A stretch of DNA of 64,000 nt from Trileptium ribeirensis (taxonomy: Eukaryota; Nematoda; Enoplea; Enoplida; Thoracostomopsidae): contig JASANE010026782.1 of assembly GCA_030248225.1 (NCBI GenBank), positions 1 through 64,000 of the forward strand. Reading direction: 5' to 3'. Positions 1-64,000 of the stretch are shown here, piece after piece. Position 1 is the stretch's first letter. Every line of letters starts with the position of its first letter. The notes under the pieces are model-generated. The model had not been told where the DNA came from, made no database searches, and was given only the letters and a program-made list of their open reading frames with translations. A program made the translations under genes and the position numbers.

Positions 1-129
1 GTACTCGTTCGTACATGCTGCTGGCTCATAAAATTAATGATGCATTATCGAAACTGAAATATTACTAACAGTAAGGATCGAGGACGCACAAGACACGACG
101 AAAACATATACCTACCATTCTTTTTGCAA

Positions 130-309
130 AACCTTCCTGATTTCAATTTCAGACGGCTCTTGCCGTACATCAAAAGAAATGACCCAGAATTGGGTCCAAT
201 TTGGTGGTATTATACAACAAAACACGGCCTAAAGCCGAGCTAGGCGCATTACGAATCGAAATGCGAGCTCATTACTTCGAGCTAACTCAGGACACCAAAA
301 ATATTATAC
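130..309 (+). pseudogene. pol remnant upstream of integrase (RNase H-integrase linker)
   Basis: Near 172 a reading frame encodes KRNDPELGPIWWYYTTKHG and then stops. The KxDPELG pattern is typical of the linker just before the integrase zinc finger in Ty3/gypsy pol. The coding sense then continues in another phase (201-389: ..HYFELTQDTKNI.. and YVTTRGHK), which runs into the integrase frame near 325-335. At least two frame breaks are therefore needed. A splice-acceptor-like TTTCAATTTCAG lies at about 141-152, but it has no visible partner. Confidence 0.5.
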
Positions 310-1425
310 ATGCATACGTTACAACCAGGGGACATAAATTACAAATTGTGCGTCCCAATCACATTGGTACAGCAAGTATTCAAACATGAACACAACACCT
401 TGTATGGAGGACATCCTGGCCGTGATCGACTACTAGCAAAATTAAAGCAATTTTACTACTGGAAGGGTATGTCGGAGCACGCACAACAATGGATCAGGCG
501 ATGCACTCTATGCCAATCCGCGAAGGACCCAATTGCTCGAATAACCACCGGATTGGGTAGGGCTCCGTTGGCAAATCAACCAATGTATCGTGTATTCGTA
601 GACATACTCGAAATTCAAGTTCGGTCGCAAGCGGGTAACCGCTATGTTATTGCATTCATCGATCAATTTACAAAATTTGCAATAGCAGTGGCAATAAGGC
701 ACCAGGATGCACACACAGCCGCACACATATTTTTATATGAGGTAGTCAACAAGTACGGAGCTCCCAGGGAGTTATATTCCGACAGAGGAGGTGCTTTCAC
801 CGCACATATGTTTGAAAGTCTGTGCCAAGAAATGCAGATATTTCGGCACATGAGTTTAGCTTACCACCCTCAGGCAAATGGAGAAATTGAACGATTTAAT
901 AGGACCCTACTATATTTGTTACGAGTGAGCGTACCACAAAATGACCACCACTCATGGGATGTATCATTACCGTTTTGCACCATGGCGTATAATTCATCGG
1001 CACACACAGCAACAAAATACCCACCATTTTTGCTCATGCACGGATTCTATGCTAGGCTCCCCGGAGAATACGACACGCATAGCGCAGCTACAGGATATAT
1101 TGGAGCTCATTCATATAGGGCCAACGCACAGCGCTGGATGGCTTCTATTAGGGAACGCGCATACCAGTCAATGAGAGCCGCGCAAGAGATAAATCAGCTA
1201 AGGTACAATAGGCGAACCCGCGAACCTCGCTACCAAACAGGTGAGTTAGTTTGGGTCTATAGGCACGATACCACACCAGGAACATCTAGGAAACTTACGC
1301 CTCGTTGGTGTGGACCGTACAAAATACTAAGGATCACTCCGCCATGCATGCGTGTAAGAATGCATTCTAAGGCATGGAACATGTCGTACACCTTAATAGG
1401 ACCAAGCCTTGTTTTAGGGCATTAG
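310..1425 (+). CDS. Ty3/gypsy integrase (pol C-terminal part)
   Basis: The integrase inserts retrotransposon cDNA into the host genome. The H2C2 zinc-binding module is visible as H28-x6-H35 with C65-x2-C68 (RRCTLCQSAK). The catalytic core has D98 in VFVDILE, D158 in LYSDRGGAFT and E194 in HPQANGEIERFNRTL, with exactly 35 residues between D158 and E194. The GPY/F-type C-terminal module follows (TPRWCGPYKILRI). The frame ends at a TAG just after the point where the family usually has a V-V-H-hydrophobic-N-R-x-K-P motif; that motif is present in the +2 phase at about 1383, so there is a frame break near 1370. The listed ATG is only the first Met in the open frame, because in these elements integrase is released from a polyprotein. 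The copy is probably inactive. Confidence 0.92.
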   Translation: MHTLQPGDINYKLCVPITLVQQVFKHEHNTLYGGHPGRDRLLAKLKQFYYWKGMSEHAQQWIRRCTLCQSAKDPIARITTGLGRAPLANQPMYRVFVDILEIQVRSQAGNRYVIAFIDQFTKFAIAVAIRHQDAHTAAHIFLYEVVNKYGAPRELYSDRGGAFTAHMFESLCQEMQIFRHMSLAYHPQANGEIERFNRTLLYLLRVSVPQNDHHSWDVSLPFCTMAYNSSAHTATKYPPFLLMHGFYARLPGEYDTHSAATGYIGAHSYRANAQRWMASIRERAYQSMRAAQEINQLRYNRRTREPRYQTGELVWVYRHDTTPGTSRKLTPRWCGPYKILRITPPCMRVRMHSKAWNMSYTLIGPSLVLGH

Positions 1426-1688
1426 ATCCAGTACCTAATGTAGGGGACTGGTTAAGTCAGGTACACGCTTCTGTATTAGAAAGGGGACTGAATGAACCAA
1501 CCCAACGAATTATCGCTGATAGGGATTTCGTTACTGAAATAGAACCCGTAGATGAAGTAGCAGTGCGCACTGTAAGAACAGCAGTCAGTGATGGTTCAGA
1601 CACCGAGAGTATAGAAATGGGTGACCCTAACGATCCTAATTTATATCGCCGGACTTATGCTGAAACAAGCGGCAATGGAGCACATTGA
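1374..1688 (+). pseudogene. Integrase C-terminal tail in a shifted frame
   Basis: This 104-codon frame starts with VVHLNRTKPCFRAL, the usual end of the Ty3/gypsy GPY/F module, and so continues integrase after a frame break at about 1370. It then becomes acidic and polar (DRDFVTEIEPVDE, SDGSDTESIEMGDPNDPN) and stops at 1686-1688. Downstream sense resumes in the original frame (EHIEYRTDDYDPQ, from about 1678), so a second, compensating break is likely around 1675. The two breaks could be decay indels or, less likely, programmed shifts. A second copy of the element would decide. Confidence 0.6.
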
Positions 1689-3003
1689 GTATCGAACGGA
1701 CGACTACGACCCGCAAAATCCAAGGACGGTCAGGAGTCCTCTGACTGATCCAGATAGAGAAATAGAACCATCTTGGCCACCAATATCGCAGGAACAGGTT
1801 ACTAGTCAAGAGGCTTTCTCGTACATACCAGAACCTGGTAGCCGAGACACGCAGGTAGAGTACGGACAACATACGGTGCCAGTAACCACAATGGAAAGAA
1901 TAGTAGCCACCAGCGAGGAAGTTCCATTCGGTGTACTGACTGTGGGCGTAGGCATACTTGAAGGACAACATTTCTACCCAGAGGACATCACGCTATCTAC
2001 CACGCCACACGGAGCTGCAGGTGGCATTGTCGTACCCGGACCATACACCTCGGAAGATCTACGTTATGCAATCATGCTCGCCGCTCAGGACCATCCATTA
2101 TTCCAATCAAGACCAGCTGAACATATTATGGCATCGCGGCTGCGGGTACCAATGGAAATGTCAACTCAAACTGTAGAAGACTATACGACAATACGCCCTT
2201 ATAGCGCTCCACCAGCAGCTGCTGACAGGCCTATGTCTCCCCATCAATACGTTTTTCGGGAGGCAGCCTTTACACAGCCACCAGGGTCACCAATGTCCAG
2301 CTATCTATCGGAGACATCTGGCGAGGACACTACCGTGGACGTGAGAGCAGCTGAAGCAGACGACGAGTTAACTAGTCAGACATCACAGGAGCCCTCTTCA
2401 GCTGAACGACGTGGTCGAACGGGACAAGGAACATCCAGCAGTAGTTCTCGAACACCTACTACGCAACCAGGAACCTCCGACTCACTAAGCGAATTCACGC
2501 TTGCGGAATCAAGCAGCGAACCACCAGCACCCAGAATGGGAATCGTTCGCGCGGTAACCTTAGATACCTCTGCCCGCACACGAGCCTCGACAGAAGAACG
2601 AGGAAAGGCACTTGTTGGACGGGCCACGCAACGGAAACAAATTATATCAACACGAGGAGGTTTGACCACCCAGTCTGGCACCACTGACCAGCCAGGACCA
2701 TCCACGGTAACCATTACAGAGCAGGTACACCTCACTACTGCTGCTACTACCTCCTCAGGAATAATACGCCTTAGTACGACTCAAGCGACGGTCCCAACCA
2801 GACACTTACTACATCGCCAGGCCAGGGATCGGGTCTTTAGGCCATACGGCGCAGCATCAATGAAGAGTCTGACTCGGACGACCCTGACCTGCGGGTGGAT
2901 TAATCCTAATCATATTCGCACGTACCTCAACACAAGTGAGCACAACAGGCCAACAAAAAGGGGGGTGGAAGAGGGGATCAGGAATACATTCACAGGTAAA
3001 TAA
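1621..3003 (+). CDS. Pro/Ser/Thr-rich disordered protein region after integrase
   Basis: The frame has 460 codons, in the same phase as integrase. The first 18 or so codons are probably out-of-frame noise, and the real sense begins near EHIEYRTDDY at about 1678. The product is low in hydrophobic residues and rich in S, T, P, Q and E (SSSSSRTPTTQPGTSDSLS; TTQSGTTDQPGPSTVT). It has no transmembrane segment, no signal peptide and no CCHC knuckle, which argues against env or gag. The C-terminus turns basic (RHLLHRQARDRVFRPYG). It could be a long tail of pol or a separate accessory protein. It ends 45 nt before the next ORF, with TAA at 3001 and TAG at 3046. Confidence 0.6.
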   Translation: MTLTILIYIAGLMLKQAAMEHIEYRTDDYDPQNPRTVRSPLTDPDREIEPSWPPISQEQVTSQEAFSYIPEPGSRDTQVEYGQHTVPVTTMERIVATSEEVPFGVLTVGVGILEGQHFYPEDITLSTTPHGAAGGIVVPGPYTSEDLRYAIMLAAQDHPLFQSRPAEHIMASRLRVPMEMSTQTVEDYTTIRPYSAPPAAADRPMSPHQYVFREAAFTQPPGSPMSSYLSETSGEDTTVDVRAAEADDELTSQTSQEPSSAERRGRTGQGTSSSSSRTPTTQPGTSDSLSEFTLAESSSEPPAPRMGIVRAVTLDTSARTRASTEERGKALVGRATQRKQIISTRGGLTTQSGTTDQPGPSTVTITEQVHLTTAATTSSGIIRLSTTQATVPTRHLLHRQARDRVFRPYGAASMKSLTRTTLTCGWINPNHIRTYLNTSEHNRPTKRGVEEGIRNTFTGK

Positions 3004-3048
3004 GACTATCTTTACCCTCAGACCCTTATTTCGGTATACACATTATAG

Positions 3049-4281
3049 ATGCGACGAAGCTACAGTGCCAACGACATCCAGATGCCAATGCTACCAACAG
3101 GCCTGCGGCACGTACCGATGGTTTGCGGCGGCGGCATCTATCCGACGGAGCCTCTTTATCAAGCTCCACCAGGATCGCGCGGGGTAAACTTCGCCTCCAA
3201 AGGGACCCGCCGGCCAATGCTTGCCAACGAGACAACGACGCTCGACAAGTTCGAACACAACGGGCGGCGTCTGTCCAGCGCGGCCGAGAATTTCCATCTC
3301 AGCGTACTGGAGTTGGTGGGTTTCAACAACGCCGCAAAGGAGTTGGCCGAGGCGAATATTAGCCCAACCGAGCTACAACTCCGTAGCATCGCCCTCCATC
3401 GCCGCCTACCGATGAAGAGACGCTGCATGCTGAAATCTTATTACCCGCACATAATGCGGCCAATACTACTGGGCAAATTCAGCATGCCTGAATATGCGGA
3501 GGAATTGGAGGCTACCGAGGACCGGCGTCTATACAACGCTTCGCTCGACGACTTCTGGGGAACAGGCGCCTTCCACATCGACTGCTGCTGCGGCCGCACG
3601 TTCCACAACGTGACGGGTCGCCTGCTCGAGAAAATCCGAGCATACAATCGGGATGGACTCGTTCGGTGGCCCCAAGTCGTCATCGTGGGCGACGAGCAAG
3701 CGTTGCCGCTACTCAACTTCGCCGACCAGCACAACTGGCTGGTATTCGCTTGGCCACGCATGGAGATGGCCGACTTAATACAGTGGGCCAACGCCTTTGT
3801 TACACCACAGACGGACTGCGTAATTGTCCTCGGCGGTTATGGCAAATTGTGGCAGGCCGACTGCAAGGTCTATTCGCCCAGTGCGTTCACCAAGCGCATC
3901 AAGCGAAAATTGGAGGTGCTCGAACGGCGCCTCCGGGAAAATGCGGCCGTCTACGTCGCTCCGCCACCACCGCAGTGGAACGCTACGAACTATACCAGCG
4001 AAGCATGGGCGACGGAGTTGCGCATCCGAAAACTGCGCCTTACCGAGCAACACCAGGCCCTGCGGAACGTCATCATGCCTGCGTGGTCGGTACCATTAAC
4101 GGCACCCGAAGCCTGGGATACGGTCGGACCGTTCAACCGGGGTGAGGATCGCCAACGGTGGACCGAGCCAGTAGTGGCGCCCGCTTATCATGCGGAACTG
4201 ATCAACTGGGTGGGCCACTACTTTCGCTGCACTGGACTTTTTCGCCTCGGCGAACAGCGAAGGGGTGACAACGAAGAATAA
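3049..4281 (+). CDS. Accessory ORF A: SGNH-fold-like protein of the retrotransposon, function unknown
   Basis: The frame is intact for 410 codons, and the ATG follows an in-frame TAG directly. I do not recognise the family by name. The C-terminal two thirds are clearly paralogous to the next ORF: HIMRPILLGKFSMPEYA (residues 134-150), FWG (169-171), NVTGRLLEKIR (187-197), VVIVGDEQALPLL (210-222), VIVLGGYGKLW (258-268) and VYVAPPPPQW (301-310). The series V-x-x-x-GD, then W-P about 20 residues later, hydrophobic-GG, an alpha-helical stretch and a beta-strand ending in PP is the spacing seen in SGNH/GDSL esterases. However, the block I Ser is E and the GGND Asn is Y, so enzymatic activity is unlikely. 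A Cys-rich CCCG occurs at 179-182. Codons are GC-rich compared with pol. There is no signal peptide or membrane segment. A binding role is possible but not shown. Confidence 0.75.
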   Translation: MRRSYSANDIQMPMLPTGLRHVPMVCGGGIYPTEPLYQAPPGSRGVNFASKGTRRPMLANETTTLDKFEHNGRRLSSAAENFHLSVLELVGFNNAAKELAEANISPTELQLRSIALHRRLPMKRRCMLKSYYPHIMRPILLGKFSMPEYAEELEATEDRRLYNASLDDFWGTGAFHIDCCCGRTFHNVTGRLLEKIRAYNRDGLVRWPQVVIVGDEQALPLLNFADQHNWLVFAWPRMEMADLIQWANAFVTPQTDCVIVLGGYGKLWQADCKVYSPSAFTKRIKRKLEVLERRLRENAAVYVAPPPPQWNATNYTSEAWATELRIRKLRLTEQHQALRNVIMPAWSVPLTAPEAWDTVGPFNRGEDRQRWTEPVVAPAYHAELINWVGHYFRCTGLFRLGEQRRGDNEE

Positions 4282-4482
4282 GACCTATTAAGAAATCCGT
4301 TCGCACGTGGGTACCTCCAGCAAAGGGAAGCAGATAATCAGTGAAGAGTCATTCATAGAACACCCTAGAGCAGTAGAAACCGCAACCCTTTAGGGCGTAG
4401 AGGATTTCGTCTGCGGACGCGCGCGAGAGAATCAAGCGTAGAGTTAGAAATTACGCAAGCCATTGTAGTTGGTTGCACTAGC
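4282..4482 (+). other. Spacer between the two accessory ORFs
   Basis: About 200 nt with stops in the frame shared by both ORFs. A purine-rich AGCAAAGGGAAGCAG occurs at about 4319-4333, but nothing shows that it is a polypurine tract or a splice site. How the second ORF is translated (subgenomic RNA, splicing or reinitiation) cannot be read from the sequence. Confidence 0.4.
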
Positions 4483-5880
4483 ATGCGTAGCGCAAATCGA
4501 CTGTTGAAAAAAGGGACGAAACCTATAAAGGCTATATTGTTACAGATGGACAACAGCGTTCGGCAACGCGGTGAGGACGACAAAGACAACAACAGCGTTT
4601 GGCGACGCAGTGACAGTCAACTGGACCAGAGCGTTCGGCAACGCAATGGCAGCGACACCAGACGCTCCGAAGGCGGTCCAACCCGACGGGTACCAACAAC
4701 TGGGCCATACGCTCCGCCCGAGGCAACTACCTACCGCCTGCCCAGCATCCCGACTTATCACGTCGACTTAACGCAGCCCTATGTCCCGTTCCTGTCGCAC
4801 GGTACCGAGTGGCCGGAGCTGTCCAACATGCACGAGGCAGCGACGCCCTTCCATCACGATGGTACGACGGCCCCGACCGTCGAACAACACTATCAGGTGA
4901 GGGTGCTCCTCGTGCTCGGCCTGATGGAAGCGGCCAAGGAACTGATGGACATGGTTGGAAGGCCACAGCAGATAAAAGCCAGAGCGCGGGCGCTAAAGGA
5001 CGAACTGATCGACAACATCACCAGTGCCCGGCTCAAACCCCTGCTTGAACACATAATGCGGCCAATATTGATCCGTAAATTCAGCATTCCTAGCTACGCG
5101 CGGATCCTGCAGCTCACGGGAAACCAACCGCTCCTGGAGGTAACTACCGATACCTTCTGGGGTGTCGAGCGCACGCTCCAGCAGTTACGACAGGCCGAAC
5201 CACCCAAACACTGCCACAACGTCATGGGTCGTCTTCTGGAGGAGGTGCGGGAATACCTCACCTCGGGTTACGCTTGCTGGCCGCACGTCATCATCATGGG
5301 CGACGCGCTCCCGCTACCGTTGCTAGAAATAGCCAACGACAACAAGTGGCTCGTCTGCGCATGGCCTGGAACCACGCTAATACGCATGATCCAACTCGCC
5401 AGCGCCGTTCTAACGCCGTCAACCAAATGCGTCATCTTACTTGGAGGCTACCAATACATCTACCGGAAGGCGCAACCGGAGCAGCTCCATGCGACCAACC
5501 CAAATGCAGCCTTCAAGAAGATTAAGCGCCACCTAGGGATGCTGTCACGGCGAGTACCAGCGCGCACGCCCGTGATTGTCGCACCGCCGATACCCCGATG
5601 GGCCGCGGCTAACCAAGACGCAATATTTTGGACGGTCGAATTCAAACGAATAGTCGCCAACCATCGGCAACAGCACGACGCATTCCACAACGTCTATTTC
5701 CCGAACTGGCCGGTCGCTTTTAATGCCGCAGACGCCTGGGAGCGAGATGAGCCGCACATGGAATGGCAGGAGCGCCCACAGTTCGAAGAACCCATGGTTT
5801 CCAGGTACTGCTTGCGCAACTTGCGAGAATGGGTCGGCCAATTGGTGCGCGATGCCGAACTTGGGCGTTTAACGCGATAG
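4483..5880 (+). CDS. Accessory ORF B: paralogue of accessory ORF A
   Basis: The frame is intact for 465 codons. Two in-frame starts are possible, 4483 and 4546 (MDNSVRQRG). The N-terminus (residues 23-60) is a charged repeat NSVRQRG / NSVWRRS / QSVRQRN. From about residue 140 it aligns with accessory ORF A: AAKELMD (150-156), HIMRPILIRKFSIPSYA (190-206), FWG (215-217), NVMGRLLEEVREY (246-258), VIIMGDALPLPLL (269-281), AWPGTTLIRM (293-302), VILLGGYQYIY (317-327) and VIVAPPIPRW (364-373). The WPGTT and PPIPRW segments look even more SGNH-like than in ORF A. The block I Ser is Ala and the block III Asn is Tyr, so it is probably non-catalytic. DEPH at 422-425 might occupy the D-x-x-H position, but that alignment is uncertain. 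High-GC codon use matches ORF A and differs from pol. Confidence 0.75.
   Translation: MRSANRLLKKGTKPIKAILLQMDNSVRQRGEDDKDNNSVWRRSDSQLDQSVRQRNGSDTRRSEGGPTRRVPTTGPYAPPEATTYRLPSIPTYHVDLTQPYVPFLSHGTEWPELSNMHEAATPFHHDGTTAPTVEQHYQVRVLLVLGLMEAAKELMDMVGRPQQIKARARALKDELIDNITSARLKPLLEHIMRPILIRKFSIPSYARILQLTGNQPLLEVTTDTFWGVERTLQQLRQAEPPKHCHNVMGRLLEEVREYLTSGYACWPHVIIMGDALPLPLLEIANDNKWLVCAWPGTTLIRMIQLASAVLTPSTKCVILLGGYQYIYRKAQPEQLHATNPNAAFKKIKRHLGMLSRRVPARTPVIVAPPIPRWAAANQDAIFWTVEFKRIVANHRQQHDAFHNVYFPNWPVAFNAADAWERDEPHMEWQERPQFEEPMVSRYCLRNLREWVGQLVRDAELGRLTR
4548..4652 (+). repeat. Three tandem hairpin-forming repeats at the start of ORF B
   Basis: AGCGTTCGGCAACGC occurs near 4555 and 4632, and a variant AGCGTTTGGCGACGC near 4592. 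The units are about 37-39 nt apart. Each full unit contains GCGTT-CGGC-AACGC, a perfect 5-bp stem with a 4-nt loop, and encodes SV(R/W)(Q/R)R. Confidence 0.8.
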
Positions 5881-8190
5881 GCAAATGTAATAAGGGGCAT
5901 AGAGTATAGACCATCAGAAAAGTAGGAGTAAGCGTGCGAATAGTTAGACAAACCTAGGTGAAAGATAAGGACGACTAAAACAAGTAGGGCGGGAAACGGC
6001 GAGCCGCATCGAACATAAATAAAGCGGGGCGAGTAACCAGTATAACCGCGCGAAACAAAACAGGATAGTGCACAAATACAAGTTGCCAACCTGCACATCG
6101 CGAACGAAACAAATCATTTCTAAGGGACCTAATAATGAGCAATACGTAGTCGTTGGTGCTATTCGGCAAGTTTTAGCGTTTTTCGCTGAAAGATAAAAAA
6201 TTTAAAATTTCGATCCCCAGTTCGCGCCCCTGACAAAATTCCGGACACACAGTTCCGAAGCACCACCAAGCGCCCCCTCCGGTTCATGCCTCTAGTAAAA
6301 TTTTGGCGAATGGAGAATCTAGAATAGACATGAAATGTTGCACAAACTAAAGTATTGGTAGACGCACGAATATGCAGCATGGGGACAACAATCGACATGC
6401 AATTTTAGAACAATGACAGTCATACATTATACGAAATCATACAAATAATCGTTCGCAAACACACACGCACAGGGTTAGATTTTAAACTGTGACCAAGCTG
6501 CGATTTCTATTCAGTTATGGGCGATTCTGTAATTTGGGGTATTTTATGTTTTTCACTAGGTTCTGGGTGGTCGCAACCCCGAAAACCCTGAATGTCATAA
6601 CAAACCCCCGAAAAAAATTCTATTCATTTTTAAAATTTTTATTGCACCGTGCACCATGTTGTCGACTTCCACTGCCGAATCAAAAATATATGTATTGCTG
6701 TTACAATTGATTTTTTGCATATAACAAATTGCTTGTTTTTGGCAGCAAAACCTAATTTCATCTTTACTTACCGGGCTGTGTGGTCGCAGCACGCAAAATT
6801 CGAGAAATGGGTTGCACCAGTCCCTGGGAAACTACTGTCTGCAAGCCGCTGCAGCCATTATACCAAAAGAAATTAAAATTGCGAACAGTGGAACAGCCAC
6901 GACCCGGCGTGGAATTGGGCCTAACGACCCTGTCTCGGCGGTCAAAACTGCTCAGGGCTATCAAGTTCTACCGAGTGGACTCAGTTTGTTTTTCGTTGAA
7001 ATATTTCGTAAAATTTGTGTTTCGAACCATCAATCTACTAGTCGAGGTGTTTTATTTTCTTGTGTTAGTTGGTCACAATTATTTCATCGCAACGATGCTA
7101 ATATGTTATAATAGGAGTATTTTGATATTTGTTACCTCTGTTTACGCTAAACACAGAGCTCCGATTTTTTTGAAAGAACCCTGAAAATTGAACCGCGGTC
7201 TAACCGGCCACTCTGGAGGTTATAGTAAAGATTGACGTAACTTATAACGATACAGTATGGATCTGTTACTTATGCAACACAGACAACGACAAAAATGTTC
7301 TAAATAAACACGAAAAAATGCTAATATAAAAACCCAGCTGGGGAGGAGGGTAGGGTGTCCTGAGGTAAGCGGGGAAACTTCCCCAGCTATTTCCACTTTC
7401 TTTGAAGTTGCAGCTTGTGCCCCAGTTAATAGGCCCCAGGGTTAAATTTTGGGCTTTGTTAGAGTATATTCCCATAATGCAATTTTGAATATGTCACTGT
7501 ACACTTCTAAAGGAACACAACTATTTCTCTACTAACATTTTCTACATTTTCACACACTGATTGAATAATGTACTTAAAATATATTGTCAAAAACCTGTAT
7601 TTCAACCTCCCACTGTTGCGGGGTGCCAGAACACGTTTGATTCGCGTTCTGCATTGAGGACAATCTATTTTGTGTTTGAGTATGACCTTGTTATGTTCTC
7701 GTCACCGTCGTCTTAGCGGTATCTCTCTAAATAATGGCTCCATCTCTGTCAGAACTGTCCGATTCCATGTTGTAAAGTCTCGTCGTCGTGGTCTATTCCA
7801 ATTCAACGGTGCGTTGTCCAGCAATTTCCTTTTTGTTTTGTTATGTGGCCCCGCCATAGAAGACATATTGTTGTAATTGTTGACGTGATGCTGGAATTTC
7901 GATTGGCCAATCCACACAGAACGCAGTTTGAAGTGTAGCTGAGCCACGTGACTCCGAGTACTTTCCGCAGACAATTATTACGTTCGAACAGTTATATCTT
8001 GCAGTATCTTGAATGCTTGGGAGTCCAAGTATCAGAATCGTATAGAACAAATGGAATATCGCACGAGTCAAGATCTCTGAGCTCTCTTGCTGACGTGATT
8101 ATTTTGACACAGTTTCTGCAGTTTAGCAAAGACATATGCGGTGATCGCTATCCTGTTTGAATCGTCCTTGACAGTGTACAACCAGATTGT
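5881..8190. other. Non-coding tail of the retrotransposon, then AT-rich DNA
   Basis: 5881 to about 6150 is probably the 3' untranslated region or LTR of the retrotransposon; an AATAAA lies at about 6017. After that the DNA is AT-rich with scattered stops in all frames. A short GC-richer patch at 7335-7440 (CCCAGCTGGGGAGGAGGGTAG, later CTTCCCCAGCTATT) has weak inverted symmetry and may be a small decayed TIR element. I see no gene. Confidence 0.4.
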
Positions 8191-8194
8191 TATT

Positions 8195-8560
8195 TAGAGC
8201 TAAGACAGCAGAAACCGTCAATGTTCCCCAAGTTGTACCCAACACCACAGAGATGTGGGGAATAGCTGGGCAGCAGCAATACAGCACCTTTGTTTTGTCG
8301 TACTTGTCTTAAGGCCCACACAATTACCGTGCGTATGGAGGCAATGAATTGTCACTTGCATTACGGCTTCCGACTCCGCTATCAGCGCGATGTCATCCGC
8401 ATATTCGATATTGGTTATGACGGCTTGGTCCGACGCTGCGGTTGAAGTGAAGCCCCCTGTGCCTCCTGAATGATTGCGTTCAGCACTTAGTCAACAATGT
8501 AATTGAACATCACTGATCCTTGTCGAAGATCGGTTTTCATTCTAAATGGCGACTGTTAGG
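8195..8560 (-). pseudogene. LINE reverse transcriptase remnant
   Basis: The minus strand gives RMKTDLRQGSVMFNYIVD near 8545-8490, a damaged form of the (V/R)KTGLRQGCVLSPLLFN block. It is followed in another frame by NIEYADDIALIAESEAV at about 8415-8365, the catalytic F/YADD box with its usual downstream Ala-Leu-Ile. A deletion between the LRQG and FNY blocks and a frame change before YADD show decay. Confidence 0.75.
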
Positions 8561-9161
8561 AGCTTTGGATTGTAACTAAGCTGCTATTCTGCTGGCCTTT
8601 CAGCTTGCCGAAAAAGCGGAGGATTTCCATGTGATACCATGTTCAAATCTCGAGTGGTAATGGGCGAAATTTAAAAGTTTTACGAATATTTTTTGGCGGA
8701 GTTTTTGCTATGTGTACATATTTTCCGCGCTGATGGTGTTAGTCTGCGCTGTCTTATTAAATCATTCCAAGGCTATTAACGTTTGTGCATTTTTGTGTGT
8801 TCTGAAACAACATTGACATTGATGGAGTGGGGCGGGGTCGAACATGGCGAGATTTTGGCGAGTAGGATCTGAGAATCGCCGAGTGGGAGGATCCCCCGTA
8901 ATGGAGAGGTTAGGACTGCGCGTAAGGCTGCTTTATTATTTCAAGCAGTAGTTGTAACTGCACCGCCATTTAAATTTCTTGAGTCGTCGATGATCGTGAG
9001 TGGTCTTCGGTATCGTACCAGCCACAGGCAGTTCGTCTTGAGTAATTGATTTCTTGGAAGCTATGCAATAAGTAGTTGTTTGCAGTGCTCTCTCCACCTG
9101 TCCGTCTGCTTCTCAAAGCCGTTATCACTCGCCTGCGGCACCCTTATCACATCACTACTGC

Positions 9162-9545
9162 CTGGCCTGTCCACAGCTTTCAGAAACGTGGGGGAACCTC
9201 GGGGCCCACGTTCATTTACGGGGGAAAATTAAAAATGGGCGAAAAGATAAATTTTGCTTAAAAATACTAAATATTTCCATATTTTCATGCATTTTTACTA
9301 CTGTGAATGTATTTTCAAGCTAAAAAACTATATTTTAGCCTTATAAATAGTGGTAATTAATGTTTAAAAACAATTTGTAAACAAAAAACATAAATTTTCA
9401 GCATAAAAATTTTAGAATTAGTTGAACATGAGAGGTTTCGGCCGAGTGGAGGGGACGGACATGGGGGAAAATCTTACGAACATGGGGTGGGGTGATCTGG
9501 AAAGTGGGGGATCCCGCCCCTACCCCGTTACTGGGGACAGGCCAG
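9162..9545. mobile_element. 384-bp TIR element with 5-bp target duplication
   Basis: The left end is CTGGCCTGTCC and the right end is GGACAGGCCAG, perfect inverted repeats. They are flanked on both sides by ACTGC (9157-9161 and 9546-9550), which fits a 5-bp target-site duplication. The interior is AT-rich with GGGG-rich ends (GACATGGGGGAAAATCTTACG) and has no transposase. A 78-bp relative lies at 60181-60258. Confidence 0.75.
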
Positions 9546-9689
9546 ACTGCAGTAGTTGGTCGTTCGCAGGAGCGATTTCATATTTTGGTACAGTTTTCGG
9601 TAGCGACGCACGCTTCGATGATGTTCTATATCGTCAGCGAGTGTTTTTCGTTAAGCCTATTTGTCCGACTTCAGAGAAGCATCCGCATA

Positions 9690-10640
9690 CTTCTTTAAGG
9701 TAGATTTTGTCGGACATGATTTGGGAACACTGTACTTACACGAAGCCTTAAGCGTTTGGTCGGTGATGCTGCGTATTTTTTCGCCGTAGGCTTTGCAAAC
9801 ATTTTTGTCTCGTACAGCGCGACTTTGGTAATGCTTTGCAAGGCGTATCAACATCATTGAACTCTTCAACTGCTAACGCCTGAAAATGGTTGGCTAAGCG
9901 AATATGCAAGTCGTTGCTTACTCCAGACACTGAAAGTCTTTGAACACCTAAGTGCGGCTGCGATATCGAATTCCATTGGTTTCGGGTTTGACTTTGACGC
10001 TAGCTGCCAGCAGAGCGTGACCGGTTGGCACCTTATTCCTCCAGTTGCTTCGAAAATGAGCGAGCGCACACGTGCATCGCACGGAGATTAAGCAGTGGTT
10101 AATATGATTGCGATGCAGCCCCGTTAGATGCTAACTTAGTTTGCAGATGCCTTCGTTTATGATGTGGATTACGGCGAATGATACCAGTGTGCTTCTATTA
10201 TCGTTACAAGCTACCAATCCGGAATTGTTGACCGTCGTCTTGCGTCGGATCAGGGGTCCGATTTTGGCATTGAAGTCTCACAACCTATTTTCACATCGCC
10301 TGACGGATACTAGTCACTAGTTTGTCGTTTCGAACAGTTCGTCGTAGACGCTGTCTTTAAGTAATCCTGAGCATCCTTTGTTGGAACATAATAAATCTTG
10401 ATAATATTGACTGGCACGGCACTTAAGCAGATCTGCGCTACCCGAGAAATTACTGAGTGCCAATCTATTACACATTCATGCACTTCGTGTGACAGTACAA
10501 ACCTTACAGCACACTGCCTTAAGTGCAGGTTTGTACAACTACCTGAATGTTGTAGTGTCAGTAAGGTTTCCCACAACGCGTTGGATCCGGATGATATACA
10601 GCCCTATTCGCTAATCAATGTTCACATATTTCTACGAATT
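9690..10640 (-). pseudogene. LINE endonuclease remnant and connector
   Basis: Minus-strand pieces in order: VIDWHSVISRV..ICLSAVPVNIIKIYYVPTKDA (10.5-10.38 kb), then DFNAKIGPLIRRKT (about 10.28-10.23 kb, the GDFNA block of exonuclease/endonuclease/phosphatase domains), then HALLAASVKVKPE and LANHFQALAVEEFND (10.02-9.85 kb), which match the LRNRFQAL-type connector between endonuclease and RT. No single frame stays open. This belongs with the RT remnant at 8.2-8.56 kb. Confidence 0.65.
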
Positions 10641-10644
10641 TAAT

Positions 10645-11397
10645 CGCTCGGGATTGCAAAGAGTCAACCATTACCTCTCCATTCTCAGGTTTGAACAGTG
10701 TGCCCACATTCTAGCACTTGCGGATTGTTCCTTTCATCATGCTTTCCACCAACCAGACATCACTGCAAGTGGGAGGTTTGTTATTTAATCCATGACTGTG
10801 CACTTTGTTACCGTGGTCAGTCACCCTCAATGTTTTTGTATAGGTTTTAAGGCGCCTATGTAACGCGTTCGCTAACCGCGTGCTACGGAGACGTTAGCTG
10901 GCATTTTGTAGACCCACGAACTCGGTTACACATGTGCCTCCAGTGTTTCCCAATGGTGACTTTGGCTCCAGTTTTAGTCAGAACACGCATATCCTGCCTT
11001 GGTGTGTACCAAGGTACAACGCGCAGTGCTGAGACAAGCACTTAATAAGTCATAATGATGAATTCAAGACAAACCATCACTAGCGCAAAAATAGCTATAT
11101 GCATTAAACAATTCAGGCTTTCCAACGGTTTTCGCAACCAATATTAACACCATTTGAAGTTCTGATCTCACCGTTTAAATATTTCGTTTAGTTGAACTCG
11201 GTCTAAATTTTGATCGATTGCTTTACAGTTATTTCTAGCCGAGACGTCATTTTACTGGTATGACAAAATCTAAGTATTGTGTTGTTAGTCAAAATGCATT
11301 GAGCCGCTGCATCTTCAGTTATAAATATTCTATCCAGTAAAGATATGGACACCCATTTTCGTGTTCAGTGATATTTTTATTCTATGCACATACAGCC
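10645..11397. other. AT-rich intergenic DNA
   Basis: I see no coding features. On the minus strand around 10905-10855, GTCTCCGTAGCACGCGGTT resembles the 5' half of a tRNA (A-box-like), but no matching B box was found. Confidence 0.3.
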
Positions 11398-11492
11398 ATG
11401 CTCAGAAATAAACGCAAACTTTTCGCGAAAATTTCGTGAATAGCAACGAATTTGCTAAGTTCGCGAAAAATTTGCTTTTATTTCTCAGCATG
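11398..11492. mobile_element. 95-bp hairpin MITE-like element
   Basis: The left arm CATGCTCAGAAATAAACGCA and the inverted right arm CATGCTGAGAAATAAAAGCA are nearly identical over more than 30 nt (both continue into TTTTCGCGA). The whole unit can fold into one long hairpin. Related TTCGCGAAAA/AAATAAAAGCAAA words appear near 12450, 20870 and 22770, suggesting a dispersed family. Confidence 0.6.
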
Positions 11493-11773
11493 TCTCAACC
11501 AATAGTAATCAGTAGTGCAGGTAATGAACGTATTTATTTCGTCTTTCAGAACCGATTCCCTCAGGTTCCATTGCTTTTTATTAACGTTTAGCTTGCTAAC
11601 TTACCCTTATTTTGCTACATGTTGTATCTTTTCTGAATCCATTTTGGACTTTAAATTTTAACATTTCCCGTTCCTTTAATAAAGGCTCATTTATGTACTA
11701 AGTGTGATTTTCAAATAAATTATTTGTTGTATTTTAATCATACTGTATCGGAGAATCGTTTCAGTACTTTCAG

Positions 11774-12023
11774 ATGCCTTCATCACTGCAGCAACCACAA
11801 CAGCAGCAGCAGTTGCAGCAAATCGATGAACATCTTCAGTTGTCTCACGTCAAGCGATCTCAGGAACCCGATTTGATACCGAACCTTCAATTGTATAACA
11901 ATAGTTCCAGTATGGCAAGTAAAGATTACAACGCCAATAATGTAAAACTTGGGCCGCCTGCGGCCGCAGTCGTTGCGCCTCAGTCCCATGAAGGTCGAGA
12001 TACTGTGTCCGATCCTTCTGCAG
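11774..12023 (+). CDS. Unrecognised Ser-rich protein, first visible exon
   Basis: The open frame begins MPSSLQQPQQQQQLQQ (a short polyQ) and continues with polar residues to ..VSDPSAG. It ends at CAG|GTTTGT, a donor site that leaves phase 1. The ATG directly follows CTTTCAG, so it may be a true start or the first codon after an acceptor; the frame is open upstream to a stop near 11735. The next exon restores the frame exactly, which supports splicing. There is no recognised domain. Confidence 0.6.
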
Positions 12024-13283
12024 GTTTGTTGCGTTCATAGCTATTATGTAGCTTATATACAGTCCCTGTGAAGAATGAAAACTCATCATTTTTAAAACTG
12101 CAATTTTTCCTGTATGAGTTTAGATTTCGCATTATGATGTGGTCAAACGTGGGAGCATTCAAAACTTCTACTTCCAGTAACCATCTCCTTTTTTGGTTTT
12201 TATTTCTTTCCTTTGCACAGCCTTATTGTTCAGAGAAATTCCGACTCTCGCAAATGCTGAGAACATCACGCTGGGAAGTACACTTCATGCAAGGGCAGTA
12301 TACGAAACTAGGTCCTGGGCGCGGACTAATGTCGGTAAATCGAGGCTCAGATTTTAATATGCAATTTACTGCGTGTACAGAAATCCAAGTAATTACTTCT
12401 CCAATCGTTTGCGAACAGTAAGTTCATAAAAAGTTGGAAGCCTTTCGATTAGTATTCGCAAAAATTTTGCTTCGATATCTGTCTATAATTGTACATCCGT
12501 GCGAAAGCACATGAAGTGTTCTATGCAGCGTCGGGTACACACAGTGTGACGAAATTAAGCAATATTTTGTTAACTTAAGTTTTCCATCGGTGTCAATGCG
12601 TAATGGAAACATCCTCGTAATGTGTATATGGTAAAATTCGGTTCGTTTCTTCTTTAAGTCCGTTCATTAGAGGTCGAGAAATGGCTGTTGGTAAATAAAC
12701 AAGAACTAATCAAAGGCATTGGAGCTAACACATAAATAGAAAATGTTTTGTTATATTTTATGTCAATGGCACCAATAATAGTGTTGCACTTATGGTGTAG
12801 TTTGTTAACCAATTTTGACTAGGACGTGGAAATCTCATGTGACAAATTTCACCATACAAATATTCAAAAGATTGAAACCGGAACCGGAATGAGGATTGAC
12901 CGGAACCGTAATTCCGGTAACGCCCTGGTCAATGTGTATGGAGATTGTGAAATAATTGAAATAATATTGTTCAAGCACGAAATTCGACTGTCCTCTTTCT
13001 TTTAACATTTCTAATTGTTTTGATGTAGCTCAATTGGTTCCCTAAGTTTGCGATGCATGGAATACGCTTGCTTCATTGTTCGTCGTATTAGTGGTTTCTA
13101 ATGAAATGATGTACCGATTTGTTATATTGTTCGAACATTTTAGATTGAGAAACTGTACATTATGATATTATGATGTCTGGAGTCACTGCTATGTCTTAAA
13201 AGAGGTTTGGTTTGTTATGGGTTGCGTATGTTTTGGGCTTAATTAGGACCTGATTTAGTGCAACTTTTATTGTGTCGTTTTAG
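12024..13283 (+). other. Intron of the Ser-rich gene
   Basis: The intron begins GTTTGT and ends GTCGTTTTAG. It contains a terminal fragment of the hAT-like family at 12876-12927 and otherwise AT-rich DNA. A 117-codon open frame at 12068-12421 has no recognisable content and no matching splice sites. Confidence 0.55.
12876..12927. mobile_element. hAT-like element terminal fragment
   Basis: It carries GGAACCGGAAT repeats and ends CCGTAATTCCGGTAACGCCCTG. The inverse, CAGGGCGTTACCGGAAT, matches the CAGGGAGTAACCGGAAT end of the other hAT-like copies in this window. Confidence 0.6.
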
Positions 13284-13433
13284 ACATCCCGCGAGGCAGC
13301 TCATGTGCCCGAGTAGCTACCATTCCCGGTCGATCTCCGGTGATAACGAGTCAGTCTGTTAGTCGAATTTCTCGCCCAAGACAAATGAAACGCGCTGTTA
13401 GCGAGGACAAACCGCATAAGCCTTCTGCGAAAA
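13284..13433 (+). CDS. Ser-rich protein, exon 2
   Basis: The acceptor GTCGTTTTAG| at 13283 and donor AAA|GTTAGT at 13434 enclose 150 nt. Phase 1 is kept at both ends, so the exon can be skipped without a frame change. The product reads (D)IPRGSSCARVATIPGRSPV.. to KRAVSEDKPHKPSAK, basic and Ser-rich, like a disordered phosphorylation-prone linker. No family is recognised. Confidence 0.7.
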
Positions 13434-15103
13434 GTTAGTTATAAACTTTACATTACTGGGCTTAGATGCAATGCGTTCATGATTTTTAGCCACTGTCTCT
13501 CAGCACGGTGTTGATATGTAGCCATTCTAGCTGTTTTGAAATATATAATACACAGACAACGTAGTTAGCTATATGTCACAACTAAGATGTAATATCTATT
13601 GGTGAATATTTTCTTTTAGAAACTTGACATTTGTATTGTTATAGCTATTTAGCTACTGATCGCTCTAAAACTTACACCGTAGTGGAATATTGATGTGAAA
13701 GTGCGTTTATGCGTTTGAATGAGAAGTGAAACGTCCTAGTTTCTGAGTTTCTTTGCTTTAAAGATCGTTTTATTGAAAATTCTAGAGACCGAGCTAAGCT
13801 CAAACTGCTTTTTTATCTTTAGTGACATCAGAGCAGTGTTTGCGAGCGAATATACTGTCGGATACTCGAGTCTTAAAATCTCTTCTATTTAAACCTTTAT
13901 AAGTTCCCTGAAAATTGGTGCAAGTTGCGGATTTTGCTTATGCTAAAGTATGCATGTATATGTTAGCCAGATATGTCCGAAACCATGGCGTAAAGCAAAA
14001 TTCCTAGTTCCACCTCACAACTATTTCAAATACACATTTCAAGTCATACCGACGACACAAAATTTGATTGACGAACACTGATTCGTAGTACTACCCATGA
14101 TATTGACTAGAGGGTACTGATATTGATGCCGATGCCGTCGTCATTGAATTCGATGATACTCACAACTATTAGTGGTGATACAGATGATATAGTATACCAA
14201 TGTTTATAGTGTTCTAAGAAATGTCTGTATTGAGCATCGCGTAGATAGTGTTTGCACTGTTTTTGATGGTGATGGTGGTAATGGTGTCGTTGAATATTCG
14301 GCGTCGTCGCCGATTAATATTAATACGCATTCGATTATATAAGATACGTCCTAAATAACACTGATTCAGGTGCGACTTCCAAGCATACATATTTCTATGT
14401 ATCCGCGTTTGGGCGCCCCAACTCGTTGTCGCATGAAGCCCGGATATGTCGATGACTGATGTATGCTGTTGACCGGCGGCGTTGGACAACGTGGATCATT
14501 TTGTCTTTCGATCGCTGCAATAAAATACACAACCAAAAACGTACAGACAATGTAGTTGACCAAGATAAATTTACGATAATTCGATACGAGGATTGCGACG
14601 ATAGTCGCGACACTCTACTCCCCTTAGTTCCGAAGCCGGGGCGCCCGATTTTGCCAGGAACATTCTGCCAAGAGCAAAACGGTTAAAAATCGTGTCAGAA
14701 ATTCAAAACGCTTTTGATGGAGTGAAACAGCTATTTTGAAGCAAGTTTTGAAAAATTTATTTGCGAAATTTTTGGCTTCAAGAAGGAATTTTAGTACAAA
14801 TTTTGACAAATTTAATTTTGTGTAATTTGGACCGATTGGAAACGAAAAATTTGTCAATAGGCAATGAACCAGGGGAGCCCAAAATTTCGCCAGCGGGCAC
14901 GAACCGGGGGGGGGCAAGCGTTTATATCATTGGGGACTTGAAAATCCCAGCTCCCTAGTTTAAAATTTTATACAGTCTTGTGACGAAGCAAACTTGCCCA
15001 TTGTTTCTCAGTAGTGTTTTTGTAATTCCACAATGTTGATTTGGCTATGTTCTGTTGAAGTACATAGATTTAGAATTAATGTAAACTCAAGTAAGCTGTT
15101 TAG
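13434..15103 (+). other. Intron of the Ser-rich gene
   Basis: About 1.7 kb of AT-rich sequence. 14110-14300 is rich in GAT/GGTGAT triplets (simple sequence). 14620-14950 is GC-richer, with CCGGGGCGCCC and an eight-G run near 14907-14914, and may be a decayed TIR element. No coding evidence. Confidence 0.45.
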
Positions 15104-15349
15104 GCAAGAGCACACAACGACCTGTGTCGTTTTTTGGAGAGCTTCGTGCTCGATTAACGGGAAAATCATCAGCCACCAGTACTGGTTCAACTGATCAGCA
15201 ACAGAGTATGTCACGTGCCTTTTCACTGGATCGTCATGCAGCTGCCGCGCCGAACGCTAGTGGTACCGTGTCAGCGGCTGACGAATTTATTGAGCGTCAC
15301 TCGTTGTCCAATCCTTCACACTCCCGTGACGTGTCTGAAGTTAGAAGAG
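15104..15349 (+). CDS. Ser-rich protein, exon 3
   Basis: The acceptor GTAAGCTGTTTAG| and donor AGAAGAG|GTTTGA enclose 246 nt with phase 1 at both ends. The product starts (S)KSTQRPVSFFGELRARL, the most structured-looking part of the gene. It continues with Ser/Thr-rich sequence (SSATSTGSTDQQQSMSRAF) and ends ERHSLSNPSHSRDVSEVRR. An R-x-x-S pattern (SRAFSLDRH) could be a basophilic kinase site. No named domain. Confidence 0.75.
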
Positions 15350-16332
15350 GTTTGATAATTTTAGTTTCGGACGTGATTTTATTCAGCCGTTATATTTGTT
15401 TGGATATGACAGCAGCAATGCGTGTGGTTTTATGTCACATTCCCATCTTATTCACATCTCAATTCAGCTCTGTATTTTCGAAATTTATTTGAGAACACTA
15501 TAAAAATACGTTTTCCATAAATGAAAAATTTTCTTTTGTTTTTGAATTATAAGAGAAACACGCAAAAAAATTTGAGACAGAAAAGTTTTCCGTGGTTTAC
15601 GACTTGGTGGTGTTTTAACATGTCATGAAGAAAAAGTTTTCGGAGTTTATTAGCTCCAATGACTATGTCAATGTTTGTACTCGAAAATTCGGGATTTTGC
15701 CCAAATTATTGTTTTGATATTTTTAGGTGCTCGTAACATAAGTTGAAGTGAAACTTATATGATAAAATTATAATATTTCGCCAAGCTAAATTCATCGTTC
15801 ATGATAAACTGGTAGTTGGTGGAAGGGTTGGTCATAAATAAAAATAGCTGGGGACACGCTGATAGAAGCGGCGTATCTATCTATGTACCTCACTGCCAGA
15901 GCTAGGAGTTAGTTGGATCAGAAATAAAATTTCTGTTGTTCATCATGCTTTTCTCGAATTTTAACCGACCTGTGAACTGCCGAACAAGGCATAATTGGAA
16001 CGTATCGCGGTCAGATGATAAGTGATTAGAGGCGTGATGTAATCTTTTATAAAGCTAACGTCGTCGTTAGGCCATGCTTAAATTAGGATCTAAATTTGGT
16101 CTAAATCTAAATTTATCTGCGGTATCTATATTTACTTTGTGCATAAATTTGAAATTTGACGGTAAATTTTGATTAGTCTAGAATTCATTTAATACTTACT
16201 TTACTAGCTTTACAATATTTAAATACTGAAATTCTTTAACCTTTCGGCTTAGGCATAGTTTGCATAGTATAGTTTCTTCAAAATATAATTTTCTAGTGTC
16301 CTAAGGAACTGTTAGTTATAATTTGGTTTTAG
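15350..16332 (+). other. Intron of the Ser-rich gene
   Basis: AT-rich intron from GTTTGATA to TTTGGTTTTAG. 16080-16180 contains repeated CTAAATTT words. No genes or elements recognised. Confidence 0.55.
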
Positions 16333-16444
16333 ATGGTCGTTCGGGGCCACGTGGTTCAACCAGTGATGTTAGTGAAGCGAGCACCGAAAGCGTTTGTCAG
16401 CATTCGACTTTGGTCATCGAGGTTACCGAAAACAATATTCGAAG
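16333..16444 (+). CDS. Ser-rich protein, exon 4
   Basis: The acceptor TTTGGTTTTAG| joins in phase 1 to read (D)GRSGPRGSTSDVSEASTES and then CQHSTLVIEVTENNIR. The donor CGAAG|GTAGCA leaves phase 2. The end of the exon (STLVIEVTENNI) looks like the start of a folded region after the disordered linker. Confidence 0.7.
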
Positions 16445-16958
16445 GTAGCAAATCTTTTTTAAGTTAATGTTTCCTTTTATTTTTAAATTACGCTTTTGGA
16501 TAATATATTTGTGCACTTCCTGAAACCACTGTACTTGCTAAAATAGTATCCAAAGATACTTACTAGTAATTGCTTGGCACTCGCTCATTCCTTTCTAAAA
16601 TTGAATTTTATACTAATTTTCAAATCGCGGGCGAATCCCACACTGGAATGCTTTTAGGTGATAATCATTTTATGGTGAATTAGACAACTCTTGATATCAT
16701 TTCTGTCATTGTTATGAGTTAATATGGCATAATGGATTTGAAAGATTCGAGAGAATTGAAATATAAAACATATTCAAACGTAAATGTTTACACAAGGATT
16801 AAAACCCTACTTTTTAAAAGACATTGCATCTGGACTACAAGGAACAATCTTTGTACTCATATATTGCATAACTGTCAAACTCAACGTTTAATAACTGCAG
16901 CGGTAAATTGTACATTGTTATGGTTTATAGGTACTTTCTTATTCCACCCAATATGCAG

Positions 16959-17047
16959 GGATTGAGCAACACTCGAAAGCTAACCAAGAGAGGAAAGAAG
17001 TTGCACATTCACAACGAGCACATTTTTGTAGCCATCCGTCTTTCAAG
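16959..17047 (+). CDS. Possible further exon of the Ser-rich gene
   Basis: It is bounded by a good acceptor (CCACCCAATATGCAG|) and a strong donor (TTCAAG|GTAAGA). Two phases are open. The phase-0 reading contains TKRGKKLHIHNEHIFVAIRL, which looks protein-like. The phase-2 reading expected from the preceding exon meets a stop at once, so a direct exon 4 to exon 5 join does not work; a missed mini-exon or another transcript would be needed. HNEHIFVA weakly recalls the start of a C1 domain, but the expected Cys pairs were not found. Confidence 0.4.
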
Positions 17048-18120
17048 GTAAGATGACTTATTTGAAATGTGGTTTTTCTTTTTTCAGATTATCTAAAGGT
17101 TTACCAGCAATATGTTTTATGTTTTACAAACTTTTTTGTTAAAAAGGGCGTTCGAGATATGGTTGTGGTATTCATATGGATTTTTTCTCAAAATTTATTT
17201 TGTAGAATATATAAATGCGGTCGAAAAAACAAGTTGCAGTCGATTTTGATAGTAATTCGCCGAAATGGATGAATCTACATTAGCTTGATGTGTTCTTGGT
17301 GTTTTACAATGTCAACTCAATTTTCGGAGCGTTATGGTGTCATGTCGATGTGGTGTCTTGCATCACTAGTTTATAGCTGTTTGTTTTAGGCAAACGTATC
17401 ATGTCGATTAAGCTATTTTGGTGCGTATACAAAAGATTTTAACGATAAGCGCAATTTCTGTATTTCTCAGACTTTTCATTTTCACTGGCAGACCGTGTGC
17501 CAAAAATTGAAGTCACGAAAGTATTATTGTTCATTACAGATTCATTACATTGTAGACCAGCTGTAATGACGCATTACTCTATAACATATCCATTTAATAT
17601 TTGCGTTCGAGCGGAATAGAGAAATTAGTAATTGTGAACCAATTCTGCTTGAAAATGTCTGGGTGTATAAACAGTGTTATACAGTTATTTTAGCGCTACA
17701 CAATGCAATATTTGCTCGAAAAATATTGTAAGAGCATTTGGAAAACAAGCTTATCAATGTAGAGGTAATTGATTGAAATGTTTACTGCAGTCATTATTGT
17801 TCTTAAACTGAATCCGAACGGTGATAGAAGTTGTAAAAATGTTTTATTTCCGTTTGTGTCTTTAGCGGTATAACGTTCTCTTTAAACTCTATCTCGAGTC
17901 TTGGCCGAACTTTTCATACTTCTTAGCTTTTTTGGTTGAGCATATTTTTGAAAATCATGATTGTGGCTATTACTATTATCTTTACGGCAAAGTAATACAA
18001 TGCGTTAACTTTCTTTTCAATAAAACTGTAGGTTTGGTACAACAATGTAATTATCTAATAAAACACTAAAGTCCCAACGGTAGTTAATAATATAACCAAA
18101 AATAATTTGTTTCTTGTAGG
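17048..18120 (+). other. AT-rich presumed intron
   Basis: About 1.1 kb between two possible exons. No element or gene is recognised. Confidence 0.3.
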
Positions 18121-18177
18121 GTTTGGATACAGCGCATAAGAAATTCAGGTTATGTAAGAGTGAATGCAAGCTAAATT
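18121..18177 (+). CDS. Possible terminal exon of the Ser-rich gene
   Basis: It follows the acceptor TTGTTTCTTGTAG|. In the phase left by the previous candidate exon it reads RVWIQRIRNSGYVRVNAS and a stop. In phase 0 it reads GLDTAHKKFRLCKSECKLNL and would end at a GTAAGT donor at 18193. The choice cannot be made without a transcript. Confidence 0.3.
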
Positions 18178-18479
18178 TAATCCAAATTTAGGTAAGTTAT
18201 TATAGCTGCTAAGCTTCAATGAGGGATTTTTTACAAATGTGACTAGCCGAAATTCAGTTCTGGAATATGGTAGATTTTTTCCACCTCATTTAAACAGTTC
18301 CTATCTTCTTTCAACATAATCTGGTCTTCCTGTATGCAAATCGGTTGATTCAAAACACGTGTTGATAGTAACTAATCTGAGCTTGTTCTTGCATCATGAA
18401 GTAGTTTTCTGTGATAATCAAGATTATGTGAAATATATCAAAATATATTGCTAGAACTGAAAATATTTATTGCTGTATT

Positions 18480-19350
18480 TCCTTCGACAACGGTTATTAA
18501 GCGAAGCAAAGCGTATTTGTTTTTGTCAGAGGTGGAAAATCTTGACTGGCTGTCTGTCCGTCCGTTGAACTCCTCAATAAATACTGGGATTTAAAAAAAC
18601 TTTTTTTCGTTTGAAAGGCCTGATATCGGACAGGTGCAAGACATATAGATTTTGTCATAATACGCTTTAGTTGATTAGTAATTAAGTGTGTCAGCCTATT
18701 TTTAGCATTTTCAAAGAAAAATTGCTTATTTTTTACTAAATCATTACTGTAAAGCCATTATTTTGGTGCGTATATTACATCTAGCCGTGCTGTTTATGAA
18801 TCAGATGTTTATTGCTATTCGGGGATGTTAAAGATATGCTAATTAGTTAAGTAATTGGCTAATTACTAATTAATTATTAATAATTAGCTAATTTTTTGAA
18901 AAATTTCAAAGTGCTCCGAAATGAAAAACAAATTGCACCCGGGGGTTCTATGTCGATGATCACGAATATGACATTTCTGAAGCTCTAAAACTTGGCCGTA
19001 TATGCTAATTAGTTGATTATAGTTAACTAAGTAATTTTATGCCAATTTTAAAATCACGTGAAAATTTATTGGTAATTTGTTGCGCTCTGGGGTTTTCGAT
19101 GTCGCTGATTATGAATATGTGGCTTTTAAAGCTCTATGATTTTATCATGGGTGCTAATTAGGTAATTGGATATTTAGTTGATGTTACCAATTAGCTAATT
19201 TTTATTTAGCAAGCTTTTGTATGTTTGATTTGACATCAATTGCATAAAACGTGATACTTATTACAAATTGATTAAATAGTTAGCTTAAACACACGTACAC
19301 ATAAATAAGATACCAAATACTTTGCCTGTTGCTCCGCTCGCTTTTTGTAA
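18480..19350. repeat. Repeat block with diverged tandem units
   Basis: It starts near CTGTCTGTCCGTCCG (18550). From 18830 to 19210 there are two to three diverged units of about 170 nt, each with TGCTAATTAG, a TAATTAGCTAATTT tract, and TCGATGTCG(A/C)TGAT(C/T)A(C/T)GAATATG followed by AAAGCTCTA. This is the design of non-autonomous repeats with internal minisatellites seen in many invertebrates. The class is not determined. Confidence 0.5.
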
Positions 19351-19744
19351 TATATTACGTTTACTAGTTTAACGTTTGTTTTACTGTTTAAAACGTACAT
19401 TAGGTATGTCGTTACCTCTGTGGCACGCTTCATGGGACTAGAATGCTAAAATTTGGCAAAAAAAAGAATTGTACAGTTTTCACATGGTTACAATTTATTT
19501 ATGCTTACATGACTAAAATGGGATTGTAGGTTGTCGGGTAGCTGAACTTTATGAAATGTATTCATTTGGTACGCATCCAAAATTTCGAGCGCCAAGACCA
19601 CTATGACATGAAAAGCTATGTATGAAATTATATTTATTCGTAAAAGTTTTTTCATTTTCAATGTTATGGAGGTAACAAAATAAAGAATTGTATAGCATTG
19701 GTTTTGGCATCTAAATTTATCGGTGGGCACAAGAGCCGACTTAC

Positions 19745-19838
19745 ACTCTTATGAAAAATCTGACGACGATGTCACGGTGATACATGGATTGACTTGTAAT
19801 GATAGTTTCAAGTATCTTGAAAGCGACATCCCTCTGCA
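19745..19838 (+). pseudogene. LINE RT C-terminal scrap, plus strand
   Basis: The plus strand reads KSDDDVTVIHGLTCNDSFKY and then LESDI, matching the V-x-V-x-G..FKYLGS-x-I segment after the RT fingers/palm in RTE-like LINEs. It abuts a minus-strand LINE scrap, so the two come from different insertions or from an inversion. Confidence 0.5.
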
Positions 19839-20280
19839 ATTGCAGCATGTTGGTTTGTCGCCTTTCTCGTGGCAGTGTTAACATAGCAGTCCACTGGTAT
19901 CCTTTCTTCTGTCCATATTCTACTCTGAAGTTGTCTTAGTTGTTCGACCATGGCATTGTTTAGCAAATTGTAACATTCCGGAGCTAGTCCGTCTTCACCC
20001 GCACCACGACCGTTGCGCAAAGCTTTTAGAGCGCGTTATTTCGGAGGCAGGCGACGAGAATTGATAGTAATCAGCACTACTATCTGGCAAAGTCAAGGTT
20101 TCCTTCCGTTACAGGATTAGTCGGCTTATCACGGCTTACCAATTGTTCGAAATGCTGTCGCCAGTGCCGCAGCTCCTGTTCATTTTGTGACGTAATGATT
20201 TTGCCGTCATAGGGTTGTATCATGCCGCTAAATTTCGGCGATGGTTCACACAGTTTCCTGCAGATACGTAACACCTTTCT
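19808..20280 (-). pseudogene. RTE-like LINE remnant (pre-RT and RT N-terminus)
   Basis: On the minus strand, GKIITSQNEQELRHWRQHFE (about 20.2 kb) matches the G-x-I-x-T..E-x-x-RW-x-x-HFE-x-L segment ahead of RT. MRNGRGAGEDGLAPE followed by RIWTEERIPVD (20.02-19.9 kb) matches the first RT block (LKNGKAAGEDGI..E; IWxEExIP). Frames are broken between the pieces. Confidence 0.75.
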
Positions 20281-20289
20281 TTAAATGTT

Positions 20290-23265
20290 CATGTTCGAAC
20301 CTTCGTTTAGTTCACATACCTTTTGATGATTGCTAATTTTTCTCAGACTGATTTTACTTGCAGACCACTTCATGATGCTGCACGCAACTTGTCAGCACCT
20401 TCTAGTATTGTATTGCTTTATATATTTATGTATATAAATGTAATAATTTTATTTTCTTTTGGTCCCTGCTCGCTTGCCGTATTTTATACTGTTGTTCCTA
20501 TAAGTAATACTTTTCTGCGGGATATCGAAACAATATTAATGGTTTAGTGTATATCTTTTGTTTAAGAATAGTATTTTGAAATTTCAGGATATTTGTATGT
20601 AGCTATCCAATATTATGAGCGAATAATCTTATATGTTAATTATTATTTTCTTGAATCAATGCTTGAATTTTGTAAAATTCTCCTAGAAACGGAGCAACAA
20701 GTTTGTCACAAGTATTTACACAAATATAGCTGATTCACGTTTTGTAACTTTCAGACTGTTTTCTATTGTCTCATAAGCGATGTCATTACAAAGCGGAGGG
20801 AAAATGTCCCAATAGCACAGTTTCCAGTCTACAAATGTAAGTTATGAATATGGTTACGGACATAAATAAAAACAAATTTGCGAAAAAAATCGCTCATTTG
20901 GCTTTCGTGATTTATTCACGAAATATCTGTTGTTTTCGATCGATTTTATCTTATTTCTGTCTATCTGTATTGTCGTCGATGGTAGGACAGATCCTGCGCT
21001 TTCTGTATACTTGGTTTGTAATGTACAGCATGACTATTTAGCTGGAGCTATCCATTTTTGCTTTGAACAGTCTGGCCATGTGAAATTTTAATACCGAATT
21101 AACCTACTGTGGCTTCGTTCCCAAACTATATTTTATTTTCGTCCTAGTTTGAACCTTTGCATTGTACCTAGTGTGATTGTTGTTCACTTACAAATTTTGA
21201 TATGCAATTAGTAGTAGCGCAATAATTTAGAATTATTAGCAAGCATGGTTTACGATTAGGTGAAATGGCCCATGAGAGTGTACTATTCAGTCTAAGTTGG
21301 TTCGCTTGAGTGTACTTTAACAAGATTCTATTGTGCTTGAACATCGTTCAACTGAGTCTAAGTTCGATTTTAGGATCGCTTATTTCTCGTTGTAAAAAGA
21401 ACTAATAGGCTTACTTGTCTTGTATAGGGCAGATAATGTAACAATTATTAACGAGTTATTAGCTGCAGTCGTTTCTCCCGTCCTCGCTTTTGAAATTGTT
21501 GCAAAATACATAACAGAACACTTTTATACATATTTGGAAGCAATATTTGAAACATTTCTCAGACGATATTATAAAACCAGTCTAATGCAGATTCTATCTT
21601 TCAGTATGCAGTAGCTCGTGCAGTATTTTTTACCGTTCGATCAGCATGTCATAACGGTCAGCAATGGTCAAAATAAATGGTGATATAAAAATGAGATATT
21701 CTACAACCCGTTTTTATAATGAAGCATTTGCGATAGGAATTGCCGTACCGTATTGGTTATATTTTATACCGGCGCTCAATCACAATTTTATTCGCATTAA
21801 TTAATATTCGCAACGATTTGTCAGGATGGGTTCATTCTCAGTGTAAGCCGAAAATCTAATTACCTAATTATTATTTCTTTAAACCATCGATTAACCTGTT
21901 CTCGTACGTATATGAGCGTGAAACTTTGCAAAATACGTTCGTTTGTTGTCAAATGGTTTGCACGAAATATCCTAAGTTTATATTATTTGTTTCTGCAAAG
22001 GCGTACGCAGAATATTAAACCTTGATGTCATATGCTGACCTGCCCTCAAGTTGCTTCTGTTATAACTTTGTTTATTAATGAAGCTTTGCCATTCGTTGTA
22101 GATTATTATTTTATTAAAACATCAAATTTCTCCCTAAATGTCGAAAATTCTGATAATAGTTCACAATAAATTACTTTCTTCGACATTTCGTCTAGTATAT
22201 ATAAACAGGTCGATAGTACTAATGTCTGACCCATTTTTATTGAATTTGGTTTATGTTAATAACGTTAAGAGACGCTTGAGAACTGTTTTCTTGTTTGTTT
22301 TCTTGTTTCCGACGAAACATTATTGATTAAACATATTTATCGATTGGTTTTTTAAAAACAATGCCCCATTGTGTTTTTGATAATATAGAGAATTTATATC
22401 CTAATTTATAATTTGTTAAAAATGAACAATTATAGCAATAAACACAAATTTTGGTTGCATATTTGTGTTTTTGATTTATTTGGTTTTGTACAATAATCCG
22501 AAAGATTCCGAAAAACTTTAGACAACATGTTACTTGGCGAACCGAATACTGACGAAAGCGGTAGATAGTAGCAATAGAAGAGAAAAAGTATTTTCCCCAC
22601 GATGTTGCTGCATGTGTTGCTTCGCCAGTATTTAGCCTTTATTTTATTTGAATGTAATCTTAATAAAACTGTGATTTCTGTCTGTATTATCTTTTATCTG
22701 CTTTAGAGTAATTTACTGTTCAAATGCAGTGAAAATACATATTTGGTTCTTTGCAGTTGCCGTTATGGGTAGAAATATAAGCAAATTCTTCGCAGAAAAT
22801 TCGTAAATAGCAAATTAACAGCTGTTCATTTTTCGAGATAACTTCACAAAAGAATTACTGTCAGTTCTGGCTGCACAAATTGACTGTCGCCCTACGAGCG
22901 AACAAAAAAACAAACTGAAATTCATAAATAAAATTTTATTCTCCCAAGAACAAGTTGCGGCCAAGTAACGAGCGAACTGCAGCCAATTGTTGCTAGGACT
23001 ATACCTGTAGTTGATGAAAATTTGGGAATACAGCAAAAAACAGAGCTGCATTGATTACATACATACATTCGTTTTACAAGAGGCCATAGCGTTATCTTTC
23101 CAGTTACCGATTTCAACAAGTTTTCCAAATATTTCATGTCGCAATGTTACGTCAGCTTATGTCGAACTGTTGCTATTTCTAATATCTCGCTTTCGATGTT
23201 GAAACATGGTTTTATTTTTAAGTTATCATTTTGTGTAATCATGTGCAACATGCTGCATTAATTTG
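20290..23265. other. AT-rich DNA without recognised genes
   Basis: About 3 kb with many stops on both strands. Short open frames (for example 21420-21614, 22138-22326) show no motifs or splice support. Hairpin-family words (GCAAATTCTTCGCAGAAAA) occur near 22780. Confidence 0.4.
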
Positions 23266-23269
23266 TACA

Positions 23270-23950
23270 TAGAGCCCTAAAACTTCTGGTTTCCTGGAAT
23301 CATTGAAAAAATTAAAACCTCGTGATCCTACCTCCACCTAAAACAATTGACAACGCATCAAGTATTTATGCTGGTCTCTAGGTAACCAAACCATCCTATG
23401 CAACGCCCCAAAAACCTATATATAGACCATTTTTGGTACCCTTGACGCAATACATAACCAAACTACTGTAGACAGACTATATTTTGAACGTCAGGTTCAT
23501 TGATCGTAAATACATTAAAAAACCTTTGGAAAGACACGCAGTATTCGTTCTGGTCGTTATATAGCTAAGTCATTGTATTCAACATACCGAAAAACCTCTA
23601 TATAGACTATTCTTGATGCCAAGTACCAAACTACTGAAGCCTTGTTATCTTCTGGAAATCGAGTTCATTGACAGTAAACCCAATGAAAACGTCTGAAAAC
23701 GCATGAAGTTTTCGTACTGGACTCTAGATACCAAGCCATCGTATTCAGCCTACTGAAAAACCTATATAGACAATTCTTGCAATACGTAACATATAACATC
23801 TGAAGACAGATAACATTCTTAAAATCGGGCTCATTGACTCTAAAGTCAATGAAATCCATGAAAAGAGACATGAAATTTGCACGCTGGACTCTAGATAACC
23901 AAATCAATGTATTTAGCGTTCAGAAAAGCCTATTAATAGACCTCTCTTGG
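23270..23950. repeat. Satellite-like tandem array, about four units
   Basis: Unit starts can be set at CTGG(T/A)C..TA near 23370, 23551, 23718 and 23884, spacing about 166-181 nt. Shared words are AAAAACCT(C)TATATAGAC, CATTGA(T/C)..GTAAA and ATGTATT/GTATTCA. Units are diverged, so the array is old. Confidence 0.7.
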
Positions 23951-25300
23951 CGTCCTAAATTTATAATTTCGCATAGTATTCCACCGAATTTGGCTTAACG
24001 ATACAACATAAAATTTCTTATTTTAAACATTTATGAAATCACTGTAAAACCCTTTGAGTCAAACTTTTAATTACCGCCGTGAAATTTCTGCAAAACAGCA
24101 AGTTCTTGAAAAACATAACTCTGAGAACTTGGACATAGGGAATCCAGCAATTTTATTATTGTGGAACTGGATTTAAGAAAGTGGAAATTTGTAGTTTGTA
24201 TATAATTTGATAAATGGAGAATTAAGAAAATAAGAAATTTATTCATCGTGGAAGCCGAAATTCAGTAATATTGCTAACTTATAATAATGTGATTTTGTTT
24301 GATTGTATGTGAAGACATGTAGGACCATGTATCTAAAAACAGACCGGAAATGCTCCATTTGATATAACAGAAAAATCAAACTTCATCTAAATTTGGTAAC
24401 CATTAAAATATTTTTTATTATTCCAAGTTGCAGCAACCAAAAGAGTCATAATTCTGAGGCTTAATGATCGACGTTTTCGACAGAATCATAAGTTGACCGT
24501 TGTGTAACTTACCTAATGTGAACTTTGTCGATGTAACTCTAATAAAATACTAATATAAAATGGTGAAGTGTTAGCAATTTTTGCTGTGATCCACATTAGA
24601 AATTGACCGACCACTTTGGAAACACAGTGATCTACTTCATGCGCAAGCTTTTAAAGTGGACCGGGATTGGCGCAGCATTTGCCAATATCTAACGATAACG
24701 TAGATCTACAAACCTACTGATTTGCACATTTGTTACAACACCACTCAAGAACATGTGCACAAAACTTGGGACAAAATCGGTTGATGGAAAAGCTGTGTTG
24801 AACTCGACACCACATTTTTCAAAAATCTAAGTGATTTGCTTTTGGCTCATGGACTATATATTCCTGCAAAACTGCAGGCTAAAAATGTCATAAACTTGAC
24901 AGGTGCTCGTGCTGCATTTTATTGTGAATTTAGAACATTCATCGCGAATTTTGGTTTACCAGCATCTGAGTTTGCACTGCGTCTTTGCCGCAATGCCGAG
25001 CATACAGCGAAGAAGGCAAAAGTCGCTGTTCTGTTATTTTGCATACTGTGCAGAGGAATGTGATTCTATTTCTGAATCATATCGGGTGACGCACCGTCAC
25101 AGGTGTGACCCCAATTGGATCATTGGCCTAGATCTACCACAAATTGAAACGGGACGAGCGACGCGAGTGGAGTTTCCACTAACAGCGATAGGGGGAAATA
25201 TCGTGAATTTTGTTTCTATCGGTGTAACTTATATGTAACTCATCTTCGGATGGTTGATTTTCACAAAATTTTTTGTTCGAGAGCAAAAGTGATATATACA
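23951..25300. other. AT-rich DNA with two unrecognised open frames
   Basis: 24836-25063 (75 codons, with SEFALRLCRNAEHTAKKAK) and the overlapping 24903-25238 (111 codons) are open but match no family I know. Nearby text such as GACGAGCGACGCGAGTGGAG is GC-richer, which suggests repeat-derived DNA. I do not call a gene. Confidence 0.35.
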
Positions 25301-25304
25301 CGGA

Positions 25305-25520
25305 GGGGGCAACTGTTGTGGTCTATGTATATATAGGTTTTTGGGTACGCTGAATACGATCGCTTGGGTGCAGCACGACTGTTTAATACACTTTCTCGAT
25401 GAACACAATTTCTAGAACATGGTCTGTTTTCAGTTGTTTGGTTACCTATTGCGTGCAGGGCAACAATGATCTACGTGTAGGTTTTTCGTGCGCTAAATAC
25501 GATTGTTTGATTGCCTGAGA
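25305..25520 (-). repeat. Inverted copies of the 23.3-kb satellite unit
   Basis: ATATATAGGTTTTTGGGTACGC..GAATACGAT (from 25330) and GTAGGTTTTTCGTGCGC..AATACGATTG (from 25478) are the reverse complement of the AAAAACCTATATA../ATCGTATTCAG unit at 23.3-23.95 kb, about 1.4 kb away. Confidence 0.6.
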
Positions 25521-26694
25521 ACAGCAAGAACTTTGCTCGCCTCTTCCGCAGTTTGGCATAAATTTTGGGTCGATGAAGTTTATCTGGATCGTGTAGTGTG
25601 TTCTCACTTGGCTGTCTCGTACACAAAATGTGGATTTTCTTGTTTTACTGTTGTACTTTGTAAGTTAAAATTGTCGAAGCAAAGTTTGACAATGCGGTGA
25701 GAGGCAATAAGTATCGAGCATTTGTGCTTTGAAAATCTCGGGTACACAAAGGCTAGCCAATTTGGATGCATCACAGCTTATATTGATCTCGGCGTCAGCA
25801 TTCCATAGTTGGTTGTAATACAATATTGTGATTATTCGATGGTGTGCATTCATTATGATGCACTCGGGTATTTATTTGTTTCCCGCAATCAATATTCATG
25901 GGATGTCTCGATGCCAGCGTATCTCATCATAAATGAAATAGTTAATATTTATTTTTAATAATATATGAAATGCAACGCTGGCATCGTAATATTCTAATCG
26001 CAGAGTAATAATTAACTGAAGATGTGTGTAGCTTAAAACTCAGCCTGAAACTAGGTTTAGGCTGCGCATGGCATTTTGTGGAAAGTAATTGTAACAATGA
26101 TTGATGCTTTGTAATCTGTTATATATGCTTATAATTTCAGTGACGTTGCTGTCCAATAACTCGCTGATTGTCGTGATTTAGGTACATTACGCGATTGATG
26201 CGCTAACATATTTATTGTTCAAGGTAGTCGCATTTCTTCTGTTTGTTTTATCAACCTCAAATACAGTTAATTGTGCTTATATTGAATGCGCTTAATAATA
26301 CGTTGTTACAGTGAAATGTTTGTTTGGTTCTGGTTACATTATGTATTAGGTGGTGGACATCGTAAAAATGCCATTATAGTGCATTTTTTGACTCGTCTCA
26401 AGCGATTTCATTATAAACTCATTTTAATCTATTAACATGTACATATACGTGATTGTTCGAACCAGTGCGTTTAGCCTCTAACTTGATTTATTCGTGACGT
26501 GATTTACCTTAGTTCGCTTGCAAATCTGTTTTATTAAGACTCGTCCGTGTACCTTAATTAACCTATTTCAGTATTTCAGTCTCAGATTTCGGTGTCCATT
26601 TTTTCGATAAATCAACTATTCGTCAGAAACCGCGACTAACTTCCTACGTAAATATGTACAACAATCTGCGTACAACAATTATATGTATGCATGG
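25521..26694. other. AT-rich DNA, nothing recognised
   Basis: Stops in all frames; no motif, element terminus or splice-supported exon was found. Confidence 0.35.
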
Positions 26695-28843
26695 CAGAAT
26701 AACCGAAAATCGTGTTCTGGTTGTGGTTCCGGCAAAAGGGAAAATCATACCGGAACCGGAATTCCGGTTTCAAAATTTTGTTTAAAATTTGGCACATTTT
26801 TTGCTTCATCTACGGTCCAAACGTGTTTTCTATACAACCAAAGCAAAGAAACGATTAACTCAGCAAATTGTCCTTTGAAACGTAAGATATATAATTGCGA
26901 TTGGGATTTTTCAGTTCGACCCTGCAGAAGTTTGTTAGCAAAACAATGCCAAGTCGATGATTGTAGCAGCTGCTTTACCCATTCAGAAATCTGCGGTGTA
27001 TGTTAGAAGTCAGCCGGTTCAATTTGATATGCAAAAAAGTATGGATTATTTAGGAGTACTTTGCTGCAAGATTGACTAATATAAATTGCGTCAAGCACTA
27101 GCCCATACGCTTGTGAGCTTTGTAAATCGGTCTACGTTGGAGTAAAATTACATATCAGCAACGCAGCCAGATGCGTTCTTGGTAATTAACTGTAGTTATT
27201 GACGCTGTGCGAACAGTATTGCAGTTTATCTCATTTTAGCATTCTGATCATAAAATCATCATCAGCATCTAGCTGGCGGGACTGGTTGCCCAACGCTAGT
27301 CTGAACAATGTCTGACCACTGATAAGAAAATTACAATATACCTTCTTTTTTATACCTCTTTGGTGGTCGGGGGGTGTAAATCTTTTATTTACGTTCAAAA
27401 CCACTCAAAAATTTTAGAAGCAACACTCAACTGTCTTTTTCACATCATCCACTCTACATTGTTTCATCCAAAAATAATGTAGTCGGGGGAGTAAATTTTT
27501 TATTCACGTTCAAAACCACGCAAAAATTCTAGAAGCAACACTCAATCTTTTTCACATCATGCACTCTACATTATTTTATCCAAAAAATAATATGGTACAT
27601 TCATACCAAACGTCAGTGTACATGCCTGGTAACGTGGTCTGGGGGTAAAATTCAAAATTAAAAAATAATTTTGTGTCATATGTGGCCGAAATACAGTGCC
27701 ACAATGTAATGTGAGCTCTAAACACTCGAAATTTCATCGAAATACCGTCACGTGGCCGGTTTTTCGAAATTTTGTTGGTGGTCGGTGGGTCGATCCCTGA
27801 GGTCAACAGGTCGGCCGTGAGATAGAGCTCAGGTCGTCTCACCATTCTCTTTCTCAGTGGAATGAACCATAACAGACAAATTAATAGAGTTGTACTCCCT
27901 CCACCATCCCCCAAATTAGCAATCGTCGGGGGGGGGGGTAACCAAATGTGTTAAAATCGATCTTTTAACTCTGGTGCCGGAGTAAGTAACAAGAAGCTTC
28001 TGTTGATAATGTATCAATATAGCTACTGAAAGAGGTGTATGATTTGCATAACGGAAACTGATTTGAACATGAAACGCTCGCATTTTTGGTTTTTTCTTAT
28101 TGTGTTTATCTTTTGTGCTTTGCATTCATGATTCGCTACGGCAGTTCAGTATAGTGAAAATTTTGCTCGCTAAATATGGGTTAATATTTTTTCAAAAGGT
28201 ACCCAGAGGATAGGTATGATCTATGAATAAGTGATCTATTAAAGATCGTGCATAACTAACGAGTAATGACCAAAAATGAATTTGGTCGGAGGGGTGGGCT
28301 GGGTAAAAATGGGGTTCATTCCATGTCCGCCGCTCCCAGTCTCCAGGATTGGTGTAGATTTGAAATTTATCTAACTGAAAACGTAGTGTAGACCTGACTA
28401 ATTCTGCACAAAAAAGAATTAATGTCATAATTTCTAACATCGAGCCACACCATTACCCGGAAAAAACAGGTCGTAAAATTAGTCAATACGGTTTTTGTCA
28501 CTTTGGGACCTATGTGGATGTCCAGCCCCTTATGGCGGGGGTGAGGTCAAAAAATTTTGTTGCTTAAAATAGCTAAGTAATGAGGCTTCCTAGCGTAAAT
28601 AACATTTTTGCCAGGTTCCTGCCCATTTCTGTGCTACAGACCAAAATATCCACTTTACCCCCCCCTCCGACCAGAAGGACATCGTAGCGTGAAATGACCC
28701 AATACATCTTAAATCCACAGTACCTCCATTTCTTCCTTCTGTTTTACTATAAGTTTCGAAGATCAAGCTCCAGTTCCGGTTTAAATAGACGGTTCCGGTT
28801 GCTGGTTCCGATTCAGGTAAATTACGGTTCCGGTTCTTCCCTA
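26695..28843 (+). mobile_element. hAT-like element, expanded copy
   Basis: The left end CAGAATAACCGAAAATCGTG and the right end (inverse AGGGAAGAACCGGAACCG) match the ends of the 1161-bp copy at 62600-63760. Flanks ATGCATGG and ATGCGTGA agree at 6 of 8 positions, consistent with a decayed 8-bp target duplication. 26695 to about 27345 aligns with the copy at 52063 onward; 28710-28843 aligns with the opposite end. The roughly 1.35 kb in between is not shared with the shorter copies and includes a tandem duplication and G-rich stretches. No transposase is seen. Confidence 0.7.
27365..27593. repeat. Tandem duplication of about 115 bp
   Basis: GTCGGGGG..GTAAAT, ACGTTCAAAACCAC, AGAAGCAACACTCAA, TTTTTCACATCAT and CACTCTACATT recur in the same order from 27365 and from 27482. 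It lies inside the expanded hAT-like copy. Confidence 0.85.
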
Positions 28844-28860
28844 ATGCGTGAACAATGATT

Positions 28861-29172
28861 CTTAAGGCGTGTTCACACGCTCAAACATTTTGCTCAAATT
28901 GTGAACTCAAAATTTAAATACATTTTGATCAAAATTTGACGGTGATTTTTAAATGAAAATTGCGATATTTCAAAATTAGAGCTCAAACTTTTTCATGTAA
29001 TACATCTTGTTCATGATTAGCTACAGGAATATTCATGAAAAGTTTGAACAGCGTTCACACGTTCAAACTTGCAAAAAATTAAAAAGGGTGCTTTCAAATT
29101 TTGATCAAAATTTGAGCTCAAATTTTGATAACAGTTTGAGCGAAAGGTTTGAGCGTGTGAACATGCCTTTAG
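28861..29172. mobile_element. 312-bp MITE with long terminal inverted repeats
   Basis: The left end CTTAAGGCGTGTTCACACGC continues into TCAAACATTTTGCTCAAA. The inverted right end CTAAAGGCATGTTCACACGC continues into TCAAACCTTTCGCTCAAA. Internally there are palindromes such as CAAATTTTGATCAAAATTTG. There is no coding capacity. It starts nine bases after the target duplication of the hAT-like copy. Confidence 0.75.
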
Positions 29173-32100
29173 TCAAACTTCGAATAGTGTTGGAACAATT
29201 AAATTTTTCAAAACTTCGTCAAACATTTGTACCGTAACACAACAAAATTTGGAAATATCGAACGAACAACCGTCATACCTGGCGGCCAAACCTAATATTA
29301 ATAAAATGGTCGGTTTGTTAGCGTTATTTGTTCATGTAGAGACTGTATTAGAATTAGTTCAAATAATGGGATTGCTACGAATTTGTTGTCTGAACAATAA
29401 TTTTAGGAGAAGTGTGCTAAAATGGTATTGTCTTGCTACAGCACTGCCGGAATAGCATATATAGTGGCCGTATACCGCGCGTTTTGTGTTCATATGTCAC
29501 TATGACCAGATTTCCTCGTAAGCGATCGCACGCAAACGTGTACTTTAAAGATTAACAATAATATTATGAATAGATTATTATTTTCAACTATATGAATAAG
29601 GCAAGATTATGACAATTCCTAGCACTCTAATGTAATCTCATGTTTGCTGACGGATGAGTTTTGGGTCCTCGCGCTCATTTCTGGTTGTGGTTCTTTAAAC
29701 CACGTGGACGACTTTGTTTTTGGGGGGAGGACGGCTTATGTCCACGCAGTTTTGAGGGAGTCGAAAGAACAACTGTGATTGGTTATATGGGGATAGGCCC
29801 GATCACGCCTGCGTCATCACATACTTAGAGTCCTGGGAATTGTAGTGTTTTTTCCTTAATGCACTCTTGATAAGACGAATTTTGTTGTAGCTAACGTGTG
29901 GTCGAAAAACATTTTATCTTTTAGGACTTTCATTATTTCAGATTATAGAAAACCACAATACTTTATCAATGTTTTTATTGAGTCTGTTAAATTTTAATAC
30001 TTCCTTACCGAACATGGTATTGTAGCCTAATTTTATTATATTAATTTAAGGGAATACGTATGGGACGAAACAAGTTACTAAATATGATGTTTTCGAAACT
30101 TCGCACGATACGTTAAATCTTGCGGCGTTGTATAATCTAGTCACGAGTTGCATCGGTTGACGATGGCATATTGTGGTAAATTCAACAACAATTTTGAGCC
30201 AAAGATGATTGTTTACATATTATGTAGTTTGCTCAAGCGAAATGCCAAAGTATGAACTCCTGAATGAAGTGAACAATTTTTGCTTCAGTGTTGGTATGAT
30301 ACTGTGGTGAGTTTTCGTTATATTTAGAAAAATAAGCTCATCGAGTTCGCTATTGCTAATCATCCAACAATATTTGTTATACCGTAGTTAGCATAGGCAC
30401 AATCAAGCAAATATTTTTCGCTCAGTCGCATATTGTCGCTATTTGCAATGTTCAATATAAATGTATTCTAGTCACAGCCAGGAAATACAAAATATATCTT
30501 TCCCGAACCGTTCGCAAAAAATTAACAGCCGATTAATTACTTTGTGAAAATATTCAAGAACGGTTAGCTGTTATTTACATCGGTAACTAATTTTCTGCGA
30601 ACGAGCTGCTCACTCGAGATTTGAATCTATTTACATTAATAATTATATTTTTAGAAAAAATTTAGTTCAAGTGAGTCGCGAGCGACAGTCATTTTGATGC
30701 GTACTGTACTTGCTGTAAAATTTAGGCCAATTTTAAATGTGATCTTCTGGTCAATATTTTCATGTGGTTTCTCAACAGTACTCAACATATACAGTTAAGA
30801 TCAGATCTATTTGCGAAGGTTTGCGAAAAATTTAAAATTTACACCTGTTCAATTCCTATTATTGAACTGTTCGCGAATTTTTCGAGAACTATTTGCGAAT
30901 GTTTTACTTTTGTTTCTGACCGTAACTGTGTCTGTTTGCAGTTTATATAAGAACATAATGTTATTCATATATATTATATATAGCAATAATTTTGGGTAAT
31001 TTGATGCAAACTCAACATAATATACAATACCTTGATTTATTACACAATACACAATGTACTTTTGACTATTATTTACTGTCGTTTGCCTCTTACATTTAGT
31101 TAGCTTGCTTATAAAGGTGGTTAATTTATATCATGTAAGGCCTAAGTTACGGATATCCGAAAAACTCATGACACTACAAACTAACTTATATTCGGAAATT
31201 TGCTTTAGATCATGCTTGCTTGTACAGTCATGCTTTTCTGAGGGCTCTTGTTTAAATTGCAATTATTAATTGATCTTGGGATAGTTTGCAGCTCGTGTGT
31301 ACACGGATCACATGGAAATAACATGTTCATTTAGCAGCTTTTCTTCTATTAATTGCTACACTCCTGTGTGGATGCAAGAGTGACAAGGAATATACAGAAT
31401 GCGTCAAACATATACTACCTATCTGGAGTGGAATTGTATTTTCGGTGACTTAATTACAGCCCAAAAAACCAGGTCGATTAGTGCCTAGCTATGCCTTATA
31501 TTGCTAAGCGATAGAATTTATTTATAGACAGATAATGTGAAAAGTAGTACAGCTATGTATATATAACAGGGCTGTTCCTTTTACTTTTTTGGTAAAAATA
31601 CAAGTGAAGCCAAATATATTTTTGTCACAGATATTGGAGATATTACAAGTCGCGATATTTCAAATTTTTTTCCAATATTTTATTAAATTTTGAGGTTAAA
31701 TCTTTTCAAAACGCTCTCTTTATTCTTTGGTTTTTTCAAAAATTGTACTGTTCAAAATTTGGTCATTTATAACCGTGAGTGTTCATTTTTATGGATGACT
31801 GGTATATTTTACAACTAGTTATGACCGCTTTGATATGCGTTTATACGTAGCCAAACTAGCATATATTACATAGGTATATGTGGGTATATTACGTGCGTAT
31901 TGTGGGTGTATTAGTTAAGCTATAATAACATACATAATGTGTCTGGTGTGCTGATTTATATATACTTTATATAAAATGAAAACTCAGTCAAATTAACACA
32001 TCACATGATGTATTGATATGCAACGAACGATGGTTTTGGTGGGGTTAAATATTTCTGTCTAGTTATATGGTCATTTTTAAAATTTGATGTTCTTTTATAA

Positions 32101-32890
32101 GAAATTGTCAAAAGAACATATTTTTGACCAAAAACCCTGCTTTATTCCTGATTTGGTATGGTAACATGCTACAAAAGTTTGATCAATGGTGACGCTTGTA
32201 AATTACAAAAAAACAATATAATGCGTTTAAATTTTGTGCAAAATGTTGTACGTGTTAGCGCAACTTTACGTCTCTTACACAACTATTCGATGGATTTTGA
32301 AAGTTCTTAAGTTTAGATTTTAGAGATTATAGTTTGCCCCAGCTAATCATTGCAAACTAATATATACCATTTTAATGGTTGTCTAAGAGATTTTTTAGAT
32401 TATAACAGTTTTGTTTTAGACTTTAGTCTTCCTTGGTTTCAAGAGGCAAGAGTCTTTAATAGACAGTTTTGAAAGACTAAAAGCATAAGAGATTTAAATC
32501 TTGCAATGTACGTACAAGAACGTCTTTCAAGCTTTTGTTTTGTAGAACTAATGATTTTTAATATTTTCAATGTTTCCTTTGCGTTAGCGTTATTTTCTCC
32601 GGAATTGTATCATTTTTATCGAGCTCTGCATAATGTATCACAGTGGTGCTTTTCTTCATGTGCATATTTTGTGGTCAGTATTCTGTAGTTAATATTGTTG
32701 ACAGTAATTCGTTACCATCCTGGTTGCTCTTTTAACGTATAGTTTGATATTTTATTTTTTGTTACATTGATGTTACCTGTTGTATTTTTTGGATTTCAAC
32801 CGATTTACGTTTTCAGAATCTCGCTACTATATTTAAGTGCAAAGGTATTATATAATATACATGTAAAAAAGTTTGTCTTTAATTGATTAG
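29173..32890. other. Long AT-rich stretch without genes
   Basis: Only short open frames occur. 30480-30920 contains several TTCGCGAA/TTTGCGAA words related to the hairpin family at 11398. 29700-29830 is slightly GC-richer (CCACGTGGACGACTTTG) and may be an old insertion. No exon is supported. Confidence 0.4.
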
Positions 32891-32894
32891 CGTG

Positions 32895-33130
32895 CTGGCC
32901 ACATATTATATACTAGGTGGATAGGTTTTTCTCGCATCAAAGTGTAGTTGCTGTTATACCTAGGGCCAAGGTTACCTTGAGGAGCCAAAGTATGCTGCAT
33001 GCCATCCCGCTCTTGATATACTAAGCCTAGGGACTGCCGCCCCGAACCCCAACTTTACACTGTGCTTTTTTATAACGATATACGTATTGCCCCTCAGGGT
33101 TACCTGGGCCGTAACTAATAGTGATGTTCT
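32895..33130. repeat. Dispersed repeat shared with 42.7-42.9 kb
   Basis: GCATGCCATCCCGCTCTTGA, then TATACTAAGCCTAGGGACTG and CCGCCCCGAACCCC, match CATGCCACGCCGTTCTCGATATACTAAGC..TTGCCGCCCCAGAACCCC at 42720-42840. The element type is unknown. Confidence 0.55.
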
Positions 33131-33139
33131 GTTCTGTAT

Positions 33140-34735
33140 ATAAGGCGAACATGCACAAACAAATTTAGCGCCATGGTTTTATGTTTCAAACAAATAATTT
33201 CAGCGCACTTTCATTTAAAACGGATTCGGTAAACAACATTAATGAAAGGCTTTTGTTGCAGGAACTGAAAACGCAACGTTTATGCTACGTTCACTTTATA
33301 ATGTGCTTAACGTTTGGAATCGACGTACCCATAAAGTGTCAGGCACAACCTCGAATGCAAGGTGTTTAACTTTGCAAGGGTAATAAGCTAAGTGTGGTGT
33401 CATTTTTGAGGGTGTCAAGGACACCATGTCTTTGTAATTTATTGACGGTATGCGGCATACCATCTTGTCAATGTGCATATTGCCTGGTATTCTGAAATAT
33501 CGAAATTTTCAAAAAAAAGCAACCAGCGCCTATGGCTTCAGCGCCTTCTGGGGAGCTTAATGTCTGGTCGTGTCGGTCCGGACCTCAGGGGTGCCCTTCC
33601 TGAGCCCCATGAGCATGTATTGATGTGGCCCTATCTGTCTATACGGCAGGGTCGCGACTACAGGGTCACAAATATTTCCAAATGGCAGGGACATTATAAT
33701 GTGAATGTAGGTTGAAATATGTGTACGATTAGAAGTAATTGTAGAAAATATAAATAATCGAATTTTCGATCGTACTGATTAATTATACGTTCGCGATATC
33801 TTCAGTTTCTTATAGCTTTTAATCAAAGGTTTATTGTGATTGGTAAGTATCCACCTAAAGCAGCAAGTTGAAATCAGCACATAAAGGTTTCTGTACATTC
33901 ATCTAGATACCTACTATATATGACCAGATGTTTACAAGACTAAAGTGGTTTTACCTGGTGCAAAATAACCCATTTATGGCATCCCCGGAGTCACTTTACA
34001 AAAAAATAATCAATCTAAACAATCAAATATATACTATTTTGAGTTCTGTATTAGCTTAGCTGTTTAGATATTAGGCACAGAATTTCAGCAGTAACTTTTT
34101 CATTAGTAAGTAAAGTGTTTTTCCTCAATCCTCTTCCGTAAAAATATTTGCTTGTATTCATTGTTATAAAGTGATACCAAAGACCAGTCATATCTATATT
34201 GTTTTAACTCCTCAGGTACATTTCGGTGCAACCCACGAACTTATACCTAGCAATTACCTTGTTTTCCATCTGTACACAGGTTTTTTCAACAGCATAAGTA
34301 TGTACGACTAGATGCTCACAGGCATTGAATCCGGTGAAAGTATACTCGTGATCGAATTTATATTTATAATGTATATAATGATTTGTACTTGGTCTGTATC
34401 AATTTTAGTAGCGATTCATGCATGACTGTTATGTCATGACAATTATTTTGTTTTCTAACGCGTTGTATATTTATTTTCTACATGTGTAATTGTGCAAGCG
34501 GAGCATATATATACTATGTACAAGTATATTTCACAGTAAATTTGCTTGATTTATCTACACACTATGCGGAGCATATCGGGAGGGATTTCACGTATATCTA
34601 GTAGTATAATAGAGGGTCCAAAAGTGCGGCACACCCTAAAGTGCGACGATAATTTTGCATTTCATACTGTATTTTGAGGGCTATTGGTCGTAGAGACTTA
34701 ATTTATTTACAGTTATCGTCCGTTCTTCCTATATA
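33140..34735. other. Mostly AT-rich DNA with a GC-rich islet
   Basis: 33530-33720 (GGTCGTGTCGGTCCGGACCT, CCCCATGAGCATG) is GC-richer and open for 80 codons on the plus strand from 33473, without a recognised domain. The rest is AT-rich with no gene. Confidence 0.35.
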
Positions 34736-34739
34736 GATA

Positions 34740-35560
34740 TGTACTAGTGTACTAGGACCAGTTCTGGCCCTAAAGGATCCCAGCTGCACCACTATTCCTC
34801 TCGATGTGGTGCCCGGACAACCTCGGCTTCCACGACTCCCCGGTGATCTATGCGATGACCTAAAGGGAACCGCTTAGCTTAGCAGGCTGCCGGCGGGTTA
34901 ACCAGGGTGTTCGGCCTGGCCCCTATTTTGGCCCACGTGTCTAGTGGCATGCAGATCCCCTTGAGGGAGAGTCAATCCCTAAGCCTGCTCACAGGTAATA
35001 AGGCTGACTCGCCTTTCCCTCAATTTTATTTAGATCCTGAATGGAGGCGCGATGTCTTATGTTTGAACCCTTAATATGGCAGTGAATTCTGCTATTTGGA
35101 TCCGAGGCTATTACCGATTTCTTAATGGGTAGAGCCTGACTTGGTTTATGGGACTACCTAAAGATCGTATTCGGTTGTGACTCTGATTGTTAAACTGCCA
35201 GGTAGTGAGCCGAATGGAGGTTTCGTCCTCTCTCCTTTTGCAAGGGAGCTCCTAAATCAGATTGAACATATCGCTAGGTGAATTATTGAACACTCTAACA
35301 TTTTATTCATGTACAACATAGGCGCTCATGCGCTTATGAATATATGTAAGTTATTTACACAATTGACAAGTCGGGTACCGCGCAGGGCACCCCGTTGTGA
35401 ATTTAAACAGTGAGGTGAATCCTAATCAGACCCCTGATGGGAACGTGAAAAGTTCGGTTCAGCTTGCGTCTACATTTTATGCCCCAGGGACTGTGTTGCC
35501 CGCCTGACAGTACACAGGTGTAAACTTTCCTTGTCAACTACTTTGTCTGCTTTCCTGTAA
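34740..35560. repeat. Unidentified GC-richer block
   Basis: Composition changes abruptly from AT-rich to mixed GC at about 34740 (GGACCAGTTCTGGCCCTAAA). It has many short GC words and no long open frame, with possible structure such as GCGCTCATGCGC. It looks like a non-coding RNA or the body of a repeat, but I cannot assign it. Confidence 0.4.
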
Positions 35561-35599
35561 AATACTCCATACTCTCATTGTTAAACACTCTTTTCAATC

Positions 35600-36400
35600 T
35601 GTATTTCATCCATGTGAGGACCGTTCACTGAGCCCGGATGCCAGCTGCGAATCGCCAGAATTGATAGTTAATTGAAAGGTCTGCCTGCGTCAGGGACAGA
35701 TAGAAAACAGGAGCCCTTATCAAAAAGGGAAAGACGCTGCCGCGTCTCCCGGACTTTGCTTGCCTTGTACGGATTTTTGGATTTGACATGAAAATGTGGC
35801 GCTGTATCGAAGCCCACCGTGTCTAAACGGTTCATGGGCTCGCGCCTATAAATTTCTTTCACAGAAAAGGTTGGGGAAACAATCACTTTGTAGTCTTCTC
35901 AGGGTCGTCGCTCGACTAACGGGGGCGAGCACACACACTTATTTACAATTTGACTCAGCTATGCGTCGCAGCTGACTCCGTCTCGTTTCCTAATTTAGTA
36001 ATCCGCTCCTCCGAGTGCCTTTGAATTAAAATGGATATCCGCAGTCATTTGCAAGCATGCATAGGGCGCGTGCTGCCGCGGCCCTCAGTAAAATGTCTAG
36101 TTTGAGAACCAAAGAAAGCTGTGCTGGTTTAAGTTTAAAACACTTCGGATACCCCTGCATGGTTAGGATAGTAGATTTGCAAAACCGTGAGAAGTGGGGA
36201 AAACAACGCACGAAAGGTCCTGATACGTCACTCCCTATGGAGCAACCGCATCGACCCATCTATAGTTGTTACATTGTTAAAATTGCGTGACGGGGTGCTC
36301 TACCGTGTCTAAACGGCCTGAGACCCGTCTGCATTTTGGGTTGAACGATAGAATTTTCATTGAGATGGAAACAAATCTCAGAGTTGAAGCTCGAACTTAT
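35600..36400. repeat. LTR-like or satellite-like block with repeated 15-nt motif
   Basis: ACCGTGTCTAAACGG occurs at 35816-35830 and 36302-36316, and with one extra A at 36726-36741. After the second and third copies the sequences stay similar (CCTGAGA/CCTGGAAGA, then CTCAG..AAGGCTCGAA..CTAGCG..GGATCC-like). This suggests diverged units of about 420-490 nt that extend into the next repeat. Confidence 0.5.
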
Positions 36401-38820
36401 GGGGCTAGCGTCAGGGGTTCCATTTTCAAATTTTTGCTTGAATTGTTTCTCGCGTGCAAATGACTGCGTCCGTCCCGAGCGGACCGCTCTCTCTTCTTCT
36501 TCCCCATTACGGGGTCTTTAAGTCGTGTGACCTGGAGTGGTTCTTATAGATTTTCTATGACTTAGGCTCGACTCAAGCTAAGACTTCGAAAGCGAGCACG
36601 GATGGAGCACTAATCGAAAGAAGCTCCATTATCTCTTGAAGGTCATTTAAAAAATTAGACTTGTTTCATAGTGCCAATTTGTGGCGGGATCTTAAACTGT
36701 TTGATGAAAATTATTACAGTCTTCTACCGTGTCTAAAACGGCCTGGAAGACTGGGTTTTTAAAACGACCTTACGGAGAATGATTTGCTGAAACGCTCAGG
36801 GATCAAGGCTCGAAATTTTGATGAGAAGCCTAGCGCGGATCCTTATTAATGCTCAACTCACTTCTGCCTGAGCGGCTGCCTCCAGGTCAACACGCTACTA
36901 GTTTCCTGCTTTAACCGCCTTACCTAAATTCCAAGCCTTGCCTCGAAACCTAAACTCAAAACCTTACTCACCCCGTGTTATTTCCTAATCCCCGTTCACA
37001 TCACTAAAATTATAAATTTTTCGCCCCCCGGGTCTAAAATAAAAATGGCGACCCGGCGAGCGGGGAACCAGTCGAGATTTTTTAAAATTTTGTGAACCAT
37101 TTTAGCGTGCACCTTATCGACAGCGTCGGGATCGCACTTGCGGGTGCGCCGAATGTCCTTCGGACGAACCAGCACCAGCAAGAGCGACCCCTCCTAATCA
37201 ATTTTTTGAAGCCAGAAAAATCACCAGGGGAGCCTCCGTCCTGTTTCTACACAGTAGGAGACGCCCCTGACAAGAAAAGTAGAAACAAAAACGAAAAGCC
37301 AAAAGCTGGAAAACAAAAAGGCGACAACCGCCAAACTAAACAGCAAAATAGAGCCGCCAACTCTGACGACTCTTGTCCCGACTGGTCCCAATGCTGCACT
37401 GGGTCTTTCCTTTTTATACTCGAGCTACCCCCCCCCTTTTCTTGCTTTTGCTTTAGCCCTTTGGCGTGCCGACTCTGCACTTCTATCGAGCCCTACAAAT
37501 TTGAAAAACAAACTATAAACGTCTCTAAACATTCTTAAGCCCTAACAGGGAAACAGTGTAATAAAACAACAATATAACGATGGCTGTGAGAGGCTGGTCA
37601 CTGCTGGGCAGTTAAAAGCAACAACGGCGACAACAAGAAATTTAGCTGCAATATGGCCGACGGCTGCCAAACAAGAAAAACCTCGCGCTGGCCGGCGCGG
37701 CAAATTTAAAATGGCCAACTATACGAGCGCTCAGAGCGCCGAAATTTAACCAGGATGCGCACGTACTTTAGGTGATTGCGGATTAACGGAAAACAGTAGG
37801 CGGCCGGGGGCAGGAGCAGGTTCATGCCCTGGCAGGTCGCCTACTGGTAAAAATATCAGATTTAACATATCTCCTGTAGGTGGCCTGTTAGAGGCCGTTT
37901 TGCACGCTGAGAACGGAAAATTTTGGTGTCCCGGGAGGATTATCGAGGTCCTGCTCGGACCAGTTAAGTTAGGTGGCCCCGGTTTTCAGTGGGACAGCTA
38001 GGGTGAGACCCGGTGGAGGTGCTGAGCTTGAAAAATTGGGGAGTTTTGGTTATTTTTGGTTGAGATTTAAGTCTTTGAAAATTGGGTGTTTAAACGCTTA
38101 GTTGAGTGTCCGTAAGTACTTAGGAGTAGGAGATAAATTGACCCGAACCCACAATTTAGAAACCCAACAGGCTCCTTAGAATAATTAGGTAGGCCCGCTT
38201 GGCCTTGAGTGCTTGGAAAATAGAAAAATTTTCACTTTGACGCCCTCTGGTAAAATGCCGTTATGAGAGATTTTGTCCCTACTTCGATTGCTTTGATCCT
38301 TCGCACCGCACTCCGCAATTTAACTATACTGTGATTGCATGTCAGGACAGGTCCTCGAGATCCGAGGGTCAACAAAATTTTCCCTTCACATTTTGATAAA
38401 GATTCTGCACGACGCCCCCAACCCATCCTGACACGCAGTATTACCATAAAAATGAAATAAAGTAAAATTTTCAGCACAACACATTATCAATATATCTATA
38501 CATATATATAACAACATTAAATCATCATTAGGGGTCGACCGGATACCTCAAGTTGGGAGTCCTATCATTCCATTGTGGTGCCAATATCACCCCGTGCACC
38601 TCGGGCGGGTGGAGCGTGACAATATGACAAATCACAATTATGGTACATTTTTATTTTTTATAACAGCAATGAACGATACGCAATATAGTATCCAAGTCAC
38701 GCTCCACCGGTATCCGATCGCCCGTCGCACCCGTTTTCCCAACTTTGACCTTAATTTAGCTGATTTTCCCTATTTGAATATCTTGTTGAAATCCCTAAAA
38801 TTTCGGGCTGTTACACTAGG
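36400..38820 (+). repeat. 2.4-kb direct repeat, left copy
   Basis: Blocks match the right copy in the same order: CGTGCAAATGAC (36453), GGGAACCAGTCGA (37061), CAACCGCCAAAC (37327), GGCGGCCGG (37801), TTAGAGGCCGTTT (37888), GGTGGCCCCGGTTTTCAGT (37973), a GGACAGGTC../CCTGACACGCAG pair (38345-38433), TCGACCGGATACC and GGGCTGTTACA (ending about 38816). Internal stretches differ, so both copies are old. ATGGCGACCCGGCGAGCGGG at 37044 resembles the primer-binding end of Ty3/gypsy LTRs. It may be an LTR or a tandem duplicate. Confidence 0.6.
38530..38720. repeat. Nested palindrome within the direct repeat
   Basis: GGTGGAGCGTGAC (38608-38620) and GTCACGCTCCACC (38696-38708) are perfect 13-nt inverted repeats. 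Outside them CGACCGGATACC (38535-38546) pairs with GGTATCCGATCG (38709-38720) with one mismatch. The right copy keeps a damaged version (GGTCGAGCGTTAT and ATCACGCTCCACGGTATCCGG at 41985-42105). Confidence 0.8.
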
Positions 38821-39750
38821 ACCAGGTATGTGTAGTGTGTATAATTTAAACCCTAACTGTGGTTCCAAGGGTCTGTTCTGGGTTCTCGCATAGCAAAAGT
38901 AACTTAGGGACAACCTTGGAGCTGACCGCAGGTGCATCATTTAAGGTCGTGAATTCATACTTCCTATTGGACAACATTTAGGGTTTGAGCTGTTTTTAGA
39001 GGCCAATTCACGTGATAGTTATATGGATCTCCGCTATAATAAATTTGATTTCCGTCGATCATAACTTACTGTTTCTAACAATTCATTTCCTGAGGCGAGA
39101 GCCTAGTCTGAACTGTCTTATTAAAAATTTGTAAACTCTGGCAATCTCCTAATCGGAGAACAACGAGCACAACCACATCAGCTATTTACTGATTGAAAAC
39201 ATGATTATGAATATACCACAATTTGCAACGACCCATAGTTTCAATGTTTATTTCAAAGCGTACCGCGCAGGCACACAATTCAACTGCATAACCATTGACG
39301 TGATTCCCTACCGAAGGCTTAACATGTCCACTCTATGCCTATTTTCAGTTTCATGCAGTGAACTTTGGGTTGCTCATCCAATTTTACGTTCTCTTTTATG
39401 GATTTAAAAATCAGGTTTGATCAATTGTCCAGCGTTGGTAACCCTCTTGCGCAAATAAGTTGTGTATTTCAATGTTAGAGAACAGCGAGCTTCTTTGAAA
39501 TATCAGGAGGGCAGTAGCTCGGTCACGAGGGTACGAACTGAATTAAATTTTAGACACGCTGGTCTCTTAGCGTTCATGGCGGAGTCCACCTGTTTCGTAT
39601 TTTGAAGATTTCTCGGGGACTTCAAAATAACTATATCCTTTTCCAGGCCCGTCGCCATTTACATCATTTGACCTCCGCGATACTTAACCAATGATTTTCA
39701 CATGAAGAAGAACCCGGTACGGTAGGTGTTTAGCGTTTACGGGGAGGTCG
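38821..39750. other. Spacer between the two 2.4-kb repeats
   Basis: AT-rich to mixed DNA with no pol, gag or other recognised gene. If the flanks are LTRs, the element is a non-autonomous one with almost no internal coding. Confidence 0.4.
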
Positions 39751-42185
39751 GCAACGGCCAAAATTCGTACTTCACGTGCAAATGACTTTCCTGTCTTTTT
39801 TCCTGGTCAACCAGATGACTCAATCACTACTGGAGCCAGCTGCGCGTTACCGTCGTCGTCGAATTCTCAAACCCCTCGACTACCACTACGTTGCAAATTC
39901 ATTCATTTGTTGGAGATACCTGGGAAATGTAAAAAGAGGGCGGAAGGCTGTCAGTGCTCTTATGGCGTGTCAGATCAGCTCGCCTAGGGCCACAGACGCC
40001 TGCTTTATGTTAAAAATCAACAGGGCTCCCGGTTATTGTTGCTGCACGATTTGGGGACACCCGTTCGAAGCGAAATTGGCACGATTTCTTCACAATGGAA
40101 CTGCCCGGAAATCTCACGATGTTGTAAACCAGCGACGGTGATCGCGACTGCCTCCAAGTTCGACCTACTCCGCTAGCTCTCTCTCCCTGTCGCATGAACA
40201 AATATATCTTTAAAGCAGACGCTCATCGGACCAAAGAGAAAACTCAAAAACAGACGGTCCGACAATCTGGGAACCAGTCGACAAAGCGGCGGGCCATGAT
40301 TTTGCGAATAATTTGTCAGTTTTGAAATTATGGCTGGGCACAATATTTACGGGCGCGCGACGCATCCTTCAGACGGTCCAACACCCACTAAGGCGGCCCT
40401 GTGTGGATCGAGAGATCCTGAGAATTGAAAGCTCCAGGCGTGGCTCTCCACCGTTGCTGCACGGCGAGAAATCTCTCCGTGTGAATTAAAAGAAAGCGGC
40501 AAGAAAGTAAAAGCGTGGCGCCGAAAACCAAAAACCATTTCCATAGCAACAACCGCCAAACAAAATAAGAACAAACCTAGACTGTTCCCGACGCCAAATC
40601 GTGCAGTCTACTTTTATACCTGTGCTTAGCTCCCCTCTTCCGATGTCTCTTTTGCCCCTCGCCATGTTCCGGGAAAATTCAAAATTTTAAAATTCGCATT
40701 CCGCCATATAACACAATAACATATATATAAAGCAAACAACAAAAGGAGATTATTGATGTCGATGGCTCCAACACTAATAGTGGGCATTGTCACTTGGTAT
40801 AAACGAAAAACAACGTACACAGCAATCAGTGGGCGAACAGTACCAAAAACCATAAATTTCGGGCTGGTCGGACAAAGATAAAATATATCAGGGCTTAGGG
40901 CGCTCTGAACAACCAGAAATTTTAATGTTTTATTATATTTTAAGCAGCGGAGAGGAATAGGCGGCCGGAGGCGGGATCAGGTGCCTGCTCTGGCTGGTCC
41001 CCTCAGGAAAATTTTAGTGTAAGCCCAATAGGTGGCTTGTTAGAGGCCGTTTCAGGCGTCGAAAGCAATAAAATTTTGTGCCCAAGTGGGTTATCCGTGT
41101 ACTGGGACCAGTGGGAGGTGGGTGGCCCCGGTTTTCAGTAATATAGAATATAAGGACCCGTAGTAGCGCAGGGATTATAAAATCGGGGAGTTCTGGTTAA
41201 TTTTGTTGTCCTTTTTGGATTTGAGAAATGGATGTTTAAGCGCCTAGTTAGGGGTCGCTAAGTACTTACTGGTGAGGGATAGATTGTCGTGAATGAGTGA
41301 TCCTGACACCTTATGGGCACCTAATGATGATTCAATAACCTTCGTCTAGTCCAGGGTAGGGCACGGGAAAAAACCAACGGAAAAAATGTTTTTTGTGGTC
41401 CGAGTTTTTTTGCGGAAAAAATCAACCATGGACTACCCTAGTTGCAGGAAAAATCTAAAATTTAGTGAACTTAAATGTCCACATTAACATGATGTTCCTT
41501 TCAGGTGCTCTTAATAGTTTCCGTTCTACTCCTTTGTCTCTGGTTCCATTGGAAGACCCAAAATTACGTATACGACAAATTATCGTCTCTCCAACGTGCC
41601 AGGACAGGTCTTCTCGAGGGTTGCAAATCGGTACGTATAAATTCCGCGCTGCGACCCGACCCGTCCTGACACGCAGCACACTACATTTTGGCAACACATT
41701 AAATATTATATCGATGTTTGGCGTGCGCACCGGGATTAGCCGAAGGACGCCGAAATCACAGAAACAACCCGATGAGTATGCGAGTTCTGGCCATTGTCCC
41801 CGTACCATCCAAGTGCGCACCATTTTTTTTCACTACGCAATTAAACATTATTATAATTAATATTATTATTACCAACATAATTAACCATTCAATGATTTGA
41901 CTTGGTTCATTATTTCGGGATCGACTGGATACATACGAGTTGGTATTATGGTTATTCTAGTGTAGTGCGAAAATCACCCCTTCAACTCGGGCTGGTCGAG
42001 CGTTATAACATGTGCACATGATCTCAATGTATTGTTTATTTCAATTGCAACAACGATTTATTTACCCATCATTATTAGGATCACGCTCCACGGTATCCGG
42101 CCGCCCGTTAAATTAAACTTGCCATTTTTTGTACCCTCGTCGAATAACTTTCAAGTTTTATAAAAACTCGGGCTGTTACAGCTGC
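39750..42185 (+). repeat. 2.4-kb direct repeat, right copy
   Basis: It carries the blocks listed for the left copy at offsets of about 3.16-3.36 kb: CGTGCAAATGAC (39775), GGGAACCAGTCGA (40269), CAACCGCCAAAC (40551), GGCGGCCGG (40961), TTAGAGGCCGTTT (41039), GGTGGCCCCGGTTTTCAGT (41121), CCAGGACAGGTC../CCTGACACGCAG (41600-41676), TCGACTGGATACA (41930) and GGGCTGTTACAG (ending about 42181). A 121-codon open frame at 39776-40141 is probably fortuitous. Confidence 0.6.
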
Positions 42186-42411
42186 TGTGTAATATTATTT
42201 TGTTCATCCTATCACTACTTTTTGTCGTTATATTCGGATTTTAAAGCCTTTAATTTCACTGAAACACTTGTAGTGTTCAGTAGAGCACATGTAAGTTTTT
42301 AATATTTTATGTAATTTTTTCGGTTTCGTACAGGTAAATGTCACACAGTGGTCCTAGGAGGTTTATTTATCGGTTATAGGGAGCCCAAGATTCTGCCTGA
42401 GATGTGGCCAG

Positions 42412-42724
42412 ATTCTGAAGAATCCCTGTGGGAATATGACCTTCGAGTGGTATCATTCTTCACTGATAAAGTATTTTGTTTGTTGCTTCGGCCCATGTCA
42501 AATTTATGGGCCGAAATATATTTCATGCGGACTATGTCAACTTTAGGGCCGAGGTATAATGCATGCCATGCCTGAATAATTCCTGTGGGAATATGCCCTT
42601 CGAGTTGTATCATTGTTAATTGATTAGTTATTTTGGTTGTTGCTTCGGCCCATGTCAAATTTATCGGCCAGAGTATAATGGATGCGGCCCATGTCAACAT
42701 TAGGGGCCGAGGTATAGTGCATGC
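42412..42724. repeat. Tandem duplication with unit of about 158 bp
   Basis: CCTGTGGGAATATG (42425 and 42582), TTGCTTCGGCCCATGTCAAA (42483 and 42640) and GGGCCGAGGTATA.TGCATGCC (42546 and 42704) recur in order. The second unit runs into the repeat also found at 32.9-33.1 kb. Confidence 0.8.
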
Positions 42725-43066
42725 CACGCCGTTCTCGATATACTAAGCGTTATTCTTAGCCGAAGCAAAGATTCCTATATGAGCCGTGTACTAAGCCTAA
42801 GCCGGGAAGGGGGCGGGTTGCCGCCCCAGAACCCCCCGCTCTAAAGTTGTTCTTTTTTCTACCGTATTAATGTCAGGCCCCTAAAGTTGAATGTGCCGTT
42901 GCTTGTACGTAATCTACTTTTGATTAAATTTTACTACAAAATGCTGTCGCACTTTTGGAGGCTCTACTACATTAGGTTTAGTGTTACGTTACAGGTAAGG
43001 CTTAGGGCCCTCTTGAACATCATAACGGTAACTTTATTTGAAATTTAAATTGTGGCCTACCCGAGA

Positions 43067-43264
43067 GAAGCTAAGAACCCCAGGTCAACGGGCTTCCCGA
43101 GAAGACTATAATTATTGTGCTGTAGCTCTAGCGAAGATTTTTAATCAAGTTTTTTGATCTAGCTAGAAGCTACGAATCCCAGGTCAACGGGCTTCCCGAG
43201 AGGACTATAATTATTGTGCTGTAGCTCTAGCGAAGATTTTTAATCAAGTTTTTTGGTCTAGCTA
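43067..43264. repeat. Near-perfect 99-bp tandem duplication
   Basis: Two units start GAAGCTA(A/C)GAA(C/T)CCCAGGTC, continue through AACGGGCTTCCCGAGA, ACTATAATTATTGTGCTGTA and GCTCTAGCGAAGATTTTTAA, and end AAGTTTTTTG(A/G)TCTAGCTAG. They differ at only a few positions, so the duplication is much younger than its surroundings. Confidence 0.9.
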
Positions 43265-44550
43265 GACAGTACACAGCTTTTTGCATGGATAGGCCTTGTG
43301 GAAACGGTTCGAACAGTGCCTTTGACCCGTTGCTGAGAAACCGGGAAGACGTAGATTTCGTTTTTTTCCTTTTTTTACACAGGCATCTAAGTTGCCAGAA
43401 TCTTGTGGTGTTGTGTCTAAAAAAGTTTGGACGTTGAATTTTCTTAGGTGTACAAAGTTTTTAAGTGTTTTTCCATGGATTTAAATTTTGTCTACCAAAC
43501 ACAATATTTTTACTTGCATGGATATTGGGGTCAAAGTAAAAACCGGTTTTTAATTTAAAGTTAAAAGTGCGAAGTATTCTTCTGCCGAATATTGCTCTGC
43601 ACGTTTATAGCTCTTTCGACCGATCGTTGGCATTTTTCACGAGATGGATTTTGAATGAATTTCTCGAACTAGGAAAAAAATTCAAAACTCCGTACGAGAA
43701 ATGTTTCGTATTTTTACAAAAAAATGAGTCAAGAAATTTGATTGAGATATTTTTGAAATGAAGGAAGTAGATACATTCTGGAGATTCACAATTACAATTT
43801 ATACGGATCCCTAAAAATTCTAAGTCCAGCAGTCATAGCTATATGCTTGTGATTTATGATTTGGGCGGTTCACATGGTCATTTCTGTGGATCAGGTACTT
43901 CTTACGTGGCGTTTAACATCAAGGCGGATCTGTGATACGTCACCGATATCTATTGACAGATCACAGAATCATCCCATAGCCCTCGGAGCCGGAGATTTAG
44001 TCCCCAGAAACAGATTTTCAGCGTCGTGGGTTATTATCTTCGGATTTGATTTGTATATATTGACTGAAATAGTGATTCAACTTGGGTAGTTTATTGACTT
44101 TCTGAGCACCATATCGATGATCCTAAAAATAAACTAACGATCCTCCCGGTGATCAAAAAATTCGGCTTTTCACATCTGGTTCGGTTAAAATGCAATTTAG
44201 GTTCTCTAAAAAGTAAACTTGATTAAATCGGGCACTCTTGACATTGCACACTAATATTGGACAATATTTTGAATACCTACTTACTTTCATATTCATGTAA
44301 AACCGTGCTGATGGGGAGCTCAAAATCAGGGATTTCGTCTCTGCTCGCCCGTCACTAACAGTGAAATAAACTGTTTCGCAGTTGCCTCCTGGTATATGTT
44401 TCGTTCAAAAAAATAAAAAAGGTTGCGAAAAAATAGTCTACATAACATTTGAAAATGCAGAATTGGCTTGGTAAAAATAAAAGTGTTTTTTAGTCGTAAC
44501 AGTTTTCATTGTCATACCTCACTCACTAAAACATCGAAACAATTTTTCTT
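43265..44550. other. AT-rich DNA, nothing recognised
   Basis: Short open frames only (for example 43567-43761 and 43856-44089), without motif or splice support. Confidence 0.35.
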
Positions 44551-44559
44551 AATGCTTTT

Positions 44560-45320
44560 CGCACAGTATCTCTGTATGGAAGGGGGTAGGGCAGTGGGAT
44601 GTTTTGTGGGAGGGTTGATGGAAGAGTTGTTGAAAATAGAAAATTTAGAATAGTATGGTTAGAAAAATAAGTTTTCAGAAGGTGGGAAACAGAAGGGTGA
44701 GTTAATGTGGCATTAAGAAGGGAATAGAAAGTGGAAAAATTGGTAACATTTGCACGTTTAGGAAAAGTTTGATGCAGTAGGCTAGAGTGGGATACAAGGC
44801 AGGGGAGAAATATAAATAATAAACAATAAAATAAAGTAATATATATGGGAAAAAGGGAAAAGTGTTTTAGAAAAGAATGCGAATGGGAAAGGGTATTGTA
44901 GGGGCATAACTTAGGAGATTCAATTTGGAGAATTTTAGCAAAAGTCAAAAGAAGGAAGGGTTGTAGGGGAGAAGGGTAGTAGTGGAAGGGAAAGAAGCCA
45001 GGGAAAGGGAAGGAATATATTTTTCTTTATAGAAGGTAATTCGGGGAGTTTTGGGGACGTTAGAAAGATTGAAATTATTGTATGTAGTATCATTTAGTTT
45101 ATTAAAATTGGCGAATTTAAAAAAAGCGAAAGTGGTAGGGAGAGGAGAAGGAAACGTGGGAGAGTGCGTGCAGAAAGTGGTGGTGGAAAAGGAAGAAATG
45201 TAGTCTGGGTAATGGAAGGTAATTTGGGGAATTTGGGGGAAATCTGAGAAACGATATAGAAAGAAAATGTTTTATTTGAAATTAGTTAAGAAGAAAGAAG
45301 GTCAAAGATGGCTTTTAATT
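44560..45320. repeat. Strand-asymmetric purine-rich tract
   Basis: The plus strand is strongly biased to G and A over about 750 nt (words such as GGAAGGGAAAGAAG, GGTGGTGGAAAAGG, AGGAGAAGGAAACG) with very few C. The 140-codon minus-strand open frame at 44526-44948 (rich in S, L, F, P) is explained by this bias. Repeated GGTAATTTGGGGA-type words hint at decayed tandem repeats. Confidence 0.6.
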
Positions 45321-45985
45321 ATTTAGCTAGGTAAGAAGGAAGCAAAGGATGAGCAACGTTGCTAAAGTGAAGGACTTCGTTTCGTGGTGTGTCGAGCTTC
45401 ACCACTTAAAAGCGTTCCTCGTTAGCCTGTTGACAGCACTCCCACATCTTGTTTGGTGTCTACAGAAGTGCAGCAGTGGTACATGCATCACCGACAGCCG
45501 GGGATGTCGAGGGTTCGGTAGGCTACATAGAGATTCCCGGCCCCAAAATCTCCCAAAAACCAACAAAATTGTCCCAAAATTCCTACTAAACCAAAGCCTT
45601 TATAAAACCGATTACCCAACCACTCTCTTTTTGCTTTCCTCTTTATTTTATTAAACTTCCTTAAACTTACAACATTCGTTCTTAACCTTAGCTAACCTTA
45701 AGTTATCTTAATTTTCAGTTTGTATTCAGTTGGGTTCCAGTCATCTTAGAGCGCGACGCAAAGAATTGTGTATTGTTTCGATCTCCAGTCGGGCTCAATT
45801 CAAAGCGTAAAGAATTACACCATAGGAGTTTGCTATTTAGTTTATTATTAGTGGTGGGACCAGTCGGGTACTAGTGATATGATACACCGATAAAGTACTC
45901 TGAACCCTGAATTTTGGCAGAGAGCCCGCATCAATCGAACAAACGTCTTGATAGTAACTGCTATCCACTGCACAAGAGGTTGGCG
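45321..45985. other. Region with an unrecognised 101-codon frame
   Basis: 45349-45654 is open on the plus strand (starts MSNVAKVKDFVSWCVELHHL), but no family or splice support is seen. The remainder is AT-rich with AACCTTAGCTAACCTTAAG near 45690. Confidence 0.3.
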
Positions 45986-45989
45986 CGTG

Positions 45990-46239
45990 GCATTACATTC
46001 TCACAATATTTAATTTATTGACATCAGACGGCACTGCTATTCGCAACCAACGGTCAACGAAATCCTTCGACACAACAGGCTCCGCTGGCTCGGTCACGTT
46101 GCGCGTATGACCGAAAATAGAGTGTGTAGACAACTGTGGGTCCAAGGTCCGCCAACAAACTGGAAGTGCACCAGGGCTGCTCCAAAGAACACATGGGCCA
46201 AAGCTGACGATCCTGATCGCCGAGCTCTACGACCATAGG
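45990..46239 (+). pseudogene. RTE-like LINE ORF2 C-terminus
   Basis: The plus strand encodes VNEILRHNRLRWLGHVARMT, then ENRVCRQLWVQGPP and a stop at 46239. RLRWLGHVxRM is the hallmark of the C-terminal end of RTE/CR1-like ORF2 proteins. The fragment is 5'-truncated, as usual for LINE insertions. Confidence 0.8.
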
Positions 46240-46379
46240 TGCAGGTAGGTGCACATTCTCACATGGTAACTACGATGGTTGCTTAAATCGCTGTGTCAAA
46301 AATAATTTCAAATCAAATTGAAACAAAAATACATAGGGTTGCCGGGCGCAGGCTACCATCCAGTCAACTATTTCAACTG

Positions 46380-46458
46380 GCAGGAATTGCTCAGTGGGTA
46401 GAGCGTCTGCGTGCGGATCCAAAGACAGAGGGCGTTGGTTCGAATCGCAACCCAGCTC
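46380..46458 (+). ncRNA. tRNA-like sequence with A and B boxes (SINE head or tRNA pseudogene)
   Basis: TTGCTCAGTGGGTAGAGC (A box, D-arm, from 46387) and GGTTCGAATCG (B box, 46437-46447) sit at about the right distance after a 7-nt acceptor-like GCAGGAA. The T-stem pairs poorly and the acceptor ends do not match, so a functional tRNA is unlikely. A tRNA-derived SINE is more probable. Confidence 0.5.
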
Positions 46459-46834
46459 AACTTTTCAGATGGATGGTTTCAACAATGTTATGTCGTGTAG
46501 CACCACCACTATGCCTAAATGGAACATATTTTATTAAACATGAAGGTCGTAAGAGAAGATCGTATTCTACCTAGCTAAATCGGAATTATACCTGCGTCCT
46601 ACACTCCACCTGTCTGGCCAAACGTCTAACAGCTTTAGTGCTGTTTTTCCGTAATCAGACTATGAAAAATATATTTGATATACAATACTCACCGAACTGC
46701 ATTTCATACGCAATTTCTCCATAGCTTCGTAAGTGGATCAGATTCAAGCCGCTCGATTTATAGCGGCTGTTATCTTCTACCAACCACTGAAAGAACATAA
46801 GCGGAGCAGCAGTAGAGACCATGGTGTCAGAGTG

Positions 46835-47182
46835 TCATAGCTGCCACAATCATCGACCTGGCTTTGTTTTCTTAACAAACTCCTGCAGGTTAATATGAAA
46901 TATTCCTACTGAAATTATGCGCCCTACTTACGTTTCACACGGCAAATTGCTGAATTAATCTTGCTTTTTCCTTGGTTGTATTGGAACTTGATCATTCTAT
47001 ATATGGGCCTATGGGCCGTACATATGTATAATACATGTTTGGGCCAAAGATTAAGCAAAAATGTGGAAAATTCTAAGCAAATTTTTTAAACCGGAATTCC
47101 GGTTCCGGTATGGTTTTTGCTCTTTGCTGGAACCGCGACCGGAACACGATATTCCCAGGAACCGGAGTTGCAGTTACTCCCT
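46835..47182 (-). mobile_element. hAT-like element, truncated copy
   Basis: It aligns with the right end of the 1161-bp copy at 62600-63760 (AACAAACTCCTGCAGGTTA, CCCTACTTACGTTTCACACG, ATTGGAACTTGATCATT, AACCGGAATTCCGGTTCCGG) and ends in a perfect CAGTTACTCCCTG, the inverse of the CAGGGAGTAAC terminus. Homology stops at about 46835, so the other end is lost. Confidence 0.75.
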
Positions 47183-47256
47183 GCCGCATAGGTAGAAAAT
47201 TTATCAAGCTAATTTCTAACATCAGTCGCATCGATGTAGCTGAAATGTTTATGTAC

Positions 47257-47505
47257 TCATCGGATCAGATTCGTATCATCAGCAAACCTAAGGACTTTAC
47301 ACGAGACATAGGTATCCAGGTCATTAATATAGTAGAGGAAAAGTATCGGACCGATAACGGAACCCTGGGGGACTCCAGAAGACACATGACAAGGACTGGA
47401 TTTACCACCGTTGACATTAGCGACTAGGGTCCTGTTAGTCAAAAAGTTGCGGATCCACAACAAAAGATTTCCGCATATACCATATCCTTTCAGTTTCAAC
47501 AGCAA
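47257..47505 (-). pseudogene. CR1-like reverse transcriptase palm
   Basis: The 82-codon minus-strand frame shows LLKLKGYGICGNLLLWIRNF, then [20 protein letters not shown], and FADDTNLIR with the catalytic Asp pair. This is the [21 protein letters not shown]..FADDT signature of CR1/L2/Rex-type RT. The thumb and C-terminus are missing. Confidence 0.9.
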
Positions 47506-47801
47506 CCTCTCGTGAAGAACACGACCAAATGCTGTTCAGTGATCCAAATAAATAACATCTACAAAATCCCATCGTCTAAAACACGGGACACAAAGTCAAC
47601 GCACTCAACCATCAGTAATTGGCATGATCGACCATGCATGAAGCCGAACTGTGATTTGTTCCATACGTTATTGTTGACAGTATGTAGCTACAGAGTAATT
47701 CTGGCGTGACTGTGCGCTCGACTACCTTGCATACGTTAGACTTGAGGCTAATGGGGCGATAGATCTTTTTGAACAGCTAGCGCTTTTATGAATTGGACAA
47801 A

Positions 47802-48092
47802 CTACGGATGATTTCCAGGAACTTGTCCATGTTGCATCGATAATTGTAAAAACTTGGCCAAGATAGGAGCAAGTGCGCCGCGATATTCTAATAGAATTCG
47901 TGTATGAATATCGTGTGTCACTTCTAACATACGATCTTCTGAAAATGCTATGTTCTCAACCTGACTTCTGATTAAAGACATAAATTGGGGTAAACAAGAC
48001 AGATCCTCGGTAACAGAGACAGCAGCGAAATGATTATTCGGTAACTCAGCACACTTCCGCATCTGATTGGTAAAGGAACCATTACCACACAA
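47802..48092 (-). pseudogene. LINE segment between endonuclease and RT
   Basis: This frame contains NNHFAAVSVTEDLSCLPQF and ALAPILAKFLQLSMQHGQVP. The latter matches the L..PL..(I/F)(F/L)..S(L/M)..G.VP segment at the start of the RT domain. It belongs to the CR1-like element. Confidence 0.7.
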
Positions 48093-48431
48093 GAGAGGGA
48101 CAAAGCGAGGCTTTAATCGATTATGTGAAATGACGTAGCACTAAAATGAGTTTTTGTCTCGCTTAATGTCGCGGCTAGTCTACGTTTAAATTGCATCACG
48201 GCAAGCGATGATGCAGCCTGCATTTTGGAGCTACGTTGGCGGTAGAGCGACCACGCACACGACGAGTGCTAGATCTTTGACAATATCAATAGGCATTTCG
48301 GTGCCGCCTAATAGCTACTTCCACAGACCTATTCGTCCACGATAGATCACGAGACCTATTCGTACGACGAGAATGACTCGGAACACTACTAGCCAATGCA
48401 CTAATTAACGGCTGAATGAATGGCGTCCTAA

Positions 48432-48662
48432 TCACGGGCCACATGAAAATTCAGAAAGGGGTGGGGCAATTATAAGCGTGCTTACTTTGGTCCAATCTGC
48501 ACGCCACAAATTGTAGGAAATTCCGGCTTGAAGGCGAGGTGCGAGCGTGATGTAAATTAGCAATTTAAATGTGATAGCATAGCGGTCGGATGAACATAAG
48601 CCATTGAAAATCTTAAGACTGTCTACCATATAGGAATCATTTGTTAACACATGATCGACCAT
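48432..48662 (-). pseudogene. LINE endonuclease C-terminal part
   Basis: MVDHVLTNDSYMVDSLKIFN and LCSSDRYAITFKL match the (I/V)D-x-VLTN..V..G-x-SDH-x-x-I-x-F end of LINE endonucleases. The catalytic His of SDH has become Arg. Confidence 0.7.
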
Positions 48663-48913
48663 TGCATGGAATCATGTATAGGACGTAATAACATGCTGAT
48701 GCAAATCAAAGTCAGGAACTAAGCTCATAAAATCATCATAATGGGTAGGCCATATATAGTTTTTTCCAGTCAACGTCAGGGTAATTAAAATCGCCGATAA
48801 TCTATAGATGTGAGTGTGGTAGCTTTACAACGCTGCGAATTTACGCAAAGAGCGACATATTTTGGCGACGATTATTTGATGATGAGCGATATGCACAAAT
48901 GACAAACAAGCTA

Positions 48914-49165
48914 TCAAGGCGGAATAACAGCAGACGCCACCTCTACATTGTCGCGGTTAGCTATATGAATCGGACTATAGTTAAGCCAATCACCAAAATA
49001 CAACAGTGTGCCACCGCCAGAAGAGTGAAGCCAATCGACCCGGTACATTCCAAGGTTCGGAAGTACGAATTCATTATCGTTATAGTCAGCTCGAGCCCAG
49101 GACTCGGCGACACCAATGACGCCAAGGTCTGCGCTGCCCTTGACATAATAATGAAATATATCCAA
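48914..49165 (-). pseudogene. LINE endonuclease N-terminal part
   Basis: LGVIGVAESWARADYNDNEF, then GMYRVDWLHSSGGGTLLYF: the D-x-I-x-(I/V)-x-E-(T/S)-W and YR-x-D....GGG motifs of the APE-type endonuclease of CR1/Jockey-like LINEs. The metal-binding Glu is present. Confidence 0.85.
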
Positions 49166-49307
49166 CTTATTTACAATTCTCTAAACATTAGAGAAACCAC
49201 TAGATACTTTACAGTCAGCGTTACGCATTTGCCAGGTACTTCAGTAACTTAATTGTCATTTACATTAGAACTATTGCCATAGTTACACAAAAAGTCATGA
49301 TAAACAA

Positions 49308-49311
<4 letters not shown>

Positions 49312-49342
<31 letters not shown>
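49312..49342. repeat. (TA)n microsatellite
   Basis: About 31 nt of uninterrupted TA dinucleotides, lying between the ORF1-like and endonuclease parts of the CR1-like remnant. Confidence 0.95.
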
Positions 49343-49344
<2 letters not shown>

Positions 49345-49862
49345 GTGACCGTTTCATATGCTGGCCTACGCCTCACTGAGACTTTGCCAGATTAAAAACA
49401 ACTCTGCCTGCCGTTGCGAGCAGAACCACGACCATTATTAAGAGCAGCTGCTTCGCTTGTACTATTATTATTAACCGCAAACCTTGTATCAGCTCGGAGG
49501 AGGGTGACACCGGTCCCACCAAAATTCGAGACTGGGACCAGAATCCGTAGCGACAGCCTGTTGAGCACCACATCAGACAGGGGTGGTAGATTGCGGAATA
49601 TTGGAAGTAGTGAAAGCCCCAGTAATTACTCCAGGTCTAGTATCGCACAGTAAAAATACGACGGTTTACTGTGGCGACATCTTTGCCAGCTGCGAGCTTT
49701 TCGTTTCTCGAGTTCACAAGCGTACGCTCCGCCATTTGTTTTTTAGTCAAATTCCGTTTGACGCTTATGCTCCTGAACCGGTAATTTTTCAGATACTTCC
49801 AAGAAGATACTTCGCTTCATTAAAAAGCACAATTTTAGACGACGAACTTTACCTTCCATTTT

Positions 49863-50057
49863 CTATCCAGTGTGCGAGAAAATAATCATGGAGTTGCGCT
49901 CTCGATAATCGATATTATCGATTTCGTTTACCACGTCAATCGCACTGATAGCGCCATTGCGGACGGTTTGGGTATCCGAACGGGTTGATTCGAGTGCCTC
50001 GACCCGGACGGTAATGTTTTCAACCTTACGCTCGACCTCCAAAATTCCTTTCTGCAA
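49863..50057 (-). pseudogene. LINE ORF1-like fragment
   Basis: The minus strand has heptad-like sequence (KGILEVERKVENITVRVEAL) followed by IDYRERNSMIIFS. This recalls the coiled coil and ER-x-RR-x-N(V/I)I(I/L)(F/Y) motif of CR1/Jockey-type ORF1 proteins. It is upstream of the endonuclease in the sense of the element. Confidence 0.5.
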
Positions 50058-50190
50058 GCTTTAAAAACCTGGACTACAGTGCAATCGGTATAGGACATCC
50101 GAACTACAAGCATGCCGGGACTAAATCCAGCAGCCTTCTGAATTACAGTTAGCGTCGTAACCACTACACAGTAGAGGCTAGTGTCCAATG

Positions 50191-52062
50191 CGCAATAATG
50201 CAGAGGGTCGTTTGTGTAACAATTAGCCTGAATAGGGACTGGAATTGCGGTTACTCTGGCATGCAGTCAGCAACCCTTTTACTGATCCCGCTTTTTGGCT
50301 GAGGACGTCTTAGCTGCCATTCTGACCGCATATGTCACCTGCAACAGATGTCGTTCTTGTTGACTTTCACTTTTGTGCAGTCAAACGTCAGAACGCTACA
50401 GTCGTTTTAGTAGCCTCCAATTGATGTGGCATATAATGATTTGGGGCTTTTCGTTTTAGCCTCTTAGTGCAAAATTGGTCACTGTTGAAGATACAGTGAT
50501 AATTTTGGTACCATTCGACTCAGCTAGTCGAGCTGGTTCAGAAGATATCCATTTAAACCAGATTTAAAACAAAAAAATTTCGAATTTTTGGGTTCCCAAT
50601 GGTCCCCCTTCTACGTACTGTAGCCCGCGTTGGCCCTGGGTATATTTCTACCTTGAACTGACGCTTGATATCCTAAGCTTACTTATAATATAATTTTACA
50701 ACAAAGCGAGAACCGTTTATTTAAGCAAACCTTAAATAATTATAACATAATAACAATAAAAAGGTGGCAGAGCCACTTACCCCACTGGCAGCAATCTTTC
50801 GGCAACTGAGGCCTCAAGACAACTGCTCACCCTCTTAAATACCAAATTACTGGCAATTTCGCGGGATCAAAAATATCAAAAAAATCTAATTTAACTCAGT
50901 TTTTGAAACATTTCGAGTTAGCTCTGAATTCCCAGAATCCACATCCAAAAATCAATCCAATTTAAAATTCCACTTCACACTCAAAATTCATATGGCAATA
51001 CAAATTTACTCATGCACAGGGAACAATAAATGCAAGAATAAATGCAAAAGAACAGGGCAATGTTGGACAAATTTTAATCAAAACAAAGTCACAGCAATCA
51101 CAATCTTCGTAAACTGACATGGAGAAAATAAAAAAACAATATTTTACATGTTTTCATCATTTGTCAGACTGTATATTAAAGCGACATAGCACAAACCTAT
51201 TGTTTTCGATGACTTTTTTTACACTATGTATATTATTAACTTTGCTTTCGGCTTTGTGTCAGAATTGTGTAACAAATTTATGGTGAACCTAGGTTGAAAT
51301 CCACTTACCTTAGTTCGGAATATTGGGGTTTCAGATCCCTTACCGCCAACAGCGGAATGAGTGCAATTTTTAAAGACCCTATCTTAATAATAATTGGTTG
51401 ACTTTTAATAAAAAGCGGTTTTGATGGGACCATCATTATTATGGGGCTATATGTCATTTTTCTTTTATGATTAGGAACATTAAATTAGATTAAAACAGCG
51501 GAATTACATCTTTTACGCTGTTACAGTACCCAAAAATTTCGAAAAAATTTTTTCGATAAAAGTATAGATTTATACATCATTCGAATCGAGCTGATTCGTA
51601 AAATCAGCTGAATCGGGTCATCAGTTAAGGAGTCAATGCCATATATATGAAATTCTAAGCGTTCTAAGGCCATGCGGTTCGAATGATATATAATATGCAT
51701 TTATCGAAAAAAGTTTTTTCGAAATTTTTAGTTGCCAACGGAGTCAAATCTCCAAAATAGACCAATTTCGGCCTGAAGGGGAATAAACCAAAATACCTTT
51801 GATTTGCAAGTACCATTTGTGTTCGGAACATTAGCAAGAATACACATAATCACACACTTCGTCATAGGTGATTCTCCAAGGGAGTTGCATGGCAATTCCT
51901 CCACCTGGAGTATTCCTGTTTGTTGCGCGTACGACAGTGTTATCTTTTCTCAAAGGGTTTTATGCCCCTTCATTTTGAAGTCATTGTTTTTTGTTCAGTA
52001 ATATTTGTTTCAGAAAAATCACATTAAAGAGACAATTTTTCTGTTTTTTCATGGTTACATAT
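50191..52062. other. AT-rich DNA without genes
   Basis: No exon is supported. Two inverted words flank 51535-51730: TTTCGAAAAAATTTTTTCGA (51537-51556) and TTATCGAAAAAAGTTTTTTC (51702-51721). They may delimit a small palindromic element that also contains ATTCGAATCG. Confidence 0.35.
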
Positions 52063-53079
52063 CAGGGAGTAACCGGAATTCCGGTTCCGGCGATAATCGT
52101 GTTCCGGTTGCGGTTCCGGCAAAGGGCAAAAACCATAAAGGGACCGGAATTCCGATTTAAAAATTTTCTTTGAAATTTTCCAAGTTTTTTGTTTCATCCT
52201 GTAATCCAAACATATGTAATTATATATTATACAATGATCAAGCTGCAATAATGCCAAGCAAAAGAAAAGATTAACTAACCAATTTTCCGTGTGAAACGTA
52301 AGTAGGGCACATAATTTGAGCAGGAATTTTTCATAACCTGCAGGAGTTTGTTAAATCAAAGCCAGATTGATGCTTGTAGCAGCTATTTTACACATCCAGA
52401 AGTCTGTGGGATACGTTTGAATTAAACCGGTCCAACTCGGTAGCAGAGTATGGCTTACGCAGAAGTACTTAGGGTATGCTTGGCCAACATAAATTGCGTC
52501 AAGCACCCGCCAGTGCGCTTGTACAAGTCTAAATTGAAGTAAACTAACGTTATCTGCAACGCAGCTAGAAACTGCTTTCTTGGCAGTGAACTGTATTTAT
52601 TGAAACTGTGCGAGCAGCATTACAGTGTGTCTCATTTATAGCAGTCTGATTAGAAAGTTATCATCATTATGATCTAACTGACGGGCACTGTTTGTCCAAC
52701 GCTAGCCTAAACAGTGTCTCTGACCACTGATCAGAAAATTACCTTCTATCTATTATTTCCTCTTAGAATCATATAAACCAATAATTTTAAGTTTCCTGCA
52801 GAAGAACTTGCAACAAGCGTATGCGTAGTAAATGGAGGCGACTGGAGACAGAGCGAAAGTGTGTATTCTACGCTCCAGTGTGTATTCTACGCTCCAAGCT
52901 TTGTAAGCCCATTTGATTTGACGCAGTATACGCAATGGTGTATAGCGGAAGACATTTTTTGCTCTGAATGTCCAAAAACCGACATATTTAATCGATAAAT
53001 AAACATTATTAGCTTCCTCAGTTTCTTTAAAGTTTCGGAAAGGCAATAATACCATCGCAATACATTAAGTTTAATTCTA
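52063..53079 (+). mobile_element. hAT-like element, 3'-truncated copy upstream of the DDX54 exon
   Basis: It begins CAGGGAGTAACCGGAATTCC, a perfect family terminus, and aligns in inverse orientation with nearly all of 62740-63760 (shared GTGTGAAACGTAAGTAGGGC, GGTCCAACTCGGTA, AAATTGCGTCAAGCACC, GGCGACTGGAGACAGAGCGA, TTCCTCAGTTTCTTTA). A 20-bp internal duplication (GTGTGTATTCTACGCTCCA) occurs at 52858-52897. Homology ends at ACATTAAGTTTAAT (53079), so the other terminus is missing. The next coding exon begins 33 bp later. Confidence 0.85.
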
Positions 53080-53111
53080 CAGTGTGACAGCATTTTAGCT
53101 ATATAATTACC

Positions 53112-53202
53112 ATGAATGACTCTGACTGTGATGTGGATTATAATCAATTAGTTAGAGTGCAGAATCGAAAGAATAAGCAGTCGAGTGGATTTCAGGCGTT
53201 GG
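53112..53202 (+). CDS. DDX54: DDX54/Dbp10 ATP-dependent RNA helicase, exon with start codon
   Basis: The open frame starts MNDSDCDVDYNQLVRVQ and ends KQSSGFQALG, with the donor TTGG|GTGAGT in phase 1. GFQ(S/A)(M/L)G is the start of the Q-motif region of DDX54 orthologues, nucleolar DEAD-box proteins needed for large-subunit ribosome assembly. Only about 25 residues precede it, shorter than the N-terminus of vertebrate DDX54. The exon could therefore instead begin at the acceptor-like CATTTTAG| (53097), with more coding upstream; the frame is open from there. A truncated hAT-like element ends 33 bp before the ATG. Confidence 0.8.
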
Positions 53203-54119
53203 GTGAGTTTTCAACTACACATATTAACCGTCAAAACAGTAATGTTCATTGACGACTATATTTCTATCAAAAGATTTTACTTGCCATCGCAGTTACCGTA
53301 ATACATTGTGTTCTAAAACTCGGAGATTCAGACTGCCAAGACATTTGTTTTCAAATGATTAATATAAGAAGTTGAGATGTGATTATGATATTATAGAGGA
53401 CAGCTTTAAACGATCTGGATAATAATCTTTGAGCAAACTAGGAAACAGACAGGATATAAGTGTGATGAACAGTGAAATCCTGACTTAAACGTGGAGGTAG
53501 TGCTGCGCCGTGAGAGGAAAAGTGATTTTGGATATAACTTTACTAACCAGAAGTTTCAGATTGAGCTTGATGAGTCCATTTCAGAGTCCTTGAAAGACAG
53601 CAATACAACAGCAATTCTTGAAGAGCCACGCTACAATTATTGTAACCGCACACCAGGGATCAAAAGACGCAAATCATAACTTTCGGAAAGGTTATGATTT
53701 CATGCGTCATCTGTTTCATCCTTTAGGCTTCCAGCATTAGACGCATGCCATTCGAATTCAGGCGGATTAATCAGGTTGTTCTTTCTGCAACAATGAAAAC
53801 CTGTAGCCCATCGTAGCACTTTACATACAGTAAAATTGAAAAAATGCCAAAATTTAGATTTGTTAGCTTCGTGCCTCGTCCCACAGATGTGAAGGGTAAT
53901 GTAGGTTTAAAATTACCAGTTATCTATTTGATAAATGGTACCGTCGCAAGAAACCTTGAGATATGCGATACCAAGCAGAACCTCGGTGGGATGTTGTCTT
54001 GACATCTATGGAGCTGTGTCTCCATCTGCTTCTCACATAAAAATAGACTACTACTACCCTCACAAGAGCTCTTGAATCTCACTGAGTATATACTCAATAT
54101 TGAATGGCTTCCACCACTT

Positions 54120-54362
54120 TGCAGGTTGTGATGGTAATGTGCACCACACTGCGTGGGGAAGCACAAATGCTAATGTTAGAGGAAATGTTGTGCAGGAATT
54201 TGTAGTAGCTAATGAACTATAGATAATGAATAAAGTTTGCTCGCCAACAATCGTTAACGCAATTAGGCATGGACTGTGGGACTTTACAGTATGTTTGTCT
54301 AAACTTGCTAAATTAATCAGCGACAGAAAAGTCCATGATGACGAACTTTTTTCGGATCACCG
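54120..54362 (+). pseudogene. R1-like LINE endonuclease
   Basis: GCDGNVHHTAWGSTNANVRG, then a stop within the L..L(N) segment, and FSDHRYILF. These are the GGDxNAHHxxWGS..N.RG and (L)SDHRYI-x-F blocks of the APE-type endonuclease. The expected GGD is changed to GCD. Confidence 0.85.
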
Positions 54363-55039
54363 ATACATCTTGTTTTAGATTGGTCTTAGTCAAACCTCCA
54401 GCTGCGATGAAAAATAGTGTCATGACACTTAATTGCAATAAAAAAGTCTATTCTCAAAATGGCTTTTTAAGCATACGAAAAATGACTACTACAGAGGATA
54501 TTGAGGTGTTAGTTGCAACTATGAATTCGTCTGTTATGGCTAGCTATAATGAATCCTGCACTCTTAGGCAGCCGTAGAACAGCAACAGCTACATGGTGGA
54601 ATTCACAACTAGAAGGGTTGCGTAATTGTATCAGAAAGTGCTGTCGGTTGACCCATACCCATAGGCGAGTCACTGACTGATAAGAACGCCATTAGAAAAG
54701 CTAAAGCAGAAAGCTGTAGTAACATGTGCTCAAGAATTGAGAACTGTAATGAGACCTTTGGGTTACGACGATTATTAAGCAAATCAGGGGCACTAAAATT
54801 GGATAATCTAAAAGGCCCTGACCTGAGATATATTAATACTGGTACAGAAACTCTAAAATGTTACTTTATATGCACTTCTCCGGATCTGTCGTATCTGATC
54901 ACATAGGCTGCTTCTACAGCCGAGGATTCCGAGCAAATATAGCAGCCATAAGCATACGTAATAATATCATTGATATAAATAAGATCAAAAATGCCGTCTC
55001 CATCTTTGGTAGCTTTAAAATTCCGTGTCTAGGCGGTAT

Positions 55040-55455
55040 ATTTCCAGAACTACTAAATATGCAGGTCATGCTATAAGACAAGGTAGTATATCTGTTGACT
55101 GCATGCTTGTCGCGCCGATATATCCCACAGCAATATAATATTTCAAGTTTTGTGTTCACTCCAAAACCTTCGATGAATACTTGTGATGATCCAAAATCTT
55201 TCACATCTATCTTTCTCTTCTCTTTGTTCTAGAATACAAGAGAAATTAGTAGACTAATATTTGCGTGATACATGCACGATTGATCCTCTTTGCTCAATTC
55301 TAAACAAGACACATCCAACCGGGTAAACCCACCATCTCTGCTTTGCATGAACTTGTATCTGTCGTTGAAGCAAGTCGTTGTATGGGCTATATATTGTCCT
55401 CGGTTGCTTCTTAGATATAGGAGGTGCATTTGTAGCATTAGAACAGATGCATTTG
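55040..55455 (+). pseudogene. R1-like LINE RT N-terminal part
   Basis: GGIFPELLNMQ, RRYIPQQYNISSFVFTPKPS and DDPKSF correspond to the G(I/L)(I/F)P-x-L(L)..(Y/F)(I/V)P-x-x-W..VVFIPK-x-G..K(S/A)(F/Y)RP-I-S-L blocks. A later IGGAFVAL in another frame matches D(I/V)(E/G)GAF(D), with the catalytic Asp region damaged. Confidence 0.6.
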
Positions 55456-55514
55456 TAAAAGTACTTGCGAAATTTGATGTGCCCATTTGCATCCTCTTTT
55501 TATATCAATAACTT

Positions 55515-55742
55515 ATGATTTGTAGAAAGGCAGAAATAATGTATAGACATAAGGTTGTGGTAAACGTGACAAGAGGATGCCCTGAAGGTGGAGTTTTATC
55601 TCTATTACTTTGGTGCGTGGTGGTTGATGACCTCTTAGACCGCTTGAATTCCACAGGTGTATATATGCTGGCTTACTTTGATGACATCGCAATATGCGTT
55701 GGTATGGAAAGTGCTACCGCTACAAATTTTCCACTACATTGA
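55515..55742 (+). pseudogene. R1-like LINE RT palm
   Basis: This frame reads VTRGCPEGGVLSLLLWCVVV, DDLLDRLN and MLAYFDDIAICVGM. It matches (R)G(C/T)PQGGVLSPLLW..VV(D)(D/E)LL and the YADDI box, here YFDDI. Downstream sense (KVDKWCYRNGLKVSPE in another frame, near 55750) is the W-C-x-x-N/x-GL-x-(V/L)(S/N)P-x-K connector. Confidence 0.85.
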
Positions 55743-56029
55743 GGAAAGTCGATAAATGGTGCTATAGGAATGGCCTAAAAGTTAGTCCAGAAATATGTGG
55801 CATTGTGCACTTTAGATGACGTGGTGCACCGCTAGGCAGTTGACATTAGACTCTTTAATGCAAGTCTTGCACTCTTGAACGTGTTAAGTATCTAATCTAG
55901 GTATTTATTTGGAATTTAAATTAAGCTACAAACCAAATTTGTATCAGGCTATCTAAAAAGCACTAGTGCTATGGTTGCCGGCAAAACCGTCATTGGTAAA
56001 ACCTGGTGCCTACGACGAGCCATTAATAA

Positions 56030-56245
56030 ATGGTTGTATAATACATTCATAATTCTGACACCAAGCTATGGAGCACTTGCCTGGTGCAATCGCACTGGGT
56101 TAATTTTACATACAGCAACGTGCAATCTTGTACAGGAGCTATGAGGAAAGTACCAACTATGAGTACACTAGCACAAATTGGCATGCCACCAATTGAAACT
56201 ATTACTGGTGCAGCCAGTTTCAAATTACCACAGATTGTAACCATG
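56030..56245 (+). pseudogene. R1-like LINE RT connector/C-terminal part
   Basis: The plus strand reads SCTGAMRKVPTMSTLAQIGM, then PPIETITGAASFKLPQI. This matches the (I)(T)GA(M/L)(R/K)(S/T)(T)PT-x-(A/T)L..(L)(G)(L/M)-x-P(L/I) motif found after RT in R1/Jockey-type ORF2. Confidence 0.7.
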
Positions 56246-56820
56246 TGGCCAACGTACTATTAATGAAGACCACAATCGTCATTTGAGAATATATCAAATG
56301 GCAGTGTGAGACTTGTAAAACAGAAGAAGCCTGGCACCACGTTGCTCTCAACTACAACAGCGTGATTGAAGTTAGGAAGCATACATATGGTTAGGATCCT
56401 TTTTCCATAATACCTTCCGTTTAGATGAATGAAAAATTTGGTATGAACTATATCTTGAAGAGTACAGCGAGCAGTTATTAATTGCTAACCTATGGTATAT
56501 AAAATGAGTATAAAATCTGTCCAAATATAAAATGTAGAGTATAAAATCTGACCAAACCACCGAATATATACATATCGAATCATAGTACATATATACAGTG
56601 TCGCAAAAAGTTAACATACAGAGTGTACATAGTCAACATCAAAATTTGGATTTGCATGGTAACTACAAGGTGGTAGGAAGTATATGTTATATTTACTACA
56701 CTTACGTTATCTCAAAGCTAGCGTTTTTGGCATTTACATTTAAAAATGGCAATATCAGTTTATCATGACATTGTTGCTTTATATTTGACTGATGTTTATG
56801 TTACTTACTATCTGTTTTAG

Positions 56821-56891
56821 GGTTGGATGCAACGGTATACAAAGGAATAATTAAGCGAGGCTATAAAAGCCCAACTCCAATTCAACGAAAG
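56821..56891 (+). CDS. DDX54: DDX54/Dbp10 helicase, Q-motif exon
   Basis: The acceptor ATCTGTTTTAG| and donor CGAAAG|GTGTGT enclose 71 nt. It joins in phase 1 to give LGLDATVYKGIIKRGYK and SPTPIQRK, the Q-motif (GY-x-x-PTPIQ) that recognises adenine. The intron positions and the exact continuation into the next exon strongly support the call. Confidence 0.92.
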
Positions 56892-59357
56892 GTGTGTTCA
56901 CAGTATTTTGTTGGTTAAGATTTGTACCATAATAAATGGCTTTCCCGAACTGCCTCCAAAGTAGCTGGTGGCATGAACTTGGGGCCACCATGTCGAACTG
57001 AGGGCACCTGAAGGGCGAGAAATTCGATTTCACCCAGGTGGAACTGCGTAGAATCTCAGCTGAACTGGGAATACTGAAAAACGCGAAAATAGCATAAAGA
57101 GTAAATAAATAAGAATAAATTTAATGGATTAAAGTTTCTGGGACGTGGACGAAGCGAATAGGGCTCAAACCATCCCCCAATACAGGAATCCCGAGGTTAG
57201 GATTATTTCGGAAGCTTTGGCCATGTCCAACATGTTATCAGCAGTTTCTCAAATTAATGTTTCAGGATCTATGTATATATGTTCTTTTTGCTTATTTTAC
57301 TTCACTGAGTACAAAGATTCGATGGTCGTTACTTATTGCATGCTAATTGACGGAGGCAAGACGAGCCACCGAAGGTGGTGAGTCGCAGCCGGAGGCGTAC
57401 ATGTAACTTTATATATATCAGTATACTAGACGTAAAATTTCAATTTTCTCTGTGACTTTTTTTTGTTTGTCACAGACAGGTCTGCAGGTTGAACGCCTGG
57501 GCCGATTTTAGAAATTTTTTTTTCTTCGTGTTGCATATTCTCTTGCGGAGTGCCCTTTCATTGAGCACTTTTTTCTACGAAAATTGCTTTGTACTCAAAA
57601 TTAAGCAAATGTTGCTCAAACTTAGAGATTTTTGCCATTTTTTCAGCTTTTTCACCGCATCTCGACAACCGTTCGTGCTATTTCGGCGATTTTTTTACAT
57701 AAAATGTATTTTCACGTTTTCTAAACAGCTGTATATAGCTGATTGACGTATTTCATCTCTTTCCTTAAAAATTAAGCAAATTCTCTTAAAATTTACTTAG
57801 GGAAACCTAAGTTCATCATATCTCGACAACCGTTCGTGTTATCTCGGTCATTTTTTGACATAACATGTACCTTCACGTTTTCTAAAAGACTGTATACGAG
57901 TGATCTACTTACCTTTATAAATTCTCTTAAAATTAAGCAAAGTCTCTTAAAAATGAGTTAAAAATTATTAAGTGTGTTATTGACGGAGGCAAGACGAGCC
58001 ACCGAAGGTGGCGAGTCTCAGCCGGAGCAGTCGCAGTCGAACATTATTTTACATAATAAATTCAGTTTCTTAAAATTGTTTTCATGGTGAAAATTCGAAG
58101 ATGAGGTGTAGCTACTCGATTTAAATGAGTATGTTACTTTTAAACTGTTACCAAAAATGTTAGAAATTCCACAAGCTGTATGCACTATTCACGCCGTTGT
58201 TAACCACCATGCCTCCGTCACCCACGTTTACGTGTTACTAGTCATACGAAGCTGTTGTATTTACACGCTTAATCAAGTATTTGCTCATAATATTTTTCAA
58301 ACTGAGTTTGTACAGGGATTTTTTTGGGGAAATGCCAACTTTCCTGTAAACTGCCCACAAAAAATTAAAACTGCCCGCCTATTTGCTCAGATATAATTTT
58401 ACCACTATTAGAAAAATTTTGCGGTTTAGAAGCAAAAATAGTTTCCCCAAGTAAATTTTTCCTTCTTGCTCGGATAAAACTTTGATGGATTTTCCTCTAT
58501 TTGACTATAGAAAAACAATATGATGGCACTGTAAATCTAGCATCGGCCGGAAACATAAAAAGTCTTCGAACTCACATACTGGCATCTCCAAATTGGGAAT
58601 GGTAGGCGTCTGGCGTTTTGCGATTGTCCTTGGTAAAATATGCGATAACAGTTCGTGCATTGAGACAAAATATTTGGCTAATCGGGTTCTGTGCCCGCTG
58701 GCAACTATTTCTTCGCCCATGTAAACCTCACATCTTCCGTAAAATTACCAATATTTTTTCGAAAACCCAGATTAAAAAATTCTATTTAATTACGTATATA
58801 AACATTAAGTTAAAAATTGTTGCGGTGAATCTTTGAATCTGCTCCGTGTTTATAAAAATGACCGCCAAATGCTAAAAATGTCCACTTATATGCACACCTT
58901 CGAATTTCAGAAAAAATACCTGGTTGGATAATGTATTTTATTGTGTCAATACAATGATTACAAATTTTATGTTCGAGAAGTTTATTGTCCCCCGTAAAAC
59001 AGGAAAATTTGGTATTAGGTGTCAATTTGAGTCTTGGTTTTAAGTATTCAGTTCATTGTGTGGTATTTTTAGCTGGATGGGGGAATCAAAAACTTTTATA
59101 CAATACCTGAGATGCCCCTAATTTTGAGAACCCAAGTGTCACAGAGGTTGGCCCTTCCTAAATATGGAGAGCCCATATATCACATGGTTTGAATCTTTTG
59201 CTTCTGGCTAGCTACTGTCAAAGTATAATTTAGAAAATAGATTTGCCGCGGAATGCGACAAATTTTGATCTAATTATCGTGGCACATTATTTCGCTTACG
59301 CATCTTATTGTGAACGATATTTAATGCTATCATAATGCCTTAATTTTGGCACTGCAG
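56892..59357 (+). other. DDX54 intron (phase 0)
   Basis: It runs from GTGTGTTC to TTTTGGCACTGCAG. It contains a duplicated repeat unit (57346-58036) and otherwise AT-rich sequence. 58040-59357 shows no gene; short frames there lack motifs. Confidence 0.7.
57346..58036. repeat. Repeat flanked by hairpin-bearing direct repeats
   Basis: ATTGACGGAGGCAAGACGAG followed by CCACCGAAGGTGG..GAGT occurs at 57346 and 57979; each copy contains the GCCACC/GGTGG(C) hairpin. Between them TCTCGACAACCGTTCGTG occurs at 57660 and 57820, followed in both by TTCACGTTTTCTAAA, defining units of about 160 nt. Confidence 0.75.
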
Positions 59358-59543
59358 GTAATTCCAGTAATATTATCTGAGAGAGATGTTGTCGCAATGG
59401 CTCGTACGGGCAGTGGCAAAACAGCGGCATTTCTTATTCCAATGTTCCAAAAATTAAAACGCCGAACGACCACTGGTGTACGCGCTTTACTGGTTTCTCC
59501 AACACGTGAACTTGCTCTCCAAACGTTTACTTTTCTTAAAGAG
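59358..59543 (+). CDS. DDX54: DDX54/Dbp10 helicase, ATP-binding exon
   Basis: A 186-nt exon (62 codons), phase 0 at both ends, between GGCACTGCAG| and AAAGAG|GTATGT. It encodes [20 protein letters not shown] followed by [10 protein letters not shown], i.e. Walker A/motif I (ARTGSGKT), and [13 protein letters not shown], motif Ia (PTRELA). IPVIL..(K/R)[14 protein letters not shown] is the form typical of DDX54/Dbp10 rather than other DEAD-box groups. Motif II (DEAD) and later motifs were not found in the remaining 4.4 kb, so later exons lie beyond the window. Confidence 0.95.
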
Positions 59544-60175
59544 GTATGTCATAAGAATACTTGTTTGAGACGTGTAAATATTCTACCGTTAGTAGTAGAA
59601 TATTGATAACCCTAACTCGCTTCCCTACTCACAGTCGATCACGCAGTTCTTTACCACCGTTTCTACTTGTTCAATTCATGGAATTATATATATTGGAATT
59701 GGATTTAATATTGGAGAATTTAAGAACTGATGTTTGACTCACCTTGAATTTGACTCAATCAAGATGAGTCAAAATTAACTTTCTAAAACATTCCAATAAT
59801 TTCTATGAACATAATAATAGATTGAAAACCCAAAATATCTCGCATGGTTCAAATGGGAAGTAGACCCCATTCTAAAAAAAGTAGACCCCATTGTATCATT
59901 GTAAAAAGTGATGGGCAAGGATATCCAGTTACGATTTTATATCCGGATATTGTGCGCCGTCGGGATAACCGGAATATACTATAATTGCATTACGTGACCA
60001 GCTGCAAAATTTTACGAGTAGAGAACCACATAACCTTGATTCGAGAATGCCGAAATGACACTGTGTACAGAAATATGTTTTCTGGGGAGAGTGTTGTTAT
60101 ATCTATATGTTTTGGCTTTCGGCGGTCAATTTTAGTGTATATATATTAAATTTGCCTTAGGCCAAAGACACCTCA
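59544..60175 (+). other. DDX54 intron, first part
   Basis: It begins GTATGTCATA. AT-rich; CATTCTAAAAAAAGTAGACC and a repeated GTAGACCCCATT pair occur at 59862-59895. No gene. Confidence 0.6.
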
Positions 60176-60180
60176 TTTGA

Positions 60181-60258
60181 CTGGCCTGTGGGGTGGGGAA
60201 CTTCGACGCCCCTGGAAAGGGGGTGAGTCACCCCACCCCAGCACTGTGGACAGGCCAG
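60181..60258. mobile_element. 78-bp MITE with 5-bp target duplication
   Basis: The ends CTGGCCTGTGGGGTGGGG and (inverted) CTGGCCTGTCCACAGTGC share CTGGCCTGT. The inner GGGGTGGGG/CACCCCACCCC also pair. TTTGA flanks both sides (60176-60180 and 60259-60263). It belongs to the same family as 9162-9545. Confidence 0.8.
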
Positions 60259-60263
60259 TTTGA

Positions 60264-61075
60264 TCTGTTACCTACGAACATGAGGATTATCCTTTCCCAA
60301 AAGTTGCGCGAGTTTTCTAAGGTACACCTGGTTGTCCATGTTGCATCGGTGAAGTAGTCAGGATTGGATAGATTTGTCAACGTTTTCAGAATGTCTCCAT
60401 AATATCTTATTGAATTTGAAGAACATCATGACGGTTTTATCTCAAATCAAGCACGGCCAAGCTGGTCAAACCAAATGTGGCTGATAACAGAAGTTAGGGG
60501 GACGTAACGGCTAAGGGTGTTAAAACAAAAAGCTAGGGAAGGCTAAGGTAACAATAGCATAGCGAGCTTTGATCATAAAATTGCAGAAGCTAAACTGTAT
60601 CCCGCATTTAGTTAAGACAAACTGGTCACGTCAAATATGTATCGTTTTTTTTTCATGAAACGTTTTACTCAACCTCCGTTTGCGCCATAGTGACAGCAGC
60701 AGGGTCGCGGCTAGAAAAGCTAAGGGTACGAGTCAAAATTTGTAAATTTTTTATTTGAATCGAGCTATAACAGAAAACTCTGTCGATATTTGACGTTTTC
60801 GGACTTACGGTCTTTTGCGAGTCGCAGATTTTTGCTTTTTTAATTTTCAATTGATTTTGGACTATCCATATTTCTGAAATTGAGATTTGGTGTGGCATGT
60901 TGTAATTTAGATTAGTAGTTTAAATAAAAAACCTGCAGTGCACGTGTCGCTGTGGTAAATGTTCTCATGGTGCCTTATCTCATCATGACCTATCGTGTTT
61001 GACCATGCCAGTATTTTGGTCGGTTTAACCCATTGCTTCATGGATTAGTTTGCATTTTGATTATCACTGAATAAA
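60264..61075. other. Intronic AT-rich DNA
   Basis: 60330-60420 (ACCTGGTTGTCCATGTTGCAT..CAGAATGTCTCCATAATATC) resembles 47815-47890 in the CR1-like LINE (the pre-RT part), in the same nucleotide orientation, so a small minus-strand piece of that LINE is probably present here. Nothing else is recognised. Confidence 0.4.
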
Positions 61076-61077
61076 CT

Positions 61078-61142
61078 GTTGCCGGACTCGAGCCGTTTGC
61101 GTTGGAATCTAGCTCAATAACCACTGAGCTACGACGACGCTG
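61078..61142 (-). ncRNA. tRNA-like sequence on the minus strand (probable SINE head)
   Basis: The minus strand reads GTCGTCGTAGCTCAGTGG with a GCTC/GAGC D-stem and, later, CGGCTCGAGTCCG as a B-box-like T-arm. The whole is about 63 nt, too short for a tRNA, and lacks a proper anticodon arm. A tRNA-derived SINE or pseudogene fits better. Confidence 0.45.
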
Positions 61143-61479
61143 TCGCTTAGATTGTGTAACTACCTACTTTGAAGGGTTAAAAGATTTCTGCACTTTGTGT
61201 TAAAATATCGTACGCGCCAGGAAAGACAATCGACTCGATATGTTCTGGGGAATATGTCATAGTTTGAACTAAAAACTTTTACATTATATCTTGATAATTC
61301 AAGCACTGTCAAAACATTGTGGAGATTATGTGACGCAGAGGTGCAAGCTTTTAAATTCCGTCTCTTTGTGTATGTGATTGGCCATGACTCGGGAACGACT
61401 TAACCGATTTTCATAATCTTGGGCTCATCCGAATCGGGATAGTCGATTTACCGTGCACATTCCCGAGCGCTTTTTGATT

Positions 61480-62310
61480 TCGGGTCTGGTTCCGGGTTAG
61501 GGGTCAAAATGTAGGTTTTCTACCCCATTTTTGAATTCGAGTGGAATGAGCGAAGCGATCTAGTGGAACGAGAATTTTCAATTTTGCTCTGGAGGGGGGT
61601 TGAGGAGGTCCTGTCTGTGTCTGTGTCGCACTTGGATCTCGATAACGGTTGGGCGGATTTTGATGCACGATAGCTCATTCGAACCGCAATGGTGTAGTGA
61701 CGGAGCCCGATTTTTGAATTTTTTGCCGTGAGAAAAGTTATGGGGCAAAATGACGTCATTTTGGTCCATTTTTCGGGCACCCCCTCCAGTTTTTGCGACT
61801 TTTCTCAATAAGTACACGAGGTATCCGCAAACTAATAGGCCTATTCCATGTAGCTTTACCAGGGCTTTCAAATGATAAATAACAAGTTTTTCAACTACTT
61901 CCCAATCTGGAGTCTATAAGCTTATAGTTGGCGCCAAATTTCACATTTTTGGTGAAAAGCGCTGGAAATGCACCCAAATGTGTGTTTTTTGTTGCTTTTA
62001 GCGTCTTATATGGTTTTCTGGGCAGATGAACTCATTGCAAGTGTTAAAAATATTGTTGGGCAATATTTTTTACACTTCTGGTTCATACTTGGCATAAAAA
62101 GTGACGTTTTCGCAATTTTTGGTGAGAAGTCGTGGGAAAAGCACTTAAATGTGTGTTTATTCTTGGTTTTAGTGTCGGATATAGGGTTTTCTGGGCCGAC
62201 AAACTCATTGCGAGTGTCAAAAATATTGTTGGGTAAATATTTTTTACACTTCTGCTTCGGGGGATTGTTCTCACTGCTCGAATTCTGGCTCGCAAGCGAG
62301 CTTCACTAGT
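61480..62310 (+). mobile_element. Helitron-like non-autonomous element (right terminus)
   Basis: GCTCGCAAGCGAGC (62288-62301) is a perfect 6-bp stem with a 2-nt loop. It is followed after four bases by CTAG (62306-62309) and then T, the arrangement of a Helitron 3' end. Upstream, 61960-62075 and 62132-62252 form a diverged tandem duplication (CAAATGTGTGTTTTT../CTGGGCAGATGAACTCATTG/AAAAATATTGTTGGG). The left end is not determined; no Rep/helicase is present. Confidence 0.5.
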
Positions 62311-62599
62311 AGTGCTTTTCACGGAGGCAAGGTTATTTTATTTTCGTTTTTGAAATTTTTCTCTGGTTGGTTTTATTTCATAGTGAAATGATAAATGCCG
62401 ACGCCTCTTTTTTGTTTTTCGAATAAGGTTCCCATTTCTGGAGTTATGTGGTTTGAGATATGGCACCGTCTGTGGTTATTCGACCCAAAATTAGGAAATT
62501 TGTTCTGACGTCATGGGCGGCTGAAAAGCTTCGTTTGGTGGGTTTTTGGGCATGGAAACTCATTTCAGGTGTTGGTTTTACTAAGCGACCTATGATTAC
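62311..62599. repeat. Repeat unit recurring after the hAT-like insertion
   Basis: ATTTTTCTCTGGTTGGTTTT, then CGCCTCTTTTTTGTTTTTCG and GGCACCGTC, recur at 63880-64000 (ATATTTCTCTGGTTGGTATT, ATGCCTCTTTTTTGTTTTTC, GGCACCCTC). The 1161-bp hAT-like element lies between them. The last eight bases (62592-62599, ATGATTAC) are its target-site duplication. Confidence 0.75.
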
Positions 62600-63760
62600 C
62601 AGGGAATAACCGGAACCGTCCATTTAAACCGGATCCGGAACCGGAACCTGGTCTTCGAAATTTATATATAGTAAAACAGATGATGCAAGAAATGGAGCTA
62701 TAGTGGATTTAAAATGCATTTAAAATAACTTTTACATTAAACTTAATGTATTGAGATGATATTATTGCCTTTCTGAAGCTATAAAGAGACTGAGGAAGCT
62801 AATAATGTTTATTTATCGATCAAATATGTCGGTTTTTGGACACTCAGAGCAATGTCTTCCACTATACACCAGTGCGTATACTGCGTCAAATCGAATGTGC
62901 TTACAAAGCTTGGAGCGTAGAATACACACTTTCGCTCTGTCTCCAGTCGCCTCCCTTTACTACACATACGTTTGTTGCATGTTCTTCTGTAGGAAACATA
63001 AAATTATTGGTTTATATGATTCTAAGAGAAAATAATAGATAGAAGGTAATTTTCTACCCAGTGGTCAGGGACACTGTTTAGGCTAGTGCCCGTAAGTTTT
63101 GGACAAACAGTGCCCGTAAGTTAGATGATAATGATGATAACTTTCTAATCAGAATGCAGAATGCTTTAAATGAGACACACTGTGATGCTGCTCGCACAGT
63201 TTCAATAAATACAGGTCTTTGCCAAGAAAGCAGTTTCTAGCTGCGTTGCAGATACCGTTAGTTTACTTCAATTTAGACTGATTTACCAAGTTTACAAGCG
63301 CACTGACGGGTGCTTGACGCAATTTATGTTAGCCAACCGTACCCTAAGTGCTTCTGCGTAAGCCATACTCTGTTACCGAGTTGGACCGGTTTAATTCAAA
63401 CGTATCCCACAGACTTCTGGATGTGTAAAATAGCTGTTACAAGCATTGACCTGGCTTTGACTTAACAAACTCCTGCAGGTTATTATGAAAAATTCCTGCT
63501 CTAATTATGTGCCCTACTTACGTTTCACACGGCAAATTGGTTAGTTAATCTTTTCTTTTGCTTGGTTTTATTGGAACTTGATCATTGTATAATATATATT
63601 ACATATGTTTGGATTACAGGGTGAAGCAAAAAACGTGGAAAATTTCAAACAAAATTTTTAAACCGGAATTCCGGTTCCGGTATGGTTTTTGCCCTTTGCC
63701 GGAACCGGAACCGGAACACGATTTTCGCCGGAACCGGAACCGGAATTCCGGTTACTCCCA
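62600..63760 (-). mobile_element. Complete 1161-bp non-autonomous hAT-like element
   Basis: The left end CAGGGAATAACCGGAACCG and the right end (inverse TGGGAGTAACCGGAATTCC) form TIRs, with one terminal dinucleotide damaged at the right end. ATGATTAC occurs at 62592-62599 and 63761-63768, a perfect 8-bp target-site duplication, diagnostic together with the CAGGG start of the hAT superfamily. GGAACC repeats fill both subterminal regions. There is no transposase. Opposite in orientation to the copy at 52063. Confidence 0.85.
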
Positions 63761-63779
63761 ATGATTACATGGGTACGTG

Positions 63780-64000
63780 GGTATGGCCTCCCCACGGTGC
63801 AGGGTCATAGGTCAAAATGAGGGTTTTTACCCCATTTTAGTTCCTTCACGGTAGCAAGGTATTTATCTTAAACATTCAAAATATTTCTCTGGTTGGTATT
63901 ATTTCATAGTAAGATGGTAAATGCTGATGCCTCTTTTTTGTTTTTCGAATATGGCTCAGGTTTTGGAGTTATTGTGTTTGAGGTATGGCACCCTCGTGGT
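63780..64000. repeat. Second copy of the flanking repeat
   Basis: GGTCAAAATGAGGGTTTTTA with CCCCATTTTAG (63816) parallels GGTCAAAATGTAGGTTTTCT with ACCCCATTTTTG (61502). The following text parallels 62325-62480. It continues past the window edge. Confidence 0.7.

Follow-up and report, generated by a model that had tools for sequence, protein, structure and literature searches.

Paralogous NADAR genes with predicted non-catalytic SGNH-like domains follow the integrase of a giant Ty3/gypsy-like element in the nematode Trileptium ribeirensis

Giant gypsy-like LTR elements are known from dugesiid planarians as Burro, with a polyprotein of 4,873 aa and extra domains that include AIR1, Smc, MATH, BIR, ankyrin, BCL2, Ubi2/SUMO-like, midasin-like and dUTPase-like modules; in the accessible part of that report NADAR has 0 occurrences, and both mentions of GDSL there concern rotifer elements (PMC6431247). 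Retrotransposon-borne NADAR domains have been described in a Gypsy lineage of Ectocarpus and in ORF1 of a Tx1 LINE of Crassostrea gigas (PMC12477816). SGNH/GDSL folds are found in ORF3, the extra ORF of the Vesta LTR retrotransposons of bdelloid rotifers, where the catalytic residues are retained, while the Penelope-like element Athena-L carries GDSL derivatives without them; the accessible text of this source has 0 occurrences of NADAR (PMC5408684). ORF1p of ZfL2-1/CR1 is a further retroelement SGNH protein, in ZfL2-1 an active esterase with a coiled coil, and Oskar OSK, the product of a host gene, is a non-catalytic SGNH RNA binder (PMC3905857, PMC12247748). Each ingredient of the locus described below has a retroelement precedent; for the pair of genes itself we found no published one. 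We know of no NADAR domain in ZfL2-1/CR1 ORF1p or Oskar.

We analysed a window of 64,000 nucleotides (contig JASANE010026782.1, positions 1 to 64,000) in which a sequence-only reading had placed two long ORFs, here A and B, on the strand of the integrase ORF, with positions and lengths that proved exact (Table 1). The collinear blocks that it had listed as shared are present in the BLASTP alignment of A and B (36% over 377 aa, E=1e-71), a similarity far beyond chance that disposes of the objection, raised in the same reading, that the two might show no significant resemblance. By sequence, A and B are paralogues, and chance ORFs are ruled out by this alignment together with the dN/dS of ~0.1 given below. 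The duplication likely took place within the element; since the copies looked at carry both genes, the pair may also have been acquired already duplicated. Hydropathy windows bore out the claim that both proteins lack transmembrane segments and signal peptides (maximum KD19 1.06 for A and 1.51 for B), which, with the NADAR and SGNH folds, rules out an identification as env. Both proteins are basic, the NADAR part of B being an exception (pI 6.7). Of 29 rows of B, in which several copies are entered twice, 9 have an in-frame stop at codon 6 or 9, and B may therefore effectively start at Met23. A search of B against 5.8 billion proteins returned none at E<=0.001 among 7994 candidates scored, and its NADAR part alone had no match in the protein search; viral contigs searched with A1 gave 35 pattern matches, 0 of them confirmed, and the plasmid search gave no match.

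Table 1. Features of the element copy in the window
Feature	Positions	Strand	Basis
3' part of pol RNase H/linker region, broken frame	1..309	+	three-frame reading; RT-RNaseH-IN share a frame in other copies
Integrase, H2C2 zinc binding and rve core	310..1425	+	Pfam Integrase_H2C2 1.1e-18, rve 9.8e-15
Integrase end and start of Pol C-terminal tail, another frame in the window copy	1374..1688	+	ORF list, frames
Pol C-terminal tail (Q), Ser/Thr/Pro-rich	1621..3003	+	in Pol frame in other copies
ORF A, 410 aa: degenerate NADAR and non-catalytic SGNH-like domain (predicted)	3049..4281	+	BLASTP vs B, profile, copies, selection
NADAR-like domain of A, ~residues 58-200; profile aligned 129-198, envelope 92-200	3220..3648	+	hmmsearch E=5.5e-5
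SGNH-like domain of A (predicted), ~residues 205-400; Ser to E216, Gly to R237, Asn to Y264	3661..4248	+	homology to B; residue counts, 20 copies
ORF B, 465 aa: NADAR and non-catalytic SGNH-like domain (predicted)	4483..5880	+	Pfam, copies, selection
NADAR domain of B, residues 111-259; E134, E219, D223, W226 retained, Lys to V141	4813..5259	+	
SGNH-like domain of B (predicted), ~residues 264-465; Ser to A275, Asn to Y323	5272..5877	+	
Region 3' of B; downstream stretches of nine other copies are similar as far as ~6136	5881..6136	+	

The sequence-only reading named no domain in either ORF. NADAR is a fold that recognises ADP-ribose and strips it from guanine. In B the domain is recognised by Pfam (E=3.5e-11, above the curated cut-off), and in A by hmmsearch with a custom-built profile, assembled from 76 of 80 viral loci (4 with stops were left out) and four annotated phage NADARs, which matched none of 2000 shuffles at E<=10. 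These profile matches place both A and B in the NADAR superfamily. The catalytic residues of the NADAR guanine-ADP-ribose hydrolases are E43, E125 and K50 in P. nicotianae numbering, and a lysine, K95, is essential for efficient activity of the E. coli C7 NADAR (PMC11543638). At these sites B retains both glutamates and has an arginine (R140) adjoining the valine that replaces the lysine, while A has A79 (S in 19 of 20 copies), N163 and V86, so that the full set of two glutamates and a lysine is present in neither. The ribose-contacting glutamates, Asp and Trp of B are retained in 26-27 of 27-28 readable rows, several copies being entered twice. As B lacks the lysine and A also lacks both glutamates, hydrolysis by either protein may be weak or absent. 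A and B thus have the fold in common with the NADAR/YbiA enzymes and DarT1-NADAR antitoxins, and B also the two glutamates, Asp and Trp, but they differ from these, as far as the accessible descriptions go, in the replaced lysine of B, the missing glutamates of A and the fusion of both to a pseudo-SGNH domain (PMC11543638, PMC11125620).

This second domain follows NADAR in A and B alike and is predicted from structural models to adopt an SGNH/GDSL-like fold, flavodoxin-like alpha/beta. By sequence, SGNH had no match in Pfam or PDB; the models are of low to moderate confidence in this part (block means ~40-79 in the first and 36-78 in the second), and Foldseek with the second model ranked SGNH 2 at E=0.064. 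The alignment behind the second model included 36 NADAR proteins, and the NADAR fold in it therefore depends on the sequence assignment. At the positions that we assign, from the block motifs, to SGNH blocks I and III, the catalytic Ser is replaced by Ala275 in all 29 rows of B and by Glu216 in all 20 copies of A, and the catalytic Asn by Tyr323 in all 25 readable rows of B and by Tyr264 in 19 of the 20 A copies, the rows of B again including several copies twice. The changed catalytic residues are fixed in the copies examined, and the counts rule out an active esterase. The predicted fold is shared with Vesta ORF3, ZfL2-1/CR1 ORF1p and Oskar OSK; unlike the first, A and B have lost the catalytic residues, and they are neither an active esterase with a coiled coil like ZfL2-1 nor a host gene like Oskar (PMC5408684, PMC3905857, PMC12247748). 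With the Ectocarpus and C. gigas elements they share a retrotransposon-borne NADAR, in one case in a Gypsy element, but there it lies within Pol (N-terminal) or ORF1, and the available text describes neither duplication nor SGNH fusion, whereas here it occurs in two separate tandem ORFs after the integrase (PMC12477816).

The sequence-only reading had left room for ORFs confined to this locus, or for host genes beside a stray integrase, and had proposed that the pair be sought next to integrase in many copies and its dN/dS measured. In the genome, A has at least 105 matches and B at least 92. The order integrase, Pol tail, A, B is constant in 9 of ten copies, picked non-randomly from the listed A matches and mostly the best-matching on long contigs, and B adjoins A in 20 of 20 loci that are the best 20 of the 105 A matches. 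Copy C9996 is rearranged. This copy number and conserved order show, at the sequence level, that A and B belong to the element and are not host genes, against both suspicions. Pairwise dN/dS was ~0.1 for each gene and below 1 in 190 of 190 pairs for A and 188 of 188 for B, indicating the strong purifying selection that the proposed test looked for; the script kept pairs only where enough codons were shared and dS was not saturated, namely all 190 for A, 188 of 190 for whole B and 121 to 170 for its parts, B extending in these loci only to ~residue 430. NADAR is the most constrained part of B (omega median 0.049). The integrase is 90-95% identical to that of 9 other copies, with an omega median of 0.060. 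Of the searches bearing on the host lineage, those for PF02949 and PF00379 gave no match in this genome, though no positive control responded, and the COX1 match is a decayed copy.

These copies come from a giant Ty3/gypsy-like LTR element, as its domain content and termini indicate, with a length of ~26 kb in one copy. In copy C12004, Pfam searches of eight pieces identified a Gag zinc knuckle followed by PR-RT-RH-IN in order, and a single frame of >4,300 codons runs across adjoining stretches from Gag through an env-like module into Pol. The env-like region of this copy presents, in order, signal-like, furin-like, fusion-peptide-like and TM segments, and its pieces had no match to Pfam envelope families. 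Of 9 upstream stretches, 6 contain the region, and 5 of those 6 have the furin and fusion motifs (C18949 lacks the furin motif in a pattern search); C17304, C7725 and C9866 have no env-like match, and their similarity to other copies starts further downstream. Copy C4863, the one with both LTRs, has TG...CA terminal repeats of 3636 and 3436 bp; because its LTR blocks are 3-20% divergent and it shows no matching target-site duplication, it may be a recombinant. A Ginger-type DNA transposon, suggested by copy similarity that seemed to begin ~2.3 kb upstream of the integrase, was ruled out by the RT, protease and LTRs. By description, not by sequence, the element is likened to Burro (PMC6431247): both are giant and gypsy-like, with extra domains as well as accessory ORFs and one enormous polyprotein that starts with a CCHC Gag, and the candidate env-like module here would sit in frame where Burro has its own, after gag and ahead of PR-RT-RH-IN.

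The window copy begins at the contig edge and is incomplete, its similarity to other copies ending as given in Table 1. It lacks ~300 bp of the Pol C-terminal tail found in most other copies compared, and this tail had no Pfam match. Three-frame translation shows the Pol frame broken at ~230-330 and ~1370, so this copy is decayed. No 3' LTR was recognised in the window, in which no tRNAs were found either, and Rfam gave no match at the gathering cut-off.

We propose, with about an even chance of being right, that this giant, Burro-like element with its env-like module carries A and B as accessory genes, a NADAR plus dead SGNH pair that deals with host ADP-ribose chemistry on element RNA or cDNA. 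PAF-AH alpha1/alpha2 form a heterodimer with the SGNH fold, and on this precedent A and B would form a pair, perhaps likewise a heterodimer. The basic pseudo-SGNH domain would place the pair on element RNA or cDNA, RNA binding being suggested by charge and analogy, and the NADAR of B would read or slowly remove ADP-ribose put on by a supposed host NAD-dependent defence, with A as its non-catalytic partner. A counter-defence role is what we infer from these features. An origin from the host, as its genes or an exapted locus next to a dead integrase fragment, could draw on the intact state of A and B beside the broken Pol of the window copy and on GC3 (0.69 for A and 0.67 for B vs 0.43 for integrase), a difference without explanation that counts against the accessory-gene reading; the many dispersed copies, the pair beside Pol in nearly all copies examined and the long open Pol frames elsewhere refute it for the family, and with room left for the single window locus only we consider it extremely improbable.

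A more serious contender, though one we believe somewhat less probable than the proposed role, is a structural or RNP role for both proteins, their enzyme folds having been turned into binding scaffolds that help package or localise element RNA in the manner of Gag/ORF1p or Oskar, with no ADP-ribose link left. Both SGNH sites and the NADAR site of A are dead and fixed so in the copies examined, the phosphate-binding lysine is gone from the NADAR of B and the proteins are basic; the ORF1p of CR1-type elements is moreover an SGNH protein, and Oskar binds RNA through a dead one (PMC3905857, PMC12247748). The conserved ribose-contacting residues of B and the strong constraint on its NADAR nevertheless speak for a retained link to ADP-ribose, and a Gag-type zinc knuckle is already present in the element. 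It is unlikely, in our estimate, that A and B instead counter the host at the level of small ADP-ribose/NAD signals, by soaking up or hydrolysing messengers of the cyclic ADPR type; this has been proposed for viral NADARs, chiefly those of phages, but in the same source, as far as available, the NADARs of eukaryotic RNA viruses are argued to target macromolecular adducts (PMC9503650).

The role of eukaryotic NADAR proteins is an open question (PMC11125620), and selection retaining both A and B suggests that the element uses them to handle host ADP-ribose chemistry. With its accessory genes, the element would widen the repertoire of the giant gypsy type with in-frame env that was described in planarians. 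Two NADAR paralogues under strong purifying selection in a multi-copy family, together with the canonical NADARs of Polinton-like elements in the same genome, suggest that hosts and virus-like elements confront each other over ADP-ribose chemistry, for which A and B are testable proteins. We suggest very tentatively, as an idea more likely wrong than right, that NAD-dependent modification of nucleic acids or nucleic-acid-bound proteins serves this host lineage as a defence against virus-like elements, and that two unrelated classes of these, the giant env-bearing retroelement and the Polinton-like DNA elements, were separately armed with NADARs, the retroelement version being a reader and a pseudo-enzyme that arose by duplication and are joined to a pseudo-SGNH domain that binds RNA. 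At least 150 further canonical NADAR ORFs occur in the genome, and the six examined all lie inside Polinton-like elements. By eye, the NADARs of two loci, L132 and L134, deviate from the glutamate motif.

The sequence-only reading had described two tandem paralogous accessory ORFs downstream of a Ty3/gypsy integrase; ORFs A and B (410 and 465 aa) do lie where it placed them, and their similarity spans nearly the full length of both. Pfam recognised residues 111-259 of B as a NADAR domain (E = 3.5e-11) and returned no match for A. A custom profile, built from 76 NADAR proteins of viral contigs and 4 annotated phage genes (80 in all), detected both A (E = 5.5e-5) and B (E = 1.2e-11), and none of 2000 shuffled A sequences matched it at E <= 10. 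By tblastn, B matched 16 phage-genome records at E <= 1, the strongest at 2e-4; the alignments fell mostly on residues 105-261 of B, and several of the records bear a NADAR or YbiA annotation.

Coordinates of the features, in the window unless another sequence is named
Feature	Sequence	Position	Strand
Integrase		310-1425	
Pol C-terminal tail		1621-3003	
ORF A		3049-4281	+
ORF B		4483-5880	+
Insertion of ~1.3 kb within ORF B	copy C8477 (L107)	about 880-2208	
Short tandem duplication, ~158 bp at 85%		42415-42730	
Short tandem duplication, ~100 bp at 96%		43066-43266	
Dispersed repeat family		46837-47183	
Dispersed repeat family		52063-53075	
Dispersed repeat family		62736-63739	
Decayed mitochondrial COX1-like stretch	L127 (G000:C17193)	64554-65603	

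The key NADAR residues, whose roles have been reported, are E43, E125, D130 and W133, plus a lysine (PMC11543638). In our residue map the first four correspond to E134, E219, D223 and W226 of B, kept in 26/27, 27/27, 26/27 and 27/28 readable rows, and the lysine to V141 (27/27). The equivalents in A are A79 (Ser in 19/20 copies), N163, D167 and W170 (20/20 each), with V86 at the lysine position (19/20). In the second, SGNH-like domain, at block positions that we assigned by placing the SGNH motifs on the alignment, the catalytic Ser is replaced by A275 in B (29/29 rows) and E216 in A (20/20 copies), and the block III Asn by Y323 in B (25/25 rows) and Y264 in A (19/20 copies). The dead SGNH state is therefore fixed among the copies examined and does not reflect decay of the window copy.

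The window starts at the first base of contig C17596 (assembly of 687 Mb), and its copy is a decayed member of the family, 5'-cut and 3'-truncated, with a frameshifted Pol and intact A and B. The genome holds at least 105 matches to A (102 of 2444 candidates scored; 63-92% identical, self aside) and at least 92 to B (91 of 2616 scored), both counts being lower bounds; by manual count, stop-free matches spanning at least 390/410 residues of A number 44 of 105, and those spanning at least 442/465 residues of B number 29 of 92. In-frame stops interrupt 14 of 29 B rows, in which some copies are present twice; in 13 of these the stop falls in the first 66 codons. As nine rows have theirs at codon 6 or 9, before Met23, B may begin at that Met. 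We compared gene order in the upstream and downstream flanking stretches of ten hand-chosen copies: integrase, Pol tail, A and B follow in the same order and strand in nine, and the tenth (C9996) is rearranged yet has A and B. All 20 A loci examined have an adjoining B. In copy C9866 (L122/L123) two direct repeats of 2144 bp, 98% identical to each other, bracket the block from integrase to B, and resemblance to the other copies sets in just before the integrase, a rearranged or shortened form.

Pairwise Nei-Gojobori omega was below 1 in 190/190 pairs for A (20 copies; median 0.103) and in 188/188 usable pairs for B (20 copies; median 0.090). Within B, median omega was 0.049 for NADAR, 0.065 for SGNH and 0.234 for the N-terminal tail. 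The integrase (45/45 pairs below 1, 10 copies; median 0.060) and the env-like module considered below (15/15 pairs, 6 copies; median 0.053) behaved alike. Mean dS among copies is ~0.55 for A and ~0.62 for B, and A and B differ from each other by dN 0.64 and dS ~2, close to saturation. The duplication predates the divergence of the copies seen. Third-position GC is 0.69 in A and 0.67 in B, versus 0.43 in the integrase.

In copy C12004 of the element, a single open frame of 2932 codons extends through the whole stretch until the Pol tail finishes. The last 1392 codons of the stretch next to it upstream are open in this frame too, starting just before a Gag-like start; C4863 has a comparable open stretch of 2952 codons. 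Pfam search of eight pieces of the C12004 polyprotein identified a zinc knuckle (3.5e-5), aspartic protease (9.8e-10), reverse transcriptase (1.8e-31), RNase H (3.1e-37) and integrase (8.7e-19), and gave no match above cut-off for the ~2,000 residues that separate the zinc knuckle from the protease (L114 and L126 in C12004; L120 in C4863). This env-like region has first a signal-like segment, then a furin-like site with a hydrophobic stretch resembling a fusion peptide immediately after it, and last a transmembrane segment. The segments of an envelope follow one another in this way, and the region sits between gag and pol without a change of frame. It is present in 6/9 upstream stretches, with the furin and fusion part in five of those six; in the other three, family similarity starts farther downstream. 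The same in-frame position of an envelope between gag and pol is reported for planarian Burro (PMC6431247). In C4863 the element lies between two repeats, 3636 and 3436 bp long, that begin with TGTAACAG and finish with GTACA; it spans ~25.9 kb, 5.7 kb of which lie outside the stretches analysed. In C12004, portions of both LTRs match at 96% and the 3' LTR has 1.57 kb extra.

Canonical NADAR ORFs also occur elsewhere in this genome, with at least 150 Pfam matches (150 of 2317 candidates scored; control genomes matched in 3/14). All matches listed reach at least 123 bits and none coincides with an A or B locus (B scores 44 bits). We sampled six loci (L129-L134): the DNA of L129, L130, L131 and L133 is 80-95% alike across kilobases, and that of L132 and L134 70% alike over 1.7 kb. 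Pfam on nine ORFs drawn from L129, L132 and L134 identified NADAR in all three. L129 also has a poxvirus-A32-type ATPase, an rve integrase carrying a chromodomain, and a capsid-like ORF whose match is weak (E = 0.096); L134 also has the A32-type ATPase, and in L132 the ATPase region was recognised through DNA similarity to L134. By eye, all five of E, K, E, D and W are present in the NADAR of L129, and the NADARs of L132 and L134 deviate at the second glutamate. We read the six loci as Polinton/Maverick-like elements, more weakly so for L132 and L134, the Pfam integrase match coming from L129.

NADAR has been reported in retrotransposons, in Ectocarpus Gypsy Pol and Crassostrea Tx1 ORF1 (PMC12477816), as has SGNH in LTR elements (PMC5408684), and literature on YbiA and transposable elements includes work on Caenorhabditis host genes. 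Literature searches that mostly left out subscription papers, so that absence weighs little, gave nothing relevant beyond PMC12477816 for NADAR with Gypsy, nothing related by title for NADAR with SGNH and nothing for NADAR with Polinton. The closest description is a new accessory architecture from known folds in giant gypsy-like elements. We hold the anatomy with high confidence. A and B would be produced from the element's 3' portion and may associate with each other, because paralogous proteins of the SGNH fold, PAF-AH among them, do so (PDB title of 1fxw). By analogy with Oskar, whose SGNH domain holds nucleic acid (PMC12247748), the basic pseudo-SGNH part may do likewise. As its key residues are conserved, the NADAR of B would read or remove ADP-ribose carried by guanine or by bound molecules, with A as its putative pseudo-enzyme partner. 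A role tied to ADP-ribose is an evenly balanced proposition, and its nucleic-acid counter-defence form is less likely than not.

Two copies of the dispersed repeat family in the window, a separate family, are inverted and 89% identical over 1 kb.
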